Source: Nitrososphaerota archaeon
GTDB lineage: Archaea; Thermoproteota; Nitrososphaeria; Nitrososphaerales; Gagatemarchaeaceae
Reading direction: 5' to 3'
DNA length: 64,000 nt
Assembly: GCA_027887045.1 (NCBI GenBank)
Contig: JAPCJH010000002.1
Coordinates: 446,723-510,722 of the forward strand
This document shows positions 1-64,000 of the stretch, in pieces (within the stretch, counting starts at the first letter, position 1; every line of letters starts with the position of its first letter). Made by a program: the position numbers and the translations under genes. The notes beneath the pieces are model-generated. The model ran no database searches and was not told where the DNA came from. It was given only the letters and a program-made list of their open reading frames with translations.

Positions 1-1
1 C

Positions 2-1558
2 TACGGTTCAAGGATTGCTGGGTTTGAAGGAGATGATCCTGTAGTTGAGATGGTCATTGTAGCTAAAAGCCCCAGTGATAAAATAGCGAATAAACATGAC
101 CAAAAGCCTGCCCAGTCAAAACCTCTCATTGTAAGCGAGACGGACTTAGTGAAGGATGCAAAGAAACCTTCGGCTGAAGAGTTCGCGATAAGCAAATTAC
201 TAAACATCTATGAGCCCTTGGTTAATGCGGACTTCTTGGAGAGCGCGGAGATAGAGTACAAGAAAAGGATCGTTTCCGAAAAGCTGATTGAAATCCAGGC
301 TGATTACGGCGACTTCACTTCAAACCTAATTATTCCCTACGAATACTTCCTTTTTGACAAGCTCCATAAGCGGGCGCTAGCCCATCCAGATGAAACTTAC
401 GCGTTTGTTCGCACCTACTCGAGTCCTCAGGGAAAAGGCAACTCGGAGTTCACTTTTCGGGGGTTTCGGGAAGCCGCAAAGTCGCTTGCTTCACAAGGGA
501 TAATTGAGAGCACCGATGACTCAGTTAGGATTCTCAGTGGGAAAAAGCGAAGGAAAGCGCTCTCCAAGCTTCTCAAAATGTATCCGTTGACGACTAGAGG
601 TGCCATCCAGTACGCATTTCATGGGTTAGCCAATAGAGCGGGATTCGAGTTCAAGACGAAACCTATCCCTAAGTTGACTTTGATAGAAAAGGTCGAATCA
701 ATCGTCGAACTCGACCGGCCGAATAAGCTGCTCCGACTTGAAGAAGGAGTCATCTTTGACGATGGGAGCAAGCTGGTCGAAGAGCTAGCGCGAATTTCAG
801 GTTTCGTCGAAAAATACGAGTTCGAGGAAAAGAAAAAAGGAGATTTCATCAACTCCAGCAGACAAATCGAAATCTGGGATGACAAAAGACGGGTGAAGTT
901 TGTCCTAAAACACTTCCCGGAGCTCAAATCTGTGAAGTGGGCCCTCCTAAACCTGTGGTCCCTCGCGTCCAAGAGGTTCAACATGAGTCCCCTCTCAAGA
1001 CTCAACCGGGAGGTAGCGGCCGTAAGTCGGCTTCGTCGACTCGGAATCAAGACTCATCGGATAACCGGAGTCGTCTTGGACGATAGAACTCTAGTCACTG
1101 AGTATGTCCAAGGAGTTCCGCTAGACAAATCTGTCGGGGAGATAACCAAGGGGAAAAGCAAGGATACGGGCGACGTCGAAAAGTATGGACAAGTATTAGG
1201 CAAGCTACACAAAGCTGGCATGGTGTACGGGGATACAAAACCGCAGAATGCCCTTGTAGGGAAGGACGGAATTGACCTGCTGGATCTCGAGCAAGCTGTG
1301 GAGAAGGGTGATCCCGGCTGGGACATAGCCGAATTCCTCTACTATTCCGCAAAGCTCTCGAAAGAGAAAGAAGGAATGAAGCTCGTTGCTGAGGCCTTTC
1401 TAAAGGGGTATCGAAATGAGAATACCGGCCAACCTGTCAGAAAGGCGAAACGTCTGAGATATCTAGGACCGTTCATCTTGTTCCTAACCCCAAAGAAGAT
1501 CCGAGTGATCAGAGCCGCACTCAAGAAGTATTCGTCGGCAGGCGGCTCGGGCCCTTGA
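2..1558 (+). CDS. Bud32/RIO-like protein kinase, 5' end outside window
   Basis: The C-terminal half has the kinase catalytic signature LHKAGMVYGDTKPQN at about residues 384-402 counted from the ATG at 50, followed by LLDLEQA, a DFG-like metal site with DLE as in Bud32/RIO/Kdo-type kinases. The middle region is charged and includes helix-turn-helix-like helices. The frame is open from base 2 with no stop, so the ATG at 50 may be internal. The residues before it read YGSRIAGFEGDDPVVEMVIV, which resembles the GS motif and following strand of minimal nucleotidyltransferases, with the usual catalytic Asp pair replaced by V and E. A degenerate nucleotidyltransferase-kinase fusion is therefore possible. 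The kinase assignment is firm; substrate unknown. Confidence 0.75.
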   Translation, partial: YGSRIAGFEGDDPVVEMVIVAKSPSDKIANKHDQKPAQSKPLIVSETDLVKDAKKPSAEEFAISKLLNIYEPLVNADFLESAEIEYKKRIVSEKLIEIQADYGDFTSNLIIPYEYFLFDKLHKRALAHPDETYAFVRTYSSPQGKGNSEFTFRGFREAAKSLASQGIIESTDDSVRILSGKKRRKALSKLLKMYPLTTRGAIQYAFHGLANRAGFEFKTKPIPKLTLIEKVESIVELDRPNKLLRLEEGVIFDDGSKLVEELARISGFVEKYEFEEKKKGDFINSSRQIEIWDDKRRVKFVLKHFPELKSVKWALLNLWSLASKRFNMSPLSRLNREVAAVSRLRRLGIKTHRITGVVLDDRTLVTEYVQGVPLDKSVGEITKGKSKDTGDVEKYGQVLGKLHKAGMVYGDTKPQNALVGKDGIDLLDLEQAVEKGDPGWDIAEFLYYSAKLSKEKEGMKLVAEAFLKGYRNENTGQPVRKAKRLRYLGPFILFLTPKKIRVIRAALKKYSSAGGSGP

Positions 1559-1590
1559 ATAAGTAGCGACCAGCTAATCAGCAGTATTAA

Positions 1591-2046
1591 TCAGATTATC
1601 GGCTTTGTCTCGGGAGCCTTCCTGGAAAGGAAGATGGAAATGGTCGCGAGAATCGCGCCGATCCAGTACAGGCCAAAGTATACCTGGCGAAATATTGGCG
1701 CGGAGGTTCCGGTAACATACAGAGCTTCGCCCATGGCGAACAGGAGTGAGAAAATCGCCATTCCTCCTCCTATCCCTATGAGAAACCTTCCAGCGGTTCC
1801 GTGCTTCCGCAGGAGCAAGATTCCTCCAATAACTACCGAGAACCCCCCAAGTCCGACCAGATAGGTAAGTGCTGCAATTGCAACCTGCACCAAGATCTGG
1901 CCCGCACCAATGCTCGATCCCAGATAGTTATCGACGTAGCCCACGGCAGTCAAAAGAAGAGAGGCCGAAGTGACTCCGCTCACAATCAAGATCAGACCAG
2001 CGACTATACCGAGAAAACCCGCGGTCCTGAACGATTTCTGGGCCAA
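1591..2046 (-). CDS. four-TM membrane protein, unknown function
   Basis: The 151-residue product has four hydrophobic segments (about residues 10-32, 48-80, 88-106 and 122-142) joined by short loops, and a basic C-terminus with RKAPETK. It looks like a compact integral membrane protein of the kind often called DUF-type four-helix in archaea. No catalytic motif is visible. It is convergent with the kinase gene and divergent from the PAP2 gene. Function not recognised. Confidence 0.65.
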   Translation of the reverse strand: MAQKSFRTAGFLGIVAGLILIVSGVTSASLLLTAVGYVDNYLGSSIGAGQILVQVAIAALTYLVGLGGFSVVIGGILLLRKHGTAGRFLIGIGGGMAIFSLLFAMGEALYVTGTSAPIFRQVYFGLYWIGAILATISIFLSRKAPETKPII

Positions 2047-2266
2047 TTCCTACGTCATGCCCCCAGCCATCCCGTCAGGGGCTGCAGGAAGGTCCTAGTC
2101 TTTTGGCTCAAGACCTGAATTCCTCATGGAGAGATTGGCGCTTATATACTTTCGCGCAAGTGAAAGCGCTCCGAAGACGGTAGTGCCTAAGGAGCGTGGT
2201 TTGCACTTGGAGCTAGCTTTTTTTTGCCTAGCCTTGACGAAGAGTAATAAGAGGCCCCCACCGAGT

Positions 2267-2887
2267 ATGTGGCAATTGCAGAGGAAGGCCGTCCTCAGAT
2301 ATTCCCTCATTGCCCTCTCAGTGCTGCTCGGCGTCGCAATCCGCTTCGCGAACTTCGATTCCTACGAAATCCAATATGTGCTGGCACTTCAGAAAGCGGC
2401 CTTGGCGGCCAACATAATGTGGTTCTTCCAGCTCTACTCGCACCTTGGAGATTCTATCGTCTGGATAGGTGTGGCTCTCCTATTGCTTGCTTACTATTAC
2501 GGGAGGCCAAGGAAGGCGCTTAAGTTTGCCCTGTTCATAACTGTGGTAGCGGTAGTTGTCATCGTGATGAGGCTAATATTCCCGCGAGAGAGACCCTTTC
2601 AACCCATTAACGGAGCCCCCTCACAAGTGCTAGCCTACGCCTATGAGGGACTCCCTTCCTATCCATCAGGGCATATCGCACCTACCGCGGGGGGTCTCTA
2701 CCTTCTCGCCAGTCACTCGAAAAAGCTGAACATGTTGTTCGGAGTGCTGGTAGTTCTATTGGGGATAAGTCGTGTAGCGACCGGAACTCATTTCTTCACC
2801 GACATAATTGGAGCCGCGCTCTTCTCCTATCCCATAGCAGCCATCATCGATGACATGAAACTGTTCGAACGGTTCAAGGACCGTTAG
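2267..2887 (+). CDS. PAP2-family membrane phosphatase
   Basis: This is an integral membrane phosphatase of the type 2 phosphatidic acid phosphatase superfamily. All three signature parts are present: RLIFPRERP (the KxxxxxxRP element), YPSGH, and SRVATGTHFFTD (SRxxxxxHxxxD). The histidines of the last two are the family's catalytic residues. Five to six hydrophobic helices surround them. Substrates in the family are lipid phosphates or isoprenyl pyrophosphates such as the glycan carrier. The frame opens at 2126, but a TATA-like box (cttatata, 2141-2148) lies inside that extension, so the start is downstream. I chose the ATG at 2267; GTG at 2183 is an alternative. Confidence 0.87.
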   Translation: MWQLQRKAVLRYSLIALSVLLGVAIRFANFDSYEIQYVLALQKAALAANIMWFFQLYSHLGDSIVWIGVALLLLAYYYGRPRKALKFALFITVVAVVVIVMRLIFPRERPFQPINGAPSQVLAYAYEGLPSYPSGHIAPTAGGLYLLASHSKKLNMLFGVLVVLLGISRVATGTHFFTDIIGAALFSYPIAAIIDDMKLFERFKDR

Positions 2888-3109
2888 TCAAGGATTATGG
2901 GCATTTTCCGAATCAGTAAAGGCGAACGTTCACTCTTACTAAATCCAGAGGCCGTTTCATTCGCGTTGATGAAGCCATTCTTTTTGGGTTAGAGATCAGT
3001 ATCGACCTCAATTCTCAAGTTGGCTTCCGGACAGTCTATGCCATATTGATTCTTGGGGAACACACGGATTTTCAGAGTCGTTTTGAGGCCCTTGGCAAGA
3101 AACGATTTC

Positions 3110-3931
3110 CTACTTAATGACGATCGACTTAAGGTCCTTGGCCACCGGTGGGTAATGCATATCCATTTTTTCGAGTGTTCTTACAATTATGGTTGAAATG
3201 GTTACATCTCGAAACCAGTTGTTATTCGCAGGTATTAGAAACCAGGGAGCCCAACTCGTACTGGTCTTTTCCAGCGCCTCCTCATACGCCTTCATGTACT
3301 CTGGCCAGAGCTCCCGTTCGGGGAGATCATGGATGCTGAATTTCCACCTTTTTGTGGGATCATCAAGCCTATCTAGCAAGCGCTTTTTCTGTTCGTCCTT
3401 GTCAATGTGCAGATAAAACTTCACGATGGTCGTACCTTCTTCGCACAAAATTCGTTCAAAACGGTTGATTTCTTGGTATCGACTTTTCCAAACTTCCTCT
3501 GGTACTAACTTGTGGACCCGCTCGACCAGTACGCCCTCGTAATGGCTACGATTGAATATGACCATTTCACCCTTGCCAGGCATTTGTTTGTGCACCCGCC
3601 ACAAGAAATCATGGTCGAGTTCGTCGGGAGTGGGGACGCCGAAACGCGCGACACGCACAGTCTGGGGGTTGACTCCCTCAAAGACCCGTCTAATGGTCCC
3701 GTCTTTACCGCCAGTGTCCATCGCCTGTAGAACGATTAGCACCTTGTGTTTATGCTCGGCATAAAGCATTCCTTGAAGTTGCTCAAGCTTCTTGGTAAGC
3801 TTCTTTGAAACCTCGGTTGCGTCTTGTTCATTTCCATCGAAACCAGAAGTATCGCCAGCGTTCCATTGATCAAGATGGACCTTTTGTCGTGGTCGGATTC
3901 TGTATCGTTTGATGTGAGAACGTCCTTTCAA
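3110..3931 (-). CDS. ppk2: polyphosphate kinase 2 family protein
   Basis: The 273-residue protein matches the PPK2 family (polyphosphate:nucleotide phosphotransferase). It has the Walker A-like AMDTGGKDG at about residues 70-78, the FEGVNPQ stretch, the Walker B region MVIFNRSHYEGVLVERVH at about 123-140, and the lid-type arginines of DRLDDPTKRWKFS. The family moves phosphate between polyphosphate and nucleoside mono- or diphosphates in the cytoplasm. Length fits the single-domain, roughly 270-residue subgroup. It stands alone on the minus strand. Direction of the reaction and nucleotide preference cannot be read from the sequence. Confidence 0.92.
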   Translation of the reverse strand: MKGRSHIKRYRIRPRQKVHLDQWNAGDTSGFDGNEQDATEVSKKLTKKLEQLQGMLYAEHKHKVLIVLQAMDTGGKDGTIRRVFEGVNPQTVRVARFGVPTPDELDHDFLWRVHKQMPGKGEMVIFNRSHYEGVLVERVHKLVPEEVWKSRYQEINRFERILCEEGTTIVKFYLHIDKDEQKKRLLDRLDDPTKRWKFSIHDLPERELWPEYMKAYEEALEKTSTSWAPWFLIPANNNWFRDVTISTIIVRTLEKMDMHYPPVAKDLKSIVIK

Positions 3932-4183
3932 TGCTGAGGCTTGCCTTCGAACAAGGTTTTAGCCGTTTCGGGGGGACTTGGACTCAAGCATGAAGGGATT
4001 AGCGCTTAATGATTCTCGGCGCGCCTTTTCTTCTCGGTTGCAATCATCTCCAGAGTGAAAGGTCTGGAAGATGTGAGAAAGATAGGTCAAGTGTCTCAGA
4101 ACGAATGCGCAGGATGGGCAGTATCCCTAGATGGGCAGACTTAATACCGACGGCGAATCAAAACTTACGAGGAGAACGTATGA

Positions 4184-4474
4184 ATGGGACCTAGAATTCT
4201 CGGAGTTGGGTTTGGCATATTTGGAATCGGCGTCTTGGACCTAGGCTTTGCGGGTTCTGCCATTACTGACTTGTTCCATTTAGGGAACGTAATTCCTACA
4301 ATACCTGCCCCTACAATCCCTGGGACCAACCTCTTCGCCACACTCGTCCCGGGGGGAAACATCATCCTCTTCATCATTGGAGGCGCATTTCTCGGCGTTG
4401 GCATGATAATCTTGATTGTACGCAATCATAGAGTGGCAAAAAAGTCGTCCACTGTTGCAGTGCCCTCCAAGTAG
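4184..4474 (+). CDS. small two-TM membrane protein
   Basis: The 96-residue product has two hydrophobic segments (about 6-30 and 57-80) separated by a proline-rich loop with IPTIPAPTIPGTN, and a basic tail RNHRVAKKSS. A GGAG motif at 4171-4174 sits about 10 bases before the ATG, so the start is well supported. No family is recognised. The topology predicts an outside loop and a cytoplasmic basic tail. It is unlinked to neighbours. Confidence 0.55.
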   Translation: MGPRILGVGFGIFGIGVLDLGFAGSAITDLFHLGNVIPTIPAPTIPGTNLFATLVPGGNIILFIIGGAFLGVGMIILIVRNHRVAKKSSTVAVPSK

Positions 4475-4585
4475 ACATCGGCCTTCTGCTCTCCTTCACC
4501 GGAATATCTTTGTGCGACCTGTTCAGTTTCTTGTGAGTCAGATAGCATACCCCTGATATGCGCTGAGGACTCGGTTATCAGGGCA

Positions 4586-7135
4586 TCAGAATTTTGCTCG
4601 TTTGTAGAAGATCCTCTTTGCCACTTCTCCCGAGATGATGTAGAGCATTACGATTGCCGCCATCGCCACAATAAACAGAATTGGAGGTGGGCCAAATCCG
4701 AACAAATCACCTATCAAAGTAAAGGGGAGGACAATGGTGGCGGCAAGGACCGCTATTGTTGCGATCACCAGATGCGTTCCTGGCACACTCTTGAAGAAGG
4801 GACGCCTGCTCCGGATGACAAGTACGATCAGAGTTGCTGAGACGACCGATTCCACAAACCAACCGGTTCTAAAGAGAACCGTCGACGAATTCAGGACGAG
4901 GAGCAGAACCCCAAAAGTGAGGTAGTCAAACACCGAACTTAGGATCCCGAATGTTATCATGAAATTGCGAATGAAGCTGACGTTCCATCGTCGAGGCTGC
5001 TCAACCATCTCGCTATCCACGTTATCTGTGCCGATCGTTATCTCGGGGAAATCTGTCATCAGGTTGGTAAGCAATATCTGCCTCGGCAGGAGCGGGAGGA
5101 ACGGCAGGAAGAGGGAAGCACCTGCCATGCTGAACATGTTTCCAAAATTAGAACTCGTCGCCATGAAAACGTACTTGAGGGTGTTGGCAAAGGTCTTCCT
5201 TCCTTCTTTGACCCCCTGGACGAGCACGCCCAAATCCCTTTCACGCAGCACGATAGAGGCCGATTCTTTCGCGACATCCACGGCGCTCTCGACGGAGATC
5301 CCTACGTCGGCGGCATGGAGAGCCGATGCGTCGTTGATCCCATCTCCCATGTATCCGACGACATTTCCAGCTTTCTTGAAGGCGAGGATGATGCGTTCCT
5401 TCTGGTTTGGCTCGACTTCCGCGAACACGTCGGTTTGATTCACTTTGCCGAGCAACGCTTCGTCGCTCATCTTGAGGAGCTCTGGGCCTGCAATAATTCT
5501 TGGAGTTGGGAAACCGACTTGTTGACTTACAACGCCCGCGACGAGTCGGTTGTCACCAGTTATGATCTTCAGTGAGATTCCGAGCACTTTCAGGTCGTTA
5601 ATAGTCTCAGCAATTTTGGGTTTGATTGGATCATAGAGGACAATGAATCCCAAGAAGGTCATGCCGACCTCGCTGTCTTTGGTGATGAGCTTGTCGGTTC
5701 CAATGTCTTTGTACGCTATTCCCAGAACTCGAAAACCCTTGCTACTGAAGTCTTCGAACTGTTGTTGAATCTGCTTTTGAACCTCGGCGATTTCTGCGGT
5801 TGTCCCCTCTGAAGTTTCAACCGACGAGCAGACGTCAAGCACATTCTGGAGAGCGCCTTTCGTCACCATCAGGTTCTTCTCATCCTTGGACACCAGGACG
5901 CTCAATCGCTTTCGAAGAAAATCGTACGGGACCTCGTCCAGTTTCTTGTAGGCAGATGCATCAAAGTGATGTGCTTGAATCGCGGCGTCACTCCGGATCG
6001 CCTCATCGATCGGGTTCGTGAATCCCGACTGGAAAAAAGCGTTGAGAAAGGCGTATAGAAGCACTTTTTCGCTCTCCTTCCCCTGGACATCAAGAACGGA
6101 TTGTATCTTGATCGAGCCCTCCGTGAGAGTGCCAGTCTTGTCGGAGCAGAACACGTTCATGCTTCCGAAGTTCTCGATGGATGCTAGGCGTTTGACGATA
6201 ACCTTCTGCAGTGCCATCTTCTTTGCTCCCTGAGCGAGGTTTATGCTGATGATCGCCGGCAACAACTGGGGTGTAAGCCCGACGGCCAGGGCCAGAGAAA
6301 AGAGCAGAGAGTCCAACACCGGACGCGCAAAATACACGTTTATGGCGAAGGTGGCAACTACAAGCAGCATCGTAACTTCCATGAGAAGATATCCGAATCG
6401 CCGGACTCCGTGCTCAAACTCGGTTTCAGGCGGCCTGAGTTTCAACCGTTCGGAGACCTTGCCGAATTCCGTTCTTGCTCCGGTTCCAACTACCACTGCC
6501 TGTGCGCTCCCGCTGACCACGTTGGTTCCCATGAAGAGACTGTTGGTTCGCTGACTGAGTGCCGTTTCAGGGGGTAGAACCCCGGCCGTTTTCTCTGCTG
6601 GATAGGTTTCTCCAGTTAAGGACGCCTCATTGACGAAGAGGTCTTTGGATTCTATGACCAAAGAATCTCCGGGAATTAGGTCTCCCGCATTGAGGACGAC
6701 AATGTCTCCGGGCACAATCCCCTCGACTGGGATGTCTTTCTGGGTTCCATCGCGGATTACGGTTGCCTTTGTCTGCACGATCGCTAGTAATTTTTCGACG
6801 GCCTTGTTCGCGCCTCGCTCTTGAGAGAAACCGAGCAGGCTACTCACCAGGATAATCACCAGAATGATGAGCGCGTTCACAGGATCTCCTAGGAAGAATG
6901 ACAACCCTCCCGCAAAGATCAGGATGAGTATGACCGGGCTCTTGAATTGTGCAAGTAGGAGCGTGGGGGCGTCTGACCTCTTCTTGGGCTTCAGAAGATT
7001 TGTGCCGTATTGTTTGAGTCGTTTTCCCGCCTCATCGTCGGTTAGGCCTCTTGATGTCGTTTGCAGTCGCTGAAGAGTGTCAGAAGCAGGTACGCTCCAG
7101 AAGGATGGTTGGCTAGGGTCGTCTGGCTTACTCAA
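4586..7135 (-). CDS. mgtA: P-type ATPase, magnesium-transporting (MgtA type)
   Basis: The 849-residue protein is a complete P-type ATPase. It has the actuator LTGE (about 173-176), the phosphorylated Asp in CSDKTGTLT at residue 332, and the hinge GDGINDASAL near residue 620. The membrane motif GLTPQLLP in helix M4 resembles the GLTPEMLP of MgtA/MgtB (type IIIB) Mg2+ importers rather than the PEGLP of calcium pumps, and the short N-terminus and about ten TM helices fit. It would take up Mg2+ at the cytoplasmic membrane. It lies 58 bases downstream of the phosphoesterase gene on the same strand, possibly co-transcribed. Confidence 0.88.
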   Translation of the reverse strand: MSKPDDPSQPSFWSVPASDTLQRLQTTSRGLTDDEAGKRLKQYGTNLLKPKKRSDAPTLLLAQFKSPVILILIFAGGLSFFLGDPVNALIILVIILVSSLLGFSQERGANKAVEKLLAIVQTKATVIRDGTQKDIPVEGIVPGDIVVLNAGDLIPGDSLVIESKDLFVNEASLTGETYPAEKTAGVLPPETALSQRTNSLFMGTNVVSGSAQAVVVGTGARTEFGKVSERLKLRPPETEFEHGVRRFGYLLMEVTMLLVVATFAINVYFARPVLDSLLFSLALAVGLTPQLLPAIISINLAQGAKKMALQKVIVKRLASIENFGSMNVFCSDKTGTLTEGSIKIQSVLDVQGKESEKVLLYAFLNAFFQSGFTNPIDEAIRSDAAIQAHHFDASAYKKLDEVPYDFLRKRLSVLVSKDEKNLMVTKGALQNVLDVCSSVETSEGTTAEIAEVQKQIQQQFEDFSSKGFRVLGIAYKDIGTDKLITKDSEVGMTFLGFIVLYDPIKPKIAETINDLKVLGISLKIITGDNRLVAGVVSQQVGFPTPRIIAGPELLKMSDEALLGKVNQTDVFAEVEPNQKERIILAFKKAGNVVGYMGDGINDASALHAADVGISVESAVDVAKESASIVLRERDLGVLVQGVKEGRKTFANTLKYVFMATSSNFGNMFSMAGASLFLPFLPLLPRQILLTNLMTDFPEITIGTDNVDSEMVEQPRRWNVSFIRNFMITFGILSSVFDYLTFGVLLLVLNSSTVLFRTGWFVESVVSATLIVLVIRSRRPFFKSVPGTHLVIATIAVLAATIVLPFTLIGDLFGFGPPPILFIVAMAAIVMLYIISGEVAKRIFYKRAKF

Positions 7136-7193
7136 GGAAACTACCAGAGAACTGCTCCTCGGCGCTTTCGAGGGAGGCTAGCAATGGGTTGGC

Positions 7194-8705
7194 CTATCCG
7201 TTCGCCTTGTGAGCAGCCGCCTCTCGTCTGATCCGCTGCATGTATTTCGTTGCATGGACTGTCCTGTGTCTAAGGAACCTCCGGGCGATCTCCTCCTTTT
7301 CGGTGACAGGCGAGTTTTGGATGTCTCTTAGGAGAGCGACATGGTGGAACCCTCGCAGGGATGGGTCAACCGGTTTGGGCCTCAAGAGGGAAATGAGTCC
7401 TGACATCAATTCACTGAGACGAGCTGCGACTGAGTTGCCTGTCCTTTCCTTGTGAACGTATCCAGAGACGGCTGAATCAGGGAGTGTCATTGGCGCGTCC
7501 GTTCTAGGAGTCTGCAGCTTGAATAGATGATTGAGGGTCTGAGCCGTCTCGTCCCGTTTCGTCAGGCTACCAAGGTTGAACAGCTTTTCAACCGTGGCGA
7601 GAACTGACGTGTGGTCATAGGTATTGTGATCGATGGTACCCTTTGCTACGAGCGGGGAGATGATTAGTGTTGGGACCCGGACGCCGAGCTGTCGAAAGTC
7701 GAAATTGTTGTGATTGTTTCCAGGACTGGAGACTGAGTCTCCCGGGGGAATAGCTGTGGGGGGCACGACATGATCATAAAATCCCCCATGCTCGTCGTAC
7801 GTTATGATGAGCAGGCTTTCTTCCCAGTGTGGGGAACTGCGTATGGACTCGTAGATGTCCTTCAGTAGTCTCTCGCCGCTTGTTACGTCGTCGTTCGGAT
7901 GTTGAGATGTGCCACCTCTGAATTTCCCCGTGAAGGCATGGTAGTCCGGTTCCATGAACACGTAAGATTTCGAGAACTTTGGATCACTTACATCGTGCCT
8001 AAACTGATTGAATGGCCTAAAGTTCTTTTCGAGACGAGCGCGCATTCCGGCGATGGAAAGCGCTTGAGGAAATTCGTCACCGGAATAGATCATCCAATCG
8101 CGTTTGGCATTGTCGAATTGGTCATAGATTGAGCCGTTGTCGAACTTGAAGCCATCATACAATATGGACTTGAACTCGCGGGAGAAGGAGGGGCTGTCAT
8201 CCAAGCCGCCCGAGGATGCGGCGTGAATAAAGAAACGGTTGGGCCACGTCGGACCTGGTAAGGATGAGAACCAGTGATCGCATACAGCGAACTCGGTGGC
8301 CAAAGTCGTCAGGACTGGCAACTGGGTGGGCGAGTAGCATTTCATGATCGATTCGGGATTCTTGCGGTTGTAGCGGCTGAAATTTGAAACATAACCGCTG
8401 TTGTTTATGTTAGGATCGATCTGGCCAGGGGAGGGAGCGGGTGAGGAATAGGTGCCTCCCTTTCCACATATCTGCTCCTTCACATCACTGAATTCGTGGC
8501 CCGGACCATAGTCCATTAGGAAATCGGCTGGAGACGATACTGCGATGGCATCACCGCTTGGGGAGGCGTTGCTTTCTCTGCCAGTTAGCCCTTCTAGCTT
8601 GGTCGGTCTTCCGGATGGATCTGTTCCCTGAATTTGAGAAAAGCCAAGAAGATGGTCAAAGCTCCTGTTCTCCAACATTACGACGAAAATGTGTTCTATC
8701 AACAC
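7194..8705 (-). CDS. phospholipase C / acid phosphatase-type phosphoesterase
   Basis: The 503-residue protein belongs to the bacterial phospholipase C/AcpA phosphoesterase family within the alkaline phosphatase superfamily. The N-terminus carries IEHIFVVMLENRSFDHLLG, where E and N bind metal; later come TWPNRFF, LLIITYDEHGGFYDHV (metal-binding Asp and His) and YDHTSVLATVEKLF. It begins directly with the catalytic domain and lacks an obvious signal peptide, so it may be cytoplasmic or exported by an unusual route. The start is GTG with GAGGT just upstream. A small open frame (8699-8812) overlaps the start by 7 bases. Substrate, phospholipid or phosphomonoester, is uncertain. Confidence 0.85.
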   Translation of the reverse strand: MLIEHIFVVMLENRSFDHLLGFSQIQGTDPSGRPTKLEGLTGRESNASPSGDAIAVSSPADFLMDYGPGHEFSDVKEQICGKGGTYSSPAPSPGQIDPNINNSGYVSNFSRYNRKNPESIMKCYSPTQLPVLTTLATEFAVCDHWFSSLPGPTWPNRFFIHAASSGGLDDSPSFSREFKSILYDGFKFDNGSIYDQFDNAKRDWMIYSGDEFPQALSIAGMRARLEKNFRPFNQFRHDVSDPKFSKSYVFMEPDYHAFTGKFRGGTSQHPNDDVTSGERLLKDIYESIRSSPHWEESLLIITYDEHGGFYDHVVPPTAIPPGDSVSSPGNNHNNFDFRQLGVRVPTLIISPLVAKGTIDHNTYDHTSVLATVEKLFNLGSLTKRDETAQTLNHLFKLQTPRTDAPMTLPDSAVSGYVHKERTGNSVAARLSELMSGLISLLRPKPVDPSLRGFHHVALLRDIQNSPVTEKEEIARRFLRHRTVHATKYMQRIRREAAAHKANG

Positions 8706-8812
8706 TTACCTCGCCCGAAGGTGAAGTCGCTGCCTTCGACGATGCCGAGTTTGCCGTTGGGCGTCTTCCTTGTTTCATCAGGGTTCCACACAGTCCTTTT
8801 CGAGAACCCCAT
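8699..8812 (-). CDS. possible 37-residue protein ahead of the phosphoesterase
   Basis: An ATG at 8812 opens a 37-codon frame with contents such as NPDETRKTPNGKLGIVEG and a final GRGKC. It ends in a TGA that overlaps the GTG of the phosphoesterase gene. A TATA-like stretch on the minus strand (ttaagta, about 8843-8850) would place a transcript start only a few bases before this ATG, so this frame, and not the phosphoesterase, is the first one on the predicted mRNA. It could be a small protein or a coupling leader. No homologue is recognised; confidence is modest. Confidence 0.4.
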   Translation of the reverse strand: MGFSKRTVWNPDETRKTPNGKLGIVEGSDFTFGRGKC

Positions 8813-9045
8813 TGGCTTCAGGACTTCGGCCCTGATAATTTTTACTTAAACGTTCCTCCAAGGAATGGTCGAGACATCCCCTCTCAAAGCTTCGAAAAAG
8901 GTACGCTCGAAAGAAGCCAACTCTAAGCAAACAGGAACCCATGATGTCAAGATATCTCATGACCTGTGATACTTGTTGTGGTTACAGCAGGACGATCAGG
9001 ACATTGTTGAGTTGTTGACTCAAGAAATCGAATTGAAGAATCGGG

Positions 9046-10479
9046 TCATACAAGTTGAGTTAGCGATGGAGACGTGGGATCCTCGAGGTGCTGTAAGGCG
9101 TAGATTCCGGTGTGAGGCTTCACGCCATACATCAGAACGGTGCCATCCCTGACGAACAATTTTGCGTAACTGGAACTCATTGAGAGGATGCGCGACCTGA
9201 TGGGCGAATCCTTTGGCAAGAAGAGGATGTGTGCATCATGCGACTGTGCCAGGGTAATTATTTCTTGGGAGGTCACTTCGAGTAGTGAATCTAAATCCGA
9301 AGCAAATAGATTCTCTAGAGCGCTGACGGACTTTACGAGTAACACGGACTGATCCTTTGATTTCTCCCGCAGTCTTGTCGTCTCTCTAGTAACTATTTCA
9401 TGGATTTGATTGGGCGTGACATTTTTCAGCAAGTTCGTGGTCTCAAGGTCGCTAGTTCTCACTACGTTGAGGATGCGGAGCCGGTCGCCTACAATCCTTT
9501 CGTCAAGAGCCTTGGTCAGGATCGAGTTCGTTCGCTCATCGTTTGCGCCTGGTAATGGGAGAAGGATCGCACTCCTTCCCATCGAAAGAAAGTTGATGAT
9601 AGGAGGTAGTTCGATTGCTCTGAGCGCGGGGTAGGGAACATTTTCGTCATATTCGATGGCCAAAGTGCTCCCAGGAATTATGCCTCCAAACAGTCTATCC
9701 AAGGCGCCACTCCCGAAAGAATAGGATCCATCGATGTCAGGCTTTTGGATAAATTTGCTCACCTTCGAGTAATCAGGAATGGCATAGGGTCCGAAGAAAG
9801 TGAATTTTCCTTCCAGAAGTGTGAAGAGATACTTATGTTGCGGTATTTTTGTCCCGCGCAGTTTGTGTATGATGAATTCTCGTACCGCTCGGTCTTGTTC
9901 TTCTACGGTCACCATCTCGAGGATACCATCGACAAGATAGTCTATGGTCGTGGCGCCGGGTTCTTCGCTAACAAAGATAAGTTGGGCGCCGGAATTATTT
10001 GCAAGGGCCATTAGAGTCTTCTCGGCTCGTAACCTTTCTTTCTGTTCCAATTCCTTCGCGAGGCCATCCCAACTATCAAACACGATGGTTCTAATTTTTT
10101 TGGGCTCCGTTAGTTGCATAACAAAATCCAGTGCTGAAGTCGCATCCTCGAGCCTAATATCCAAGAATTCTTGACTCTGTAGGGTATTTTTCATTGCTGG
10201 TATGTGCTTTTCAAGCAGTTCTTTTGCAACTCTTGAGGAGATGTACGCGCCTTTCCCTTTGCCCGCTGCTTTGAGAATTTCAAGGGCGACTGTTGTCTTG
10301 CCAGTACCCGCGAGCCCTTTGATAAGCAAGGTTCTGATGGGACCCTGCATGAATTGTTTCAAACCGAGCACCGTAGCAATCCGCGTCTCGGCCAGATCGT
10401 CTGCTCCAGAACCGGGAGCCCCTCTTTGGCGGTCCACCTGAATCAGAGGTTTCAACCCTGTGCTTTTTTTGGTCGTCAT
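9046..10479 (-). CDS. KaiC/GvpD-like double RecA-fold ATPase
   Basis: The N-terminal half has a Walker A motif GLAGTGKTT (residues 55-63) and a Walker B-like TIVFDSWD (131-138), the layout of KaiC-family and GvpD-like ATPases. A second half from about residue 250 begins with FGSGALDRLFGGIIPGS, the typical opening of a KaiC domain, but the P-loop that should follow is degenerate (EYDENVPYPAL) and lacks GKT. So one active and one inactive RecA-like lobe are present, as in GvpD-type regulators. The gene overlaps the upstream 10476-10805 gene by ATGA, so the two are coupled. A signalling or regulatory ATPase role is inferred; no gas-vesicle genes are nearby. Confidence 0.75.
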   Translation of the reverse strand: MTTKKSTGLKPLIQVDRQRGAPGSGADDLAETRIATVLGLKQFMQGPIRTLLIKGLAGTGKTTVALEILKAAGKGKGAYISSRVAKELLEKHIPAMKNTLQSQEFLDIRLEDATSALDFVMQLTEPKKIRTIVFDSWDGLAKELEQKERLRAEKTLMALANNSGAQLIFVSEEPGATTIDYLVDGILEMVTVEEQDRAVREFIIHKLRGTKIPQHKYLFTLLEGKFTFFGPYAIPDYSKVSKFIQKPDIDGSYSFGSGALDRLFGGIIPGSTLAIEYDENVPYPALRAIELPPIINFLSMGRSAILLPLPGANDERTNSILTKALDERIVGDRLRILNVVRTSDLETTNLLKNVTPNQIHEIVTRETTRLREKSKDQSVLLVKSVSALENLFASDLDSLLEVTSQEIITLAQSHDAHILFLPKDSPIRSRILSMSSSYAKLFVRDGTVLMYGVKPHTGIYALQHLEDPTSPSLTQLV

Positions 10480-10805
10480 CGTTTCACACCTCTTTCAATC
10501 CTACGCATGGTCGCGCTGAAATCGAAGTCGCCTTCCAAATTCAAGAGGTCAAGCGCCCACCTGAGCCTCGTTACAAGATCCTTGACTATCGCTCTTTCCA
10601 AGGACACGGTTGCTTGTAAGCCGAAAAGTGCTAGCAACTTCTTATGAAATTCAGCCGGGTCGGGAAGATTATTAGCCATCTTCATGTGTGACAAGACCGC
10701 CGCCGCCCCACTTTGGCCTAGGACCTTATCCAAACCACCGTGTACCGCATTGGCAAACGTCGTTGCAAAATCTTCCGCCCGCGAAGTAACTGACATTGAA
10801 TTCAA
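10476..10805 (-). CDS. small helical protein, NitrOD5-like output domain
   Basis: The 109-residue helical protein contains LDKVLGQSGAAAVLSHMK, DPAEFHKKLLALFG and LERAIVKDLVTRL. This pattern resembles the compact archaeal output domain called NitrOD5 that accompanies KaiC-type signalling ATPases. That match is from memory of the consensus and needs a profile search. The gene is directly upstream of and overlaps the KaiC/GvpD-like ATPase gene by four bases (ATGA), which supports a joint function. A second Met at residue 4 is an alternative start. No enzymatic motif is visible. Confidence 0.6.
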   Translation of the reverse strand: MNSMSVTSRAEDFATTFANAVHGGLDKVLGQSGAAAVLSHMKMANNLPDPAEFHKKLLALFGLQATVSLERAIVKDLVTRLRWALDLLNLEGDFDFSATMRRIERGVKR

Positions 10806-11105
10806 AGACCGGCTTTGCGCTCATGAGTTGTGAATGAACGGAAGATGGTCTTAGAAAGACCAGCCGCAGATTCACGAATCAAATTCATTCGATTAATTTT
10901 CATTTAACTCTAGCCTCTATAGGTTCAGTGCAGCGCTGCAAACGAAGTAGAACACGAAGAATATGAACAACACAACTATTTCAGTATTTTTGCCAGCGTG
11001 AAGATGTTGGATTGTGCGCGTGCTTGGTTCCTATTCGTTGTTCTTTCTCTGAAGCGCTCTACTCCAGGGTACCCATTTTTCCTTTCCCGTCTTTTCTCAT
11101 GGAAA
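10806..11105. other. intergenic stretch, nothing recognised
   Basis: About 300 bases between the minus-strand output-domain gene and the end of the first flippase gene. It includes an AT-rich part (ttttcatttaact, about 10899-10911) that may hold the promoter of the 10476-10805 gene on the minus strand. No coding frame, RNA or repeat could be supported. Confidence 0.4.
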
Positions 11106-12197
11106 TCATCTGGAATTCTTTTGATGTTCCACGTCAGGCACTTGCTCGGGATGCTTCGTAGCCTTGCGCAAGAACAGCATAAACGCGATACCAGTTAACG
11201 CTAAGAGGACTTGATAAGTGGCAACCCTCCAGAGTACGACAGCCGCCCACGAGGAAAATCCGTAGATTGCAGTCAGGTAGGATTGCATCGTGATCTCCGT
11301 GATTCCCGCGCCGCCAATGGATACGGGGATTTGAGCAACGGTGACCACACCAAAAGCTGCAATAGTTGAGGAGAGCAAGTCGATCTTCAGGCCAGCCGCG
11401 TTTAACACAAGCCAAAGAGCCGAACCGGCCAAGACATCCTCAATAAGGGTCAGAAAAACGGCTTTTACCAGTACGGGTAGTGTACTGTTGGTTAGAATTG
11501 CGCGCGCGGAAAGTGAAAAATTCAGGGAGGCGACGATAGTACGGACATAGAACTCTGTCGCTCTCTCCCCCCCTACCAAATACTCTGCAATCCTGAACAG
11601 AAGATGGGGAATCTTGATGGCTTTCTTCGCCGGGATTATGAAAACGACCGTGTACCCAACAATCAAGACCAGGGCAACTACAGCTATTGTTGACCCCAGG
11701 ACAACCGCACCCTTCAATAAGGCGTATGCCGCCGCGATAATAGCAAGACCAGCGCCAACATATACCTCGATGAGCACCTCAAAATAGCCAATCCAGATCG
11801 CCTTGCCGCCGATCACCCCTTTTCCCGCCAGCCAGGCGGTGCGTAGGATGACGCCCGTACTCGCTGTGGGTGTCGATATCGAGATGAACTCGCTGCTTAT
11901 CCTGGTTAGCGCCAAGCCGCTCAAATCCAGTTTCGCTTCACCAGACAAGCCTACCGTTATCACTCTGAACCGCACGATCTGGACGAGGAGCCTGGCTGCG
12001 GATGCAGCAGCAGCTAGGCCGAACGTCAAGTAACCGATGCTTTCAAAATCTGAAAACTTCACGCCTGAATATAATGAGATAATGATAACAACGGCGGAGC
12101 TCAGAACCAAGCCGACGGCTACCCACTTCATGACCGATTTTGGCAGCTGAAAGCCGCCCGTCGGTTTCTCAATCGGGTCTGCGTTCGTCCGACTCAC
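11106..12197 (-). CDS. flippase-like membrane protein (LPG synthase TM family), copy 1
   Basis: The 363-residue protein has eight to nine hydrophobic helices and the family hallmarks of the lysylphosphatidylglycerol-synthase transmembrane domain (UPF0104): RLLVQIVRFRV near residue 70, SSEFISISTPTASTGVILRTAWL near 105-125, and QIPVSIGGAGITE near 290. Members lacking the soluble aminoacyl-transferase domain are thought to act as lipid or glycolipid flippases. Two close paralogues lie at 13324 and 14806 on the opposite strand. Here the usual family motif GGEFVRAAWL (as in copy 2) is altered to STGVILRTAWL, so this copy has diverged. Confidence 0.82.
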   Translation of the reverse strand: MSRTNADPIEKPTGGFQLPKSVMKWVAVGLVLSSAVVIIISLYSGVKFSDFESIGYLTFGLAAAASAARLLVQIVRFRVITVGLSGEAKLDLSGLALTRISSEFISISTPTASTGVILRTAWLAGKGVIGGKAIWIGYFEVLIEVYVGAGLAIIAAAYALLKGAVVLGSTIAVVALVLIVGYTVVFIIPAKKAIKIPHLLFRIAEYLVGGERATEFYVRTIVASLNFSLSARAILTNSTLPVLVKAVFLTLIEDVLAGSALWLVLNAAGLKIDLLSSTIAAFGVVTVAQIPVSIGGAGITEITMQSYLTAIYGFSSWAAVVLWRVATYQVLLALTGIAFMLFLRKATKHPEQVPDVEHQKNSR

Positions 12198-12270
12198 GCT
12201 TCAGGCCTCACCCTACATATGGCTGGACCAGTGCAAATAAGCGAGACGTTGTTTGCCTTACTGAAGGAAG

Positions 12271-12281
12271 CCCCCCCCCCC
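12271..12281. repeat. homopolymeric tract of eleven C
   Basis: Eleven consecutive C lie 74 bases upstream of the first flippase gene's start codon, within the likely promoter or leader region. It is the longest single-base run noticed in the window. It may simply be unstable sequence or an assembly artefact. Confidence 0.85.
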
Positions 12282-12415
12282 GGTCAACATTCCAACCATT
12301 GGTCACGTTGGAAAATCATGTGGTTTTCCCCCTGCAACGCGACTAATGTGCTCGGAGCTGGGGACCTCGGACGGCAGCTGCATTCCGGAACTTAGCCATC
12401 GTAACCATGGAGGCG

Positions 12416-12817
12416 CTAGTCGTCCTTCGATGTCGCATGCTTCGAACGCCCCTGTTTTTTTCCAAACGATTTCATTGCCGCTGAGAAAATCACCGATCTG
12501 AATGTTTTATCGAAGAGCAATCCGGGGATAAGCGCACCAAGAACGTTCATCGCGATTGTGATCCCTTTCCCAAACCTCTTGCTTGCTAAGAAACGAGCGT
12601 AATCGCTTCTCGAACCTCCCTTCGCCTCGAAGTATAGGTACCCGGCGAGGAACTCGGCAAGAGTATCCCTATCGAAGCTCAGGAGAATCGAATCGGCCAA
12701 CCTCAAGAACGCGGGCGAAGAGGCGAGCTCTTGAATGTCCTCCGCATCGGAATTACCCAGCCCTAGTCGCCTCTGGGATTTCGAAAATGAGGTCGAAGAG
12801 TGAACCGAGGCGAGCAA
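12416..12817 (-). CDS. hypothetical protein
   Basis: The 133-residue product (TTG start) has an amphipathic helical core with SSPAFLRLADSILLSFDRDTL and LAEFLAGYLYFEAKGGS, then a hydrophobic segment around ITIAMNVLGALIPGLLF and a basic C-terminus rich in K and R. It may be a peripheral membrane protein. No family is recognised. It lies between flippase copies 1 and 2. The exact start is uncertain because several TTG/GTG codons are available. Confidence 0.5.
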   Translation of the reverse strand: MLASVHSSTSFSKSQRRLGLGNSDAEDIQELASSPAFLRLADSILLSFDRDTLAEFLAGYLYFEAKGGSRSDYARFLASKRFGKGITIAMNVLGALIPGLLFDKTFRSVIFSAAMKSFGKKQGRSKHATSKDD

Positions 12818-12938
12818 GACTGCATTGTGGTTCCAGTATCAGTCAGCCTCAATGCGTTGGGAGCGAAGCCACTTTCCTTTGGGGACTCAAGTCACTTGAT
12901 CTGTCGCCGGATCCGAATATTGTGTGAGGATGATGAAC

Positions 12939-13139
12939 TTACTTCGATCCCTTCGCATGTACCGTCGCCCTAAACGCGATGTCGATCGTGAGCCCCTCAC
13001 CGTGTCGCTCAACCGAGAACTTGTAGGTATCGACCTTGGCCTCAAGCTTGTCTAGGTACTCCTTAATCTGGTGCTCGTATGTCAATATTTGGTTTCTTAC
13101 ACTATCTAGGGACACAGCCCCTTTCTCATTTCCTGGCAT
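12939..13139 (-). CDS. small hypothetical coiled-coil/beta protein
   Basis: The 66-residue product has a helical N-terminal half (VRNQILTYEHQIKEYLDKLEAKV) and a beta-rich C-terminal half (YKFSVERHGEGLTIDIAFRA). The frame extends to a GTG at 13160, but a strong minus-strand TATA box (cttatatat, 13178-13170) would start the transcript near 13149, so the ATG at 13139 is preferred. The protein is small, soluble and acidic. No family is recognised. Confidence 0.6.
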   Translation of the reverse strand: MPGNEKGAVSLDSVRNQILTYEHQIKEYLDKLEAKVDTYKFSVERHGEGLTIDIAFRATVHAKGSK

Positions 13140-13323
13140 AGATATCTCAAAGCGTGTCACTATTGCAAGATATATAAGTCCAGCGCACGTTTGCTAACTA
13201 TTGGAATCAGACCTCTTTCTCGGAAGGCAAACAGCCGGAAGCACGCGTTAATCTAACCTTCGACAAATGAAGTTGAGGTGAAGGTGAGAAACGACGAATG
13301 GCCTCCAGCTACCCAAGTCTGCG

Positions 13324-14334
13324 ATGAAGTGGATTGGCGTGGGCTTGGTTGTAAGCACCGCCATCCTTATCATCATTTCCCTATTTTCGGGTGTATCTCT
13401 TTCAGATCTTGTGAGGCTGGGTTACCTTCCCTTCGTCATCGCCGCGATTGTGTCCTCGGCCAAGCTACTCGTTCAAGTCTTGAGATTTCAACTCATAGTA
13501 GCCGGGTTCACTAAGGATTCAAGACCGAATCTGAATGGGTCGACGGTAGCGAGGATAGGGAGCGAGTTCGTCGCGCTCTCGACGCCGTCCATGTTTGGAG
13601 GGGAATTTGTGCGCGCCGCATGGCTGTCAGGAAAGGGGGTGGTTGGCGGCAAGGCCCTCTGGATTGGCTATTTTGAGGTGGTTGTAGATGTGTACGTCAG
13701 TTCTGTTCTGGGACTCATTTCTGCAGGATATGCCTTCTCAAAGGGAGCAACCGTCATAGCGTCAACAATCGTTGTGGTCGTATTGCTCTTGGTCACCGGA
13801 TACTCGATTTTCTTTGTGATTCCAGCCATCAGGGGGATTCCAAAGATTCCAGGCAAATTATTCAGATTTGCTGCCTTTTTCATAGGGGGGCCGAGAGCGA
13901 ACCAACTCGAGAAGGTCGTTCAGGAGAGCGCGGTGAATTTTTCGCTTGCAGCGCGAGCTATATTGAAGAAAGATGCTTTGCCCGTTATCCTAGAGGCTCT
14001 TGGTCTTACCATTATTCAAGCAATACTCTCTGGTGTGGCCCTTTGGATCATCCTAACCGCCGCGGGTATGAGGATCGACTTGCTCTCTTCGACTCTTGTA
14101 GCTTTTGGCGCGACCGCGATTGCGGCTCTTCCGATCTCGATAGGCGGTTCCGGGATTACCGAGCTAGCCGTTGCATCTTATCTGTCATTGGTCTATGGGT
14201 TCTCTTCCTGGCCGGCTGTGGTTCTGTGGAGAATCGCTTCTTTCCAGGTCGTGCTGGCGGTGTCCGGAATCGCGTTTCTTCTGCTCGTGCACCGAGCCAC
14301 GAGAGGGGCCTCCAAAGTTTCCCCGAAAACCTGA
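13324..14334 (+). CDS. flippase-like membrane protein (LPG synthase TM family), copy 2
   Basis: The 336-residue paralogue of the 11106-12197 protein has KLLVQVLRFQLIV, SEFVALSTPSMFGGEFVRAAWL and ALPISIGGSGITE in the same order, and eight to nine TM helices. The start is the ATG at 13324. The codons just before it in the same frame translate as GLQLPKSA, matching the N-terminus of copy 1 (GFQLPKSV) and copy 3 (GFQLPSSI), yet no start codon is available there before a stop at 13285. A one-base change near 13299 could have cut this N-terminus off. Function is probably lipid flipping, inferred from the family. Confidence 0.82.
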   Translation: MKWIGVGLVVSTAILIIISLFSGVSLSDLVRLGYLPFVIAAIVSSAKLLVQVLRFQLIVAGFTKDSRPNLNGSTVARIGSEFVALSTPSMFGGEFVRAAWLSGKGVVGGKALWIGYFEVVVDVYVSSVLGLISAGYAFSKGATVIASTIVVVVLLLVTGYSIFFVIPAIRGIPKIPGKLFRFAAFFIGGPRANQLEKVVQESAVNFSLAARAILKKDALPVILEALGLTIIQAILSGVALWIILTAAGMRIDLLSSTLVAFGATAIAALPISIGGSGITELAVASYLSLVYGFSSWPAVVLWRIASFQVVLAVSGIAFLLLVHRATRGASKVSPKT

Positions 14335-14401
14335 GAAAGAACTTTGTGAGGGATGTTCTAGAGCTCATAGAGAAATGAGCGCTGACTGGCTTTTCTAGGG
14401 T

Positions 14402-14689
14402 TCAGATGGACAGATATCTATCTTCTCGAATCTTCTCAAGAAACGTATCTATCTTCTCGTGTCTCTTTACTTCCTTGAACTCCGTAACGTCTATTCCGAA
14501 CTTTTTGGCCGCCTCGAGTATCCTTTGCTTCGCTAATCTGGGATGGCAGATGTTCGAATTTACCCGGCTAAACGTAATCATGGCTTTCCGCACGTGTGCC
14601 GCATCGTTGATGGGAAGTTTGCGGTCGGTCGGGCAAGCGTATTGGCTGCTCTCCAGCTTCGCTCTTTTGCTGGCATTGAGCCGTGGCAC
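14402..14689 (-). CDS. small basic protein with RKLPINDAAHVRKA motif
   Basis: The 95-residue product resembles a family of small proteins found in bacteria and archaea with the order LNASKRAKL, DRKLPINDAAHVRKAMITFSR, and a final AAKKFGIDV. In those relatives the motif reads RRLPINDEAHVRNA. Function is unknown; some relatives lie in phage or prohead-protease contexts. The gene sits between flippase copies 2 and 3 on the opposite strand and its 5' end abuts copy 3's upstream region. Confidence 0.65.
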   Translation of the reverse strand: MPRLNASKRAKLESSQYACPTDRKLPINDAAHVRKAMITFSRVNSNICHPRLAKQRILEAAKKFGIDVTEFKEVKRHEKIDTFLEKIREDRYLSI

Positions 14690-14805
14690 GTTTGCCCGTC
14701 AACTCTCAAAGTGATTTAAGGCTTATCACAGCTTTTGCTGGGACGCTCTTCGGGACCTCACATATTTTAGTGCCCTTACAGAATTGTTTTGTATGCCTGT
14801 TTGAG

Positions 14806-15862
14806 TTGCTTTCAGAGGGGACCGAAAAATCGGCTAGCGGCTTCCAGCTACCCAGTTCGATAGTGAAATGGGTCATTTTCGGCTTGGTGCTAAGTTCTAC
14901 AGTGGTCATACTCATCTCTGTGACCTCCGGCGTAACTATTTCCCAACTGGCGACTATCGGCTTTTTGCCGTTCGTTCTCGCGGCGGGAGTCTCCGCGGCC
15001 AAGCTGCTTGTCCAGATCCTGAGATTCCGTGTTGTTGTCAAGGGACTAGCCGGTGATATGAAAGTGAATCTGAAGGAATTGGCAATCGTTAGCATGGGAA
15101 GCGAGTTCGTGGCTCTCTCAATCCCTTCAATGAGCGGTGGTGAGTTTGTGCGCGCGGCGAGGCTTTCGGGGAAAGGGGTGGACGGCGGCAAATCGCTTTG
15201 GATGGGATATTTCGAAGTGCTTGTAGATGTATGTGTATGTTCTGCTCTAGCTCTAGCTGCCGCCGCTTACGCGTTCTCGAGGGGCGCAATCGTCGCAGCT
15301 TTCACAATTACCGTGGTAGTGTTGCCGTTGATTACCGCGTACACGCTTTTTCTTAATCCCCGCCCGAAAGGGCATCAGGATCCCAAAAACGATTTTCAGC
15401 CTTGCAACACGTCTTGTGGGAGCTAAAAGAGGAAGAAAGTTCAAGAAGATCGTCCAAGGAGGAGCGGAGGATTTTTCGGTCGCCGCCAACGAAATGCTAG
15501 CGAAAGGTGCCTTGCCTCTGGTCGCTAAGGTTCTATTCCTAGCCATAGTTCAAGCTCTCCTATCAGGTGTTGCTCTCTGGATCGTGCTCACCTCGGCGGG
15601 ATTAAAGATTGATTTGCTTTCATCCACGGCTACGGTTTGTGCGGTGATTGCCATTGCAGCTGTCCCGGTATCAATAGGGAGGTCAGGAATAGCAGAGCTG
15701 GGCGTTCAATACTACCTTCTTTCTGTTTATGGATTCACTTCGTGGGCAGCTGTTGTGATGTGGAGGATTGCCTCATTTCAAGTCGTGCTGGCATTATGTG
15801 GCATCGCGTTTCTCCTTTTCGTACACAGAGCCACGAGGGGGCACCTCCAAAGGTCCCCTTAA
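14806..15862 (+). pseudogene. flippase-like membrane protein copy 3, single-base frameshift
   Basis: Two frames together make a complete third paralogue. The first runs through GFQLPSSIVKW, KLLVQILRFRVVV and SGGEFVRAARLSGKG to TAYTLFL, and the second continues from ARKGIRIPKTIFS-like codons to the IGRSGIAELGVQYYL and FVHRATRG end. The shift maps to the aa at 15355-15356: removing one A joins the frames as FLIPARKG, matching FVIPAIRG of copy 2. The TTG at 14806 is the likely start; the frame is open from further upstream. The rest of the sequence is well conserved, so the lesion is recent, or a sequencing error. Confidence 0.8.
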
Positions 15863-15964
15863 AACCTGACGAAGGACTTTGACAATCAGTGCTGGGGGGG
15901 ATGCAAAATTGAGAATGTGGGTTGGGGCGTCGATCAAAGGCACACAACCCACGCCCTACGGTTG

Positions 15965-16084
15965 CTAAGTCTTCATTATTCTTCGACCTGCTTTGCGCTT
16001 TCTGACAGGGCCTTTTCCACCAGGCATCTCGGCCGCTCGCTCCTTAGCTGCTTTCATTCTGCCCCCTCTGCTTTTCTTTGCCAT
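15965..16084 (-). CDS. very small basic protein, 39 residues
   Basis: A 39-codon frame starting at the ATG of 16084 encodes a highly basic peptide beginning MAKKSRGGRMKAAKERAAEM and ending KRKAGRRIMKT, with a GGKGP turn between. More than a third of residues are K or R, so it may bind nucleic acid or ribosomes. It is followed upstream on the same strand by other small genes (16127-16288 and 16353-16649). No family is recognised; composition and lack of alternative frames support coding. Confidence 0.6.
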   Translation of the reverse strand: MAKKSRGGRMKAAKERAAEMPGGKGPVRKRKAGRRIMKT

Positions 16085-16126
16085 TTTTGAATTCACCTCT
16101 CACTCTCTTTGATTTGAGATCATTCT

Positions 16127-16288
16127 CTATTTACCTGTAACCACATTTCTCCCTGTGACGAGTCGGTACACTACGATAATTACAGCGATTACCAACAGTA
16201 TGTGAATCAGACTTCCACCGATTCCTCCGATTTCTAGCAACAACCAGAGAATCACCAGAATTGCTGCTATGGTCCAGAATAGATTCAT
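16127..16288 (-). CDS. Lmo0937-type small membrane protein, 53 residues
   Basis: The 53-residue frame from ATG 16288 has two short TM helices, with FWTIAAILVILWLL then GGIGGSLIHILLVIAVIIVVYRLV and a charged tail. This is the pattern of the Lmo0937/DUF5670 family of small, often stress-inducible membrane proteins (consensus LWTIAVILLVLWLLG and HILLVIAIIV). Molecular role unknown. It precedes the 39-residue basic protein gene on the same strand. Confidence 0.78.
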   Translation of the reverse strand: MNLFWTIAAILVILWLLLEIGGIGGSLIHILLVIAVIIVVYRLVTGRNVVTGK

Positions 16289-16352
16289 CTTCTAATCTTG
16301 GTGCCTCATCCAGGTTTGACGATAAATAAATTTTGCTCAAAGAGTCAAAGAG

Positions 16353-16649
16353 TCATTGGTTTCTTATTGCTTTGATTCTTTTTTCAACGAATGCGACTTG
16401 TCCTTGCAAGAACGCTCTGTAGCCGTTCAGGAGCTCTAGCTGTTCATGACTTGTCTTCTTGCCGATTGCTGTAAGCACATTCGACAGTGCCTGCCCAGCT
16501 TCGTCCACTGACCGATCCAACGCATGCTCAACCTTGGGTGTTGTCTTGGAGAGTTCCTTTTGCAACGACCTCTTCGTGTTTTCGATGAACTCCTCGGTGC
16601 TCTTGATGGTCTCGTTCAGGCTCTTTCTTACCCTCTCCGTCGCGCTCAT
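16353..16649 (-). CDS. coiled-coil hypothetical protein
   Basis: The 98-residue, almost wholly helical, charged protein includes TERVRKSLNETIKSTEEFIE, HALDRSVDEAGQALSNVLTAI and a C-terminal FVEKRIKAIRNQ. It resembles apolipoprotein- or stress-type coiled-coil proteins. A minus-strand TATA-like stretch (cattaaatag, 16681-16672) places the transcript start near the ATG at 16649. It is first in a run of three small genes on this strand, though the others may have their own promoters. No family is named. Confidence 0.6.
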   Translation of the reverse strand: MSATERVRKSLNETIKSTEEFIENTKRSLQKELSKTTPKVEHALDRSVDEAGQALSNVLTAIGKKTSHEQLELLNGYRAFLQGQVAFVEKRIKAIRNQ

Positions 16650-16859
16650 ATTATTCCGGTTGCCGTACCTCTATTTAATGAATCTGTGAAAAGTGAATCA
16701 GGTACAGAACATATTTCTGTCGAACAGGCTTAAGGATTGGATACCCTCCCCTTAATACTCATGAGCCAATGTCTTCCCGCATCAGGTGAGGTTATCGTGG
16801 GGGAAAAGAAATATCACGAACAGAAATCACCCTCCTGACAATCGGGATGGTTTAGTTCC

Positions 16860-17531
16860 GTGAAATTTCCCTTCTCCTTTGGCAGGAAGGAAAACGCTAT
16901 CGTAGCAGGAGTCGAGAACCATCTGGGAATAGTCATGGAAACCGTGAGCAATTTCGCCAAGCTACTCGGGGCGGCCACAGCAGGGAATAATGCCGACGCA
17001 GAAAAATCCTTCGCAGCAGTGTTGACAGGAGAGAAAAAAGCGGATGATGTCCATAGGCGACTGAGCATGGAAATCGCTGAGGGCGCATTCTTCGGAGGCG
17101 TCAGGGAGGATATTCTCGACCTCCTAGAGAAAATAGACAACGTTGCAGACAGTGCGAAAGACGCCTCAAGGTTCCTCGCCGTGGAAGGCGCTCTGGATCC
17201 TTTCGCCATCTCGCTCCTGAAATCGTCGGCCATGAGTAAGTTTGTCGAGAACCAGATCGGCGCCGTAGCTGCGTTGCAGAACCTGGTGTCCGCGTTCAAG
17301 ATTGGCAAGATGGAGATGCTATTGCGAATTCCGAAGGTGGAAGAGTTCGAGGAGGCCGCTGACTCGAACAAGGACGAGCTATGGAAAGCTCTATTCAAGC
17401 GAGAAGGATCGCCTGACCCTGTGACCGTTATCCAGATGAGAGACTTCATCGCCGTTACCGACGATATCGCGGACAGCGCCGAAGACGCGAGCGACGTCGT
17501 CCTCGTGCTCGTAGCGAAGGGCTATGATTGA
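16860..17531 (+). CDS. DUF47 PhoU-like protein, Pit partner
   Basis: The 223-residue all-helical protein matches DUF47 (TIGR00153), a PhoU-like family. It has repeated acidic helices with DILDLLEKIDNVADSAKDAS and a C-terminal DDIADSAEDASDVV, where acidic residues are expected to bind metal clusters. GTG start. Its end overlaps the start of the Pit permease gene by 8 bases, so translation is probably coupled. DUF47 proteins are inferred to regulate low-affinity phosphate transporters. Confidence 0.88.
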   Translation: MKFPFSFGRKENAIVAGVENHLGIVMETVSNFAKLLGAATAGNNADAEKSFAAVLTGEKKADDVHRRLSMEIAEGAFFGGVREDILDLLEKIDNVADSAKDASRFLAVEGALDPFAISLLKSSAMSKFVENQIGAVAALQNLVSAFKIGKMEMLLRIPKVEEFEEAADSNKDELWKALFKREGSPDPVTVIQMRDFIAVTDDIADSAEDASDVVLVLVAKGYD

Positions 17532-18462
17532 ACTGTTGCTGGCCCTGGGTGCGATACTCAGTTTCGTATTCGGGTGGAACAATAGCTCCTTTCTCATAGG
17601 CAACCTGAGAGGCTCGGGCACGCTGACCGCGCGGTCGTCGGTCCTTCTGGCCGTAACCGGACTTCTCGCCGGAGTGCTTCTCGAGGGTTCAAAGATGCTG
17701 AAGAGCCTGGACGGAGCACTTGCGACTTCCGCTTCGGCCTATGGGCTCGAGGTGACTTTCTTCGTTTCGATACTGCTCACAATCGGGCTGACCCTGCTGG
17801 CTCTCCCGGCGTCCATCAGCGCTGCAATGGTGGGCGCTTTTCTCGGGGTCGCCGTGGCATCAAGCCTCTCCGTGAACCAGGGCCAGACGTACTTGGTTAT
17901 CACGTTCTGGTTCGTCGCGCCCGTGCTGACTTATTTCGTTTCGCTCGCCCTGCATAGGGCGTTGCGTCGTCTGGTCTCGGGACTCAATCTGGTGGCTGCG
18001 GATTCGTTTAACAGGGTCGGGGTAGTCGCGACCTCATTCGCCGTCTCCTATTCGCTGGGGGCCAACAATATTGGTCTGATCTACGGCACCGCTCTAGGCG
18101 GGGCGCAGAACGGGGACAGCATCCTTGTCGCGATCGGGCTGACCTTCACAGCCATTGCTGGCACTATACTTTTGGGAAAAAGGAAGGTAAGCGAAACGCT
18201 CGGCGACAAGATGCTCGCCCTCAGTCCACAGGGAGTCCTGGCTGCGTTCGGCGGAGCTGCTCTGCTGGTCTGGACAGGCACTCAATTCCAGGTTCCAATG
18301 TCCATCAGCCATTGCATCCTCGGAGGGATGCTGGGCGCAGCCTATTCGAGCCGGATAACCGTCATAAACCGGAGAATAGTGTCCGAGTCGCTCTCGACGT
18401 GGGTCGTGATTCCGGTCGTCGCCTTCATAGCGGCATTCCTGCTCTTCCGGTTATCCCTTTAG
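17524..18462 (+). CDS. pit: inorganic phosphate transporter, Pit family
   Basis: The 312-residue membrane protein belongs to the phosphate transporter family PF01384. Its two inverted halves carry the family's paired signatures FGWNNSSFLIGNLRGSGTL near the N-terminus and YSLGANNIGLIYGTAL in the middle. It moves phosphate, usually as metal-phosphate or with a cation, across the cytoplasmic membrane. In the first signature, usual GxNDxxN residues are changed (GWNNSSF), a modest deviation. It forms an overlapping operon with the DUF47 gene. Confidence 0.88.
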   Translation: MIELLLALGAILSFVFGWNNSSFLIGNLRGSGTLTARSSVLLAVTGLLAGVLLEGSKMLKSLDGALATSASAYGLEVTFFVSILLTIGLTLLALPASISAAMVGAFLGVAVASSLSVNQGQTYLVITFWFVAPVLTYFVSLALHRALRRLVSGLNLVAADSFNRVGVVATSFAVSYSLGANNIGLIYGTALGGAQNGDSILVAIGLTFTAIAGTILLGKRKVSETLGDKMLALSPQGVLAAFGGAALLVWTGTQFQVPMSISHCILGGMLGAAYSSRITVINRRIVSESLSTWVVIPVVAFIAAFLLFRLSL

Positions 18463-18557
18463 TCTATCCAATCGTGAATGCTTACGGGTGAACAGGCCTG
18501 ACTCTTAGATCTAGTCTTGGCAACGGTTTGATGAAGCTAACGAGATTCGGACCCGCA

Positions 18558-18578
18558 AAGAGGGCCGCGGGTGGGATT
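18558..18578. repeat. att-like direct repeat of tRNA-His 3' end, distal copy
   Basis: These 21 bases are identical to 29734-29754, and cover the tRNA-His acceptor stem 3' strand, discriminator and part of the T stem, plus five bases beyond the tRNA. Beyond base 18578 similarity to the T arm becomes weak but keeps the ccca of the T stem. Confidence 0.8.
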
Positions 18579-18596
18579 ATTGCCCAACTATTTGGG
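18569..18596. repeat. 28-base repeat with hairpin, copy A
   Basis: It is identical over 28 bases to 21284-21311. It begins with gggtgggatt, shared with the tRNA-His T stem, and continues into a stem-loop (gcccaa, ctat, ttgggc). It overlaps the att-like repeat. Confidence 0.85.
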
Positions 18597-18661
18597 CTCA
18601 AATCGGCCTAATCACGCAGTATCTCCAGACAGAATGTCAGGGGTTTGAGTCGGGGGGAGTC

Positions 18662-18679
18662 CACATGAATAATCATGTG
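18662..18679. repeat. seven-base inverted repeat
   Basis: The sequence cacatga-ataa-tcatgtg is a perfect inverted repeat with a four-base centre. It could be an operator or a recombinase arm site. No gene is close enough to decide. Confidence 0.6.
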
Positions 18680-19030
18680 TAACTTACCTGAAAATCGTCC
18701 CCAAGAAGCGCCAATTGCGCAGTTAAGGTGCGAGAAGGGGCTTGTCCTGTAGGGTCGCTCACCTGACAACCGTCAGTAAATGCAGGTTCAGGCCCGGGGA
18801 GACTTGACCAGTTTAGTGCTCAGGAGGACGGTTCTGGCCCAGAAAAGACACTAGCGTTAGCAGAGCGGGGTGAATATTTCCACCCTTTCATGGCACCAAT
18901 AGCCACGGAGGCTGGGTAGGTAGCCGGGACGAGGGCGTTCGTGACTAGAGCTATTGTAACTTGTCGGGCAAGGCATGGGTAATCCTTCGGCTTGTAACTA
19001 TCGGGCAATAAACGTCCACAGCTGCCTTTT

Positions 19031-19189
19031 TTGCGTGATTATTCCAATCCTTACTGGGGGATTGCCAGGGGGAAGTGCATTATGTGCAACGATGAACGAA
19101 CGCCAAACGACCAAGGGTCGGACTGTCCTGAACCCGAACTCGCAAGAGTACCAGGACCGGTATACCATTCGGAATTAGCATTCTCATAA
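19031..19189 (+). CDS. possible 52-residue protein with CxxC
   Basis: A TTG at 19031 opens a 52-codon frame with NPYWGIARGKCIMCNDERT, a further Cys (SDCPEPE) and an unremarkable tail. A possible TATA element (gcaataaac) lies about 25 bases upstream. It may be a small zinc-binding protein or the tail of a decayed gene at the island edge. No relative is recognised and an overlapping frame is also open; low confidence. Confidence 0.25.
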   Translation: MRDYSNPYWGIARGKCIMCNDERTPNDQGSDCPEPELARVPGPVYHSELAFS

Positions 19190-19254
19190 ACATCTCCTCC
19201 CACGTCTATGACCTGTCTAAGCTTTTATGCAACCGAACTCCCAAACCATCCGGA

Positions 19255-19527
19255 TTGGCCTACTCTGAATTTAGGCGAAGCAAGAAGAGAAGATCGCGTT
19301 TTGATTTAACAGCCGCGATTCTAAAGGCGCTTATGTCAGAAAGCCTTACCGCTTATCAAATGATCTTTCATCTTAACCTAAATGCCAAGAGAGCCAATAA
19401 ATACCTTGAGGAGCTTCGACAGAAAGGGTTAGTAGAACTACGTCGGGATGGGAAAATCTCAACTTATGTCATAACTCCAAAGGGAATTGACTGGCTCAAC
19501 GATTACCTGAAGCTAATTCATGAATGA
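19255..19527 (+). CDS. winged helix-turn-helix regulator (HTH_45 type)
   Basis: The 90-residue archaeal winged-helix protein has a basic N-terminus (RRSKKRRSRFD), a recognition region NLNAKRANKYLEELRQKGLV and a wing RRDGKISTYVITPKG, ending in LNDYLKLI. TTG start at 19255, about 30 bases after a TATA-like ttttatgc, suggests a leaderless transcript. It is similar in layout to the protein at 55681-55965 (YLDELVGKGLI and YYVMTPSG). It precedes the secreted protein gene 19602 and may control the island genes. Confidence 0.8.
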   Translation: MAYSEFRRSKKRRSRFDLTAAILKALMSESLTAYQMIFHLNLNAKRANKYLEELRQKGLVELRRDGKISTYVITPKGIDWLNDYLKLIHE

Positions 19528-19601
19528 TTGGTTCGGACCTAAGGTAATGTAGCTATGGTTCATGGGGGCTTATATTCCAAGCTAGATATTGTCTGACGCA
19601 T

Positions 19602-20642
19602 ATGACCGAAAAACTATCCATTAATCATAACTCACCTAATCGAGGCCGATCTCAAAGCATCAGGGGATGCTCATCGATGATTGTTCTTGCGGTCCTCTTT
19701 GTCGCGCTTCTGTCACCTACCCTAGCCCAAGCTTCAACGCAGAGCACCTCTGGTCGTGAACAGTTCTTGAGGGATTATGTGAAAGCTCACCCGACGTTTT
19801 CGGGATGTCTGAGTGGGAGCGCCGCAGCAAAGACCGTGACCGTAGTCGACTGCCAATTCGATTACGCTGTTGCGGGCGGCTTGCAACCCGGATCTCAAGA
19901 CTCGGCTCCAAGAACCGAAAGAATGCGCCCTTACAATGGCTTCGGACCCTTTACATACAACTGTTCTAGCAGATGCTGGGTAGGCGGCGAATTTTACTAC
20001 TACGGTCCTTACTCAGAAGTTACTGCTTTCACAAAAATCCCCGTAGCACCCTCAAGTACTCCAACGTCTTTTAGCATGTGGGAGGGTCTTACAAATTGTA
20101 CAGCGACAATTTGTCCGCCATCTGGAAGCAATTCGTTGCTAGTACAATCGGGTTGGGTATACGGAACCGCTCTAAATGGAAGTCATCCCGACATGTTCGT
20201 TGAGCTCTATGGGAGCTTCTCCTGGAATGGCCACACCTGTACGAGCTACTTCTGTGGATATAGGGTGCAGGAATCAGCGGGAAATTCACTTTGGGGCTAC
20301 GATGATGCGTCTAATAATAATTGGGTCGCATACGTCGAGGATGATAGTGTAACCGGGATTCCTTACATCGCGGTCATCGATAGCTTCACTGCTACAGGAA
20401 TCTCAAATACTCTCCCGTACGCCATTGTGAGCATGGAAGCTGCAGGGGCTCCGAGCGCTTCCTATATCACTACCCCCATAAGCTTCACATCCGTGACAGT
20501 CTGGAATCCAAACGCCGTTCCTGCACAGGTGAATATCGACACAAACGACATGCTGGCATACGATGGACCTACCGGCAGTTCGGGAGTTACAGCGACTTAT
20601 TCCGCGACCGGCTTGTCAACAGGCACAGTGAAAGTCAGCTGA
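19602..20642 (+). CDS. secreted protein, possibly eqolisin (G1 peptidase)-like
   Basis: The 346-residue protein has an N-terminal signal peptide (hydrophobic IVLAVLFVALLSPTLAQA near residues 27-44). The mature part is Cys-poor, aromatic and Ser/Thr-rich, with predicted beta sandwich character. Two stretches, LLVQSGWVYG in the middle and YAIVSMEAAGAPSASYITTPISF near the C-terminus, resemble the Gln and Glu active-site regions of the glutamic peptidases (eqolisins), and their spacing of about 100 residues fits. This is pattern recognition, not a profile match. A TATA box (cttatattcc, about 19569-19578) lies 25 bases before the ATG. Two CxxxxxC-like pairs may form disulfides. Confidence 0.55.
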   Translation: MTEKLSINHNSPNRGRSQSIRGCSSMIVLAVLFVALLSPTLAQASTQSTSGREQFLRDYVKAHPTFSGCLSGSAAAKTVTVVDCQFDYAVAGGLQPGSQDSAPRTERMRPYNGFGPFTYNCSSRCWVGGEFYYYGPYSEVTAFTKIPVAPSSTPTSFSMWEGLTNCTATICPPSGSNSLLVQSGWVYGTALNGSHPDMFVELYGSFSWNGHTCTSYFCGYRVQESAGNSLWGYDDASNNNWVAYVEDDSVTGIPYIAVIDSFTATGISNTLPYAIVSMEAAGAPSASYITTPISFTSVTVWNPNAVPAQVNIDTNDMLAYDGPTGSSGVTATYSATGLSTGTVKVS

Positions 20643-20717
20643 ACTCAAATTCGCCAGACAGCTCTCTCCTTCGCCCGTTGACGGAGTGAGCTTATTACTT
20701 CGTCCTGGCTGCCAATT

Positions 20718-20945
20718 ATGGGCATGAGGCGGAAGGGTATGATCTTCGGCTTGATTCTGATTGCATTTGTTGCATCATTCTTTCTTGCTCCCGTTTCATA
20801 CTGGATGACAACTACTGGTCCTCTCATCACCATACCTCAAACAACAATCCCTGTCTACAGGTCACTTAGTTGTGCGATGTTTGGATTCGGCGACTCATAT
20901 GCAGGTGGCTCTTTCTATTTGACCTGCCATCCGCCTGTTCCTTGA
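20718..20945 (+). CDS. small secreted or membrane-anchored protein
   Basis: The 75-residue product has a basic N-terminus (MRRKG) and one hydrophobic segment (MIFGLILIAFVASFFLAPVSYW), then a Thr/Pro-rich tail containing two Cys. It looks like a signal-anchored extracellular peptide. It follows the secreted protein gene and its 3' end overlaps the end of the nitroreductase fragment on the other strand. No family recognised. Confidence 0.4.
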   Translation: MGMRRKGMIFGLILIAFVASFFLAPVSYWMTTTGPLITIPQTTIPVYRSLSCAMFGFGDSYAGGSFYLTCHPPVP

Positions 20946-21105
20946 CGGAAACCATGGGATTGCGGATGATGTTCTGCACCCAGTGAGATGCGCGCCCCAT
21001 TTCTGAGACGACGTAGTACATTGAACCGCGCTCGACGAACCAAATCTCAATCTCATGGGGCCTTCCTGACTTCCATCCAATGGTTGTGAGATAGAGGAAT
21101 GCCAT
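20866..21105 (-). pseudogene. truncated F420/deazaflavin-dependent nitroreductase
   Basis: The first about 55 residues match the N-terminal core of deazaflavin-dependent nitroreductases (Ddn-like, split-barrel fold): FLYLTTIGWKSGRPHEIEIW, YYVVSEMGRASHWVQNIIRNP and MVSVK. Normal members have about 130 residues; here the sequence diverges after VSVK into a basic run and stops, so the C-terminal strand and helix are missing. It is a remnant inside the putative island. Upstream codons before the ATG (SGKIQ) also fit the family. Confidence 0.7.
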
Positions 21106-21283
21106 TTGTATTTTGCCGCTGATTCGAGTGGTCCCTTATATTCGCCGCCAGAATCAGTTCTAGGTAATAGGCGAGACCAGTCCACAAGCTGAGTCACCAG
21201 TGGTCCGAGGAAAAGCAGTTTGGCCGAGCAATTGACCTCGTGGAGAGTTGCGTTTCATGAGGTGGAAAAGTGAAACAAGCCTA

Positions 21284-21311
21284 GGGTGGGATTATTGCCC
21301 AACTATTTGGG
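21284..21311. repeat. 28-base repeat with hairpin, copy B
   Basis: Identical to 18569-18596 over 28 bases. The flanking tRNA acceptor sequence found at copy A is replaced here (cta instead of ccgc), so it is a partial copy. Confidence 0.85.
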
Positions 21312-21428
21312 TTCAGAGGCCGCGAACAACGAGTTTCGGGTGCTTCTTTTCGCGGGAGATTCGTGGATTTTTGGGAATTGTTGGGGGCATTCGGCCAAAT
21401 ACGACAGATTCGCAAATTGAACAGGGAT

Positions 21429-21466
21429 GGCCGGACATTCCCCCACGCAAAAGGGTGGTAGAGGAA
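21429..21466. repeat. degenerate repeat pair with 29026-29063
   Basis: It shares ggccggacatt, cccacg and aaaagggtggta in order with 29026-29063, with about five mismatches. On the minus strand both encode a TTLxRGxMSG-like stretch, so they may derive from one coding element. Confidence 0.6.
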
Positions 21467-21680
21467 CTGAGCGTGCACATACCTCCTCGGTGGGGATTCG
21501 TTTATACATCGTCTATTCCATTTCAGAGACGCACTAACTTGGAGCCAAGAGGACTCGAGTCGTGGTCTTCGGAGGGGAATAAGGGCTCTTTCTTCGCCGC
21601 GGCAAGCAGAGGATTCTGCCAATATCATTGTCGACTTTGCGTAGCAGCCCGCCAGGCCTATATGGTGTAGTGCATTTTCG

Positions 21681-22398
21681 TTGAGGGTCACCCTCTTAGC
21701 TGTTGTTATGTGTCTGGCTCTCCTCCTCGTCTTTCCCACTAACGTACCGTTCGGAATGTCGGAGACCTCCTCACAACTTCCCGCGTGGGCATTCGTCGGG
21801 TCACACAGAACATACAATCATGCAATAACAGGCCCCGGCGGGCACAAGAACCTATGACGTGACCTCCATCTTTGTGTCCAACGGTACTACTTACGCCGTC
21901 GAAGATGAGGACGGGACACCATCGAATTTCAGCCTATCTGCGGTACCTGATCTCGCTACCTTCGCCGCGTCTGTGCGAGGCCTCCGGACCCTCAACAACG
22001 GTTCCGTACCGGCGGAATTCCTCGCACCATATCGCATCAACCAGAGCGCACTCGACGATTTCTCAGTTGTTGTTGGCCAGAATCTCATTACTTCACTGGG
22101 GAACCTAACCGTCGACGTGATAACGCTCAACGCAAACATAACAGTCTCAAGTGGCCACGCCTTCTTCAGGTACGACAAAGGGTCAACTTATTGGGTTGAG
22201 TCGTCGTCTGGCGTGTTTGTGAAGACGCACGAGGTCAATGGGGTTTTTGTTATTGATACTCTGCTTGTCTCGACGAACATTCCAATGAAGGGAGTCCCCC
22301 CAGCACCAGAGCCATTGAACGGCTACTTGATCACCTTCGCAGCTCTTGCCGCGATTCTGGTTGTGGGGCTTGGCTTCTTACTTTGGCGCCGAAGATAG
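21681..22398 (+). pseudogene. C-terminally anchored surface protein, frameshifted after signal peptide
   Basis: A TTG at 21681 starts a good signal peptide (RVTLLAVVMCLALLLVF). That frame runs to NHAITGPGGHKN and stops at 21856. A second frame, open from before 21859, continues with RTYDVTSIFVSNGTTY through a Thr/Asn-rich extracellular domain to a C-terminal membrane anchor (LITFAALAAILVVGLGFLLW) and RRR tail. Removing one G in ggcggg (21837-21842) joins them as ITGPGGTRTYDVTS. Alternatively the downstream frame starts at GTG 21859 without a signal peptide, which is unlikely for a C-anchored protein. Function unknown; similar to archaeal cell-surface proteins. Confidence 0.65.
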
Positions 22399-22465
22399 GC
22401 ACCAGCAAGACGGTTGCCATGCCAGCGTTAAATAGAAACTCGACCGTACAGTTGAGGGAAAGGAA

Positions 22466-24550
22466 GTGCCATTCTGCCCGAAGTGCGGCCAGCCCTACGA
22501 ACTGGTTCCTGGGGCTACGCAGGGTTTCTGCGAGTTCTGCGGTAACGCCTTGAGGTTAGCCGCGCCGACAAAGAGTGCTGAAGCGCTTTCGTCCCCAACG
22601 AGTCAGACTCCAGCACCGACTGCCCGGGCGAAGAACCCGAGGAGCAGCAAGACGAGGAAAAGAGTATTGGCCGTGGCTGCGGTCGTGATCTTCCTGTTCG
22701 CGGCGCTCGTTTCGTATGGAGCTTATCTCAATCTTTCCAGCTTGGGTGGTCAATCTACAACACAACCTTTGACCACACGGGGTTCAACGACGGTCACTAA
22801 TCCGTCGACCACGACTCAGCCGTCAACGACTACAAGCGGTCAGAAATCGACAACCACAATTCATTCCTCCCCGTCATCAGTCTCGACTTCCATCAATCAC
22901 TCTTCGGCCGCATCGACCACGAGTCAGCCGACGAGTCTCAGCATCGCGGACAGCACCCTCGCAGAAGGCGTGGACTCAAACTACCAGCCTGTCAACAGGA
23001 CTCAGGTATTCGACACAAACGCCCGCTTCGCGTATTCTTGGATCAACCTCGCGAATGTGTACTCTCCCTCCCACAACGTCACCTGGGTGTGGCTGACAAG
23101 TTGGGGGCAAGTCTACTTCAGGTATCAAGCCACTATTCCCGACCCTGGGAACGGCAGGCACTACCCCAACTGGTACACATATTGTGACATCTACATCAAA
23201 GGATCAAACGCCATCTACCTCGCGGGGAGCTGGCAGGTAGGCGTCTACATCGACGGTGCGCTTGATCTTGTGCAGAACTTCACGCTTCAGTCCCCGTACG
23301 TCACCCCCCAGGGGATCCGAAGCGCCTACGACGTGGCCCCGCTGATTCAGTCCGGATACACCGGGAAGGGAGTGACCGTCGCAATAATCAACTCGGGGAT
23401 TGACAACACCTTCTACAGCGACATCAAAGGTTTCGACGCCGCCTACGGCCTTCCAAACGCCAACATCACGGTAGTAGAGCCCAACGGAAGCCAAGGAACC
23501 AACGTAGAGGAACCCCAGGGCGAGACTACTGCTGATGTCGAGTTCGTACACGCGATGGCTCCGGATGCCCACATACTCCTGGTCCTCGTGGGAGGACTAT
23601 CTGGCTTCTTCACGGGTTTCAGCTACGTGATTGACAACAATGCAGCGGACATCGCAACCGTGAGCCCGTCCTGGGCGTGGTGGGGCCAGGGTAACCAGGG
23701 CACCGTTTTGGCAGAGAACTCGGAGTTCGCGAAGGGCGCGGGACAGAATATCACTCTCATAGCGGCTTCCAACGATTGGGGGTCGAACAACACGGTTCCC
23801 TGGGGGTCAATAACCGGCGATTTCTGGACCGCTCACCTCCCATATTCGTGGCTAATGCCCCAGTACAGTCAATACTTCACCGCGGTTGGTGGAACAGCTC
23901 TCACCCTGATCGGGAGCCGGTACGGGAGTGAAGCGGGATGGAACCAGAGCGGCGGAGGGCCGAGCAACCTCTTCTCACGTCCATCTTGGCAAACCGGTCC
24001 TGGCGTACCGAACAATAACTTCAGGGTCATACCTGACCTATCGCTCGATGCCTCCTGCTCTACCGGGTACACATTCTTCTGGAATGGACATCTCGGCTAC
24101 TTTTGCGGAACCAGCGGAGGCGCGCCAACTTTCGCCGGGATTGTCGCTGACATAGTTCAGGCTGCCGGCAAGCGGGTGGGGCTCTTGAACCCGATGCTCT
24201 ACTCGCTCGCGTCCTCCGCCCCATCCACGTTCCACGACGTGACGGGCGGGTGCAGTCTGGTCAAGACGGGCTCTGTGATCGGGACGGGCTACTGCTCATC
24301 GGCTGGATGGGACTACGTGACCGGGCTGGGAAGCCCGGACGCGGTAAAGCTGCTTGGCGGGATAGCTCACGTGCAGCTGGCTCAGGTGACAAATATGCCG
24401 ACGGGGTCTGAGTTGAGATTGGGGGCGTTGGTGGCCATCTCAAGGGGTGTCCTGTATTTGCCCTACTTGATCGCTGTTGTCGTCTCAATCTTGTCATTAA
24501 CATTAAGCCAACGACGGCGTGAATGGCGCTCCGGCCCTGATCAGTCGTAG
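22466..24550 (+). CDS. membrane-anchored sedolisin (S53) with N-terminal zinc ribbon
   Basis: The 694-residue protein has four parts. A zinc ribbon (C4, C7, C22, C25) comes first, then a TM helix (about 66-88), a Thr/Ser-rich linker (95-160) and a beta-rich accessory domain (about 180-275). The peptidase domain has the sedolisin residues Glu353 and Asp357 (GETTAD), Asp437 in AASNDWGS, and Ser550 in GTSGGAP; FHDVTGG and GWDYVTGLGSPD form the calcium-site end. A final hydrophobic helix is near 660-682. Sedolisins are serine-carboxyl peptidases active at low pH, so an acidic exterior is suggested. The usual long kumamolisin propeptide is not evident. GTG start, TATA (gttaaatag, about 22428-22436). 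Confidence 0.9.
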   Translation: MPFCPKCGQPYELVPGATQGFCEFCGNALRLAAPTKSAEALSSPTSQTPAPTARAKNPRSSKTRKRVLAVAAVVIFLFAALVSYGAYLNLSSLGGQSTTQPLTTRGSTTVTNPSTTTQPSTTTSGQKSTTTIHSSPSSVSTSINHSSAASTTSQPTSLSIADSTLAEGVDSNYQPVNRTQVFDTNARFAYSWINLANVYSPSHNVTWVWLTSWGQVYFRYQATIPDPGNGRHYPNWYTYCDIYIKGSNAIYLAGSWQVGVYIDGALDLVQNFTLQSPYVTPQGIRSAYDVAPLIQSGYTGKGVTVAIINSGIDNTFYSDIKGFDAAYGLPNANITVVEPNGSQGTNVEEPQGETTADVEFVHAMAPDAHILLVLVGGLSGFFTGFSYVIDNNAADIATVSPSWAWWGQGNQGTVLAENSEFAKGAGQNITLIAASNDWGSNNTVPWGSITGDFWTAHLPYSWLMPQYSQYFTAVGGTALTLIGSRYGSEAGWNQSGGGPSNLFSRPSWQTGPGVPNNNFRVIPDLSLDASCSTGYTFFWNGHLGYFCGTSGGAPTFAGIVADIVQAAGKRVGLLNPMLYSLASSAPSTFHDVTGGCSLVKTGSVIGTGYCSSAGWDYVTGLGSPDAVKLLGGIAHVQLAQVTNMPTGSELRLGALVAISRGVLYLPYLIAVVVSILSLTLSQRRREWRSGPDQS

Positions 24551-24686
24551 ATTTCACAATTTGCAGACGACGTGGGGCCAGCTCCAGACCCAATTTACCA
24601 ACGTCTTGCCGAAATCCAACGAGCAGCGTCTTTTCCCCCGCCTCAATGATGATTTATTATTCTCTTTATTCATTGGTATCTAGATA

Positions 24687-25013
24687 ATGCGCTGGAAAGG
24701 CATTAGTCGACTCACGGTAAGTGTAGCCGCAATCCTTGTCATTCTTGCGTTGGCAGGAGTAGGATACTATGGTTCCCAGCTTCCGGTGAAGACCACTGGT
24801 GGAATTACATCCGATTTCGCGTGCCCGAATGGACAGATGGACACCACATGCCCTACGGTGACTTCAATCGCATGCGATTCAACGACACTAAACGCAGGGG
24901 TGCAAGTGACAGTCACGGCCACTGTCACAGGGAGCGTCAAGATAATGGCGACATATAGCGGAGATTCAAGCAACCTGGGAAGTTCGGGTACGCTCCTCCT
25001 GACGATAATCTAA
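24687..25013 (+). CDS. small secreted protein with shortened Ig-like domain
   Basis: The 108-residue protein has a signal anchor (SVAAILVILALAGVGYYG). Then TSIACDSTTLNAGVQVTVT, and GSVKIMATYSGDSSNLGSSG follow. These are the first and last strands of a bacterial Ig-like (Big-type) repeat such as those in surface proteins; the middle 40 or so residues appear absent, with TATVT joined directly to GSVK. Either it is a reduced domain or an internal deletion product. AT-rich sequence before the ATG may be the promoter. Confidence 0.5.
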   Translation: MRWKGISRLTVSVAAILVILALAGVGYYGSQLPVKTTGGITSDFACPNGQMDTTCPTVTSIACDSTTLNAGVQVTVTATVTGSVKIMATYSGDSSNLGSSGTLLLTII

Positions 25014-25083
25014 ATCGGCGAGTCCCGAGACATGCTACTCTCGCTGGACCGTGGATGTCGGTCTTGGCAATGAGAGTTGCGAC

Positions 25084-28000
25084 TCAGGCCCCAGCCTTTT
25101 GCAGCGGCTCCGCACTACGCCGTCTCAGAAGTACTGCAACGACAACAACCACGGCAATCGCTGCTATGATTCCACCGATGGTCCGGTAGTTGTAAGAGAA
25201 GTTCGCCTCAATCGTCAATGGCGCATTCAAGGTGAGTGAGGTTTCACTGCTAGTTCCTGTGGCCCCATTGCTCCATCCAATGAATTCATAAAGTAACGAA
25301 GAGGGGTTCTCAGTCAGTGTGGCCATTGTTCCTGGAGGAGCGTAAACTGAGGAAGATGCACCGCCTCGAACAACTCCCGTCGGGCCCGTCGTTCCCGCGG
25401 TGTAGGAGACCGAGCCACCATTGTCCGCGACTATCGTCAGACCTGGAAAGAACACCGCTTTCTCCGCGATTGGGCCGGAGAACACGATGGAGGTAGAATT
25501 CTCCATATCTGACGACGATCCGTTTCCAGACCCGGTCCACCCTTCAAACCTCCAACCGGAATTCGCCGTCGCGGCAATCTTGAGGGTCGAGCCGGCTTCG
25601 ACCCAGCCGTTCTGACCGTTGACTGACCCTCCGGATGTCGGCGCAAGACTCAACGTCAGGTAGTATTGATGACGGTAACTCAACTGAATCGTTATCGACT
25701 GTGAAATGGTTCCGTTGATTGGCTGTACTGTGACCCACCGCTCCTGGAACGTGCTGCCTTCGAGGGAGGTTGCGAGACTCCACGACGCCCCTTCGTCCAG
25801 CCAGTAGGTGCTCAGGGTGGCGGCCAGAGTCTGCTGGAGGGGTCGTCCGAACTGCGAGCTGACCAGGTTCGGAGGAGACGGCAAGCCACCGCTCACTACA
25901 GAATATCCTGCGGAGAACTCAAACTGGTGGTAGAATGTGGGCGCGACCGCCCCAGAGGAACCCACGTCTCCGGTCGGCGAGTCTGTAATCCACCGCTCCG
26001 AAGACGAAGAGCCAATCAGCGGGTTGGCGTAAGAGTACGAGGACCCGGCATCTACCCAGGCGGAAGAGCTGGCAGCAGCCACGGCCGGCGAACCGAACTG
26101 CACTACGCCCACAGATGGGGATGTGTACCCCGTTCCACCTCCTGCCACGTTGTAGCCAAAAGAGACGAAGAACTGATGATAGTAAACTAGGACAACCGTC
26201 TGGGGCGACTGCGCAGTCCCGGAGGCTGCCAGGTTCGTCTCCCACCTTTCCGTCGAAGAAGACCCCGCGAGCGGGTGGTTAATGCTCCAACTGCTTCCTA
26301 TGTCGACAGTGAATAAGACAGGCTGGGTGCTCAACGTGGCAGTCTTCTGCACGCCACCGCTGATGTAGGTGAGTACCGGTGCAAGGTAACCACTTCCCCC
26401 GCCTTTGACCGAATAACTCGCCGTCAACGCCGTGACGGTCGGTGGTGTCGGCGTGACTATCCACACACCCCGTCCGTGCGTTGCCGCGATCAGCAGGTTC
26501 GCTGAGGTGATCTCAAGGTCGAAGACTGCTATGTTAGGAAGTCCCGTCCCTGGAGAAGACCAAGTCGCTCCCGAGTCAGTTGAATAGTAAACTCCGTGGT
26601 CTGTTCCAACGTAGAGAGTATCTGACGCGTCTACTCGGACCACATTGATCCGATCGGGCGTGGCGGCCAGATTCGTCTCCTGCCAAGTCCCAGATTGCAG
26701 TGCGAACTCATGGAGGGTATTCTGAAAAGCAGCCGACACATAGACCAAATTCGCGTTGGCGTGGTCAACGGCAAGCCCGCTTATTGCGTATCCAGATGTG
26801 GTACCGACGAGCTGCCACGTCGAGCCGCCGTTCGTTGAGACCTTTACGTTGCCTGATTCGTCGCCTTGATAGACAGTGTTACTGCTGGACGGGGCAACAA
26901 CTAGAGCCGTGATTAGGGAACTCCCTAGAGAGCCGCTGACGTCGCTCCATGACGCCGCAAAGTCGGCCGTCTTGTGGACGTGTGTTCCACCCATGTAGAG
27001 GGTTCCAGGAGTGTGGGGGTCCTGAGCCACTGGTGCGAAGAACGCGCTGTTGTCACTCTGGTTCAAACCAGAAATTGCGTTCTGCCAAGTCTTGCCCCCA
27101 TCTGTCGATTTCTGAAAAGTGAGATGGGTGAAATTGCAGTACATTATGTTTGGATTGGACTGCTCGAATCCTGTCCACCCACCGTCCCCGCCCTGTACTA
27201 GGGACCACGATGGGGTTCCTGCATATTGTACGCACCCGTTGTCTTGAGTTCCTCCGAAAAGCAGACTGCTCGGCTCTCCTGTAATCGATTCGAATTGCGT
27301 CAACCCGAGACCGGAGTTAAGGTTGACCCATGTGGTGCCTCGATTCGTAGACTTCCAGATACCACCATCATTCCCGCTGAAGATAGTATCTGAGGTCGTG
27401 GGGAGGAAAGCGAGCGCGTGTTGGTCTGGGTGAATCCCTCCGGACGCGAATCCCCCGAGGTCGGTCCAAGTGGTGCCGCCGTCTGTCGAAATGAAGAGGT
27501 CAACGCCACCGAAGTACAGCACGTTAGGGGTGGAGGGATCCGCGGCCATCAGCAGGTCGTAGTCGCACTGCTTGTTGCAGGGGTCGACCGTGTTGGGCGG
27601 GATGGGCGGGTTATTCAGCGGAACAACCTGGTTCGTCGAAAGATCATCCCTGTAAATCCCGTATAAGTTTCCGTGGTTATTGCTGAAGGCGGCAAACAGC
27701 GAACCAGGACGTGTCGGTGTGGTGGCTAAGGCCACCCTGCAGCCAGTCCCCGTCAGACAATTAATGGAGGTCAGGTGTAGGAATACGCTCCAGCTGGATC
27801 CGCTATTGGTCGACCTCCAGACGGTCCCGTTGAACCCTGATGCGTAGATTATGTTGGAGTTTGTCGAGTTGACCACGAGGTCGGCGAAGCTCACCCTGGT
27901 ATAATGCGAAGCCAAGGTGGGGGTCCACGTGCTCCCCTCGTCAGTGGAGAGATATATGCCGTAAGCCGATTGATTGGAATCTCTGTAGAAACCTCTGCAG

Positions 28001-28740
28001 CAATCGCCCCACGTTGTGGAGACTAGTATTCGGCTGGGATTCCCGGGGCCGACCAAGACTTTCGCGATGGAACTACCTTTGAAGATGCTTGCCCCGAGAA
28101 CCGTCCACGTCCTGCCTCCGTCGGAAGACTTCAGAAGCCCCGCTCCTGAGTAGGTATCGCCACTATGGTTGGGTTCCCCCGTCCCCACATAGAGGGTCTT
28201 CCCGTCAGGCGATATTGAGATTGAGCCAATCGCCAGGCTGGGCTGGCTATCCGTCAGTGGGGTCCACGTGCTACCGCCATCTGTCGACTTCCAGACACCA
28301 CCCTGGGCCCCTCCCACGTAGATGGTCTGCGGGTTGCTACTGTTAATTGCAATCGCCGTGATTCGACCTGAGAAGGGGGCGGTTCCATAGTAGTTGGGCG
28401 TCGCAGACGGCTTGACTATCGGTTTCGGGCCAAGTTCTGCCCAGGCCGTGGTCCCTGCAGACGTCGCCGTTGCTGCCGGTGGCTGGCCAGAACTCGAAGC
28501 TGACTGTAAGGGAAGGGCTCTTGCCGCCGGTGACGGCTGGATAGTCGGCAAGAAGTTGGGCGTGCCGAAATCAGTCGAAGCTGAACTCGCCTGCTGGACG
28601 ACCGAGTAGTGGTCAAGAGATTGCACGGCGCCAGGCTGGACTGAGTTTGCCCGCGCCGAAGAGGATAGCATGGCGGGCACAGTCGGGATAAGAACTGCAA
28701 GCAAGAAGACCTGCGCGACCAGCTTGGTCGAGGCGGTCAA
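25084..28740 (-). CDS. giant surface protein: Asp-box beta-propeller plus repeat modules
   Basis: The 1218-residue protein (TTG start) has a signal peptide (LVAQVFLLAVLIPTVPAML) and a C-terminal anchor (IAAIAVVVVVAVLL, then RRRS). Residues about 95-770 form BNR/Asp-box or sortilin-like propeller repeats, seen as VWKSTDGGSTW, LLKSSDGGRTW, LYLSTDEGSTW-like, LFISTDGGTTW and VKVSTNGGSTW. Residues about 780-1060 hold three modules of one type, each with GYxVxxGG and ending in SSTERW, SSSERW or TFQERW then YxHQ. InlB-type FEGWTGSG and FIGWSNG repeats follow. Propellers of this type bind glycans or act on polysaccharides; no catalytic residue can be assigned. Confidence 0.8.
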   Translation of the reverse strand: MTASTKLVAQVFLLAVLIPTVPAMLSSSARANSVQPGAVQSLDHYSVVQQASSASTDFGTPNFLPTIQPSPAARALPLQSASSSGQPPAATATSAGTTAWAELGPKPIVKPSATPNYYGTAPFSGRITAIAINSSNPQTIYVGGAQGGVWKSTDGGSTWTPLTDSQPSLAIGSISISPDGKTLYVGTGEPNHSGDTYSGAGLLKSSDGGRTWTVLGASIFKGSSIAKVLVGPGNPSRILVSTTWGDCCRGFYRDSNQSAYGIYLSTDEGSTWTPTLASHYTRVSFADLVVNSTNSNIIYASGFNGTVWRSTNSGSSWSVFLHLTSINCLTGTGCRVALATTPTRPGSLFAAFSNNHGNLYGIYRDDLSTNQVVPLNNPPIPPNTVDPCNKQCDYDLLMAADPSTPNVLYFGGVDLFISTDGGTTWTDLGGFASGGIHPDQHALAFLPTTSDTIFSGNDGGIWKSTNRGTTWVNLNSGLGLTQFESITGEPSSLLFGGTQDNGCVQYAGTPSWSLVQGGDGGWTGFEQSNPNIMYCNFTHLTFQKSTDGGKTWQNAISGLNQSDNSAFFAPVAQDPHTPGTLYMGGTHVHKTADFAASWSDVSGSLGSSLITALVVAPSSSNTVYQGDESGNVKVSTNGGSTWQLVGTTSGYAISGLAVDHANANLVYVSAAFQNTLHEFALQSGTWQETNLAATPDRINVVRVDASDTLYVGTDHGVYYSTDSGATWSSPGTGLPNIAVFDLEITSANLLIAATHGRGVWIVTPTPPTVTALTASYSVKGGGSGYLAPVLTYISGGVQKTATLSTQPVLFTVDIGSSWSINHPLAGSSSTERWETNLAASGTAQSPQTVVLVYYHQFFVSFGYNVAGGGTGYTSPSVGVVQFGSPAVAAASSSAWVDAGSSYSYANPLIGSSSSERWITDSPTGDVGSSGAVAPTFYHQFEFSAGYSVVSGGLPSPPNLVSSQFGRPLQQTLAATLSTYWLDEGASWSLATSLEGSTFQERWVTVQPINGTISQSITIQLSYRHQYYLTLSLAPTSGGSVNGQNGWVEAGSTLKIAATANSGWRFEGWTGSGNGSSSDMENSTSIVFSGPIAEKAVFFPGLTIVADNGGSVSYTAGTTGPTGVVRGGASSSVYAPPGTMATLTENPSSLLYEFIGWSNGATGTSSETSLTLNAPLTIEANFSYNYRTIGGIIAAIAVVVVVAVLLRRRSAEPLQKAGA

Positions 28741-28951
28741 GAACCTAGACCCTATCCCACTGGTTTGGGCTCCCCGAACGGGAGTGCGCTTTCAGGAACC
28801 ATGTCGCCAGTGGCGACCTGTCCATATGCAACCATAGGAGCCCTGATTATTTAACGTGTGACTCCAGTGTGACGTAAAGTGTAGTAAAGCCCCGTCGCTG
28901 TGGTCGCGTTATTGGCACGAATTCACGATATGAAACTCGAAGGTCAATGCG

Positions 28952-29309
28952 TCAAGGTCCCGAAAATTCTAGAAGGGGCCGAAGCCACTCGCGTTGTTCT
29001 GGCCGACGACCTAAGTTGTTGTTGCGGCCGGACATTAACCCACGGAAAAGGGTGGTAATGGAAACGTTCGGATAGGCGCGTTTCTGAATCTTGAGAACAA
29101 CTTCAAGCGGGTCCACGGTTCTCTCCCTGTGAGCTGCTAGGGGGAAGGGGAGTATTCCGAACAGGATGAGGGCGCCTATCAAGAACAGAGAGAGCCCCCC
29201 CAGAGATTGATGTGTTGCCGCGACTGGCCCCATCTCCTCCACCTTTGAAGAACCCTATGAACAAGCTCCCTGCGAGCAGGAAGAAAACCGCAGCGAGAGC
29301 ATCTGTCAT
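28952..29309 (-). pseudogene. two-TM membrane protein split by a G-run frameshift
   Basis: The frame from ATG 29309 begins MTDALAAVFFLLAGSLFIGFF (first TM) and continues to NTSISGG, then becomes meaningless. From a run of seven C on the plus strand (about 29195-29201) the neighbouring frame gives LSLFLIGALILFGILPFPLAA (second TM) and a charged tail VLKIQKRAYPNVSITTLFRG. A one-base slip in that run restores a single two-TM protein. It may be an authentic lesion, phase-variable site, or sequencing error. No family recognised. Confidence 0.45.
29026..29063. repeat. degenerate repeat pair with 21429-21466
   Basis: Partner of 21429-21466, same orientation, about five mismatches. Here it lies inside the C-terminal codons of the frameshifted two-TM gene. 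Confidence 0.6.
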
Positions 29310-29374
29310 GTATTAGGGTGGAATGCCAAGTGGAAAGGTATATTCAAGGCCGCAGATAAGAACGAGGGGTAATA

Positions 29375-29725
29375 TTGACACGTGTCTGGCGGGTCAACTT
29401 ATGGCCTGGTGGTTGGTCTAAGAAATCGACGTCGTTTGACAAATGCATCGAGAATGGTTGGATTGGGATAGGATGGGGAATCGAGCCAGACCAACATTAT
29501 ACTTGGCGTGATTACAAGCGAAAGGCATCTAGTTACATACAAAAGCACTATCGGCGACTCAAGTTATGGAAACACCAGACGTCCGCGCTCGAGCAGCTAA
29601 GTGTTGGCGATTTTGTTTGGACAAGGGATAGAGAGGGAATCTACTACCTTGGTAGGATCATTCACGTCGAAACAAACGGCGATCAACCGAGGTACCTTCC
29701 CGGTCACTTGGGATTTGTGATTTGA
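29375..29725 (+). CDS. truncated restriction-endonuclease-like N-terminal domain
   Basis: The 116-residue product starts at TTG with TRVWRVNLWPGGWSKKS, has WIGIGWGI, and then LSVGDFVWTRDREGIYYLGRI. This pattern belongs to the N-terminal domain of certain restriction-endonuclease or Mrr-linked proteins, which normally run on for several hundred residues. The frame ends at 29725, only eight bases before the att-like repeat and tRNA-His. It therefore looks like a gene whose 3' part was lost at the integration junction. A nuclease domain is absent, so no activity is expected. Confidence 0.5.
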   Translation: MTRVWRVNLWPGGWSKKSTSFDKCIENGWIGIGWGIEPDQHYTWRDYKRKASSYIQKHYRRLKLWKHQTSALEQLSVGDFVWTRDREGIYYLGRIIHVETNGDQPRYLPGHLGFVI

Positions 29726-29733
29726 ACCTGCAC

Positions 29734-29754
29734 AAGAGGGCCGCGGGTGGGATT
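29734..29754. repeat. att-like direct repeat, tRNA-side copy
   Basis: Identical to 18558-18578 and forming the 3' end of the intact tRNA-His gene plus five flanking bases. Same orientation, as expected for attL/attR. Confidence 0.8.
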
Positions 29755-29814
29755 TGAACCCACGATCTAGAGGGCCACAGCCTCCTATGCTGACCAAGCT
29801 GCACCACCGCGGCC
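29739..29814 (-). tRNA. tRNA-His (GTG)
   Basis: The minus strand folds as a full cloverleaf: acceptor GCCGCGG with CCGCGGC, anticodon stem GGAGG/CCUCU around CUGUGGC with anticodon GUG at positions 34-36, and T arm GTGGG TTCAAAT CCCAC. An extra G at position -1 faces discriminator C73, the hallmark of tRNA-His. CCA is not encoded. A minus-strand TATA-like cttaaat (about 29849-29843) lies upstream. The 3' end serves as the putative integration site for the island. Confidence 0.95.
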
Positions 29815-29862
29815 ACTGAGTTGTCGGGAGCTTTGAAATCCCGATTTAAGCCGTTAGGTGAG

Positions 29863-30306
29863 TTACTTCCTCGTGAAGCAGAAGTACGGGTAGCCGTCGT
29901 TCACCATGTCGACGGCCTTCTCAATGATTGCGTCAGAGATTTCTTTCCATTTTGAGTTCCAGTCTATGTCGTGGACGACCATTTCTTTCTCGTCGGGGTT
30001 CCTCATTGAGGTGACTTTCGACCAGATTGCTCTGCCATAGAAAGGCTTGACGATTCTGACGTCCCATTTGTTGCAGTGGGAGCGCCCATTGTTCTTCTCG
30101 AAGAACTTACAATCGTAGCAGTGCCGGGAAAGCCAGATGACCTCCCGAGTCCTCTTCAGGGATTTTCCGAGTTCCGTCAGGAGCCTTTCGGATTCCTTCC
30201 TGATCATCTCCGCGAGCTCTTTCTGTCCCTGTTCGGTATGATTGTAATAGTCAGGATTCTCCGCTATCGCCTGGTACCAGCTCAGGGACTCTTCTTCCTC
30301 GCTCAA
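29863..30306 (-). CDS. hypothetical protein with Cys cluster
   Basis: The 147-residue protein has an acidic helical N-terminal half and a C-terminal half with HCYDCKFFEKNNGRSHCNKW, a likely zinc site, and a late Cys (YPYFCFTRK). The helix LGKSLKRTREVIWLSRHCYDC precedes it. A soluble zinc-binding protein is likely. No named family is recognised. It begins the housekeeping side right of tRNA-His. Confidence 0.65.
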   Translation of the reverse strand: MSEEEESLSWYQAIAENPDYYNHTEQGQKELAEMIRKESERLLTELGKSLKRTREVIWLSRHCYDCKFFEKNNGRSHCNKWDVRIVKPFYGRAIWSKVTSMRNPDEKEMVVHDIDWNSKWKEISDAIIEKAVDMVNDGYPYFCFTRK

Positions 30307-30439
30307 ATCCGTCGGAATTTCCGACCGTTTGTATCTTATAAGTTCTGGTGGTCCAGGAACGGATAAATAGAGAATCTGATGTTACGAGTCTCACTAGACG
30401 CGTGACGTGCTCGACGGGCGACCTGGACTGATCGAAAGA

Positions 30440-31048
30440 TCAGGATGAAGACAACACAGTCACGCGTCTACGCAACTTATTCACCGCGTCCTTGCTTTGG
30501 ATCATCACTGCCCCGTTTGCTTTCATCTCCTGGATGGCCTGGGCAGAGTCACCCTTTCTGACTTCGACTCCCTTGATACAATCTTTCAGAATCATCACCT
30601 CAAAGCCGTCATGCAGTGCATCGAGAACGGTGTTCTTCACGCAATAGTCTGTCGCCAACCCTCCCACGATGACCCTGGTCACGCGGAGCGCCTTGAGTCT
30701 GGCAGAAAGGTCGGTCCCGTCGAACCCTGAATAGGCTTCTTTGTCGGCTTTCGTTGCCTTGCTGATAATCGTGGCATCTGCTGGGACACGAAGGTTCGTG
30801 TGAAACTTTGCCCCCTTGGTCTCCCTCACACAGTGTGGAGGCCAAATCCCTCCCTGCTCATGAAAGGAGCAATGATCCGCGGGATGCCAATCCCTGGTAA
30901 AGAATATCGGTAACCCTTCGCTTTCAAATCGTTCGATCATCGCGTTGATGTGACCGACCACTTTGTCCCCATGCTTCACTGAAAGCGATCCGCCGGGGCA
31001 AAAATCGTTCTGGACATCGACCACCACGAGCGCGAGGTTGGTCATCAT
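30440..31048 (-). CDS. pncA: nicotinamidase
   Basis: The 202-residue cysteine hydrolase of the isochorismatase-like superfamily converts nicotinamide to nicotinate. Motifs: VVDVQNDFCPGGSL with the catalytic Asp, FTRDWHPADHCSF with metal-binding Asp/His/His, the catalytic-Lys region SKATKADKEAYSGF, and GLATDYCVKNT with the nucleophilic Cys. The start overlaps the stop of the nicotinate phosphoribosyltransferase gene (TAATG), so the genes are translationally coupled in one salvage operon. Confidence 0.95.
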   Translation of the reverse strand: MMTNLALVVVDVQNDFCPGGSLSVKHGDKVVGHINAMIERFESEGLPIFFTRDWHPADHCSFHEQGGIWPPHCVRETKGAKFHTNLRVPADATIISKATKADKEAYSGFDGTDLSARLKALRVTRVIVGGLATDYCVKNTVLDALHDGFEVMILKDCIKGVEVRKGDSAQAIQEMKANGAVMIQSKDAVNKLRRRVTVLSSS

Positions 31049-32271
31049 TAACCTCGTTTCAGGGTCGGAGCTGCTCCCTGGAGCTGGCGCAGATCCTTTT
31101 GCACCCGGGTTCTGATTGATTCTATCCCTTCATACTTCCTGGTTATCCTGCCTCTTAACATCAAGGGGCTCAGGAGGGTCCTGGTCCCTGATGGGCCTCG
31201 GTTCCCCTGCAGCGTGACGACGTCGTTGAACCCCACTCGGGATCTGTAGACGGCCTTTCTTCCGCCGAGCCCTCCTCGCTTTGCCCTGAAGTACGTCCGA
31301 CCTCCTTCCTTTACTTCGACGATCTTTGCGCTCAGGTCGATTACGGGCGGGTACGCTACGGACGTCCCTACGCCAAAGCCGTCCACAAGTTCTCTCAATT
31401 CGCTGATGCTCGTTTCGTCGAGCCGTCCGGAGGCGATGAGTTTCACATGGTTTCCTCCTCTGATATCGAGTTCCCAGCGGACCTCTTCGATGATCTTCCT
31501 AAAGTTTCCCCGTCGCGAAGACGGGGTGTCGAGTCTAACCCCCCAGAGGTTCTTACCCAGTACCTCGAACGCCCTGATCGCCTCGGTTTTTTCATCCCAG
31601 AAAGTGTCAACCAGAGGTATCCTGGGCTGGTCCCTCGACACCGTCTTGTCGAAAAGTCCCCACGCCTTTTCCTGATCCCCTATTATCTGCACCAAGGCGT
31701 GCGGCATCGTTCCCGACGCCTTCAGGCCCAGGAGCTCAGCACCCAGGACGTTAGATACCCCATCGAAACCTGCCAGGTAGCAAGCCCGCTCTACCATCGG
31801 AGCAAGAGCCGGGTGCACTCGGCGAGTTCCAAAGCTCATTAGAAGCTTGTCCCCCGCTGAAACCCTGAATCGAGCCGCCCTCGTCGATATGCTTGTAGAA
31901 GATGTGAGGAGACCGAGGAGCGCCGTCTCGTATTCGGCGAAGGCCTCGTACTTCCCAGCGATCACCAGCAGGGGTTCGTAAAGGGCCGTGGTTGCATCTG
32001 CGAGGAAGACAGATCCCTCGTCAAATGCCCAGACGTCGACGGGGATACCTTCAAGGAGTTTGGCGACCTCGTAGACACCCGTCAAAACCCCCCAATTCTG
32101 CGGGTACGGGAGGTCCCTTGCGTAGACCTCCATAACGACTTCTGAATGAATCTTGTTCTTCCTTAGAACCTCTTTCGTGTTGACGAAATATTTGTCGGTC
32201 GTCTTCCCGCTCTTTATCTCCGATTCCTTCGCTAGCCAGAACTCTCGATCGGGGAGGTCAAAGTGCGCCAT
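31048..32271 (-). CDS. pncB: nicotinate phosphoribosyltransferase
   Basis: The protein matches archaeal/bacterial nicotinate phosphoribosyltransferase: EIKSGKTTDKYF near the N-terminus, GVYEVAKLLEG, SFGTRRVHPALAPM with the catalytic-site His, and LDTPSSRRGN and ASGRLDE at the type II PRTase barrel. It joins nicotinate to PRPP giving nicotinate mononucleotide. The frame extends to a TTG at 32301, but the TATA-like gataactttt lies directly there, so ATG 32271 is preferred. It is first in the operon with nicotinamidase and divergent from NAD synthetase. Confidence 0.92.
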   Translation of the reverse strand: MAHFDLPDREFWLAKESEIKSGKTTDKYFVNTKEVLRKNKIHSEVVMEVYARDLPYPQNWGVLTGVYEVAKLLEGIPVDVWAFDEGSVFLADATTALYEPLLVIAGKYEAFAEYETALLGLLTSSTSISTRAARFRVSAGDKLLMSFGTRRVHPALAPMVERACYLAGFDGVSNVLGAELLGLKASGTMPHALVQIIGDQEKAWGLFDKTVSRDQPRIPLVDTFWDEKTEAIRAFEVLGKNLWGVRLDTPSSRRGNFRKIIEEVRWELDIRGGNHVKLIASGRLDETSISELRELVDGFGVGTSVAYPPVIDLSAKIVEVKEGGRTYFRAKRGGLGGRKAVYRSRVGFNDVVTLQGNRGPSGTRTLLSPLMLRGRITRKYEGIESIRTRVQKDLRQLQGAAPTLKRG

Positions 32272-32336
32272 TCTAAGTTGCGCCTCTGGGAAGGTCGGCA
32301 AAAAGTTATCTGTGTGGTGACTTCGGAACGGCGAAC

Positions 32337-33113
32337 TTGCTGAAACAGGATATTAACATGACCCAGGCAAAACGGAAAATCGTCGCTTTCATCAAGCAGA
32401 AGGTCAGGGATTCCAAGACCGACGGAGTTGTTTTGGGGCTGAGCGGGAGCATAGACTCGGCGGTTACAGCCTACTTGTCGGTTGAAGCTCTCGGCAACAG
32501 AAGGGTCCACGGACTCGTGCTTCCAGACCAGCGAGTCACGCCGGAGAGCGACATTTCTGACGCGAAAGTGGTTGCTGAGGAGCTCTGCATCGAGACGAGG
32601 CTAATTGACATCGCTCCTATTCACCGAGCGTTCATGAAGAATCTTGCCGCCGATAAACTGGCGGAGGGAAATCTCCAAGACAGGATTCGGATGTCCATAA
32701 TCTATTACCGCGCGAACTCGATGAACAGACTTGTTGCGGGGACGGGAGACAAATCCGAACTCAGTTTGGGTCACTTCACGAAATACGGCGACAGCGGAGT
32801 CGACATCTTGCCAATCGGCGACCTGTACAAGACGGAAGTGCGACGGCTGGGCGAAGCACTCGGGATAAGCAGACGGATCATATCGAAGAGAATCAGCCCC
32901 TGGTTGTGGCAGGGACGAACAGTAGAGGGCGAGCTGGGTCTAACCGACGACGTCATCGACGAGATCCTCAAGCTCTATTTCGAAGAGAGGCTGAGCCCCA
33001 AGAGCATCTCCTCGCGCATTAAACTGGATGCAAACGTCGTTGAACGGATTTTGACAAGGTGCAGAGAGAGTGCGCACAAAAGAGAATCGCCAGAAATCTG
33101 CAAGATTCGTTAA
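32337..33113 (+). CDS. nadE: NAD+ synthetase, ammonia- or glutamine-dependent core
   Basis: The 258-residue N-type ATP-pyrophosphatase has the PP-loop LGLSGSIDSAV, RVTPESDISDA, and the NAD-specific GTGDKSELSLGHFTKYGD with adjacent DILPIGDLYKTEVRRL. It amidates deamido-NAD. No glutaminase domain is attached. TTG 32337 is about 30 bases after aaagttatc, suggesting a leaderless message; ATG 32358 is the alternative. With the divergent pncB-pncA operon it completes most of the nicotinamide-to-NAD route; the adenylyltransferase step is not in the window. A tRNA-Ala gene follows. Confidence 0.95.
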   Translation: MLKQDINMTQAKRKIVAFIKQKVRDSKTDGVVLGLSGSIDSAVTAYLSVEALGNRRVHGLVLPDQRVTPESDISDAKVVAEELCIETRLIDIAPIHRAFMKNLAADKLAEGNLQDRIRMSIIYYRANSMNRLVAGTGDKSELSLGHFTKYGDSGVDILPIGDLYKTEVRRLGEALGISRRIISKRISPWLWQGRTVEGELGLTDDVIDEILKLYFEERLSPKSISSRIKLDANVVERILTRCRESAHKRESPEICKIR

Positions 33114-33149
33114 CGCTTATACGCGTAGAGCTAACAAGCATTGAATTAT

Positions 33150-33222
33150 GGGCCGGTAGTTCAGCGGTACGAATGCCCGCCTCGCACGCGGGAGGTCGGG
33201 GGTTCAATTCCCCCCCGGTCCA
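33150..33222 (+). tRNA. tRNA-Ala (CGC)
   Basis: The cloverleaf has acceptor GGGCCGG with CCGGTCC, including the G3-U70 pair that marks alanine, anticodon stem CCCGC/GCGGG with loop CTCGCAC and anticodon CGC, and T arm with GGTTCAATTCC. Discriminator is A, and CCA is encoded next (33223-33225). A TATA-like cttatacg at about 33116-33123 lies at the right distance upstream. Confidence 0.95.
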
Positions 33223-33642
33223 CCATGTTTTGATAGTGACTGGCCAAGGAGGTTTACGCTTGAGTGAATCGAGCTTTCGGCCATCTCTTCCTCGTCGATG
33301 ACCCTTTTGGACTCTCAAACGGCTTCCGGGTGTGGCGTACGACTCTATGCCGCGCCGTTCGGGTCGATCTTCATCCCGTTTGACTGCGCTTCGCGAAATT
33401 AATCATCACGACTATTGGACGGTTCGATAAAGACAGTTTTCCTACAAGCAAGCCGAGGACTTTCGCTGAATACTTCGAGAGGGACGGCCTAGGGTACCCC
33501 GAAAAGGTGGATCCGGAGAGAAATCCGTGTTGAGAACCCCTGCCCGCAGAATCAGTCTCTATTCAAGGGATCTTACGTATTGAGCCTCCTGTCTCGTCAG
33601 TCCAACAGGAGGCATTCGTGATTAGAAAAAAGTCGTCGGAGC
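33223..33642. other. intergenic stretch between tRNA-Ala and Lrp-like gene
   Basis: About 420 bases without a supported gene. A frame ending in a TGA near 33533 reads plausibly (PRTFAEYFERDGLGYPEKV) but has no ATG, GTG or TTG start after its preceding stop, so it may be the remnant of a gene. Confidence 0.45.
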
Positions 33643-34152
33643 CTACGCCCAGATGGGCCTGTAGGCTAACAGTGTCTCGGTTGATCTCACGCCTTGCAGT
33701 TCGCCTATCTTCGAAATCTGTGAAAGAACATCGTCTTGGTTCTTTCCGTATACGGTCGCCAGAATGTCGAATTCGCCCGGTACGACGGATGCATTGCGGA
33801 CTTGTGAGTGCTGTTCTAGTGATTGGAGGACCTTCTGCGCATTGTCGTTGACTTGCAACAGACATAGTGCAAGAGCATCAGTTGGCTGAACGTTCTTGCC
33901 GTTTGCAAAGCCTTCGAAAGGCGTGTAGGTTCTTGTTGAGGTGACCCCGCTCAGGGATCGGACTTTGTTGACCCATTCATAGACCTGCTTTTGGTCTGCG
34001 GCCTTGAACTCGATCGCTAGATCGAATCTGCCGGTTATGGGTGAGAAGTAGGTGATTCCTGGGAAGTGCCTTAGTTGCTCAGTTACTGAGTTGAGCATCT
34101 TAGGCTGAACAGATGCGATGATGGTGGTTGGATTCATGTTTGTGGATATCAT
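33643..34152 (-). CDS. tandem Lrp/AsnC ligand-binding (RAM) domain protein
   Basis: The 169-residue protein has two ferredoxin-like halves resembling the ligand-sensing RAM domain of Lrp/AsnC regulators: PTTIIASVQPKMLNSVTEQL with FPGITYFSPITGRFDLAIEF, and then ALALCLLQVNDNAQKVLQSL with SVVPGEFDILATVYG and SKIGELQGVRST. No helix-turn-helix is present, so DNA binding would need a partner. ATG 34152 lies 29 bases from a symmetric TATA box shared with the divergent gene at 34221. It may sense amino acids and modulate another regulator. Confidence 0.8.
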   Translation of the reverse strand: MISTNMNPTTIIASVQPKMLNSVTEQLRHFPGITYFSPITGRFDLAIEFKAADQKQVYEWVNKVRSLSGVTSTRTYTPFEGFANGKNVQPTDALALCLLQVNDNAQKVLQSLEQHSQVRNASVVPGEFDILATVYGKNQDDVLSQISKIGELQGVRSTETLLAYRPIWA

Positions 34153-34164
34153 TGTATTTCAAAA

Positions 34165-34221
34165 TGTCATACTTATGACACTATATAGGTCTATCTATTT
34201 GTTGATGTCACACTTATTACA
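34165..34221. promoter_or_regulatory. divergent promoter with one symmetric TATA box between two palindromes
   Basis: The TATA element is the perfect palindrome CTATATAG (34181-34188), placed 29 bases from the minus-strand start codon and 33 from the plus-strand one, so it can serve both directions. TGTCATACTTATGACA (34165-34180) and the weaker TGTCACACTTATTACA (34206-34221) flank it, 41 bases apart, about four helical turns. They are probable operator sites for a dimeric regulator acting on both genes. Confidence 0.75.
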
Positions 34222-34931
34222 TGCATTCCGGAAGATTGCGGGTGGCAAACAAGAGGACACCCTCTCAAGGGAACAGAGTTTCGGTGAGCGAAGCCGTATC
34301 GAAGATCATCTTGGGGAACTACGTGGTGCATGAGTCATTGAAGCTCAGGATAGTCAATTATCACGGATTAGCGGGCAAGATTTCGTCTGAGGTGGAGGGA
34401 CTGACCGGGAAGAAAGCAAAGATGGATACGATAGTGGTGGCGATCAAGCGATTCTCTGATGGCTTGGGTGAGGGCAAGATCGAGGAGATGTCCGCCAGCC
34501 TGAAGGACTCCAAACTTGATCTCGAGGGTGGCGTGGTCGACGTGACGATCGCGGGGAAGGATACAAAGGCTCAACAGATTCTGGAAGATGTCCTGAGGTT
34601 GCAACCCAAGTTCAGCGGCACCCCAAACGTCATCCAACTGCCTAGTTCGGTCAAGATAATAGCCGAGGAGAAGGACGCGAAACTTCTCGAGGAGGCTCTC
34701 TGGGGACGCTACGAAACATCGCTCAAGCGAAACGTCGCCAAGATCACCATCCGCCTGTCGCCTTCCAGGGAGAAGGTGCCTGGAATCGCGGCGTTCATCA
34801 CGGAACTGCTTTACAGGAATGGCGTGAGCATCCTCGACGCGTTTTTGAGCGACGAAGATGTAATGTTAATCGTTCAAGAGAAGTTCAGCCCCAAGGCCTA
34901 CCAAGTCCTGAGCGAAGAGATTTCAGGTTAG
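34221..34931 (+). CDS. ACT-like regulatory domain protein
   Basis: The 236-residue protein has an N-terminal helical region (VSEAVSKIILGNYVVHESL) and LRIVNYHGLAGKISSEVEGLTGK. C-terminal ferredoxin-like strands (AKITIRLSPSREKVPGIAAFITELLYRNG and VSILDAFLSDEDVMLIV) are typical of ACT-type domains in archaeal regulators. ATG 34221 follows the symmetric TATA box; GTG 34281 with aagggaac upstream is an alternative. Divergent from the Lrp-like gene with shared operators. Ligand and role unknown. Confidence 0.7.
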   Translation: MHSGRLRVANKRTPSQGNRVSVSEAVSKIILGNYVVHESLKLRIVNYHGLAGKISSEVEGLTGKKAKMDTIVVAIKRFSDGLGEGKIEEMSASLKDSKLDLEGGVVDVTIAGKDTKAQQILEDVLRLQPKFSGTPNVIQLPSSVKIIAEEKDAKLLEEALWGRYETSLKRNVAKITIRLSPSREKVPGIAAFITELLYRNGVSILDAFLSDEDVMLIVQEKFSPKAYQVLSEEISG

Positions 34932-35068
34932 AGACATCTTTGCAGTTACAATCTCCAAACGGGAAAGTTTGAGCTACCCTGCCCGGATTGTTACCGTCAA
35001 CACCAAACCCGATTCCGACAATGATCTCGTTCAGCCCTGACCCGAATTCTTTCTTCTCGACTTTTGTG

Positions 35069-35563
35069 TCAGGTCGGTTTGAGAGCCTTCCTACTTAGGG
35101 TTGTGCCACAGACTATGCATTGCGTCAGCTTCGGGTTCGTATACTCTTTCCCGCAACCCTTGCAGTACAGTTTCCACATTATCTTCTTCCATTCCCCTCT
35201 GATGTTTGTTTCTGAAAGTGGAATCTTCAGAACCTGAGCGACGTTCCTTATCGCAAAATCGTCGGAGACGAGGTTGACCGTCCCTCCGTTCTTGTTAAGG
35301 TCGAAGGCCAACGCAATCAGAGAGATGTCAGTGGCGGATAGCGCGCTGATGTCCCCTGTTTTTTGTGCCATGGAGCTGACCTGGTCGACCGCTTCCTTGG
35401 ATGGTTCGGTGACCTGGACCCTGCTGTGAATCAGGGCAGAGCCGACGCTCTGATGCTTTACCTCTTCGAGTACGTTGTAAGTCGTGTAATACTTTCCGTT
35501 GCCCTGATACGGGATTCCGGAATAAAATGCCGTCGAGTCGAGGACGAATATTGTTTCGGCCAA
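35069..35563 (-). CDS. nob1: rRNA maturation endonuclease Nob1
   Basis: The 164-residue PIN-domain nuclease has the first acidic motif FVLDSTAFYSG, SALSATDISLIALAFDLN and LVSDDFAIRNVA, then a C-terminal zinc ribbon LYCKGCGKEY and CIVCGTTLSRK. This is the archaeal/eukaryotic Nob1 layout, which cleaves the 3' end of 16S/18S precursor in the small subunit. In the first motif the usual DTS/DSS order is DST. It sits divergent from the eIF5A gene, another translation factor. Confidence 0.9.
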   Translation of the reverse strand: MAETIFVLDSTAFYSGIPYQGNGKYYTTYNVLEEVKHQSVGSALIHSRVQVTEPSKEAVDQVSSMAQKTGDISALSATDISLIALAFDLNKNGGTVNLVSDDFAIRNVAQVLKIPLSETNIRGEWKKIMWKLYCKGCGKEYTNPKLTQCIVCGTTLSRKALKPT

Positions 35564-35741
35564 TAGGCTACGCCGTTTTCATCTCTAGGAGGGTTCGCGC
35601 TGCAGCAGTACCGTTGCCACGCCTGCGCGTCTCCCCGACCAGCCGTGAATCAATCTGTCCATCCAGATTCCGTACAAGGAGAGCCCTCCCAGGCTCAACC
35701 TTATTTAGTTTCCATTGAATTGCGACGCGCGATTAGTTCAC

Positions 35742-36143
35742 GTGAGCAGGCCCGTCGATCTGGGGAGCATAAAGGAGGGCAGCTACATCATCATCGATGG
35801 CGAAGCGTGCAGGGTCGTCAACCGCGAGCACTTCAAACCGGGGAAGCACGGAGCCGCAAAGGTCAGGCTAATTGCCATTTCGATTTTTACTGGCTCGAAG
35901 AAAAGTATCGTATCCGGGGTCGATTCGAGGGTGGAAGTACCAATGATCGACAAGAGGTCGGGTCAGATCGTATCTACCACGCAGAACACCGTTCAGGTCA
36001 TGGATCTAGAGACTTTCGAGACTTTCGAGACACCGAGGCCAGATGAAGCCGAACTAGGAGGGACCCTCTCACCAGGAAACGAGGTGGAATATTGGACGTT
36101 CCTGGGAAGGAGCAAGATCATGAGGATAAAGGGCGGGACATGA
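35742..36143 (+). CDS. eif5A: translation initiation factor 5A (aIF5A)
   Basis: The protein has the two-domain eIF5A fold: an N-terminal SH3-like domain with DLGSIKEGSYIIIDGEACRV and the hypusine loop HFKPGKHGAAKVRL (modified Lys at residue 35), and an OB-fold C-terminal domain beginning at about residue 70. It assists elongation and peptide-bond formation at the ribosome. The frame opens at 35715, but homologues begin with SRPVDLGS-like sequence and a TATA-like cttatttag (about 35700-35708) precedes the GTG at 35742. The domain before KPGKHG reads EHF instead of the more usual TSK or THK. Confidence 0.93.
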   Translation: MSRPVDLGSIKEGSYIIIDGEACRVVNREHFKPGKHGAAKVRLIAISIFTGSKKSIVSGVDSRVEVPMIDKRSGQIVSTTQNTVQVMDLETFETFETPRPDEAELGGTLSPGNEVEYWTFLGRSKIMRIKGGT

Positions 36144-36312
36144 ATCCCTTCCCAAGCGCTCTATCTGTTCGTTAGACTCTTCATCGCGGATACTCAGACG
36201 GCTCTTCCGATTTCCTTCATCTAGAGCAGGGCCTGGATTCCAAAACAAAGATATAGTCTTTTGCGTCAGTCGGAGTCGGTTACGACTTCGAACCAGATCG
36301 AGGAAACATGTT

Positions 36313-37560
36313 GTGAACACAAAGGAAAGAGGAGCGGCCGCGGTTCCGGTGATTCTGATAATAGCCGTGATACTTGTGGGCGCGGTGGCGCTTTACGCCA
36401 ATTATCAACTGACCCAGAGCAATTCTACAAGCAACTCCCGAGAAACTAGTCTGCAAAGGCTCGTGAACGAGCTTCAGGCGGAGAATGCTCAGCTCAGAAA
36501 CCAACCGGGATCGGGGCCAGGCTCTTTGGGGAACACCAGCGGCACGCTCTTAGGATTGGACCCGATCGCTATTTACAAAGCGGATAATTCGAGCGTGGTA
36601 ACAATAGACGGGTTTCAGGTCACCACGGTCAACACTCTTTTCGGCAGCCAGCAGAGAGTTCAGGAGATAATCGGTTCGGGGTTTGTGGTTAATTATCTGA
36701 ACTCCTTCTACATCGTGACCAATTTCCACGTCGTCAACGGTGTGACGAACATTACAGCCACGTTCTGGAACGGCGATGCGTATCCAGCAAAGGTTGTCGG
36801 GTCGGACCCCTACAGTGACCTTGGTATCGTCTCGGTCGAGGCCCCGTCAAGCGAGCTGACCCCGCTGAAGCTGTCGCTGTCTTCTCGATTGACCGTCGGA
36901 CAGCCGGTTGCTGCGATCGGGAACCCATTCGGCCTTTCGGGGTCGATGACCTATGGGATTGTAAGCCAGCTGGGGAGGACCCTCCAGGAGACTACCGCAG
37001 GGAGCTTCCTCATCGCGGATGTCGTACAGTTCAGCGCCCCCATCAACCCTGGGAATTCCGGTGGTCCCCTCCTTGACAGCGCGGGAAACGTCGTCGGCAT
37101 CACCACCGCCGTCGTCGCTCAGTCGCAGGGTGTAGGATTCGCGATACCCTCGGACACGATTATCCGGGAGCTCGCTTCCCTGATCAGCACGGGGAGCTAC
37201 GGGTTGCACCCGTACCTCGGCATAGGGACCGTCGACATGAATTACCAGTTGTCCAAGATTCAAGGGACCAGTGTGACCTATGGCGTTCTCGTCGAAACGG
37301 TAGCTTCCGGTGGCCCCGCCGCAAAAGCCGGGATATTGAGCGGGGTCAGGAACGCGACAATCGCGGGGACTCAGTACTCGATTGGGGGAGACATAATAGT
37401 CTCAATCAACGGTACGAAGATCATCAACACGGACGCGCTCTCTTCGTATCTTGAAGAGCGTGCGGCAGCGGGGCAGACAGCCCATGTTGGAATCATCAGG
37501 AACGGCCAGAACCGCGCGATTGACGTCGTCCTCGGCACGAGACCGCCATTGAACGTCTAG
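36313..37560 (+). CDS. HtrA/DegP-type serine protease with PDZ domain
   Basis: The 415-residue protein begins with a TM anchor (VPVILIIAVILVGAVALYA) and a coiled-coil stalk. It then has a trypsin-fold protease with His139 in TNFHVV, Asp169 in SDLGIV and Ser249 in GNSGGP. A PDZ domain (about 305-405) ends with NTDALSSYLEERAAAGQ. It is an extracytoplasmic quality-control protease of the HtrA type. GTG start after gaggaaac. It shares no operon with neighbours and its stop lies next to the convergent Dph6-like gene. Confidence 0.93.
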   Translation: MNTKERGAAAVPVILIIAVILVGAVALYANYQLTQSNSTSNSRETSLQRLVNELQAENAQLRNQPGSGPGSLGNTSGTLLGLDPIAIYKADNSSVVTIDGFQVTTVNTLFGSQQRVQEIIGSGFVVNYLNSFYIVTNFHVVNGVTNITATFWNGDAYPAKVVGSDPYSDLGIVSVEAPSSELTPLKLSLSSRLTVGQPVAAIGNPFGLSGSMTYGIVSQLGRTLQETTAGSFLIADVVQFSAPINPGNSGGPLLDSAGNVVGITTAVVAQSQGVGFAIPSDTIIRELASLISTGSYGLHPYLGIGTVDMNYQLSKIQGTSVTYGVLVETVASGGPAAKAGILSGVRNATIAGTQYSIGGDIIVSINGTKIINTDALSSYLEERAAAGQTAHVGIIRNGQNRAIDVVLGTRPPLNV

Positions 37561-37561
37561 C

Positions 37562-38269
37562 CTACTTTGGAAGAAGGCGGACCTTCGTTATCCGGAGGTA
37601 TCCATGGTCGCCCTTCCAGACCTTCTCCGATTCCTGAATCTCCAGCTTCGATCCGAAAATAGGACAGTCCGTAACGAGCGTTTCCCCCTCACCGCCTTCC
37701 AGTCCGACGTTGACCCCGTATTTTGAATGGAGATTCACGAGTTCCTGGATTGCATCATCGTCAAGGATCCGACCGAGCCATTTCTCATCCAGACCCAGGG
37801 CGGCCACAGCGGTGAAGATGACCTCGAACTTCTGAGCGAGCAGGTTCTGCAGATGCTTCTCTGGGTCGAGATGCCAAAGGGGGGAGACGGCCTCCAGCCC
37901 GAGCTCTCCTGAGATCCTTTCGACCCTCGTCTTCTGGTAGACGCTGGCGAGCGCGCCCGTGTAGATGCCCTGGATTCCGAAGTCATCCTTCGCCGTTCTT
38001 AAGGCTCGGCTGAGGTCTTCAAGCTCCACCTCCTTTACCCCTTCTGTCTCGACGATCAAGTGCGGAACACCGATTGATTGGGCCTGCAACCCGGTCCATT
38101 TTACATTGGGATGATGGAACATGTAACTGTCTTCCCTACGAGGGGACATTGTCACGAGGCATTCCAGTGAGTCCCGCTGCCGGGCGATCATGGACGCGTA
38201 TGTACTGTCTTTGCCGCCACTGAAAAGAACCCCGGCCTTCAAGGTCTTCGTGGCGGTAGATTGAACCAC
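37562..38269 (-). CDS. Dph6-type ATP-binding protein (diphthine-ammonia ligase family)
   Basis: The 235-residue protein has the PP-loop LFSGGKDSTYAS, SYMFHHPNVKW and GIYTGALASVYQKTRVERI, and the C-terminal LEGGEGETLVTDCP. These are the features of the Dph6/MJ0570 family. The eukaryotic member catalyses the last step of diphthamide synthesis on elongation factor 2; archaeal members are annotated likewise. It ends next to the HtrA gene and is divergent from the threonine dehydratase gene. Confidence 0.88.
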   Translation of the reverse strand: MVQSTATKTLKAGVLFSGGKDSTYASMIARQRDSLECLVTMSPRREDSYMFHHPNVKWTGLQAQSIGVPHLIVETEGVKEVELEDLSRALRTAKDDFGIQGIYTGALASVYQKTRVERISGELGLEAVSPLWHLDPEKHLQNLLAQKFEVIFTAVAALGLDEKWLGRILDDDAIQELVNLHSKYGVNVGLEGGEGETLVTDCPIFGSKLEIQESEKVWKGDHGYLRITKVRLLPK

Positions 38270-38334
38270 GCTATTAGAGATTCGCGATCGCTGAAGGAGA
38301 GCTAATAACGCGAGGAAGCAGGGGAGGTTCGGAG

Positions 38335-39300
38335 TTGTCCCGCGACTCGCTTCCCGGGCTGAAAGACATCGTCGAAGCCGCCAGGAGAATCGAGGGAGTC
38401 GCGGTCAGGACCCCTCTTGTCGAGTCTCCCGCTTTATCCAGAATACTTGGTCCCAAGATCTATCTGAAACTTGAGTGTTTCCAGCCGATACGAGTGTTCA
38501 AAATCAGAGGGGCGTACAACAAGATTTCGCGCATCAAGTCGAAGAAAGTCATAGCGGCGTCTTCGGGAAATCACGGCATTGCGGTATCTTACTGCTCAAG
38601 ACTGCTTGGCAAGGGGTGCACGATTGTGGTTCCTGAAAGCGTCGTCCAAGAAAAGCTGAGTGCGATTCAGGAGTTCGGAGCAGAGGTCGTGAAATTCGGA
38701 AGATCCAGCGTCGAGAGGGAGATGAAGGCGCGCGAAATGGCAAGGAAAGAGGACGCGTCATTCGTACATCCGTTCGAGGACCCGGAGGTGATTGCCGGGC
38801 AGGGTACGTGCGGCCTTGAAATTCTCGAACAATTGAAAGAGTTTGATTCGGTGATCGTCCCCGTGGGCGGCGGAGGCCTCATCTCGGGGGTGGCGATCGC
38901 GGTCAAAGCCGAGAAGCCGTCCGCGAAGGTCTTCGGTGTCGAACCGTCGGGTGCCGCGAAGCTGCACGCCGCCCTGGAGGCTCGCAGGATTGTGACGGTA
39001 GAAGACCCCAAGTCCATAGCGGACGGCCTGATTCCATCTTCACTCGGACAGCTCACCTTCGAAGCCTGCAGCAGGTATGTGGAGGGGAGCTTCGTGGTCT
39101 CCGAAGAGCAGCTAATTACGTCGGTGGGATTGATGCTGAGGGAGGCGCACGTTCTCTCCGAACCGTCCGGCGCCGCACCCGTCGCTGCGCTGGTAGCCAA
39201 AAAGGAAATAGGAAGATTGGGCGAGTGCGTGGTCCTGGTGGTCTCGGGAGGAAACGTTTCTTTGAAGTTGTTGAACCGGATTCTCTCTTCGGATAGATGA
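38335..39300 (+). CDS. threonine ammonia-lyase / serine racemase-like PLP enzyme
   Basis: The 321-residue fold-type II PLP enzyme has the PLP lysine in VFKIRGAYNK (residue 56), SSGNHGIAVSY, and the phosphate-binding VPVGGGGLISG near residue 180. Length fits catabolic threonine dehydratase without the regulatory ACT extension, or serine racemase. The stretch before the lysine reads PIRVFK where most relatives have PTGSFK, a change at the substrate side. TTG start. It deaminates Thr to 2-oxobutanoate by family knowledge. Confidence 0.85.
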   Translation: MSRDSLPGLKDIVEAARRIEGVAVRTPLVESPALSRILGPKIYLKLECFQPIRVFKIRGAYNKISRIKSKKVIAASSGNHGIAVSYCSRLLGKGCTIVVPESVVQEKLSAIQEFGAEVVKFGRSSVEREMKAREMARKEDASFVHPFEDPEVIAGQGTCGLEILEQLKEFDSVIVPVGGGGLISGVAIAVKAEKPSAKVFGVEPSGAAKLHAALEARRIVTVEDPKSIADGLIPSSLGQLTFEACSRYVEGSFVVSEEQLITSVGLMLREAHVLSEPSGAAPVAALVAKKEIGRLGECVVLVVSGGNVSLKLLNRILSSDR

Positions 39301-39306
39301 AGGCGC

Positions 39307-40425
39307 TTACTGTCCTACGCCGAGAGTGTTCCCTATTCCCGCGAGGAGGACTTTGTCCCCTTCTTTCGTCTTCTGCTCGATAATCCTCTGAACAATTTCA
39401 TAGACCTTCTCAGCCGCATCCGCGATTTCCTTCCTCATTGCAGTTATCGCCTCGACTTCGCTCAGTTTGATGAGCACCGCGTAGACCGGGATATTGTGCT
39501 TCGAGGTGACCTCTTCGATTTCGAACTTCTCGACCCCGAGCCCGCCGATCGCCGCACCGACGCCTTCCGCTATTTCCCCAGTCTTTTCACCTTCGAGCTT
39601 CAGCGCTGCGTCCACCATTATCACTGCATTGAGCGGGACCTTCATTTCTTCGACGATCTTCTCCATCGCGACCCCCGGCTGACCGACGTATCCGGCCGGG
39701 CCCTCAGCTTTCATCACGTAGAGAGTCCTACCCTTGAATTCGGTCACCCCCATTACCGTGTCTTTCGCGATCGGCTCCTTCGGCACGTTCGTCAGAAACC
39801 TCGAAGCCACCAGCGGGCCCGCGCCGTCGCCTATCGGTTGTCCCAGTTCAATCGAATAGATGGCCTTCCCCAATGCGTCGGCTATCTCGATTAGCTGGGG
39901 CATTATCATCTGAAGTTGTATCAATGTGATGTAGGAGTTCGTCTTCTTTCCGGTCAGGTAGAAGTGCCTCACCACTTTGTGGATCTGGTTGAGGGCGCTG
40001 CTCACTTCGAGCAGGTTCTGTGCGACCGAGACGGCAACCAAGTCAGAGTTCGGCAGCAGATTCTTGACCTCTCCCCTCAATCTCTCGTCGCTCGTGTTCG
40101 CGACGTGCCCGATCTTCTGCACTAGACCTTTGGGGTCGATGTCGACGGGCATTATGGTAACATAATCAAGGAATTCGTCGATTCGTTCCGAGACTCCCTT
40201 GCCAGCGCTGACTATCTTGGAGAAATAGCTGATTGTTTCCTCTCTCGCTTTTTGGCGGATCAGATTCAGACGGTTTACCCCCTTCCCCACGCTGTTCGCC
40301 GTGATGTAGTACTGAATCCTCTGACCGTAAACTATGAAAACGAAGAACAACATGTACGATGCGAGACTCAACAAAGTGCTGAAGTCAATCCCCGAAAAGG
40401 GGCTGGTTGCGAGAGGGGAAGTCAA
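39307..40425 (-). CDS. DUF1512 archaeal membrane-anchored protein
   Basis: The 372-residue protein has one N-terminal TM segment (LASYMLFFVFIVYGQRIQYY), then a long soluble domain containing VDIDPKGLVQKIGHV, GQPIGDGAGPLVASRF, GYVGQPGVAMEKIV and an acidic C-terminal region ending in GIGNTLGVGQ. This matches DUF1512, a family restricted to archaea with unknown role. The repeated glycine-rich loops suggest nucleotide or metal binding, which is only inference. Convergent with the dehydratase gene. Confidence 0.82.
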   Translation of the reverse strand: MTSPLATSPFSGIDFSTLLSLASYMLFFVFIVYGQRIQYYITANSVGKGVNRLNLIRQKAREETISYFSKIVSAGKGVSERIDEFLDYVTIMPVDIDPKGLVQKIGHVANTSDERLRGEVKNLLPNSDLVAVSVAQNLLEVSSALNQIHKVVRHFYLTGKKTNSYITLIQLQMIMPQLIEIADALGKAIYSIELGQPIGDGAGPLVASRFLTNVPKEPIAKDTVMGVTEFKGRTLYVMKAEGPAGYVGQPGVAMEKIVEEMKVPLNAVIMVDAALKLEGEKTGEIAEGVGAAIGGLGVEKFEIEEVTSKHNIPVYAVLIKLSEVEAITAMRKEIADAAEKVYEIVQRIIEQKTKEGDKVLLAGIGNTLGVGQ

Positions 40426-40537
40426 CTCGTGTCTCTGTCAGGGCATGCAACTGGCTGGGTTATAAATGCGGTAGTCTTTCACTACTAAGTAGGTCTCGAA
40501 GACCCCACCAAGTCAAGTGCTGATTGCTCTTTCGTCG

Positions 40538-42031
40538 TCATCGCCTGACCCTTTCGAAACTGTCGGTAAGTTGGAGGCTTATGTGCTTCGTCTCAAGATA
40601 TTCCATCAGTCCCTCGATCCCAGTTTCTCTCCCGATTCCGCTCTGCTTGAACCCCCCGAACGGAACCTCCGGTCCAGGGTTGAGATGTCTGTTCACCCAG
40701 ATAGTACCAGTCCTGACACCCTGGGAGACTTTCATTATGCGGATTAGATTCCTGGACCACAAGTCCCCCGCGAGTCCGAATCTGGTGGCGTTCGCCAACT
40801 CGATAGCCTGGTCTTCATCGTGAAAAGGAAGGACGCAGAGAACCGGACCGAAGATCTCCTCCTGGAAGACCTTCATGCTAACGCCGACTTCTTCGAAGAC
40901 TGTCGGTTGCACGAAGAAGCCCCTCCGTAGTTCCCCGTCAGTCATACGCTTCCCCCCCGCGGCCAACTTCGCCCCTTCCCGCTTCCCCGATTCGATGTAC
41001 CCCAGGACCCGGTCCAACTGCTTTTCTGAGATCAGCGGCCCAATCTCGGTTTTAGGGTCGAGTCCGTTCCCAATTCTGATCTTGGAGACCCTCCTGAGGA
41101 ATCTTTTCATGAAATCATTGTAGATCGTGTCCTGGATGAGGAGTCGAGAACCCGCGTTGCACGACTGGCCCGCGCTCCTGAAGATGCTCCAGACGGCCCC
41201 GTCGAGCGCGCCGGCGAGGTTCGCGTCATCGAAGATTATGTTGGCGGATTTCCCACCGCATTCCAGATTTATCTTCTTCAGGTTCGCCGAAGCCATCTGC
41301 ATTATGCGTTTCCCCGTCTCGGTGGAGCCCGTGAAAGAGACCTTGTCGACCTTCCCGTTTTTCACGAGCTCGCTTCCGACTGTTTCCCCCGGTCCGGTGA
41401 CGACATTTACTGCACCATCGGGAAGCTCTTCGATGCTAGCCAGAAGCTTCGCGAATTCCATGGTGATACCGGGGGTGTATTCGGAGGGTTTGACTACGGT
41501 TGTGCACCCCGCGGCGAGCGCCGCACCCAATTTCCATGAGAGCAACGAGATCGGGGAATTCCATGGTACTATCAGCCCGCAGACTCCGACTGGTTCGTAG
41601 ACGACGAGGCTGGTGTCCGTGGGCCCATAACGGGGTATCTTCCCAACAATGTGACGCGTCGCCGTTGCGTAATAGTCGAATACGTTTGCGGCGTTCAGCA
41701 GCTCCCCCTTTGAGTCGGCTTTCGGTTTGCCGTTCTCAAGCGTCAGCAGAATCGAAAGGGATTCCAAGTTCTTTCGGAGCAGTTCTGCAACCATCCTGAG
41801 GACGAGCGCCTTTTCGTGCGGTCGCTTCCTCGGCCACCCCCCTCGGTCGAATGCTTCTCTCGCGGCATCTATTGCGGATCTTACGTCATCTTCGGTTGAG
41901 TTCTGCGCTTCTGCCACCCTTTCGCCCGTCGCGGGATTTGAGCTCCGCAGGAGGCCGCCCTTCGACGCGACCCATTTGCCACCGATGTAGTTCTTGTATT
42001 TCCTGGTGGCCCTCCCCGCCAACGAAAACAT
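40538..42031 (-). CDS. aldehyde dehydrogenase, likely HpaE role
   Basis: The 497-residue NAD(P)-dependent aldehyde dehydrogenase has the full set: VVPWNSPI, SFTGSTETGKRIM, the catalytic Glu in NLECGGKSANI, the catalytic Cys in SAGQSCNAGSR, and EIFGPVLCV. In this cluster of aromatic catabolic genes it most likely oxidises 5-carboxymethyl-2-hydroxymuconate semialdehyde (HpaE step). Substrate is inferred from neighbours, since the family is broad. Divergent from the flavin reductase gene, with a TATA-like tataaag at 42091-42097 between them. Confidence 0.88.
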   Translation of the reverse strand: MFSLAGRATRKYKNYIGGKWVASKGGLLRSSNPATGERVAEAQNSTEDDVRSAIDAAREAFDRGGWPRKRPHEKALVLRMVAELLRKNLESLSILLTLENGKPKADSKGELLNAANVFDYYATATRHIVGKIPRYGPTDTSLVVYEPVGVCGLIVPWNSPISLLSWKLGAALAAGCTTVVKPSEYTPGITMEFAKLLASIEELPDGAVNVVTGPGETVGSELVKNGKVDKVSFTGSTETGKRIMQMASANLKKINLECGGKSANIIFDDANLAGALDGAVWSIFRSAGQSCNAGSRLLIQDTIYNDFMKRFLRRVSKIRIGNGLDPKTEIGPLISEKQLDRVLGYIESGKREGAKLAAGGKRMTDGELRRGFFVQPTVFEEVGVSMKVFQEEIFGPVLCVLPFHDEDQAIELANATRFGLAGDLWSRNLIRIMKVSQGVRTGTIWVNRHLNPGPEVPFGGFKQSGIGRETGIEGLMEYLETKHISLQLTDSFERVRR

Positions 42032-42129
42032 TTGCCCTCGACCGCTAATAAGGCGTTCGCCAGTCGACCAAAGGTCGGCAGGTCACAATGTATAAAGCGG
42101 GAAGAGAGTGACGCGCCCGTCGCAACTTC

Positions 42130-42663
42130 TTGAAACTCACGAAGGAAGACGAACTGAAAGGGCTCATGAGGGTGTTTCCGCAGGGGGTCACAGTCATCAC
42201 GACGAGCCACAGGCGGAAGTTGCACGGCGTCACAGTGAGTTCCTTTGCTTCCGTTTCACTGAAGCCTCCTCTCGTGCTCGTCTCGCTCTCCAAGGAAACC
42301 CCTAGCCACCTTGCTCTAACCGAGTCCGAACACTTCACGGTAAATCTCCTCGCGTCAAATCAGGCTCAAGTCTCCGAAAGGTTTGCGGGGAGGTCGGGGT
42401 CGCAATCAGACAAATTCGAGGGAATCGGATACGGAATCGGTTCCAACGGGTGCCCCGTCCTGAACGGGTCGTCGGGATTCATCGAGTGTTCGAAATGGGG
42501 AACTTATGACGGCGGCGATCATACTTTGATTCTTGGAGAAGTCACGAACGCGGAGGCGCGGGAAGAACTACTCCCTCTTATCTACTACAAGAGACAGTAT
42601 ACGACAGTGCTCCTCCCCTCGTTGGAGGAGTCGGCGCACGAGTCGTTGCTCGGCGAATGGTAA
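42130..42663 (+). CDS. flavin reductase, HpaC type
   Basis: The 177-residue split-barrel flavin reductase has FPQGVTVITTSHRRKLHGVTVSSFASVSL near the N-terminus, then HFTVNLLASNQAQVSERFAG, and DHTLILGEV. It would supply reduced FAD to the oxygenase HpaB. TTG start at 42130 gives the standard N-terminus before FPQGV; the TATA (tataaag, 42091-42097) implies a short leader. Divergent from the aldehyde dehydrogenase gene. Confidence 0.88.
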   Translation: MKLTKEDELKGLMRVFPQGVTVITTSHRRKLHGVTVSSFASVSLKPPLVLVSLSKETPSHLALTESEHFTVNLLASNQAQVSERFAGRSGSQSDKFEGIGYGIGSNGCPVLNGSSGFIECSKWGTYDGGDHTLILGEVTNAEAREELLPLIYYKRQYTTVLLPSLEESAHESLLGEW

Positions 42664-42766
42664 GACGGTCCCGGGTCGCGAGCTGTCATGAGGAAGTTTT
42701 TTGGAGCGTCCCAGGTAAACCGGTAAGCATAGCTCAATTTCAGAATCTGGTCCACTTCCAGTGTTC

Positions 42767-43186
42767 CTATTCTCTCGCAGCTACGACGTACTTATTCAAT
42801 CTCGTTTTGACTATTTCCGGCAATTCCGCGGGCCTCGATCTAGCGTCGAGCAGCACGTCGACGACCCTTCCGGTGGCGATCGTCCTCCCATCTTTCACTC
42901 TTTTCACCTTGTGGAGAAAAGTAATGCTCGACCTCCCGATTCTGCTGACCCCGACATTTAGCTCGAGGACCTCATCGAACCGCGCAGACTCGACGTACTT
43001 GCATTCCGCTTCCGCTGCGGCGAACTTTTGGTGGGTCTTCCTCAAGACGTCGTGACGGAGCAGCAGGTGCCTGAAGAGCTCCAGCCTTGCGACGTCGAAG
43101 TACACAAAGTATTGCGCATAATAGACGACTCCCTTGGCGTCAGTCTCCGACAGTCTTACTCTGGTGAGTGTCTTGAAGTACACCAT
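42767..43186 (-). CDS. hot-dog thioesterase (4-hydroxybenzoyl-CoA type)
   Basis: The 139-residue single hot-dog protein has LTRVRLSETDAKGVVYYAQYFVYFDVARLELF, where DAKGVVYYA corresponds to the usual D-x-x-G-x-V-xx-x-x-Y/F active segment of 4HBT-like thioesterases, and a C-terminal VVDVLLD. It hydrolyses acyl- or aryl-CoA. It is in the aromatic cluster, so an aryl-CoA substrate is possible. A TATA-like gtaaaatac on the minus strand (43218-43210) puts the transcript start at the ATG (43186), leaderless. Confidence 0.82.
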   Translation of the reverse strand: MVYFKTLTRVRLSETDAKGVVYYAQYFVYFDVARLELFRHLLLRHDVLRKTHQKFAAAEAECKYVESARFDEVLELNVGVSRIGRSSITFLHKVKRVKDGRTIATGRVVDVLLDARSRPAELPEIVKTRLNKYVVAARE

Positions 43187-43209
43187 CTATTCCCATCCCG
43201 GCTAGACGA

Positions 43210-43251
43210 GTATTTTACACATTGGGCGGTCCGCGACCCCAAATACTTTTA
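43210..43251. promoter_or_regulatory. back-to-back promoters of thioesterase and HpaD-like genes
   Basis: gtaaaatac (minus strand, 43218-43210) lies 24 bases from the thioesterase ATG, and aaatactttta (plus, 43241-43251) lies 25 bases from the dioxygenase GTG. Both would give leaderless messages. Confidence 0.6.
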
Positions 43252-43275
43252 TCGCGCACGGGCCCGAAAATTATC

Positions 43276-44256
43276 GTGCAGCTCAACGTCATGCGCCTGG
43301 GGCACGTGGAGCTGAGAGTGACCGACCTCGACAAAGCGCGTGAGTTCTATGTTGGGATGCTCGGTTTCGTTGAGACGGACGGCGATGCCAACAGGATTTA
43401 TCTGAGAGGCCTAGAAGAGAGATATCACCACAGCGTAGTGCTGAAGCTAGCGCCGACGCCCGGTTTGGCCCACTTCGCTTTCAGGGTAGGCTCGGCCGAC
43501 GACGTGGAGAATCTTGGGAAGCGCTTCAAGAGTGACGGTGTCACGGTTCTACGCAAAGCGAAGGGAGAAGAGAAGGGTCAGGGGGAGGCGATCCGGGTTC
43601 AGGATCCTCTCGGGTTCCCCGTGGAGTTCTACACGGAGATGGACGAAGTCCCGTGGATGCTCCAAGAGTTCCACCTGCACAGGGGCGCTAGACCAGCACG
43701 GATAGACCACGTGAACATACAGACTCCTTACGTCCAGCGCGGGTTCGAATATTATACGAAGGATCTGGGATTCAGCGTAACCGAGGACACGGTGACTGAC
43801 GATGGGAAACTATGGGCCGTGTGGTTGCGGAGGAAGCAGAACGTCCACGACATTGCCATAATGAATGGGACGGGCCCCAGGTTTCACCACTTCGGGGTCT
43901 GGCTCCCCGACATTACCTCTGTCATAAGGGTCTGTGACATCCTGGCGGGGGCGGGGATGCAGGACAGGATCGAACGCGGTCCGGGGCGCCACGGAGTTTC
44001 GAACGCGTTCTTCGTCTACGTTAGAGATCTGGACGGTAATCGGGTGGAATTCTATACCGGTGACTACATGACGGCAGACCCGAATTGGAAGCCTATCAGG
44101 TGGTCGCTCGAAGACAAGAATAGAGGAACATTCTGGGGAGCGACGCCCCCCCGCAGCTGGTTTGATGAAGCTTCTCCGGTGGAATCAATCTTCGACGGAA
44201 ATTTGGTAACCCCCATCGAGGTAATCAGTCAGGACAGACCGCACTTCGTCACATAG
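43276..44256 (+). CDS. extradiol ring-cleavage dioxygenase, HpaD-like
   Basis: The protein is a two-module vicinal-oxygen-chelate dioxygenase. It starts with RLGHVELRVTDLDKAREFYVGMLGF, and the C-terminal module has the metal ligands in ARIDHVNIQ, RFHHFGVWLPD and GNRVEFYTGDY (His, His, Glu). It fits homoprotocatechuate 2,3-dioxygenase or related catechol dioxygenases, with 3,4-dihydroxyphenylacetate as the substrate suggested by the adjacent HpaB gene. The frame opens at 43222, but the GTG at 43276 sits 25 bases after aaatactttta and gives the standard N-terminus. The HpaB gene follows after 10 bases. Confidence 0.92.
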   Translation: MQLNVMRLGHVELRVTDLDKAREFYVGMLGFVETDGDANRIYLRGLEERYHHSVVLKLAPTPGLAHFAFRVGSADDVENLGKRFKSDGVTVLRKAKGEEKGQGEAIRVQDPLGFPVEFYTEMDEVPWMLQEFHLHRGARPARIDHVNIQTPYVQRGFEYYTKDLGFSVTEDTVTDDGKLWAVWLRRKQNVHDIAIMNGTGPRFHHFGVWLPDITSVIRVCDILAGAGMQDRIERGPGRHGVSNAFFVYVRDLDGNRVEFYTGDYMTADPNWKPIRWSLEDKNRGTFWGATPPRSWFDEASPVESIFDGNLVTPIEVISQDRPHFVT

Positions 44257-44266
44257 GTGACCCTGT

Positions 44267-45742
44267 TTGCCAGCGAGACGCGGAGAAGATTACATCAAGA
44301 GCATCAAGGAGAGGCAGCCGACCGTATTTTACGGGGGCGAGGTCGTCAAGGATGTAACCACGCACCCTGCGTTCAGCGTCGCCGTCAAGACCCTGGCGAG
44401 GATGTACGACCTGCAGTGGGAGGACGGATATAGGGAAAAGCTCACCTACACACTCCCGGGGAGAGGCGACCGAGTCGGCATAAGCTACCTGATCCCGGAT
44501 TCGACGGAGAAGCTCATCAGGATAAGAGAAGGCTCCACGCTGATATACGACAACATGTATGGTTTCTTCGGTCGCTGTTTCGATTACCTGAACATCTGGA
44601 CGGGGGTTTTCGCGGCGCACTCCAAAGACTTCTTCGGGCAACCCGAGCCCAGGTTCGGGGAGAACGTCGTCAATTTTCACGAGCGTTGCAGGGACAACGA
44701 TGTCTTCCTGACGCACGCCATCGTGGCGCCTTCTGTCGACCGCTCGAAGATGGCGTCCCAACTGGCCGACCCTTTCATCCAGGCGGGGGTGGTGTCCGAG
44801 AATTCGCGGGGGATAGTGGTGAGGGGAGCCGCGATGGTGTCGACCGCAGCCCCATACGCGGAGGAACTGATCTACTTCCCGAACATGCTCAGGGACCCGG
44901 ACCCGAGGTACGCGTTGGCTTTCGCGTGTGCGACGAACTCCAAGGGCCTAAAATTTTTGGCCCGGAGAGCCTTCACCCCGAGGCCCGAAAACACGCCGTT
45001 CGAATATCCGATGAGTTCCCGTTTCGAAGAGAGCGACGCCTTCGTCATCTTCGACGACGTCCTCGTTCCGTGGGAGGGCGTCTTCGTCTACAAGCAGGTG
45101 GAGAAGATTCCGCTCATGATGTGGAAGGGCGTGATGATGAAGGCCTGGTTCAATCATCACTTCAACATCCAGTACTACTCGAGGCTCAAGTTCCTGACCG
45201 GACTGGCTATCGTGATATCCACCACGGTCGGGATCGACAAGTTCGTCAACGTTCAAGAAAAGATCGGGGAGCTGTTGATCTATCTCAACTTGACGAAAGC
45301 GTCGATAATCGCAGCCGAGACGGCCGCGACGAAGCTCCCGAACGGGTTGGTGAGGCCCAACGCGGAGATCGCTGTTTCCTGCAGCCAGTTCAACATGAAG
45401 GCGATCCCGCGCGCAAACGAGATCATCAAGCTCCTCGCCGCGGGTTCTATGATCTCGCTTCCCTCATCGGTCAAAGACCTGGAGAATCCAGAAATCAGGA
45501 AATATATCGACAAGTACCTTTCGGGGACGGGAACATCGGCGCTTGAGAGGATCAAGGTCTTCAATCTGGCGTGGGACGTTGTGAGCAGCGAGGCCGGGCA
45601 GCGTTATGAGTTGTACGACAGGTTCAGCCGCGGGGACCCCACGATAATGTGGGCGAAGATGTACGAGCAGTTTGACGACCAGAGAGACGAAAGCGTGGCG
45701 ATGGTCCGTAGACTTCTGGACGAGATGGGGGGTCCGAAGTGA
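44267..45742 (+). CDS. hpaB: 4-hydroxyphenylacetate 3-monooxygenase, oxygenase component
   Basis: The 491-residue FADH2-dependent oxygenase has a typical N-terminus RRGEDYIKSI, GRCFDYLNIW, NDVFLTHAIVAPSVDRSK and SENSRGIVVRGAAMVSTAAPYAEE, then FDDVLVPWEGVFVY and ALERIKVFNLAWDVVSSEAGQRYELY. It adds the second hydroxyl to 4-hydroxyphenylacetate, using reduced flavin from the reductase. It is co-transcribed with the extradiol dioxygenase gene 10 bases upstream. TTG start. Confidence 0.93.
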   Translation: MPARRGEDYIKSIKERQPTVFYGGEVVKDVTTHPAFSVAVKTLARMYDLQWEDGYREKLTYTLPGRGDRVGISYLIPDSTEKLIRIREGSTLIYDNMYGFFGRCFDYLNIWTGVFAAHSKDFFGQPEPRFGENVVNFHERCRDNDVFLTHAIVAPSVDRSKMASQLADPFIQAGVVSENSRGIVVRGAAMVSTAAPYAEELIYFPNMLRDPDPRYALAFACATNSKGLKFLARRAFTPRPENTPFEYPMSSRFEESDAFVIFDDVLVPWEGVFVYKQVEKIPLMMWKGVMMKAWFNHHFNIQYYSRLKFLTGLAIVISTTVGIDKFVNVQEKIGELLIYLNLTKASIIAAETAATKLPNGLVRPNAEIAVSCSQFNMKAIPRANEIIKLLAAGSMISLPSSVKDLENPEIRKYIDKYLSGTGTSALERIKVFNLAWDVVSSEAGQRYELYDRFSRGDPTIMWAKMYEQFDDQRDESVAMVRRLLDEMGGPK

Positions 45743-45745
45743 ATC

Positions 45746-46682
45746 CTATTCCGGCACGACCCGGTTCCTGAGAGTTCCTATCCCCTCTATCGTGAGCTCG
45801 AGCTCCCCGTCCCTCGAGGGGAGCACCCATTGTGAAGGGTCCACCCCCTCCAACATAGATTGTACCCACCCTACGCTTCCGCAGGACACGAGGTCGCCTG
45901 GAAATAGTGTGAGGAAGCGGGAGGCGTAGGAAGCGATTTCCTCCGGAGTGAATATGTATTCCGAAGTGTTCCCGTCTTGAATCGTCTCGCCGTTGAATTT
46001 TGTCGTCAGCCGAAGCGATCCGGTGTCCCCGAGTTCGTCGGAACTGACTATGAACGGGCCCATCGGGCCAAAGGTGTCGTGGTTCTTCGAACGGAAGAGG
46101 GGACCTCGAACGGTCGTCTTCCTAATCTGATTCGTCTGCGGGTCCCTCCTGTAGGCTTCGTAGCTGTCGCTCTTCGTGTCCGCGGGCGCGGTGACGTCGT
46201 TGAAAATGGTGTAGCCGAAAATCCCATCTTCAGCCTCGCGCTTCGTGGCCTTCGCCAGTTTCTTTCCCACGACCGCGGCCAGCTCTACCTCCGGTCTGAT
46301 CCCTTCCTTCGGCGCGATGATGGCGTCTCCCGGGCCGATTACCAAAGTCGAAGCTTTCAGGTCAAGGCGTGGCCTGTCAAGGGAGACGTCGCTTCCGCCG
46401 AGCATGCCCCGAGTGTTGACTATCGCGAGGAGTATCTTGGGGGGGCGCGGCAGGGGGGCGAGCAACTTCACCTCCGCGAGAGGTATCGGCGTTCCCGACT
46501 TCGCCATCTTCTCAGAGCGCGCCCATAGCTCGGGTCCCCCATCCAAGAATTCCTGGGCGGACAGAACTTCCTTGCGCCCTGATGTGTCGAACGGTGGTCC
46601 CGCTTCCAGAACCGAATCGCCCACTATGATCCCCGCGCGGGGAGGCAAGGACTTTGGACCCGCGAATACGCAAATTTTCAAA
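45746..46682 (-). CDS. fumarylacetoacetate hydrolase-family enzyme, HpaG/HpaH-like
   Basis: The protein starts with KICVFAGPKSLPPRAGIIVG, then has IGPGDAIIAPKEGIRPEVELAAVVGK (the metal-site region), FGYTIFNDVTA, and a C-terminal FTPEEIASYASRFLTLFPGDLVSCGS. Members act as 2-hydroxyhepta-2,4-dienedioate isomerase/decarboxylase or hydratase, or on related acylpyruvates. In the cluster it most likely follows the dehydrogenase in homoprotocatechuate breakdown. The frame continues to ATG 46756, but TTG 46682 is preferred because of a TATA-like ctataaa (46716-46710). The stop lies next to that of hpaB. Confidence 0.88.
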
Positions 46683-46708
46683 CGCAATGGGTCGGGACAG
46701 TCAGAGGA

Positions 46709-46717
46709 TTTATAGAT
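46709..46717. promoter_or_regulatory. bidirectional TATA box, FAH-family and decarboxylase-like genes
   Basis: tttatag/ctataaa can be read as TATA both ways. It lies 22 bases before the GTG of the plus-strand gene and 28 bases before the TTG of the minus-strand gene, so one site could start two leaderless transcripts. Confidence 0.6.
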
Positions 46718-46737
46718 TCGATTCGGCCCCGGCAATC

Positions 46738-47502
46738 GTGTCGTCCGGTCATCCACTCGAGCCGGCCCCTGGCGGTCTGGTAGAGCCTGGCCCGTGGCAT
46801 TACGGTGCGGACTACATCGGTGTCTATTTCAAAGCCGAGAGGGAGACGCTCCAGGCTCTTTTGCCGAAAGGACTGCAGGTCGGCGACGGGACCTGCCTCG
46901 CTTACGTTTGCGAGATAATATCTTACAGCGAGAACGGTTCCCACGACGCCAACCAGGACCCGGAGAGGACACAATATGGGGAGGCGGCATATGGGATCGG
47001 GTGTTCTTTCAAAGGGAATCCGGGGATCTACTTTCCATTGATGTGGGTCGACAAGGTCTGGTCGCTCGCAAGAGGATGGTTCAATGGCTACGCCAAGAGA
47101 TACGCGGAGAAGGTTATCATGACAAAGTTTCATCCGCTCAATCCCTACATGGTTTCGGCGAGGGAGGACAGCGAGCTCTCGGGTTACGCCTCCTCAGGCG
47201 GAGAAAAGGTGTTCTCTCTTCGGGTTAAGCTTCTGAAGCGCGGAGAGAAGGCCGATCTGGTCAACTTCGGCGCTACGTACGGCTTGAGGAGATTCCCTCG
47301 GACGAGTGAGGGTCAGGTTCAAGTCAACGAACTCGTCGAGGTGCAGAAGTACAACGCTCGGACCTCTGATGTGTGGTCGGGAGAGGGGAAAGTTTGGTTT
47401 AGCGGCATTGAAGAGATGGGTGAGCTGAACATGGTCCGAGGTGTGATGTACAGGTCTGGGTTCTCGATAAGCGGGGCTAAAGTCCTGACGACGGGCGACT
47501 GA
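46738..47502 (+). CDS. acetoacetate decarboxylase-family protein
   Basis: The protein resembles acetoacetate decarboxylase-like enzymes: GPWHYGADYIGVYF, LPKGLQVGDGTCLAYVCEI, FKGNPGIYFPLMWVDKVWSL then GWFNGYAKRYAEKV, where AKRYA matches the catalytic-Lys segment FPKKLA of the family. Members decarboxylate or hydrate small keto acids through a Schiff base. It may act on a product of ring cleavage. The frame extends to 46654, but GTG 46738 sits 22 bases after the shared TATA box. Divergent from the FAH-family gene. Confidence 0.72.
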   Translation: MSSGHPLEPAPGGLVEPGPWHYGADYIGVYFKAERETLQALLPKGLQVGDGTCLAYVCEIISYSENGSHDANQDPERTQYGEAAYGIGCSFKGNPGIYFPLMWVDKVWSLARGWFNGYAKRYAEKVIMTKFHPLNPYMVSAREDSELSGYASSGGEKVFSLRVKLLKRGEKADLVNFGATYGLRRFPRTSEGQVQVNELVEVQKYNARTSDVWSGEGKVWFSGIEEMGELNMVRGVMYRSGFSISGAKVLTTGD

Positions 47503-47529
47503 CCTTGTGAAACGCTGGTGCGTTGAGCA

Positions 47530-48237
47530 CTAGTCCTTCTTTATGAACTTCGGTACCTCTGACAGGTCGGCTACCCTGGAGCAACGCGCGAGCGGATATC
47601 GGTTGTCCCTGTCCACGAGCACTGCTCCCATTCCGACCCCCTCTGCACCCAGGACGTCCGCGTCGTACAAATCCCCGACGTGAATAGACTCTCGGGGGGT
47701 GACCCCGGCTAGATCAAGTGCCCGCCGAAAAATCTCGGGATGCGGTTTTGCGTAGCCATAGATTCCAGATATTACGACTGGGTCTAGGTACTTCTGGAGA
47801 CCAAGCTTCTCCACGGTCTGGCTTGTTTCTGGAGGGGCGTTTGAAATGAGGCCGAGGATGAAGCCTTCGGATTTCAACTGGGAGAGTAGGTGATTGGATT
47901 CTGGATAGAGTGCAGGTCGGACTTCGTCTTCGAGCTTAGGCCAACTGTCTCGGATGAGCTCGGCGAGGCGCGTCAGCTCTTCGGTGTCCCCAGGTATCGA
48001 CATCTCGTTTAGAACCATGTAGTCAAGTTTGGCGTAGGCTCGTTTTGTCTCCTTTTCGTTGTGAATCCTTAAACCGTATTGCTTTACCCATTCTGGCTCT
48101 ATCTTGAAGTAGGCGTCGTGGACTTGGGACTCCGCTACGTTGTGACCCTCCCACCCGAGAACGGTTTTCATTATGGTATCGCGACGCATCTTCAGGAGCG
48201 TGCCACCGAGGTCGAAGAATATGGCCCGTGTCTTCAA
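47530..48237 (-). CDS. HAD-superfamily hydrolase
   Basis: The 235-residue HAD phosphatase has the nucleophile motif AIFFDLGGTLL (catalytic Asp9, GG in place of the usual DG), motif II GLISNAPP, motif III HPEIFRRAL with the upstream Lys, and motif IV HVGDLYDADVLGAEGVGMGAVLV. A helical cap follows the first motif. It hydrolyses a small phosphate ester; the exact substrate is not readable. Near the end of the aromatic cluster but probably unrelated. Confidence 0.88.
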   Translation of the reverse strand: MKTRAIFFDLGGTLLKMRRDTIMKTVLGWEGHNVAESQVHDAYFKIEPEWVKQYGLRIHNEKETKRAYAKLDYMVLNEMSIPGDTEELTRLAELIRDSWPKLEDEVRPALYPESNHLLSQLKSEGFILGLISNAPPETSQTVEKLGLQKYLDPVVISGIYGYAKPHPEIFRRALDLAGVTPRESIHVGDLYDADVLGAEGVGMGAVLVDRDNRYPLARCSRVADLSEVPKFIKKD

Positions 48238-48319
48238 GTGATTTCAAGCAGAGTTGGTCAGCCGATAAATGTGTTTCAGGGCTGGCTCTAGATGAACTGA
48301 GGCTTTGCAACGCGGATTC

Positions 48320-48610
48320 TCACCCAGAAGTGGAAAATTCCTTAGAAAGAGTCTCGTGCACTGCTCGGGCGAAAGTTTCGACCCCCACCTCGACGACACC
48401 GATGTTGAGCAGCCGGCAACGCTTAGCCAGCTTTCGGTCAGTCGTCACCACAAAGTAATTGTTCTTTCTTGCCAGTTCCACAATCTCATCGTCGGATTTT
48501 CCGGATCCGATCGACTCTCGCACCGTGACGATTTTCCAACCGAGATCCTTGAGGAACACGTCCATCCCCAGTATCGGCTCGTCGAGGAGGATTGTGGGCC
48601 TTGTCCGCAA
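48320..48610 (-). CDS. DUF5615 PIN-like protein
   Basis: The core TILLDEPILGMDVFLKDLGWKI, GKSDDEIVELARKNNYFVVTTDRKLAKRC and VEVGVETF is that of DUF5615, a PIN-like family of putative RNases often found as toxins or Mut7-C-like proteins. The acidic residues of DEPILGMD and SDDEIVE and TTD fit the metal site. The frame extends to 48664, but a TATA-like aaatacttag (about 48643-48634) puts the transcript start at the TTG of 48610, which also gives the family N-terminus. No antitoxin gene is visible. Confidence 0.75.
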   Translation of the reverse strand: MRTRPTILLDEPILGMDVFLKDLGWKIVTVRESIGSGKSDDEIVELARKNNYFVVTTDRKLAKRCRLLNIGVVEVGVETFARAVHETLSKEFSTSG

Positions 48611-48699
48611 GGTTTCGTCCAAGACCACGACTAAGTATTTTTGCGTTGTCCGGGGAGACAACATGAACAGAATTAGACTCCCTCGGCGTAGCCATAGCG

Positions 48700-49284
48700 T
48701 TGAGGCTCGAGGAAGAGGTAGTCTGGAGTACGCTCAGCTGGCCTGGTCTGGAGCGGTGCGCCCTCTGGCGGGATCGGAGGGGGTGGATGCTGAAGGGTTC
48801 CGCGGTGGCTATCTATGGGAAGGTTCCCTACATTGTGACGTACTCCCTTATCCTCGACGACGCCTGGAAAACCCGAAGGGTAGCCGTTGAGCTGGAGAGA
48901 GGAGGGTCCCGCAAATCGTTGGAAATCATGGTTGACGAGGGAGGAAGGTGGTGGAATCGCGGCAAGAAGCTTGCCTCCCTGGCGAAGTGCGTCGACGTCG
49001 ACCTTCAGATCACTCCCTGCACGAACATGCTGCCGATCAATCGGCTCCGCCCGAAGGTCGGCCAGACGGTGAAAGTCGTCGCGGCGTGGGTGAGATTTCC
49101 CGGCCTTGAAATCCAGCCTCTCGAGCAGGAGTACGCTAATTTGGGAAGAAGGAGGTATCGCTACACGAGCAAGAATTTCACGACGGAAATTCGGGTGGAT
49201 CGCTTTGGGCTTCCGAAGGTGTATCCTGGTTTCTGGGTTCGGAAGGCGACGTACCGACCTGCCCATACCCTTGGAGGTCGATGA
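48700..49284 (+). CDS. putative glycolipid-binding protein (DUF1089)
   Basis: The 194-residue protein matches the putative glycolipid-binding family (PF06475): GLERCALWRDRRGWMLKGSAVA, PYIVTYSLILDDAWKTRRVAVE, KCVDVDLQITPCTNMLPINRL, VRFPGLEIQPLEQEYANLGRRRY and a final GLPKVYPGFWVRK. The barrel-like fold binds lipids or hydrophobic ligands in bacterial homologues. TTG start. Its last 107 bases overlap the 3' end of the convergent 49178-49516 gene. Confidence 0.78.
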   Translation: MRLEEEVVWSTLSWPGLERCALWRDRRGWMLKGSAVAIYGKVPYIVTYSLILDDAWKTRRVAVELERGGSRKSLEIMVDEGGRWWNRGKKLASLAKCVDVDLQITPCTNMLPINRLRPKVGQTVKVVAAWVRFPGLEIQPLEQEYANLGRRRYRYTSKNFTTEIRVDRFGLPKVYPGFWVRKATYRPAHTLGGR

Positions 49285-49516
49285 CGCCGGCCTCCAGCCT
49301 TCGAGATTCCTCCTCGGTGACTTCGTGACTCCTGAGCCCGAAATTCGTTTCCCTCTCCCAGTCGTCGCAGACCATCGAAGAGAGTATGAAGGCCAGATAT
49401 TTGGCACATGTAAATCTGCCCGCCCTGTAGTACCTCAGATGGGCGCAGTTATTGCACTTGCTCCTCGCGCCAGGCTCGTCGACCGCCACGAACCTCAAGT
49501 TGGGAGGAAGGCTCAA
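49178..49516 (-). CDS. small Cys-rich hypothetical protein
   Basis: The 112-residue frame has SKCNNCAHLRYYRAGRFTC and ILSSMVCDDWERE, a likely zinc site with four Cys, and an acidic, low-complexity C-terminal tail that overlaps the glycolipid-binding gene on the opposite strand by 107 bases. The Cys-bearing part, outside the overlap, looks well formed and like other small archaeal zinc proteins. No family name. The tail may be non-essential or read from an accidental open frame. Confidence 0.5.
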   Translation of the reverse strand: MSLPPNLRFVAVDEPGARSKCNNCAHLRYYRAGRFTCAKYLAFILSSMVCDDWERETNFGLRSHEVTEEESRRLEAGVIDLQGYGQVGTSPSEPRNQDTPSEAQSDPPEFPS

Positions 49517-49542
49517 GGTAGAAATAGAATCGAAGTGGGCTC

Positions 49543-50100
49543 TTAAGCACCGACCTGCGTCGGCTGCTGGGCCTTTAGCATCTCAAAATAGTGCTTCCGG
49601 AACTTCGCGACTTTAGGGGCTATTACTACCTGACAGTACCCCTGGTTAGGATTCCTCTGGAAGTAGTCCTTGTGGTAGTCTTCTGCTTTGTAGAAGATCC
49701 CGAAAGGTATGAGCTGCGTTACAATTGGCTTCCCCCAGATCTTTGACGTATTGACATCTTCAATCACTTGTTCGGCGGTCCGTTTCTGTTCGTCGTTCCT
49801 ATAGAAAATCACCGACCTGTATTGCGTCCCGACGTCGCCACCCTGGCGGTTCAGCGTGGTCGGGTCGTGGACCGTGAAGAAAACCTGCAAAAGCTCCTTC
49901 AGGGAAATTGTGCTTGGATCGAACGTGACTTGGGCAACTTCGGCGTGCCCGGTCCTGCCTGTGCAAACTTGCTCGTAAGAAGGGTTTGGGACGGTCCCGC
50001 CAGAATAGCCGGGCTCGACGCTCTGAACCCCCCTGAGCTCTTGGAAGACAGCTTCGGTGCACCAGAAGCAGCCGCCTCCCAGAGTAACGATCTCGTTCAA
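49543..50100 (-). CDS. msrA: peptide methionine sulfoxide reductase MsrA
   Basis: The enzyme repairs S-methionine sulfoxide. The N-terminus gives [19 protein letters not shown] (catalytic Cys in GCFWC), with [17 protein letters not shown] and a late [15 protein letters not shown]. An open frame extends upstream to 50307, but sequence before [12 protein letters not shown] is unlike the family and a TATA-like gtttatatc (50134-50126) lies 26 bases before TTG 50100. A leaderless TTG start is therefore preferred. Confidence 0.93.
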
Positions 50101-50210
50101 TCTAATTATGCCACGGGTGCTTTCTGATATAAACGAGTTGCGTTTCTGCCAAGGGTCTCGTGCGGTTGGAGCCAAACCAAAAATAGCTTGTCTGGAGCTC
50201 GACACCTGGC

Positions 50211-50582
50211 ATGCAGCCATCGGGGACAAGATCACGGGTGTTCTGGATTTGGATCGTTGCGGGGGTACTGCTGGTCTTCCTTGCGGCTCTTCTAGTTCTT
50301 GTACCAAGGTACGCTCGGCCGACGGCGCCCCTTGCCCAAGATACGGGATACTGGTCGTTCCTCGTACCTGTGATAATTATCTTCGTGTTTTTTGGCTTGA
50401 CCAGAACACTTCTCCGGCCGCGAGGAGCTTGGGGGTGGGGGTACAGATGGCGTTGGCGGGAGTATGACAGGACCGCGAGGATCCTCCGCGAGCGTTACGC
50501 GAGGGGTGAAATCACGAAGGAGCAGTTTGACCAGATGATGAACGAGCTCGAAGACCGTTCGCGGGTTCCGGGGAACATTTGA
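50211..50582 (+). CDS. SHOCT-domain membrane protein
   Basis: The 123-residue protein has two TM helices ([20 protein letters not shown] and [19 protein letters not shown]), a Trp/Arg-rich stretch [11 protein letters not shown], and a C-terminal SHOCT motif [25 protein letters not shown] (short C-terminal domain) is a presumed oligomerisation or nucleic-acid-binding motif on membrane proteins. Divergent from msrA. Function unknown. Confidence 0.78.
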
Positions 50583-50668
50583 CTGGGTCCATGACGAGCT
50601 TCCGGCTCACTTGGACGAACTCGAGTGGAGAATTTCGGGCGACAAACATCGTCCCGGAGCCGTGACCC

Positions 50669-51310
50669 TCAGTTCGTACCTTCGGTATGCCTGGTTTCCT
50701 TCACGCGCTGATAGTATCGGCGGGCTTTTGCCCTGTTCCCGCAGTCACTCATATCGCACCAGCGACGGTTACCATTCTTTGTCGTGTCGATGAAGAGCCA
50801 CCCGCATCCTTCTACGTCGTTCGCGCAGCGACGTACTCTACCGAGCTCCCCCCGCGTCAGCAGGTCGGCCGCCGATTTGGCGACGGGCCACAGCAACACG
50901 TCAAGGCCTTTTTCCCCGGCCATCGTCCAGGTAAAACCAGATTCATTCCCGACAATCCGAAGAACCCCGTACGCCTCTGAGACGGCCTCGTTGAGGATGT
51001 CAATGTCCGTGGAGCTCGGGCGTCGACCATCCGAAACGTCCCTGAAGATTCTGTAGATTGCTTCTCGGAGAGCGATAGCCCGCCGGTGCACGCGGGCCGC
51101 TCTACTTAGATCCCTTCGTGACTCTTGGAAAAGGGCGGCTCCCTCTGAATCGCCGATGAGTCCTACCCGAATTCCCCACGAGACCAATTCTGAATACTCC
51201 GTCAATTTCTCTTTCGGAGTGTCGCTCGAATGCCAGCTTACGGTATTAGCAAATTCCAGGCAGAGAGGTTTAGCCGGGTTGTCTTCGAAGCCGAATTCGC
51301 TCTTGCTCAT
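50669..51310 (-). CDS. CGNR zinc-finger protein with ABATE-like N-terminus
   Basis: The 213-residue protein has an N-terminal ABATE-type region (CLEFANTVSWH) and helices RAIALREAIYRIF. A C-terminal zinc finger reads RRCANDVEGCGWLFIDTTKNGNRRWCDMSDCGNR. This is the CGNR family common in Actinobacteria and other bacteria, rare in archaea, and proposed to be DNA-binding stress regulators. Its codons match the surroundings, so any transfer is not recent. Divergent from the gene at 51417. Confidence 0.87.
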   Translation of the reverse strand: MSKSEFGFEDNPAKPLCLEFANTVSWHSSDTPKEKLTEYSELVSWGIRVGLIGDSEGAALFQESRRDLSRAARVHRRAIALREAIYRIFRDVSDGRRPSSTDIDILNEAVSEAYGVLRIVGNESGFTWTMAGEKGLDVLLWPVAKSAADLLTRGELGRVRRCANDVEGCGWLFIDTTKNGNRRWCDMSDCGNRAKARRYYQRVKETRHTEGTN

Positions 51311-51341
51311 GGAGTCTCTGCAGAGGTCGCTCGCTTAATAA

Positions 51342-51389
51342 ACCTAACCATCGAAACTACTTTTGCCAGTTAGAGTTAAATACCTAACC
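51342..51389. promoter_or_regulatory. repeated ACCTAACC in divergent promoter region
   Basis: ACCTAACC occurs at 51342-51349 and 51382-51389, 40 bases apart, with GGTTAG inverted at 51408-51413. The region separates the CGNR gene from the small-protein operon at 51417, so it may carry operators of the CGNR regulator. Confidence 0.4.
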
Positions 51390-51416
51390 TGCATAGGGTA
51401 CATAGGTGGTTAGACA

Positions 51417-51689
51417 ATGCAACAGAATTCGGTGAACGGCCTCAACGTGCTTGAGCCCATTGACCAGTTTGACAGGGATCTTCTCAGTTTGTTGGGGTCG
51501 AGGGTCCATACGAGTCTAGAAGACGCCGTCTCTGAAAGCGTAGGTCAAGAGGTCGTGAGGGTGAAGAAACTGATGGAGGCTGGATACCTTCGCCTTGTTG
51601 TGTTGTCCTATCCTTGGGGAGCGGATTTCGACCTGGAACTTAGTCCAGCCGGAAAGGAGCTAGTCCAAGAAGAGCGTGCCATCCGATGA
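51417..51689 (+). CDS. small winged-helix-like hypothetical protein
   Basis: The 90-residue acidic protein has FDRDLLSLLGSRVHTSLEDAVSES, VRVKKLMEAGYLRLVVLS and a C-terminal FDLELSPAGKELVQEE, whose helix-helix-wing arrangement resembles a winged-helix domain. A TATA-like gttaaata lies near 51375. The end overlaps the next gene by four bases (ATGA). No family recognised; perhaps a transcriptional regulator. Confidence 0.6.
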   Translation: MQQNSVNGLNVLEPIDQFDRDLLSLLGSRVHTSLEDAVSESVGQEVVRVKKLMEAGYLRLVVLSYPWGADFDLELSPAGKELVQEERAIR

Positions 51690-51937
51690 GCGGCCAGGCG
51701 AGCTCTGAAATCTGCTCCAACAGGGAGGAGCATGGTAAGGAGCTGAAATATGGGGTAATTGCGATGGCTCGGGCAGCTGGTCTGACCACGGGGAGCTCTG
51801 AAATGCGGAGCATCACCGTGGGTGGCGTGCAGATTCCCCCAACTCGGTTGTCGGAGATAGGACAGGTCTTGCGGGAGCATCGAGAGATAAGGAGAAAAAT
51901 AGAGAGAAACATTATGATGATGAGGAGAGTAGCGTAA
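51686..51937 (+). CDS. small hypothetical protein, coupled to previous gene
   Basis: The 83-residue frame overlaps the upstream gene by ATGA and ends four bases before the next start. It contains KELKYGVIAMARAAGLTTG, ITVGGVQIPPTRLSEIG and a basic helical tail REHREIRRKIERNIMMMRR. No family is recognised. Gene position supports coding in an operon; composition gives moderate support. Confidence 0.5.
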   Translation: MSGQASSEICSNREEHGKELKYGVIAMARAAGLTTGSSEMRSITVGGVQIPPTRLSEIGQVLREHREIRRKIERNIMMMRRVA

Positions 51938-51941
51938 GAGG

Positions 51942-52319
51942 ATGAAATTCAGATTCTATTACACGGGGATCAGAGTAAGGAATCTACCTCGAGCTCTGAA
52001 GTTCTACCGCGCGCTGGGGCTGGAATCAGTCGGCAAAGGCACGATGCCTCACGGCGGGAAATACGTGCAACTCCGCGATCCCAAGTCAAAGCAGGTGCTC
52101 GAGCTCAATTGGTATCCTGCGGGTTCCCGATTCTATACCGAGTACTCCCCCGGAGAGGAGCTTGATCATCTGGCCTTCGTCGTGAAAGACGTCAAGAGGG
52201 CGTATCGGGAACTCTTGAAGCTGGGTGCGACCAGCGCTGTTGCGCCGAAGCAGGCAGAGGGCACGGAAGTCTACGTGAAAGACCTCGATGGAATCTGGAT
52301 CGAGCTGCTGCAAGCGTAA
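51942..52319 (+). CDS. VOC-fold glyoxalase/dioxygenase-like protein
   Basis: The 125-residue vicinal-oxygen-chelate protein has the first-module start YTGIRVRNLPRALKFYRALGLE, YVQLRDPKSKQVLELNW with a metal-ligand Glu, EELDHLAFVV with a metal-ligand His, and EVYVKDLDGIWIELLQ with the last Glu. It could be a lactoylglutathione lyase-like or ring-cleavage-type enzyme; the metal-binding residues are retained. It follows the two small genes on the same strand. Substrate unknown. Confidence 0.82.
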   Translation: MKFRFYYTGIRVRNLPRALKFYRALGLESVGKGTMPHGGKYVQLRDPKSKQVLELNWYPAGSRFYTEYSPGEELDHLAFVVKDVKRAYRELLKLGATSAVAPKQAEGTEVYVKDLDGIWIELLQA

Positions 52320-52383
52320 TTGCCCGACAAGAATCCCTGAAATTCCCGTAAATAATCCGAATCGGAAAGCATAGGACGAGCGA

Positions 52384-53370
52384 ATGAGTCTCCGCATGCT
52401 CTTCTTAGATATGGACCCAGGCGTGGACGACGCAATCGCGATCATCTTCGCGAGCGCTTCAAGAAAATTCAGTGTACTGGGAATCAGCACGGTAGCAGGT
52501 AACGCCCCAATCGAGGATACCACGGAAAACGCGCGCAGACTCGTAGATTTTCTACGAATGGAGACTACCGTGTTCAAGGGGGCCTCCAAGCCGCTCGTGA
52601 GGCCTCATGAGATTGCATACTGGCTCCCGGGAGAGAAGAGGGTCGTCCCGGCAAGAGAAACTCAGAGACCGGACGGTGGGGTACCCTTCCATGGCGAGAA
52701 GGGTCTGGGCGATACACGACTTCCCCGCTCGCGGTCATCCCTCAGAAAGGTTTCCGGCCCAGAGGCGATTGTTCAGGCAGCAAGGAAGGATCCGGAGGCG
52801 GTCACTCTCGTCGCGACGGGACCGCTGACCAATGTTGCGATTGCGCTTCTCCTTGAGCCTAAGCTGCCAACACTACTCTCGAAACTAGTAGTGATGGGGG
52901 GTGCCTACGGCAAGACCCGGTTTGGGACCGGTAACATCACGGAGAACGCCGAGTTCAACGTGTACTGCGACCCGGAGGCAGCGAAGATCGTCTTCGAAGG
53001 CTTCGCGGGGGCGGTGTGCGTGGGCCTAGATGTCACCGCAGACCCTCAGAATATGCTCTACGAGAGAGACGTCGGCAGATTTCGGAACGGGAGAAAGGCG
53101 TCCCTTGCTAGATCCCTGATCGGATACGATCTGAGAACTTACGGTAGATTTGAAGCGCACGACCCTCTCGCGCTGTATTACGCGTACGACAGTTCGGCGT
53201 TCAGAACCGTTCGTGCTCGTGTGGAGGTCGGTACTACGGGAGCGCTACGCGGGCACACCAACGCGAAGGCTAGAACAGCGAAGAATGGACAACTGATAGC
53301 CACTAAGGTGGACTTCGAGAGATTCAGAAAAGACCTTTTCGCGGAGATTAACGTACCCCAGAAGGATTAG
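52384..53370 (+). CDS. inosine-uridine nucleoside hydrolase family
   Basis: The 328-residue nucleoside N-ribohydrolase has the calcium-binding N-terminus LDMDPGVDDAIAI, TVAGNAP, VATGPLTNVAIAL, MGGAYG, ENAEFNVYCDPEAA and a late HDPLALYYA. It splits ribonucleosides into base and ribose for salvage. The residue before DPG is Met where many family members have Thr. It is a single gene preceded by a short leader, and convergent with the DUF1614 gene, overlapping it by four bases. Confidence 0.92.
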   Translation: MSLRMLFLDMDPGVDDAIAIIFASASRKFSVLGISTVAGNAPIEDTTENARRLVDFLRMETTVFKGASKPLVRPHEIAYWLPGEKRVVPARETQRPDGGVPFHGEKGLGDTRLPRSRSSLRKVSGPEAIVQAARKDPEAVTLVATGPLTNVAIALLLEPKLPTLLSKLVVMGGAYGKTRFGTGNITENAEFNVYCDPEAAKIVFEGFAGAVCVGLDVTADPQNMLYERDVGRFRNGRKASLARSLIGYDLRTYGRFEAHDPLALYYAYDSSAFRTVRARVEVGTTGALRGHTNAKARTAKNGQLIATKVDFERFRKDLFAEINVPQKD

Positions 53371-54056
53371 ACAAGGAGCACCGCGATTATGCCGGAAAGA
53401 AAGATGCCGTCAAACTTCCCCGCGCCCCCGATGCTCGCGATCGGAGACCCGAGATTCTCTATCCCCAGGAGATTTGTCAGGTCGGCGCCGATGAGGGTAC
53501 CGAGCGTTCCTGCCACATAAGCGACAACTGCAGGAGACCCTGGCGAAACAAGGTAGGCTACCAGCGCCGCTACGATTGGGGGGACGAGGGCTGGCGCGAC
53601 GATTCCGACGCCATAGACCTTCCTCGCGAACATGTGAACGACGGTGGCCGTAATGACAGTCGCAAAGACCGCTTCCGCGAGCAGGTCGAGGTGGGAACCT
53701 AACAGGTAAAGGCACACCGCCGAGGGAATAATCGCCCCGCCGAGATTCGCCGCTACTACGGTTGAGACCTCCTTGGTGACATACCGGGGGACCTGGTAGG
53801 TCACCCAGAATACGCGCACTTCGTCGAGTTCCACCGCGCTCTGTTCGCGCGCGATCCTCCTCAGCGGGATGTTGATGTAACTGCCCAGGAGTGTCGCGAG
53901 GAGAATCGCAACCGCTTGGTACTTGGTAAGGCCGATCCGTTCGAAGGCTGCCTCAGAGAGACCGATGAACACGAAGAAAATGAGCAGCCCGAGGATGATT
54001 GCGAAGACCGCGTAGAGGGCTCTCCCGTAAGGGCGGTAGAAGCGGTACGAGCTCAC
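53367..54056 (-). CDS. DUF1614 membrane protein
   Basis: The 229-residue membrane protein has six hydrophobic segments. The middle one reads TKYQAVAILLATLLGSYINIP, and GIVAPALVPPIVAALVAYLVSP and a final ASIGGAGKFDGIFLSGIIA follow, as in DUF1614 proteins of archaea and some bacteria. Function unknown; the pattern of Gly/Pro kinked helices could indicate transport. It overlaps the nucleoside hydrolase end by four bases. Confidence 0.8.
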   Translation of the reverse strand: MSSYRFYRPYGRALYAVFAIILGLLIFFVFIGLSEAAFERIGLTKYQAVAILLATLLGSYINIPLRRIAREQSAVELDEVRVFWVTYQVPRYVTKEVSTVVAANLGGAIIPSAVCLYLLGSHLDLLAEAVFATVITATVVHMFARKVYGVGIVAPALVPPIVAALVAYLVSPGSPAVVAYVAGTLGTLIGADLTNLLGIENLGSPIASIGGAGKFDGIFLSGIIAVLLV

Positions 54057-54369
54057 CCGTTCACCCGGCCTCGGCCATCCCCGACTAAATCTCCCGTGTC
54101 GTAAATAAGGTTGGACGACACGGACTGGAGGATAAACTTCCTAGGATCGGAGAGCTACTGATTGAACGTCGAAGGGAAAGGACTCTTCCAGGTTACAAAA
54201 ATCAATTCTGTTGGTACGTCATGGCGGCACCCTCGAGTTCCCCCTAACCGTTTCGAGAAAGACTTCGGCGTATGCGATGAACCAGATGCCGGGATTGACG
54301 CGGCAGGCCAGCTCTGACATCAGGGTCCAAAAAACGAGGGGGAGGCGTGGACCCCGATCCACGCCGGTC

Positions 54370-54906
54370 TTATGCTGTCGCGGCGGTGACAAGGAGACGG
54401 ACACCGTATTCTGTCGCTCCGTTGCTAAAGTCGAGAGTCAGGACACCGTATGAGGTGATCCCGAACTTCCCGAGGCTTCTCTCTTGGAAGAGGAAGAGTG
54501 CGCTGTTGCTCGCAGTTCCCTGTCCTACCATGAACCTTCCGTAGTGACCGATTTCAGCTGACCCACCGGTGACGGTGAAGATGTTGGTTCCGATGGTTAA
54601 TGACCCGCCGGACACTGTGACAACGTAGCCACCCTTGAGAACGCCATCGACCTTGAGGGTTAGTGTCCCCGAGGCGGTACCGTTCTGTGCTGGATCTCCG
54701 ATCACGCGGTATCCTCCCGCAGAACTGGTCAGGGTTATGGTCTGACCGGCCGTGAAGGTGACCGCTGAGTTGAGGTTAGTGGTTTGTCGGTTCGCGAGTT
54801 GGAGTGATGGCACTTGAGTTGCCGCAATTGCTGGATACGCTACTAGCATAGCGAGGACCGCCAGAACGCCGGCGACCCCGCCGATTGCAACGCTTGTCGT
54901 TTTCAT
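54370..54906 (-). CDS. secreted beta-rich protein, paralogue of 56161-56844
   Basis: The 178-residue protein has a signal peptide (VAIGGVAGVLAVLAMLVAYPAIAA) and a beta-strand-rich mature part with TAGQTITLTSSAGGYRV, TASGTLTLKVDGVLKGGYVV and FTVTGGSAEIGHYGRF. A closely similar order occurs in the 56161-56844 product. Surface or secreted role is likely, enzyme activity unlikely. No family recognised. Confidence 0.68.
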   Translation of the reverse strand: MKTTSVAIGGVAGVLAVLAMLVAYPAIAATQVPSLQLANRQTTNLNSAVTFTAGQTITLTSSAGGYRVIGDPAQNGTASGTLTLKVDGVLKGGYVVTVSGGSLTIGTNIFTVTGGSAEIGHYGRFMVGQGTASNSALFLFQERSLGKFGITSYGVLTLDFSNGATEYGVRLLVTAATA

Positions 54907-55028
54907 TTTTCGTCAGGGGATTTATGGAGCCGCGCGTATTTATTGGGGCGGAAGGTTCCGTATGGACGCAACGTCCAGACGGTTCGTCCAAAAGGTTAAA
55001 ACGAGAAAATCGTCGCGAAACCTGAATA

Positions 55029-55694
55029 ATGCTTTCTCCTCCCCTTCTCATCCTCTTCCTTCTCAACGTTCTCAGTGCAATCGTGGCTTTGATAATCAGC
55101 TACTACGCGTTCAGGTTCAACAGGCTGGTGGACAGCAACGTTCTCAGGGCGATAAGCATCGGCTTCATGCTGTTGGGAATCAGCCTGTCGACGGAGGCGT
55201 TAACCTCAGTCATAGCCGGGCAGACCATCGTCGAGGCTTTCATCGCTCCAAGAATTCTGCAGGCCGACGAAGGAGTCTTGTTCCTGGTAATGCAGATCGC
55301 TGCCTACCTGACCTTTGCTTGGGGGTACACCACAGGTGCGTTCGGTAAGCAAAAGAGTTCGCTCGTCCAATCGTCCGCGGTACTTCTCCTCGCGGCGGCT
55401 GCACGCCCGCTCACTACCTACTACGATGCGACCGTCTTCTTCTACCTCGCCACGGTCGTCCTCCTCGCCTTCGTCGTTTTTCAGGGAATCCTGATCTACG
55501 CACGAAGCAAGAACAGGTCCCCTCTTCTCGTCCTCCTCGGCTTCGGGCTTATCCTTCTGGGTCACGTTTTCATGCTGGATGCCGTGGTCGCTCTGGCACC
55601 AAGTCCCTTCTACGAAGGGACAGCAATTCAGTTCGTGGGGTTCCTTTCACTGCTCTGGTTCCTTGTTAGGAGCGGCAGAATTGGTCCAACCTGA
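55029..55694 (+). CDS. seven-TM membrane protein, unknown
   Basis: The 221-residue protein is almost wholly hydrophobic with about seven TM helices, short loops and few polar residues within helices, resembling small archaeal seven-helix sensors. No retinal lysine or known motif is apparent. Its 3' end overlaps the downstream winged-helix gene by 14 bases (TTG 55681), so both are co-expressed. A membrane-sensor plus regulator pair is plausible. Confidence 0.7.
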   Translation: MLSPPLLILFLLNVLSAIVALIISYYAFRFNRLVDSNVLRAISIGFMLLGISLSTEALTSVIAGQTIVEAFIAPRILQADEGVLFLVMQIAAYLTFAWGYTTGAFGKQKSSLVQSSAVLLLAAAARPLTTYYDATVFFYLATVVLLAFVVFQGILIYARSKNRSPLLVLLGFGLILLGHVFMLDAVVALAPSPFYEGTAIQFVGFLSLLWFLVRSGRIGPT

Positions 55695-55965
55695 GAAACA
55701 GCGCAGTACTCTCGGGATTTACATTGACATCTTGGAGTCAGTGAGAGAACTTGGGAACGCGAAACCCACACACATCCTGTACAAGGCGAACCTCTCTCAC
55801 GATAGGCTCACGAAATACTTGGACGAATTGGTAGGAAAGGGGCTGATCGCGGTCAAACTCGATGGTGACAGCAGGTATTACGTGATGACGCCCAGTGGGG
55901 TACAGTTTCTTATCGAGATTCGGAAAGCAGAGGCTTTCGTTAGCGGCTTTGGAATTGCGCTTTGA
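55681..55965 (+). CDS. winged helix-turn-helix regulator (HTH_45 type)
   Basis: The 94-residue protein has TLGIYIDILESVRELGNAKP, the recognition helix HDRLTKYLDELVGKGLI and the wing DSRYYVMTPSGVQFLIEI. It is the same winged-helix type as the 19255-19527 protein. TTG 55681 gives the usual N-terminus; an open frame continues upstream within the membrane-protein gene but reads as its shadow. Coupled to the seven-TM gene, so it may be the output of a one-component membrane system. Confidence 0.8.
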   Translation: MVQPEKQRSTLGIYIDILESVRELGNAKPTHILYKANLSHDRLTKYLDELVGKGLIAVKLDGDSRYYVMTPSGVQFLIEIRKAEAFVSGFGIAL

Positions 55966-56160
55966 GCAGAGTATTTCACGAAGAAGGGCCCTGTCTTTGG
56001 GAAAAATCCCGTGCGGACATCAGGCGAATTTGCGATAATTTCACTCTCTCTCGCATTTATTTACAAAAAGACGGGAGGTTTACCGTTCAACTGAGCTGAA
56101 CGAGGGCAGGTCACCTGTCCAAAAGAGCTGATTCTTAACGGGAACAGAGTAACCATAAGT

Positions 56161-56844
56161 ATGAAGAAAAGCACAATCGCTTCAATGGCGATAATGTCGC
56201 TCCTTGTAACGGGAATCGCGACAATCGCGTTCGCCCAAGCCTCTACAACAACTCACACTGGGACAACAAGTACCTCATCCTCGACTTCCGACGAAGGGTC
56301 AGAGACTAATACAGCAACTAATACAGCAACGACAACGGCGACGACGACACAGCACCAGGACAGCGAATCCGACAATGGAGCAAATCACGAACAGCAGGGC
56401 ACAAGTTCGGCCAAGTCAGACGAAGGTCCGGAAGATGAGCCTCAGCCACTAAGCCTCACCGTAGGGCAGACGATTACTCTGCCCACGATGACGGGAAGCT
56501 ACGTCAACGCAGCTGACAAGACAATCAAAGGGACCGCAACAGGTTCATTCACCCTGACGGTGACCGGAGTCTTCCAACAAGGCTTCACGCTGTCAATAAC
56601 CTCCGGAACCTTTTCAATAGGAAGTACATCCTACACAGTCACAGGTGGCACGCTCGTGCTCGGATCGGACGGCAATTCGGCGACTGGAACGGGAACGACC
56701 TCAGGAGGTCAATTCCTAATCCGTCTCGGAATCAACGGACCCTCGACTACCACCCCAACCGGCAAAGCAGCCCTCGACTTCAAGAACGGCACGACCGAGT
56801 ATCTGGTATCTCTGGGGGCAGCAGCAGAGTCCTCTGAAGACTAG
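56161..56844 (+). CDS. secreted Thr-rich protein, paralogue of 54370-54906
   Basis: The 227-residue protein has a signal peptide (IASMAIMSLLVTGIATIAFA) and a Thr/Ser/Asp-rich linker (TSSSTSDEGSETNTATNTA). A beta domain follows with SLTVGQTITLPTMTGSY, TATGSFTLTVTGVFQQGF and SYTVTGGTLVLGSDG. The domain closely follows that of the 54370-54906 protein, which lacks the linker. Probably cell-surface or secreted, function unknown. T-rich sequence after the stop could terminate transcription. Confidence 0.7.
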   Translation: MKKSTIASMAIMSLLVTGIATIAFAQASTTTHTGTTSTSSSTSDEGSETNTATNTATTTATTTQHQDSESDNGANHEQQGTSSAKSDEGPEDEPQPLSLTVGQTITLPTMTGSYVNAADKTIKGTATGSFTLTVTGVFQQGFTLSITSGTFSIGSTSYTVTGGTLVLGSDGNSATGTGTTSGGQFLIRLGINGPSTTTPTGKAALDFKNGTTEYLVSLGAAAESSED

Positions 56845-56861
56845 AATCCGCTCGGTCTCTC

Positions 56862-56868
56862 TTTTTTT
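56862..56868 (+). terminator. T-run behind secreted protein gene
   Basis: Seven T in a T-rich context (56857-56874) follow the stop codon at 56844, the kind of signal archaeal RNA polymerase uses for termination. Confidence 0.4.
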
Positions 56869-56918
56869 CTTATTTCGAAACGAAAACGGCGGGAACCGAA
56901 TCAGGGGACTAGCCCGTC

Positions 56919-57059
56919 TTAGACTGCTCTGGCCCTCGCGCGGAGCATTTCTTCGTTCTTGGTCTGGGTACACATTGGGCACTTCAAACGCCCAGATATG
57001 ATGTCCCTCTGCAGGCGAACCTGGTGTGAAGGGCAAATGTCGCGCTGTTCTTTATCCAT
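56919..57059 (-). CDS. small zinc-ribbon protein, 46 residues
   Basis: A 46-codon frame from ATG 57059 encodes DKEQRDICPSHQVRLQRDI and LKCPMCTQTK, a CPxH/CPMC pair like a mini zinc ribbon, then a basic RARARA tail. A minus-strand TATA-like ctaaatac (57089-57082) lies about 25 bases before the ATG, so the message would be leaderless. It is distinct from overlapping frames and well formed. Nucleic-acid or protein binding is likely. No family name. Confidence 0.62.
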   Translation of the reverse strand: MDKEQRDICPSHQVRLQRDIISGRLKCPMCTQTKNEEMLRARARAV

Positions 57060-57197
57060 ACGTTTTGCGGGCCCGTGCGTGTATTTAGCTTATGCTACCT
57101 AATCCCACTAGAGAATCAAGCCGGCCTTCTTCACGCCCCTCGGAAACCGAGCGAGTCGAACCTCACTCTCTTTTTACCTGATATCTGTGGGGGTTGC

Positions 57198-58337
57198 GTG
57201 TTGATCGCGGGAGTGCCAAAGGAGACCGCCCTCGGAGAAAGAAGGGTGGCCCTAGTCCCGGAAACTCTCGCAAAGCTGAAGGGGATTTCGATACTGGTCC
57301 AGCGGGGGGCGGGCGAGGCCTCGGGGTTCGAGGATTCCGATTATGCCGAAATGGGCGCGTCGGTCGTGGACGATCCAAAGGAACTCCATCAACGGGCCGA
57401 TGTCATCCTCAAGGTGCAACCTCCCACGCCGGCTGAAGTGGATTTGTTCAGAGACGCCTCACACCTGATCTCGTTCCTCTATCCGCTTTCGAATCTTGAG
57501 ACGGTCAGGAAGCTCGCCGAGCACCACGTGACGTCCTTCGCCATGGACCTGATGCCGCGCATCAGCCGCGCTCAGTCGATGGACGCCCTATCGTCCCAAT
57601 CCACCATAGCCGGATACAAAGCGGTCATCATCGCGGCCGGATCTTTGCCCAGACTCTTCCCGTTGCTCATGACGGCCGCGGGTACGGTCGCTCCAGCGCG
57701 GGTTCTCGTCATCGGGGCTGGGGTTGCCGGATTACAGGCAATCGCGGTCGCACGAAGACTCGGCGCCCTCGTGAGCGCGTACGATGTACGACCCGCGGCG
57801 AAGGAACAGGTGGCCAGCCTCGGGGCAAAGTTCGTCGAGATCCCCGTAGAAGCGGAGGACGCGCAAGACAAAAGTGGGTACGCAAAAGCCCAATCGGAAG
57901 AATTCTACCAGAAACAGCAAAAGTTCCTCGCGGATCGCGCGCACGAATCCGACGTCATCATCACGACGGCGCTAGTGCCGGGTGGACGCGCTCCGGTTCT
58001 CATCTCTGAAGAGGCCGTCGAGGGGATGAGGCGTGGGTCGGTAATAGTGGACCTGGCGGCTGAGCAGGGGGGAAACTGCGCGTTGACAGAGGCGGGAAAG
58101 GTAGTCGTCAAGCATGGCGTGACCATCCACGGACCCCTGAACCTACCGTCGACCGTGGCGCCACAAGCTAGCCAGTTCTATTCCAGGAACATATCAGCGT
58201 TCCTTTCGACCATGCTGAAGGACGGGAGTCTGAAGGTCGATCTTAACGACGAACTTGTTCGCGGGACTCTGGTGACAGACAAGGGCGAAATCGTCAACCA
58301 ATCTGTACTAGCCGCTCTTCAGGGAAGAGGAAGCTGA
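57198..58337 (+). CDS. pntAA: proton-translocating NAD(P) transhydrogenase, alpha part 1
   Basis: The protein is the NAD(H)-binding domain I: GVPKETALGERRVALVPE, the alanine-dehydrogenase-like Rossmann stretch RVLVIGAGVAGLQAIAVARRLGA, and VIITTALVPGGRAPVLI. It binds NADH and passes hydride to the NADP domain of the beta subunit. The frame extends upstream to 57075, but GTG 57198 begins at the family N-terminus. It overlaps pntAB by one base (TGATG). Confidence 0.92.
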   Translation: MLIAGVPKETALGERRVALVPETLAKLKGISILVQRGAGEASGFEDSDYAEMGASVVDDPKELHQRADVILKVQPPTPAEVDLFRDASHLISFLYPLSNLETVRKLAEHHVTSFAMDLMPRISRAQSMDALSSQSTIAGYKAVIIAAGSLPRLFPLLMTAAGTVAPARVLVIGAGVAGLQAIAVARRLGALVSAYDVRPAAKEQVASLGAKFVEIPVEAEDAQDKSGYAKAQSEEFYQKQQKFLADRAHESDVIITTALVPGGRAPVLISEEAVEGMRRGSVIVDLAAEQGGNCALTEAGKVVVKHGVTIHGPLNLPSTVAPQASQFYSRNISAFLSTMLKDGSLKVDLNDELVRGTLVTDKGEIVNQSVLAALQGRGS

Positions 58338-58642
58338 TGGCCGACGCCGTCCAGACCGACCTGGCTGTCAATCTGCTCATCTTCCTAATGGCCACCTTCC
58401 TGGGACTCGAGCTTGTCCGCCATGTTTCCCGTCTTCTGCACACCCCGCTCATGTCGCTCACGAACGCCATCTCGTCGGTCTCCTTCGTGGCAGCCCTGAT
58501 TGTCATGGTGGACCCAAAGAACGATTTGATACTGTTCCTCGTGACTATCGCGGTCGGTCTGGCGGCCACGAACATCGTGAGCGGGTTTGTTATCACGGAT
58601 AGAATCCTGAGGATGTTCAAGCGGGACAGGCCGAAGAAATGA
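58337..58642 (+). CDS. pntAB: NAD(P) transhydrogenase, alpha part 2
   Basis: The 101-residue membrane subunit of the split alpha chain has three TM helices with LLIFLMATFLGLELV, LMSLTNAISSVSFVAALIVM and LILFLVTIAVGLAATNIVSGFVI. Together with PntB membrane helices it makes the proton channel. Overlaps pntAA by one base and pntB by four (ATGA), so the three subunits are coupled. The charged tail RMFKRDRPKK is short. Confidence 0.93.
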   Translation: MADAVQTDLAVNLLIFLMATFLGLELVRHVSRLLHTPLMSLTNAISSVSFVAALIVMVDPKNDLILFLVTIAVGLAATNIVSGFVITDRILRMFKRDRPKK

Positions 58643-60018
58643 GCGACCTTCCCCAATATCTCTACATCATCGCGATCGTGCTATTCGCCCTCTCCCTGAG
58701 GTGGATGGGCGAAGTGAAATCCGCCCGGCGCGGGAACTGGGCAGCGGCGCTGGGAATGGTCCTCGCTATTATCGGCACGCTCATCGCCTATCAGGTCCAG
58801 AGGACCGACCTTCTGATCGCTGGGGTAGTCGTCGGCACAATAATCGGTCTACCCATAGGCTTGAAGGTACGGATGACCGGAGTACCCCAAAGGACGGCCG
58901 CATCTCACGCCTTTGGATCCCTAGCGGTCGCCCTTGTTGGGACAGCAGAGTTCTACCAGAGAGCGCCGGCAATTGACATTTTTGCTGTGTCGGTCCTGTC
59001 CGCCGAGATGATTCTCGGATACCTCACCTTCACGGGGAGTTGCATCGCTTTCGCGAAGCTGCAAGGTCTCATTCCGGGTAGGCCCTTTGTCTATCGAGGT
59101 CGGAATTTTGTGAATCTCTCGGTGTTGGGAGTTGCGATCGTCCTCGGCATCTTCTTGGTAATCGACCCAGGGCAGGGGTTCGTTCTTCCCATAATGGCGG
59201 GGTTTGCGCTCCTCTTCGGCTTCGTACTGGTGATGGCCATAGGAGGTGCGGATATGCCGACCGTCATCGCCATCCTGAACTCCTACGCGGGTATCTCGGC
59301 CGCGGCTCTCGGGTTCGTACTCAACAACAGGGTCCTGATCGTGGCTGGGGCGCTCGACGGTTCATCCGGCTTCATCCTCGCCGTGATAATGAGCCAAGCA
59401 ATGAATCGTTCTTTCGTGAACGTGCTGTTTGGTGGAGTGGGAGCTGTGGTCTCGGCCGGCTCACCCGGGAGCGCGCAGACCGGGCGGACGGTACAGGCTT
59501 ACACCGTCGACGATGTGGCGACGGTGCTCGAGGGAGCGAAGTCGGTAATCATTGTTCCCGGGTATGGGATGGCGGTTGCCCAGGCCCAACACGTGGTCAA
59601 AGAGCTCGCCGACGTACTGGAAAAATCTGACATAGATGTGAAGTACGCAATCCACCCTGTCGCGGGGCGCATGCCAGGACACATGAACGTCCTCCTCGCC
59701 GAGGCCCAAGTTCCCTACGACCAGCTCTTGGAGATGGACCGGATTAACCCGCTATTTCCCGAGACGGATGTAGCCATAGTGGTCGGCGCAAACGACGTGA
59801 CGAATCCAGCCGCCAGGACGAAACCAGACTCTCCGCTCTATGGGATGCCTATCCTCGACGTGGACAAGGCCAAAACCGTGGTCTTCGTCAAGCGGTCGAT
59901 GAATCCGGGATTTTCTGGCGTCGACAACGAATTGTTCTATCTGCCGAACACGATGATGGTCTTCGGGGACGCGAAGAAGGTCCTGGGCGAGTTGTTGGCC
60001 GCGTTGAAGAGGCGCTGA
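58639..60018 (+). CDS. pntB: NAD(P) transhydrogenase, beta subunit
   Basis: The 459-residue subunit has about nine TM helices including GGADMPTVIAILNSYAGISAAALGF (the conserved membrane Asp/Asn region). The cytoplasmic NADP-binding domain III has IIVPGYGMAVAQAQHVVKEL, HPVAGRMPGHMNVLLAEAQVPYD and ALVVGANDVTNPAA-like sequence. It reduces NADP+ with NADH using the proton gradient. Such genes are uncommon in archaea, so ancient transfer from bacteria is likely. It completes a three-gene operon. Confidence 0.94.
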   Translation: MSDLPQYLYIIAIVLFALSLRWMGEVKSARRGNWAAALGMVLAIIGTLIAYQVQRTDLLIAGVVVGTIIGLPIGLKVRMTGVPQRTAASHAFGSLAVALVGTAEFYQRAPAIDIFAVSVLSAEMILGYLTFTGSCIAFAKLQGLIPGRPFVYRGRNFVNLSVLGVAIVLGIFLVIDPGQGFVLPIMAGFALLFGFVLVMAIGGADMPTVIAILNSYAGISAAALGFVLNNRVLIVAGALDGSSGFILAVIMSQAMNRSFVNVLFGGVGAVVSAGSPGSAQTGRTVQAYTVDDVATVLEGAKSVIIVPGYGMAVAQAQHVVKELADVLEKSDIDVKYAIHPVAGRMPGHMNVLLAEAQVPYDQLLEMDRINPLFPETDVAIVVGANDVTNPAARTKPDSPLYGMPILDVDKAKTVVFVKRSMNPGFSGVDNELFYLPNTMMVFGDAKKVLGELLAALKRR

Positions 60019-60036
60019 GCTACGAGGAAACATTGC

Positions 60037-60669
60037 TCAATTAATCCACGGCAGCCGCCCTTTCGCCCCGTAGCGTTCGTTCAATCTCGATACTGTTCGC
60101 TCGAGCGTGGCTTTGGCGGCTTGCACCTCGACGGTTTTCGCAACGTAACCGTTCCGTCTCGCCCAAGCGCCCCAGGGGAGGAGGAGCTTGGCGTGGGTAC
60201 CCTTCTCAGTGTGTATCTCCTCGCTGTACACCAATAGCCTACGCTCGAGTTCTCGCGTCGAGTCGCCGACCGGTTGCTGGGTGGAACCGAATGAGACCGT
60301 CTTGTCTGTCCGAACCTCCCCCTTCTTCTTGACTTCGGCGAGCAACCTTTTCGCTCCTCTTGAAAGCGAGGCCTCCTGCCAGTCTTCGCCAGAGCGGCAC
60401 ACCGAGAGCAGTTCAGGCCACAGGGTGCGATGAACAAAGGTCACCTTGCCTGATACGAGCCGCGTCGCAAGTACATCCGAGCGAGCGGAGAATCTTTTCA
60501 GAACCCTCCAGATCTCCTTCCCCTTTGGGTGCCCCCACCAGGACCCTCGTATCCTTCCACCGATGACGATTCCAACGACGCTCGGCAGGAGCGGATCTGA
60601 TTCCATGAGGAGTCTTTCCCTCTTGAAGCTTCGCAGAACTCGTTCGTAGGGGTCCGTATTGGCGGTCAT
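60037..60669 (-). CDS. uncharacterised protein, GSWWGHPKG family
   Basis: The 210-residue soluble protein contains VVGIVIGGRIRGSWWGHPKG, DVLATRLVSGKVTFVHRTLWPELL and an acidic helix LERRLLVYSEEIHTEKGTHAKLLLPW. This resembles a bacterial family of roughly 200-residue proteins of unknown function with RIRGSWWGHPKG and HTExGxHAK motifs. A nucleic-acid-related role has been guessed for such relatives; I cannot confirm it. Divergent from the aminotransferase gene. Confidence 0.6.
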   Translation of the reverse strand: MTANTDPYERVLRSFKRERLLMESDPLLPSVVGIVIGGRIRGSWWGHPKGKEIWRVLKRFSARSDVLATRLVSGKVTFVHRTLWPELLSVCRSGEDWQEASLSRGAKRLLAEVKKKGEVRTDKTVSFGSTQQPVGDSTRELERRLLVYSEEIHTEKGTHAKLLLPWGAWARRNGYVAKTVEVQAAKATLERTVSRLNERYGAKGRLPWIN

Positions 60670-60753
60670 GGTCCTCCGCGAAGCAGCTGGAGGATAAGAC
60701 TCTTGGGCGGGCGCTCGACCCTTTTAATACGGAGCCGGTTCGGCGAAGTCAAG

Positions 60754-61932
60754 TTGAAGGCTGACCTCGGAAGGAGGCGGGTCTCAAAGAAAATCGATTT
60801 CTTCGTAGAATCCGTGATCAGACAGATGACGAGGCTCGCAAACCAGTATGAGGCGATAAACCTCGCCCAGGGGATGCCGGATTTCGCTGCACCGGCGCGG
60901 ATCAAGAACTCTGCGGTCGAGGCCATACAGGACGATTACAATCAATACGAAATCACGTGGGGATCGGTTGCCCTGAGGGAAGGGATAGCCAAGAAAGCGG
61001 GGGAATTCAACGGGATTGAAGCGAACCCCCAGACCGACGTAACTGTGACCTGCGGTTCCACGGAGGCTATGACCGGATCCATCGTCGCCCTCACAGACCC
61101 TGGTGACGAGGTGATAATCCCAGAACCGTTCTACGAGAACTATGTTCCAGCAACTCTGATCTCCGGAGCTACGCCGAAGCACGTCAGGCTCAAGGGGGAA
61201 GTATTCGGATTTGACGAAGAAGAGCTCAAGGCTTGCTTCAACAGCCATACCAAGGCGATAGTGATCAACACCCCCAACAACCCCGCCGGGAAGGTCTTCA
61301 CCAAGCAAGAGCTCAGCGTGGTCGCTGATCTGTGCGAAGACTACGACGCCATCGGGATCACTGATGAGATCTACGAGTACATCGTGTACGACGGGCTGAA
61401 ACATGTGAGCCTCGCAACGATCGGTGGCATGGCGGACAGGACGGTAACGATCTCCGGGCTCTCGAAGACGTTCAGCGTAACCGGCTGGCGGATCGGATAC
61501 GCGATTGCCGCGAAAGAGATGACGGATGCGATAAGGAAGGTCCACGACTTCACCACGGTTTGTGCGCCGGCGCCGTTGCAACGGGCGGCCGTGGAAGCAA
61601 TGAAGATGCCCGACTCGTATTACACGAAGCTAGCAGGGAATTACCAGAAGAAACGAGACTTTACACTTAGAGCTCTCTCGGAAGTCGGGTTCCGCTGCGT
61701 GACGCCGGAGGGAGCGTATTACATCCTAGCTGACTTTTCTGAACTGAGCCCTCAGGATGACACCAGATTCGCGCAAGACCTTGTCAAAGAAGCCGGGGTC
61801 GCCGTTGTCCCTGGCTCCAGCTTCTACTCACAGCACGACCCCGTATTATCGAAGGTTAGATTCACGTTCTCCAAGAAGGAGCAAACATTGAAGAAGGCAG
61901 CCGCTCGCTTGCGCAAAAAGTTTAACTTTTAG
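60754..61932 (+). CDS. class I/II aminotransferase, kynurenine/aspartate type
   Basis: The fold-type I PLP enzyme has INLAQGMPDF, VTVTCGSTEAMTGSI, NTPNNPAGKVF with the Asn that binds PLP, ITDEIYEYIVYDG with the Asp/Tyr pair, the PLP Lys in SGLSKTFSVTGWRIGYA (about residue 238), and a C-terminal VRFTFSK. This is the kynurenine aminotransferase/aspartate-type subgroup that transaminates aromatic or keto acids. The frame extends to 60703, but TTG 60754 lies about 27 bases after ttttaatac. Convergent with the Tag-like gene, overlapping by 11 bases. Confidence 0.92.
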   Translation: MKADLGRRRVSKKIDFFVESVIRQMTRLANQYEAINLAQGMPDFAAPARIKNSAVEAIQDDYNQYEITWGSVALREGIAKKAGEFNGIEANPQTDVTVTCGSTEAMTGSIVALTDPGDEVIIPEPFYENYVPATLISGATPKHVRLKGEVFGFDEEELKACFNSHTKAIVINTPNNPAGKVFTKQELSVVADLCEDYDAIGITDEIYEYIVYDGLKHVSLATIGGMADRTVTISGLSKTFSVTGWRIGYAIAAKEMTDAIRKVHDFTTVCAPAPLQRAAVEAMKMPDSYYTKLAGNYQKKRDFTLRALSEVGFRCVTPEGAYYILADFSELSPQDDTRFAQDLVKEAGVAVVPGSSFYSQHDPVLSKVRFTFSKKEQTLKKAAARLRKKFNF

Positions 61933-62407
61933 AACGCTTCGGGGCTTTTCGTTTGTTGGCCGAATGCCACGCCATCTCTTCCTTGGTAGGCCTGAGGTCG
62001 AACCCCACCATGTAGAGGAAAGTTCTGGCGGACGATTCGCCTAGAAATCGAAACCTCGACCTAAGGTCTGCAATCAGTTTCTCCTCATCACCCCTGAAGC
62101 CGTCTACGTACTTGGAGAATGTGCCGAACTCTTTCTTGATTTTCTCGTACTCCTGCGCGTTCGTGATGCTTGACTTGATCTTCTTCTCGTTTCTGACGAT
62201 TCCGGTATCCTTCATGAGTCTTCTTACCTCCTTGTCCCCGAACTTCGATACTTTCTCGACGGAGAAATCTGCGAACGCCTTTCGAAAATTTGGCCATTTG
62301 TTCTCAATCATCCGCCAATTGAGCCCGGCTTGGAAGATGGCTCTACTCATCCGCTCGAAGTACCCGTCGTCCGTCTTGGGGGGATCGGCTTTCCAGGCCT
62401 GCGGCAT
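61922..62407 (-). CDS. DNA-3-methyladenine glycosylase I-like protein
   Basis: The 161-residue protein matches the Tag/HhH-GPD-related family: TDDGYFERMSRAIFQAGLNWRMIENKWPNFRKAF, SKFGDKEVRRLMKDTGIVRNEKKIKS, and FRFLGESSARTFLYMVGF. It removes alkylated bases in the well-known member; here conservation is partial, so it may be a divergent homologue. Its first half has the aromatic and acidic residues of the base pocket (W, E). Ends within the aminotransferase 3' end. Confidence 0.85.
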   Translation of the reverse strand: MPQAWKADPPKTDDGYFERMSRAIFQAGLNWRMIENKWPNFRKAFADFSVEKVSKFGDKEVRRLMKDTGIVRNEKKIKSSITNAQEYEKIKKEFGTFSKYVDGFRGDEEKLIADLRSRFRFLGESSARTFLYMVGFDLRPTKEEMAWHSANKRKAPKRSKS

Positions 62408-62480
62408 ACCAATGAATGGAAACTGACACGTATTAAGTTAGCCCATGACCTTGCCGTTTCATGGAGCGCTCGAACCGGTG

Positions 62481-63233
62481 TTATTTTCTGGTACGCTTTG
62501 AAAGTTTCCGATGAATCAAGAATCTGGAGAAATTCCCGAACGCCCCGGCTTCCGAGGCTTTGAATTCAAACCCGACTTCATCCATGATGTGGTTGAAAAT
62601 CCACGGGGCCCAAATCTGGAATGAACCCTTGAACCTTCGGTTCTTGTCAAGGTCGACGAACAGTCGGTTGAAGGTGCCTTTCTCTCCGTCATAGTTTGTG
62701 TGAAGAGAGAATACGTCCTTTTCGCCCGAGGGCTCGTACAGAATCCGCTGATACATCCCTGATAGGAATAGGGCGACGTGATCGTTTATCTCCGCTACCA
62801 AGACTCCTCCCGGTTTGAGTACTCTGTAAGCCTCGGACATCACTCGCCTGAGATGCTGAACGCTGAAGTGTCCGGTGGCGGCACCCAAGAAAAGGACCGC
62901 GTCGAAGGAGGCGTCGCCGAATTTCAAATCCATAGCGTCCCCCACCGCAATCCTTGCACGAGACCCGATCTTCGCCGCTCGGCGTTGGGCGGCTCCAATC
63001 ATTTTGGCCTGAATGTCTACCCCTGTCATTGCGAATCCTGCTTTCTCGACATCGAATAGATAGACCCCAGCCCCACAACAAAGGTCAAGAACCCTGGAAC
63101 CCTTCTTGGGTAGATGCTTCAGGAGGCGGGGGAGGCCTTGCTCCACCCTGGCTTGGGCCGCTTCTGTGTTGGGGAGGTATGGACCGAAGTAGAGATCGTA
63201 AAACTTTTCCGCCCACCCAGGAAACTGATCCAA
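62481..63233 (-). CDS. SAM-dependent methyltransferase (class I)
   Basis: The protein has the SAM-binding motif SRVLDLCCGAGVYLFDVEKAG, VDIQAKMI at the acidic end of strand 2, ARIAVGDAMDLKF, SFDAVLFLG (motif IV) and RVLKPGGVLVAEIN. The C-terminal half is beta-rich with FQIWAPWIFNHIM. Target unknown. The frame opens at 63302, but the TATA (ttataaa, 63264-63258) would start RNA near 63235, so TTG 63233 is preferred and the message is leaderless. Confidence 0.85.
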   Translation of the reverse strand: MDQFPGWAEKFYDLYFGPYLPNTEAAQARVEQGLPRLLKHLPKKGSRVLDLCCGAGVYLFDVEKAGFAMTGVDIQAKMIGAAQRRAAKIGSRARIAVGDAMDLKFGDASFDAVLFLGAATGHFSVQHLRRVMSEAYRVLKPGGVLVAEINDHVALFLSGMYQRILYEPSGEKDVFSLHTNYDGEKGTFNRLFVDLDKNRRFKGSFQIWAPWIFNHIMDEVGFEFKASEAGAFGNFSRFLIHRKLSKRTRK

Positions 63234-63256
63234 CTCGTTCAAACAAGTTAGTGGCC

Positions 63257-63264
63257 TTTTATAA
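63257..63264. promoter_or_regulatory. bidirectional TATA box of methyltransferase and Nudix-like genes
   Basis: ttttataa reads as ttataaaa on the minus strand. It is 27 bases before the ATG at 63291 on the plus strand and about 24 before the TTG at 63233 on the minus strand, so both messages would be leaderless. Confidence 0.6.
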
Positions 63265-63290
63265 CCAATGCATCCTCCCAGAGTTCGATC

Positions 63291-63818
63291 ATGCTCAGGC
63301 ACGCCCGCTACGGGCCGCGCGGGAGATACCTCGACCCGCCTCCAGCGGGGATGTGCATCAGCGTCTTCGCCATTGTGAAGCGCGGAACAAAGTTCCTAGT
63401 GGGCACCCCAGAACCTCACCACAATTGGAGGGAAAAGTGGCTGTTCAGCTGGATGGCCTATTCGAGCGAGGAGCTGGAGGAGGCGTACCGTGAGAAGCGC
63501 CTGCCGTCGACGTACCTTTTGGAGGGAGAAGACCCGGCGGATGCGCTCAAACGAATAATGCGGGATCAGCTGCATATGCCTTCTTACAAAGCGAGTGGAC
63601 CCCGAGTTCGGTCCTACACATCACCCAGTGACTGGTTTCCCGGGAATAAGCATTGGGATCTCGTCTTGGTGTACGAGGTGGCGACAAACGGTAAGGTGAA
63701 GCCGCTCCCTTGGTGGAAGGAACTGGCCTTTGAAGAACGTTCGAAGCTGCGTTCCGAGGATTTCGGTTGGAATTCTGACTTTGTGGTTGACTTCGGCGTC
63801 GCAGAGCCCCGAACGTAG
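63291..63818 (+). CDS. Nudix-like hydrolase, degenerate Nudix box
   Basis: The 175-residue protein has a basic start RHARYGPRGRYL, GMCISVFAIVKRGTKFLVGTP, NWREKWLFSWMA and a Nudix-box-like GEDPADALKRIMRDQL. A final LAFEERSKLRSEDFGWNSDFVVDFGV follows. The Nudix box lacks the full GX5EX7REUXEEXGU spacing, so activity is uncertain. The ATG at 63291 is 27 bases after the shared TATA box. Function could be nucleotide-diphosphate hydrolysis or a non-catalytic Nudix fold. Confidence 0.6.
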   Translation: MLRHARYGPRGRYLDPPPAGMCISVFAIVKRGTKFLVGTPEPHHNWREKWLFSWMAYSSEELEEAYREKRLPSTYLLEGEDPADALKRIMRDQLHMPSYKASGPRVRSYTSPSDWFPGNKHWDLVLVYEVATNGKVKPLPWWKELAFEERSKLRSEDFGWNSDFVVDFGVAEPRT

Positions 63819-63829
63819 AGGGATTCCGC

Positions 63830-64000
63830 TCAACCGCCAGTGGTCTCGGACGGCTCTGGATACTCGACGTGCGTTACGAGCGTCCGCGAGCAGTCTACGC
63901 AATGGACGACGGTCTGGGCGCAGTCTTTGTGGTACCTCGCGCCGCATTCACATTCGATGTATGGCTCGGCTTCGTCCCCGAATTCCAGGGCCGACTTGAT
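63830..64000 (-). CDS. zinc-ribbon/RING-like protein, 5' part outside window
   Basis: Only the last 56 residues are visible. They hold ECECGARYHKDCAQTVVHCVDC, a six-Cys/one-His cluster like treble-clef or RING-type zinc sites, followed by SRTLVTHVEYPEP and an acidic tail. The gene continues beyond the right edge. Such short archaeal zinc proteins may act in protein or nucleic-acid interactions. Confidence 0.7.
   Translation of the reverse strand: MKSALEFGDEAEPYIECECGARYHKDCAQTVVHCVDCSRTLVTHVEYPEPSETTGG

Follow-up and report, generated by a model that had tools for sequence, protein, structure and literature searches.

A predicted membrane-tethered sedolisin without a recognisable prosegment, and the repeated absence of the prosegment among archaeal relatives

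The 64,000-nucleotide stretch of Nitrososphaerota DNA analysed here (the window) carries a gene that raises the question of how a sedolisin could fold and be controlled when the domain that usually precedes it is missing. Activity at acid pH and resistance to pepstatin count among the marks of the S53 family. The pro-form is reportedly given as a family feature in the 2022 review by Oda, Dunn and Wlodawer. The sedolisin prosegment has been described as an independent domain that serves as folding aid, targeting signal and inhibitor, and core-only forms were noted in a fungal secretome (PMC6278154).

Architecture of the gene and its catalytic domain

The open reading frame starts with GTG and runs uninterrupted for 694 aa; the stop-to-stop frame adds only 10 codons upstream. 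By visual inspection alone, a TTAAATAG box was noted some 30 nt upstream. The following features were assigned:

22466-24550 (+): gene for a membrane-tethered (by prediction) S53 (sedolisin) peptidase, 694 aa (open reading frame; S53 match to kumamolisin-As; GC3)
22466-22552 (+): zinc-ribbon-like module CxxC-x14-CxxC, residues 1-29, predicted cytoplasmic (sequence; sub-threshold Pfam; similar starts elsewhere)
22664-22720 (+): predicted transmembrane helix TM1/signal anchor, residues 67-85, with RSSKTRKR just before it (hydropathy 2.58; positive-inside rule)
22751-22930 (+): Ser/Thr-rich stalk, residues 96-155, 58% S+T (composition)
22931-23308 (+): Ig-like beta-sandwich accessory domain, residues 156-281 (AlphaFold2; Foldseek; homologues on surface proteins)
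23309-24364 (+): S53 catalytic domain, residues 282-633 (phmmer; AlphaFold2 ectodomain model; Foldseek)
23522-23536 (+): catalytic Glu353 and Asp357 (GETTAD; aligned to the kumamolisin GE..LD motif)
23774-23776 (+): oxyanion Asp437 (SNDWG)
24113-24115 (+): nucleophile Ser550 (GTSGG)
24236-24313 (+): putative Ca2+ site, Asp591 and Asp616 (alignment to kumamolisin)
24428-24484 (+): predicted transmembrane helix TM2, residues 655-673, followed by RRREWR (hydropathy 2.05)

The protein thus reads from a zinc-ribbon-like start through a K/R-rich stretch, TM1, the stalk, the beta domain and the S53 domain to TM2 and a terminal RRREWR. An initial annotation, made from the sequence alone, had proposed the same anatomy (zinc ribbon, TM, linker, beta domain, S53, final TM), which sequence, phmmer and structure models bear out.

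A phmmer search against the PDB matched residues 282-633 to kumamolisin-As (E = 1.3e-32). The AlphaFold2 model of residues 152-640 (pLDDT 90.6, pTM 0.86) retrieved kumamolisin-As and sedolisin as top PDB matches in Foldseek (E down to 1.8e-26, about 3 Å over about 375 alignment columns), so that the subtilisin-like fold of solved sedolisins was recovered by both routes. The Ser-Glu-Asp triad and the oxyanion Asp are present: E353, D357, D437 and S550, the full Glu/Asp/Asp/Ser set read in the initial annotation, are all intact, and each is conserved in 52/52 aligned S53 domains. A catalytically dead pseudo-enzyme was rejected on account of these four residues. HDVT and GWDYVTGLGSP line up with HDIT and GWDPCTGLGSP of kumamolisin, placing D591 and D616 at a putative Ca2+ site near the C-terminus; the two columns hold Asp in 29/52 and 27/52 relatives, respectively. 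At the equivalent of kumamolisin E32, where 45 of the 52 sequences have Asp or Glu, the window protein has N309 and its closest relative (see below) has Ser; judging from the alignment, N309 could alter activity. An apparent loss of the W129 equivalent was dropped, as phmmer and MAFFT align this stretch differently.

The window protein therefore shares with kumamolisin and kumamolisin-As (MEROPS S53) the catalytic fold, the triad, the oxyanion Asp and the Ca2+-site aspartates. Unlike kumamolisin, it has no Pro-kuma_activ domain, contains two predicted TM helices, carries a zinc ribbon, a stalk and an Ig-like domain in front of the enzyme, and has N309 in place of E32. It is a novel variant within the known sedolisin family. 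At E<=1, Pfam made no S53 call in this protein, with neither PF00082 nor PF09286 matching; Pfam-based surveys can overlook such enzymes. No relatives were found in phage records.

Membrane topology and the zinc ribbon

K/R-rich stretches stand before TM1 and after TM2, and all ten N-glycosylation sequons (10/10) fall between the two helices, which fits a zinc ribbon inside the cell and a catalytic domain outside. We infer this topology from sequence; the intracellular zinc ribbon of the initial annotation is thus predicted to be cytoplasmic from charge and sequon distribution. The two predicted helices also agree with its proposal that the enzyme is tethered to the membrane, unlike a soluble zymogen, whereas a soluble secreted form is usual, if not universal, for S53 peptidases. 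The stalk is probably glycosylated. The ectodomain is low in charge (3.1% K+R and 6.8% D+E), compared with 12-16% K+R in cytosolic-type proteins and about 24-30% K+R+D+E in cytosolic-type neighbours. PMC10640624 describes the S53 peptidases of the Gagatemarchaeaceae, a thaumarchaeal family from soil, as extracellular enzymes with activity at low pH. Like the window protein they are thaumarchaeal S53 peptidases, and signal peptides are predicted for them; the S53 passages of that paper mention neither architecture nor propeptides. Together with the low-pH activity reported there, the low ectodomain charge would fit an acid exterior.

The zinc-ribbon-like start (CPKC-x14-CEFC, residues 4-25) has two CxxC knuckles and matches Pfam zinc ribbons below threshold (best E 0.006-0.03). 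It could sense or bind a partner in the cytoplasm and thereby control the protease outside, or signal upon cleavage of the stalk, in which case the protein would be a tethered protease with a housekeeping or regulatory task. The combination of a zinc ribbon, a TM helix and an outside Ig-like domain does recur in three proteins (L106, L109 and L112), in opposite order. However, N-terminal zinc ribbons followed by a TM helix occur on several other, unrelated membrane proteins of the same archaeal family and genome, and no signalling domain is fused. We consider a regulatory role improbable, and the zinc ribbon is best read as a generic, lineage-typical cytoplasmic cap or partner-binding module.

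In some Ig-type archaeal proteins the zinc ribbon is C-terminal, after the TM helix: L106 (1402-2790), L109 (367-1695) and L112 (637-1965) have an outside Ig-like domain, CARDB-like repeats, a TM helix and a C-terminal zinc ribbon, similar kinds of part to those of the window protein but in reverse order.

The complete architecture was found once, in one incomplete MAG, and the N-terminus of the closest relative differs, as might be expected if the frame were a chimera created in MAG assembly, or a fusion that arose recently and does not function. Against this, the frame is single and open on a 580-kb contig, the topology is plausible, and the catalytic residues are all intact. GC3 along the gene ranges from 0.62 to 0.75, with a minimum of 0.53 in the low-complexity stalk and no abrupt break (window genes 0.65 ± 0.06). 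A chimeric or dead fusion is therefore very unlikely.

The Ig-like domain and the missing prosegment

The initial annotation saw the beta domain as a replacement for the propeptide. As a non-homologous propeptide, the domain would act as chaperone and/or inhibitor and be removed autocatalytically near residues 275-283; having come from archaeal surface proteins, it would be a new foldase or inhibitor that is cut off on activation, so that a zymogen would have arisen by convergence, with other sedolisins of archaea folding prosegment-free. Its position directly N-terminal of the catalytic domain, in the place of the prosegment, speaks for this idea, as does the ectodomain model, whose overall pTM is high.

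Modelled alone, residues 156-281 form an all-beta, Ig-like sandwich with one 4-residue helix (pLDDT 93.9), and the region that the initial annotation had singled out for structure prediction (residues 160-290) is accordingly all-beta. Foldseek matches included UNC119 and the Wzt carbohydrate-binding domain, both Ig-like sandwiches (TM 0.4-0.63); this similarity is at the level of the fold and tells little about the ligand. The domain had no Pfam and no PDB sequence match. A pro-kumamolisin activation domain is marked by a PF09286 match and a mixed alpha/beta fold, and neither was found in residues 156-281; alignment of residues 160-290 with that domain, which the initial annotation had named as refuting its view, did not occur. 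A prosegment hidden in residues 156-281 is excluded by a dedicated prosegment HMM (-1.1 bits on the N-terminus, no match), by Pfam and by the all-beta fold. Superposition of the ectodomain model on intact pro-kumamolisin (1t1e) covered 459 columns only at 18 Å, with TMq unchanged from that for mature kumamolisin; as mature kumamolisin fits at about 3 Å, the beta domain must be positioned differently from the prosegment.

The relatives of the domain also argue against its being a propeptide. It resembles a surface domain of archaea with an Ig-like fold (alignment A3), for which no Pfam entry turned up, with 34-41% identity to copies N-terminal of metzincin-like proteases with an HExGHxLGLxH-type (HExxHxxGLxH) motif (L019, with two copies, L020 and L022). 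More distant homologues occur on large surface proteins (L051, L113, L115), on proteins with a signal, Ig-like domain, coiled coil and TM helix (L104, L105, L107, L108, L114), and on the Ig-CARDB-TM-zinc ribbon proteins L106, L109 and L112. Elsewhere the partners of the domain are thus an HExxHxxGLxH metalloprotease, coiled coils, adhesin-like regions or CARDB-like repeats, and S53 is not among them. It was detected in 6/400 order-level, 5/400 class-level and 15/398 phylum-level genomes (the samples overlap); in these searches of other archaea, which the initial annotation had suggested for the same architecture, the domain stood together with S53 only in the window protein.

Three of the large Ig-bearing proteins, L051 (1-2463), L113 (1-2367) and L054 (1-3048), have in common a C-terminal block (CLIATAxxGSEL...VQFLRxFRD...FxxVFNAWYYSFSP) with several TM helices behind it, possibly an archaeal surface-anchoring or sorting domain.

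The closest relative of the enzyme, which we refer to as the sister (L004/L046), bears on this question. Its gene lies in the groundwater Thaumarchaeota MAG NC_groundwater_1048 (JACQFN010000008.1). The catalytic domains of the two proteins share 54% identity, and the tree groups the sister with the window protein at an SH-aLRT of 100. In the sister, only a few residues separate the signal sequence from the catalytic domain, and the ATG of its gene overlaps the stop codon of an upstream 1626-aa RHS-repeat gene (ATGA), leaving no space for a prosegment. Both enzymes lack a prosegment and have a C-terminal TM helix; unlike the window protein, the sister starts with a signal peptide and lacks the zinc ribbon, the stalk and the Ig-like domain, and its gene overlaps the RHS-repeat gene. 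With neither propeptide nor beta domain in the sister, the absence of the propeptide is independent of the beta domain. As 28 other S53 proteins, counting the sister, have no recognisable propeptide, and as the domain also sits on non-protease surface proteins, we do not uphold the replacement of the propeptide by the beta domain, and we regard an Ig-like propeptide as unlikely. We infer instead that the domain is a borrowed surface module, a spacer or binding domain.

In the sister locus, the RHS/YD-repeat gene (16-4896, 1626 aa) is followed by the sedolisin gene (4893-6302); the protease occupies the usual place of an RHS immunity gene.

Prosegment absence among archaeal S53 peptidases

Neither the window protein nor any frame of the window nor the protein's own genome (56% complete) gave a match to Pro-kuma_activ (PF09286), and the statement in the initial annotation that no kumamolisin propeptide is evident held for Pfam, the HMM and the six-frame scan of the window. 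Membership by the S53 catalytic domain stands, while the N-terminal prosegment of a zymogen is absent.

Archaeal genomes yielded a set of 69 S53 domains of full length, which we searched with the prosegment HMM, seeded with two Pfam-verified relatives. Forty of the 69 matched at E<=5e-23 and the remaining 29 gave nothing; Pfam Pro-kuma_activ was likewise called in 40/40 S53 proteins with a long N-terminus (pro-type) and in 0/29 others. About two fifths (29/69) are thus without a prosegment: the window protein, the sister and 27 other relatives. A six-frame scan of the no-prosegment loci and the whole window recovered the positive controls and no split or frameshifted prosegment. A prosegment in another frame or a neighbouring gene was likewise absent from the window, the other no-prosegment loci and the window protein's own genome (56% complete).

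In an unrooted S53 tree the label with or without prosegment changes five times, at least three of them by well-supported branches, and a single clade of propeptide-less S53 proteins was rejected (AU test, P = 0.0003). The sedolisin prosegment is repeatedly absent in archaea. This distribution suggests that it was lost repeatedly, if it is ancestral as its spread suggests; with the tree unrooted, the direction of gain or loss is unproven. We found no description of prosegment-less archaeal sedolisins in the open-access literature, which is no proof of novelty.

If 29 of 69 archaeal S53 proteins in more than one lineage lack the prosegment, the catalytic domain is able to fold and to be controlled without it, and homologue pairs with and without a prosegment make the folding requirement directly testable. 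Short non-homologous N-terminal stretches of other no-prosegment proteins could act as propeptides, and a prosegment might conceivably act in trans from elsewhere in the window protein's genome (sequence 56% complete). Regarding the expectation that folding and activation must differ from other sedolisins, activation does depart from the kumamolisin scheme because the propeptide is missing, not because of the beta domain.

We propose as the likely reading a prosegment-independent acid (sedolisin) endopeptidase that is tethered at the cell surface by a glycosylated stalk; the Ig-like domain would serve as spacer or binding module and the zinc ribbon as cytoplasmic cap. Domain order, catalytic residues and the missing prosegment (also in the sister and 27 others) are taken from sequence and models; the topology, the glycosylation of the stalk, an acid optimum, folding without a prosegment and a role for the Ig-like domain are what we propose in addition. 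TM1 would serve as signal anchor and keep the zinc ribbon inside the cell, while the Ser/Thr-rich, probably glycosylated stalk and the Ig-like sandwich would hold the Ser-Glu-Asp catalytic domain outside. The C-terminal TM helix would provide a second anchor, giving a double-anchored surface endopeptidase. The catalytic domain would fold into its active form unaided by the kumamolisin foldase/inhibitor, and tethering, Ca2+ and the pH outside, not propeptide removal, would probably keep its activity in check. The likely task of the enzyme would be to break down proteins close to the cell, whether extracellular or on a surface.

Several further genes were observed. Near the sedolisin gene, 19602-20642 (+) encodes a secreted 346-aa protein in which SFSMWEGL...LLVQSG resembles an eqolisin core by eye, with no Pfam or PDB sequence match. 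Elsewhere (L058, G025 contig C24, 330-2620), a frame-broken S53 gene adjoins an eqolisin (Peptidase_A4, E = 5e-36); the two are unrelated acid-protease types. Convergent to the sedolisin gene lies 25084-28740 (-), encoding a 1218-aa exported protein with sortilin/BNR and InlB-type repeats. The window also encodes an HtrA-like exported serine protease (Trypsin_2 and PDZ) at 36313-37560 (+) and a phosphoesterase-family protein at 7194-8705.

Follow-up and report, generated by a model that had tools for sequence, protein, structure and literature searches.

Dedicated heat shock regulators of archaea have been described only in certain Euryarchaeota, with Phr and HSR1 as the known cases, while regulation in Crenarchaeota has remained elusive, as far as the available portions of two accounts go (PMC10653856, PMC9133787). 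Phr of Pyrococcus furiosus is autoregulated, and its site overlaps the hsp20 core promoter and blocks the recruitment of RNA polymerase; HSR1 of Archaeoglobus fulgidus is likewise autoregulatory, with a palindrome upstream of its own gene and hsp20 in the operon (available text of PMC9133787). In the part of PMC10653856 that is accessible, neither regulon includes thermosome genes. As to promoters read in two directions, the PF1918 promoter of P. furiosus has a near-symmetric TATA box and yields transcripts both ways in vitro, with starts 49 bp apart (excerpt of PMC6640164). A promoter motif associated with copper limitation in thaumarchaea, TTCSGSMTTTGWACYANT, is given in the accessible text of PMC7785015. 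Our searches of the open-access literature found no thaumarchaeal heat shock data and no description of the operator reported here or of its ACT-domain protein as a regulator; the available sections of PMC5069720 and PMC6593220 do not mention the genes involved.

Here, we analyzed a 64,000-nucleotide stretch of a genome from the order Nitrososphaerales (the window), in which a symmetric TATA box flanked by two palindromes separates a divergent pair of genes encoding an Lrp-like and an ACT-domain protein. The comparisons below point to a gene control circuit of ammonia-oxidizing archaea and related lineages that has not been described before. We consider it probable that the palindromes form a double operator, that the ACT protein binds it as an autorepressor, and that the regulon consists of the ACT gene, Hsp20 or thermosome genes, and the Lrp-like gene.

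The arrangement resembles that of Phr in that an operator lies at the presumed regulator's own gene and at an hsp20 gene, a likeness that here is known from sequence alone. This feature of the Phr/HSR1 type, with a divergent Hsp20 gene beside the ACT gene, was found in 80 of 80 named loci (80 of the 156 confirmed loci were examined) but not in the window, where the partner is the Lrp-like gene. The Phr site is a 29-bp element with TTTA, TGGTAA, and AAAA, whereas the generalized operator consensus here reads TGTMATANNTATKACA; unlike in the Phr system, some thermosome genes carry the operator, and the protein has tandem ACT domains. The HSR1 palindrome CTAAC-N5-GTTAG (accessible text of PMC9133787) does not match TGTMATANNTATKACA. 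In the HSR1 operon hsp20 lies downstream, whereas here it is divergent. HSR1 is also a different type of protein from the ACT protein, and the helix-turn-helix (HTH) family known from the Phr/HSR1 type was not found in ACT protein orthologs. Because both operator and protein type differ, we do not claim membership in the Phr/HSR1 type. The copper limitation motif TTCSGSMTTTGWACYANT differs from the operator as well. The predicted starts in the window would be about 50 bp apart, as in PF1918. However, the available part of that study (PMC6640164) mentions no operator and considers the second PF1918 transcript a nonfunctional antisense RNA, whereas both directions here read conserved genes.

The promoter region in the window

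The Lrp-like gene (positions 33643 to 34152, minus strand; 169 amino acids) and the ACT-domain gene (34221 to 34931, plus strand) diverge from a short region that holds both palindromes and the TATA box, three elements to which no strand applies. Operator site 1, TGTCATACTTATGACA (34165 to 34180), is a perfect 7+7 palindrome around a two-base center (14 of 16 letters self-complementary) and is conserved in orthologous promoters. It directly abuts the symmetric TATA box CTATATAG (34181 to 34188), which is probably bidirectional. Operator site 2, TGTCACACTTATTACA (34206 to 34221), follows 41 bases after site 1 and is a weaker copy of it, with 10 of 16 letters self-complementary. The original prediction of a symmetric TATA box with two palindromes 41 bases apart can be read directly in the sequence, except that site 2 is only an imperfect palindrome.

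Archaeal transcription starts about 22 to 27 bases from the TATA center, and the predicted starts are at about 34210 for the ACT gene, inside site 2, and at about 34160 for the Lrp-like gene, just past site 1. Site 1 accordingly sits between the TATA box and the predicted Lrp-like start, at a position that would also be that of the BRE in the ACT promoter. Site 2 had been placed between the TATA box and a start codon; although it overlaps the ATG at 34221, the orthologs in L018 and L019 suggest the GTG at 34242 as the true ACT start. What site 2 covers is therefore more likely the start of transcription than that of translation. In the window's lineage, two putative regulon members, the Lrp-like and ACT genes, share one operator pair.

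The pattern TGTCANACTTATKACA has two exact matches in the window, against 0.10 expected in shuffled sequences, and also matches site 1 on the other strand with two mismatches. In the window's own assembly (1,195,339 bases, 55.6% complete), exact matches occur at this locus only. With up to three mismatches there were 11+7 matches, compared with 11+8 for a backwards control; near matches in the assembly are at chance level. An Rfam search of the window returned two tRNAs and nothing else. To the left of the element (30440 to 33113), an NAD synthase gene stands next to two genes that we judged by eye to be nicotinamidase-like and nicotinate phosphoribosyltransferase-like, apparently an NAD salvage cluster.

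Distribution of the palindromes across the order

Next to a TATA box, the palindrome, searched as GTMATNNNNATKACN{1,4}TATATA, was present in 150 of the 300 genomes searched from the order, usually about once per genome, and in 121 of the 197 good genomes. The backwards control of this generalized motif matched only a handful of the 300. When 250 genomes of the phylum were searched, 3 of the 211 outside the order matched, about as many as with the control. Chance repeats were ruled out by the shuffles together with the counts in the own assembly, across the order, and outside it. Random abundance of the palindrome had been named in advance as grounds for refutation, and these searches did not refute the prediction.

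Among the matches listed, leaving aside those found later in family f8, we counted 122 places. At 109 of them the motif lay 58 to 118 bases upstream of an ACT ortholog, in identical orientation in all but one (108/109). Eleven of the other 13 were at Hsp20, thermosome, Lrp-like, or further ACT promoters; of the remaining two, one (G079) was at no regulon promoter and one (G219:C6:160) was left out of the inspection. The 12 places in family f8 comprised nine at Hsp20 genes, one at none of the regulon genes, and two at contig ends that run into Hsp20-like starts (recognized by eye only). A further set of 30 loci, corresponding to 26 distinct places, had 24 at Hsp20 genes. Places with no regulon gene at the motif were found in G079, G093 (contig C28), and G054. 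This distribution identifies the two palindromes as a putative operator pair of a small regulon, conserved in the whole order.

The repeats adjoin the TATA box and the expected start site, as they would if they were core promoter features (BRE or initiator variants) or products of chance and no operator at all. A core element, however, would be expected at many genes. We rejected this reading as scarcely credible because a genome typically has about one copy of the motif, which recurs at a small set of gene families, and because it is missing from other Hsp20 and thermosome paralogs of those genomes.

Relatives of the ACT gene, including a distant paralog family, were detected in 54 of 61 genomes at an E value of ≤0.001 and in 272 of 300 genomes of the order at ≤1e-8. 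The order of palindrome, TATA box, and second palindrome is kept upstream of orthologs even at 25 to 38% protein identity. The divergent neighbor varies: it is the Lrp-like gene in close relatives of the window, a thermosome gene in G039, G011, and G015, and an Hsp20 gene in G045, G059, and G057. G059 and G045 are close to Nitrosarchaeum and Nitrosopumilus, and the named loci match the G059 protein at up to 90%. Of the 80 named loci, 79 have a palindrome matching at least 10 of 12 letters in the 200 bases that precede the ACT gene, compared with 45 of 2,853 control windows. We also inspected nine ACT promoters from the 49 genomes that have the ACT gene but not the strict motif. Five of these (in G014, G006, G016, G020, and G019) had a relaxed pair 39 to 40 bases apart around the TATA box, and two (in G029 and at the second ACT gene of G013) had one relaxed site only; the promoter in G004 was doubtful, and that in G001 had no site.

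For the second site, the best match fell at a spacing of 38 to 41 bases in 23 of 68 nonredundant promoters, where about 4 were expected (binomial P = 2e-11). The mean score profile over spacing was flat across the 68 promoters, so the second site must be weak or absent in many of them; it is clear in Lrp-like promoters and in the promoters of the window's relatives. The original idea of one regulator acting through two sites on one shared TATA box is well supported by the finding that the pair, the TATA box, and the 38- to 41-base spacing recur across the order, even with a different gene next to them.

G052 (loci L028 and L352) carries two ACT genes with a motif at each. This genome is 91% complete, and no thermosome gene (Cpn60_TCP1) was found in it; one was found in all 18 others searched. 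In G019, locus L355 (C68, 38977 to 40268) is a second divergent ACT and Lrp-like pair with a perfect palindrome of its own, TGTTATACATATAACA, and is possibly a paralogous circuit.

The ACT protein as candidate binder

Presence of the ACT gene, defined by an E value of ≤1e-28 or by a g14 ortholog, was compared with presence of the motif in the 300 genomes. Both occurred in 143 genomes, the ACT gene alone in 49, the motif alone in 7, and neither in 101; the Fisher P value for this co-occurrence ignores shared ancestry, which inflates its significance, and some truncated genes may be misfiled. G286 and G147, in which the ACT gene is cut by contig ends, were counted as having it. The contrast nevertheless recurs at genus level: in g39, 5 of the 6 genomes that have the ACT gene carry the motif, as against none of the 12 that lack it. 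A search with the protein of G043 located the ACT gene in 11 genomes of genus g14 and a fragment of it in G147; in this genus it is unlinked to the motif-bearing Hsp20 genes, and its own promoters have relaxed sites or none. That Hsp20 keeps the motif there although the ACT gene is unlinked argues for action in trans.

Given that the ACT gene tracks the operator and that the Lrp-like protein is absent from several carriers, the ACT protein is the best candidate binder and most likely acts on both sites as an autorepressor. An unlikely but substantial alternative is that another, unlinked transcription factor binds and that the ACT gene is only one target, encoding, for example, a cofactor or a metabolic sensor. 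The ACT protein has no secure DNA-binding fold, and the motif persists at Hsp20 genes without a detected intact ACT ortholog in G110 and in four genomes of genus g30 (G182, G192, G202, and G225). Motifs at unrelated places, again with no detected intact ortholog, were found in G054 and G079. Against an unlinked factor, the ACT gene and the motif go together both across families and within g39 (5/6 versus 0/12), no other gene is found behind the operator as often, and 101 of the 108 genomes without the ACT gene also lack the motif, even though general regulators should have been retained in them. G182 contains, at C217 positions 213 to 638 (L305), an ACT-like match with four internal stop codons, possibly a decayed regulator gene.

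Lrp proteins commonly control their own genes as well as divergent ones, and the adjacency of the two genes in the window would suit a binder of this family, the Lrp-like protein itself or another Lrp/AsnC protein. The Lrp-like protein matches AsnC_trans_reg in two stretches (Pfam, 67.8 bits against a cutoff of 25), and its first RAM domain begins at residue 14; an N-terminal HTH was not found, in agreement with the original statement that it lacks a DNA-binding domain. At an E value of ≤1e-20, it had no ortholog in 14 of 24 genomes searched, and motif carriers without one include G003, G039, G059, G045, and G082. We rejected the Lrp-like protein as the binder on its phyletic pattern and missing HTH. 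An Lrp-family binder, which the original prediction had put forward for binding tests, now appears highly improbable, as the operator carriers G059 and G045 (Nitrosopumilus type) have no match to the Lrp-like protein.

The ACT protein matches PF13840 (ACT_7) at 31.3 bits against a cutoff of 27. Its AlphaFold model has a helical N-terminal domain followed by tandem ACT domains. Residues about 98 to 235 are predicted to adopt the fold of the aspartokinase regulatory domain (Foldseek E of about 1e-8), which likewise consists of tandem ACT domains; unlike aspartate kinase, the ACT protein has no kinase domain and carries the helical domain instead. Modeled alone, the N-terminal domain has five helices (pLDDT 87), and it is the most conserved part of the protein. 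A Pfam search of 17 ACT orthologs returned ACT_7 and DUF7523 but no HTH family, apart from a stray FUR match (E = 0.17). The DUF7523 match was weak and present in 12 of the 17 (best E of 6e-6; residues 35 to 94, window positions 34323 to 34502), and this family may share the head domain of the ACT protein. The N-terminal domain alone had no Foldseek match at an E value of ≤0.001 and no credible match in a sequence profile search of the PDB. VIA-align gave weak matches, with the GlnRS tRNA-binding domain in the top row (Z = 5.5) and the DNA-binding domains of Rok (Z = 3.6) and DEK (Z = 3.4) below it. Failure to find a known fold in this way is no proof that there is none. As no secure fold match was obtained, DNA binding by this domain is something that we infer. 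No relatives of the ACT protein were found in viral contigs.

The mechanism that we propose is as follows. Sites 1 and 2, separated by about four turns of the helix and facing the same side of the DNA, would be occupied by two dimers or one tetramer of one regulator. The protein would thus flank the single TATA box, from which the Lrp-like gene would be transcribed to the left and the ACT gene to the right. The bound regulator would cover the TFB-side flank, the landing zone of RNA polymerase, and both expected starts. Occupancy would shut both genes, and signal-driven release would open both. The ACT protein would be the autorepressor: its helical N-terminal domain would contact the DNA, and a small molecule, possibly an amino acid, would be sensed through the tandem ACT domains. 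Over the order as a whole, this operator would serve ACT, Hsp20 or thermosome, and Lrp-like genes. More tentatively, and with slightly less than even confidence, we suggest that a tandem-ACT protein with a new DNA-binding head is the order's autorepressor and chaperone regulator; it would clamp the TATA box between sites four turns apart, tie Hsp20 or thermosome expression to a metabolite and not to temperature, and have been rewired from chaperones to an Lrp-like sensor in the window's lineage. With an operator and a candidate binder in Nitrosopumilus-type archaea, chaperone control becomes testable in abundant, cultivated organisms, and a symmetric TATA box framed by two sites offers a clean test case for two-way control of archaeal promoters.

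Regulon members away from the ACT gene

Lrp-like orthologs were examined for sites of their own at 12 loci. Genes unlinked to the ACT gene in G015, G013, G065, and G011 (C51) have a palindrome near the TATA box, as does the Lrp-like gene of G052, which is convergent with the ACT gene. A second site lies 40 bases away in G013 and G065, and a weaker one at the same distance in G011 (C51). The second Lrp-like copy of G011 has a weak site (9/12), and the G062 promoter did not rise above its local background (10% of control windows were equally good). The Lrp-like gene on contig C68 of G019 has a perfect palindrome in common with an ACT paralog. Since most unlinked Lrp-like genes have sites of their own, the Lrp-like gene appears to be a regulon member in its own right.

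At chaperone genes, sites are restricted to particular members. We scanned the promoters of 60 Hsp20 and thermosome loci, one of which (L258) had no upstream sequence. Sites matching at least 10 of 12 letters in the expected placement were found at an Hsp20 gene of G003, downstream of the ACT gene and with two sites 40 bases apart, and at thermosome genes of G082, G062, and G015. A 10/12 match also precedes the Hsp20 gene of G062 (L223), at a distance of 387 bases. Since so few of the 60 loci carry sites in the expected placement, we rejected the idea that all Hsp20 and thermosome genes have a general chaperone operator. In the lineage of the window itself, the scanned promoters of both gene types had no sites, so the circuit there seems confined to the ACT and Lrp-like genes.

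The motif was also found at Hsp20 paralogs in L095, L102, L104, L273, L277, L280 to L283, L286 to L289, and L291. In the first three of these, near positions 1501 to 1575, an extra palindrome resembling TGTCATTTTTATGACA lies about 57 bases from the first, and these promoters perhaps hold three sites.
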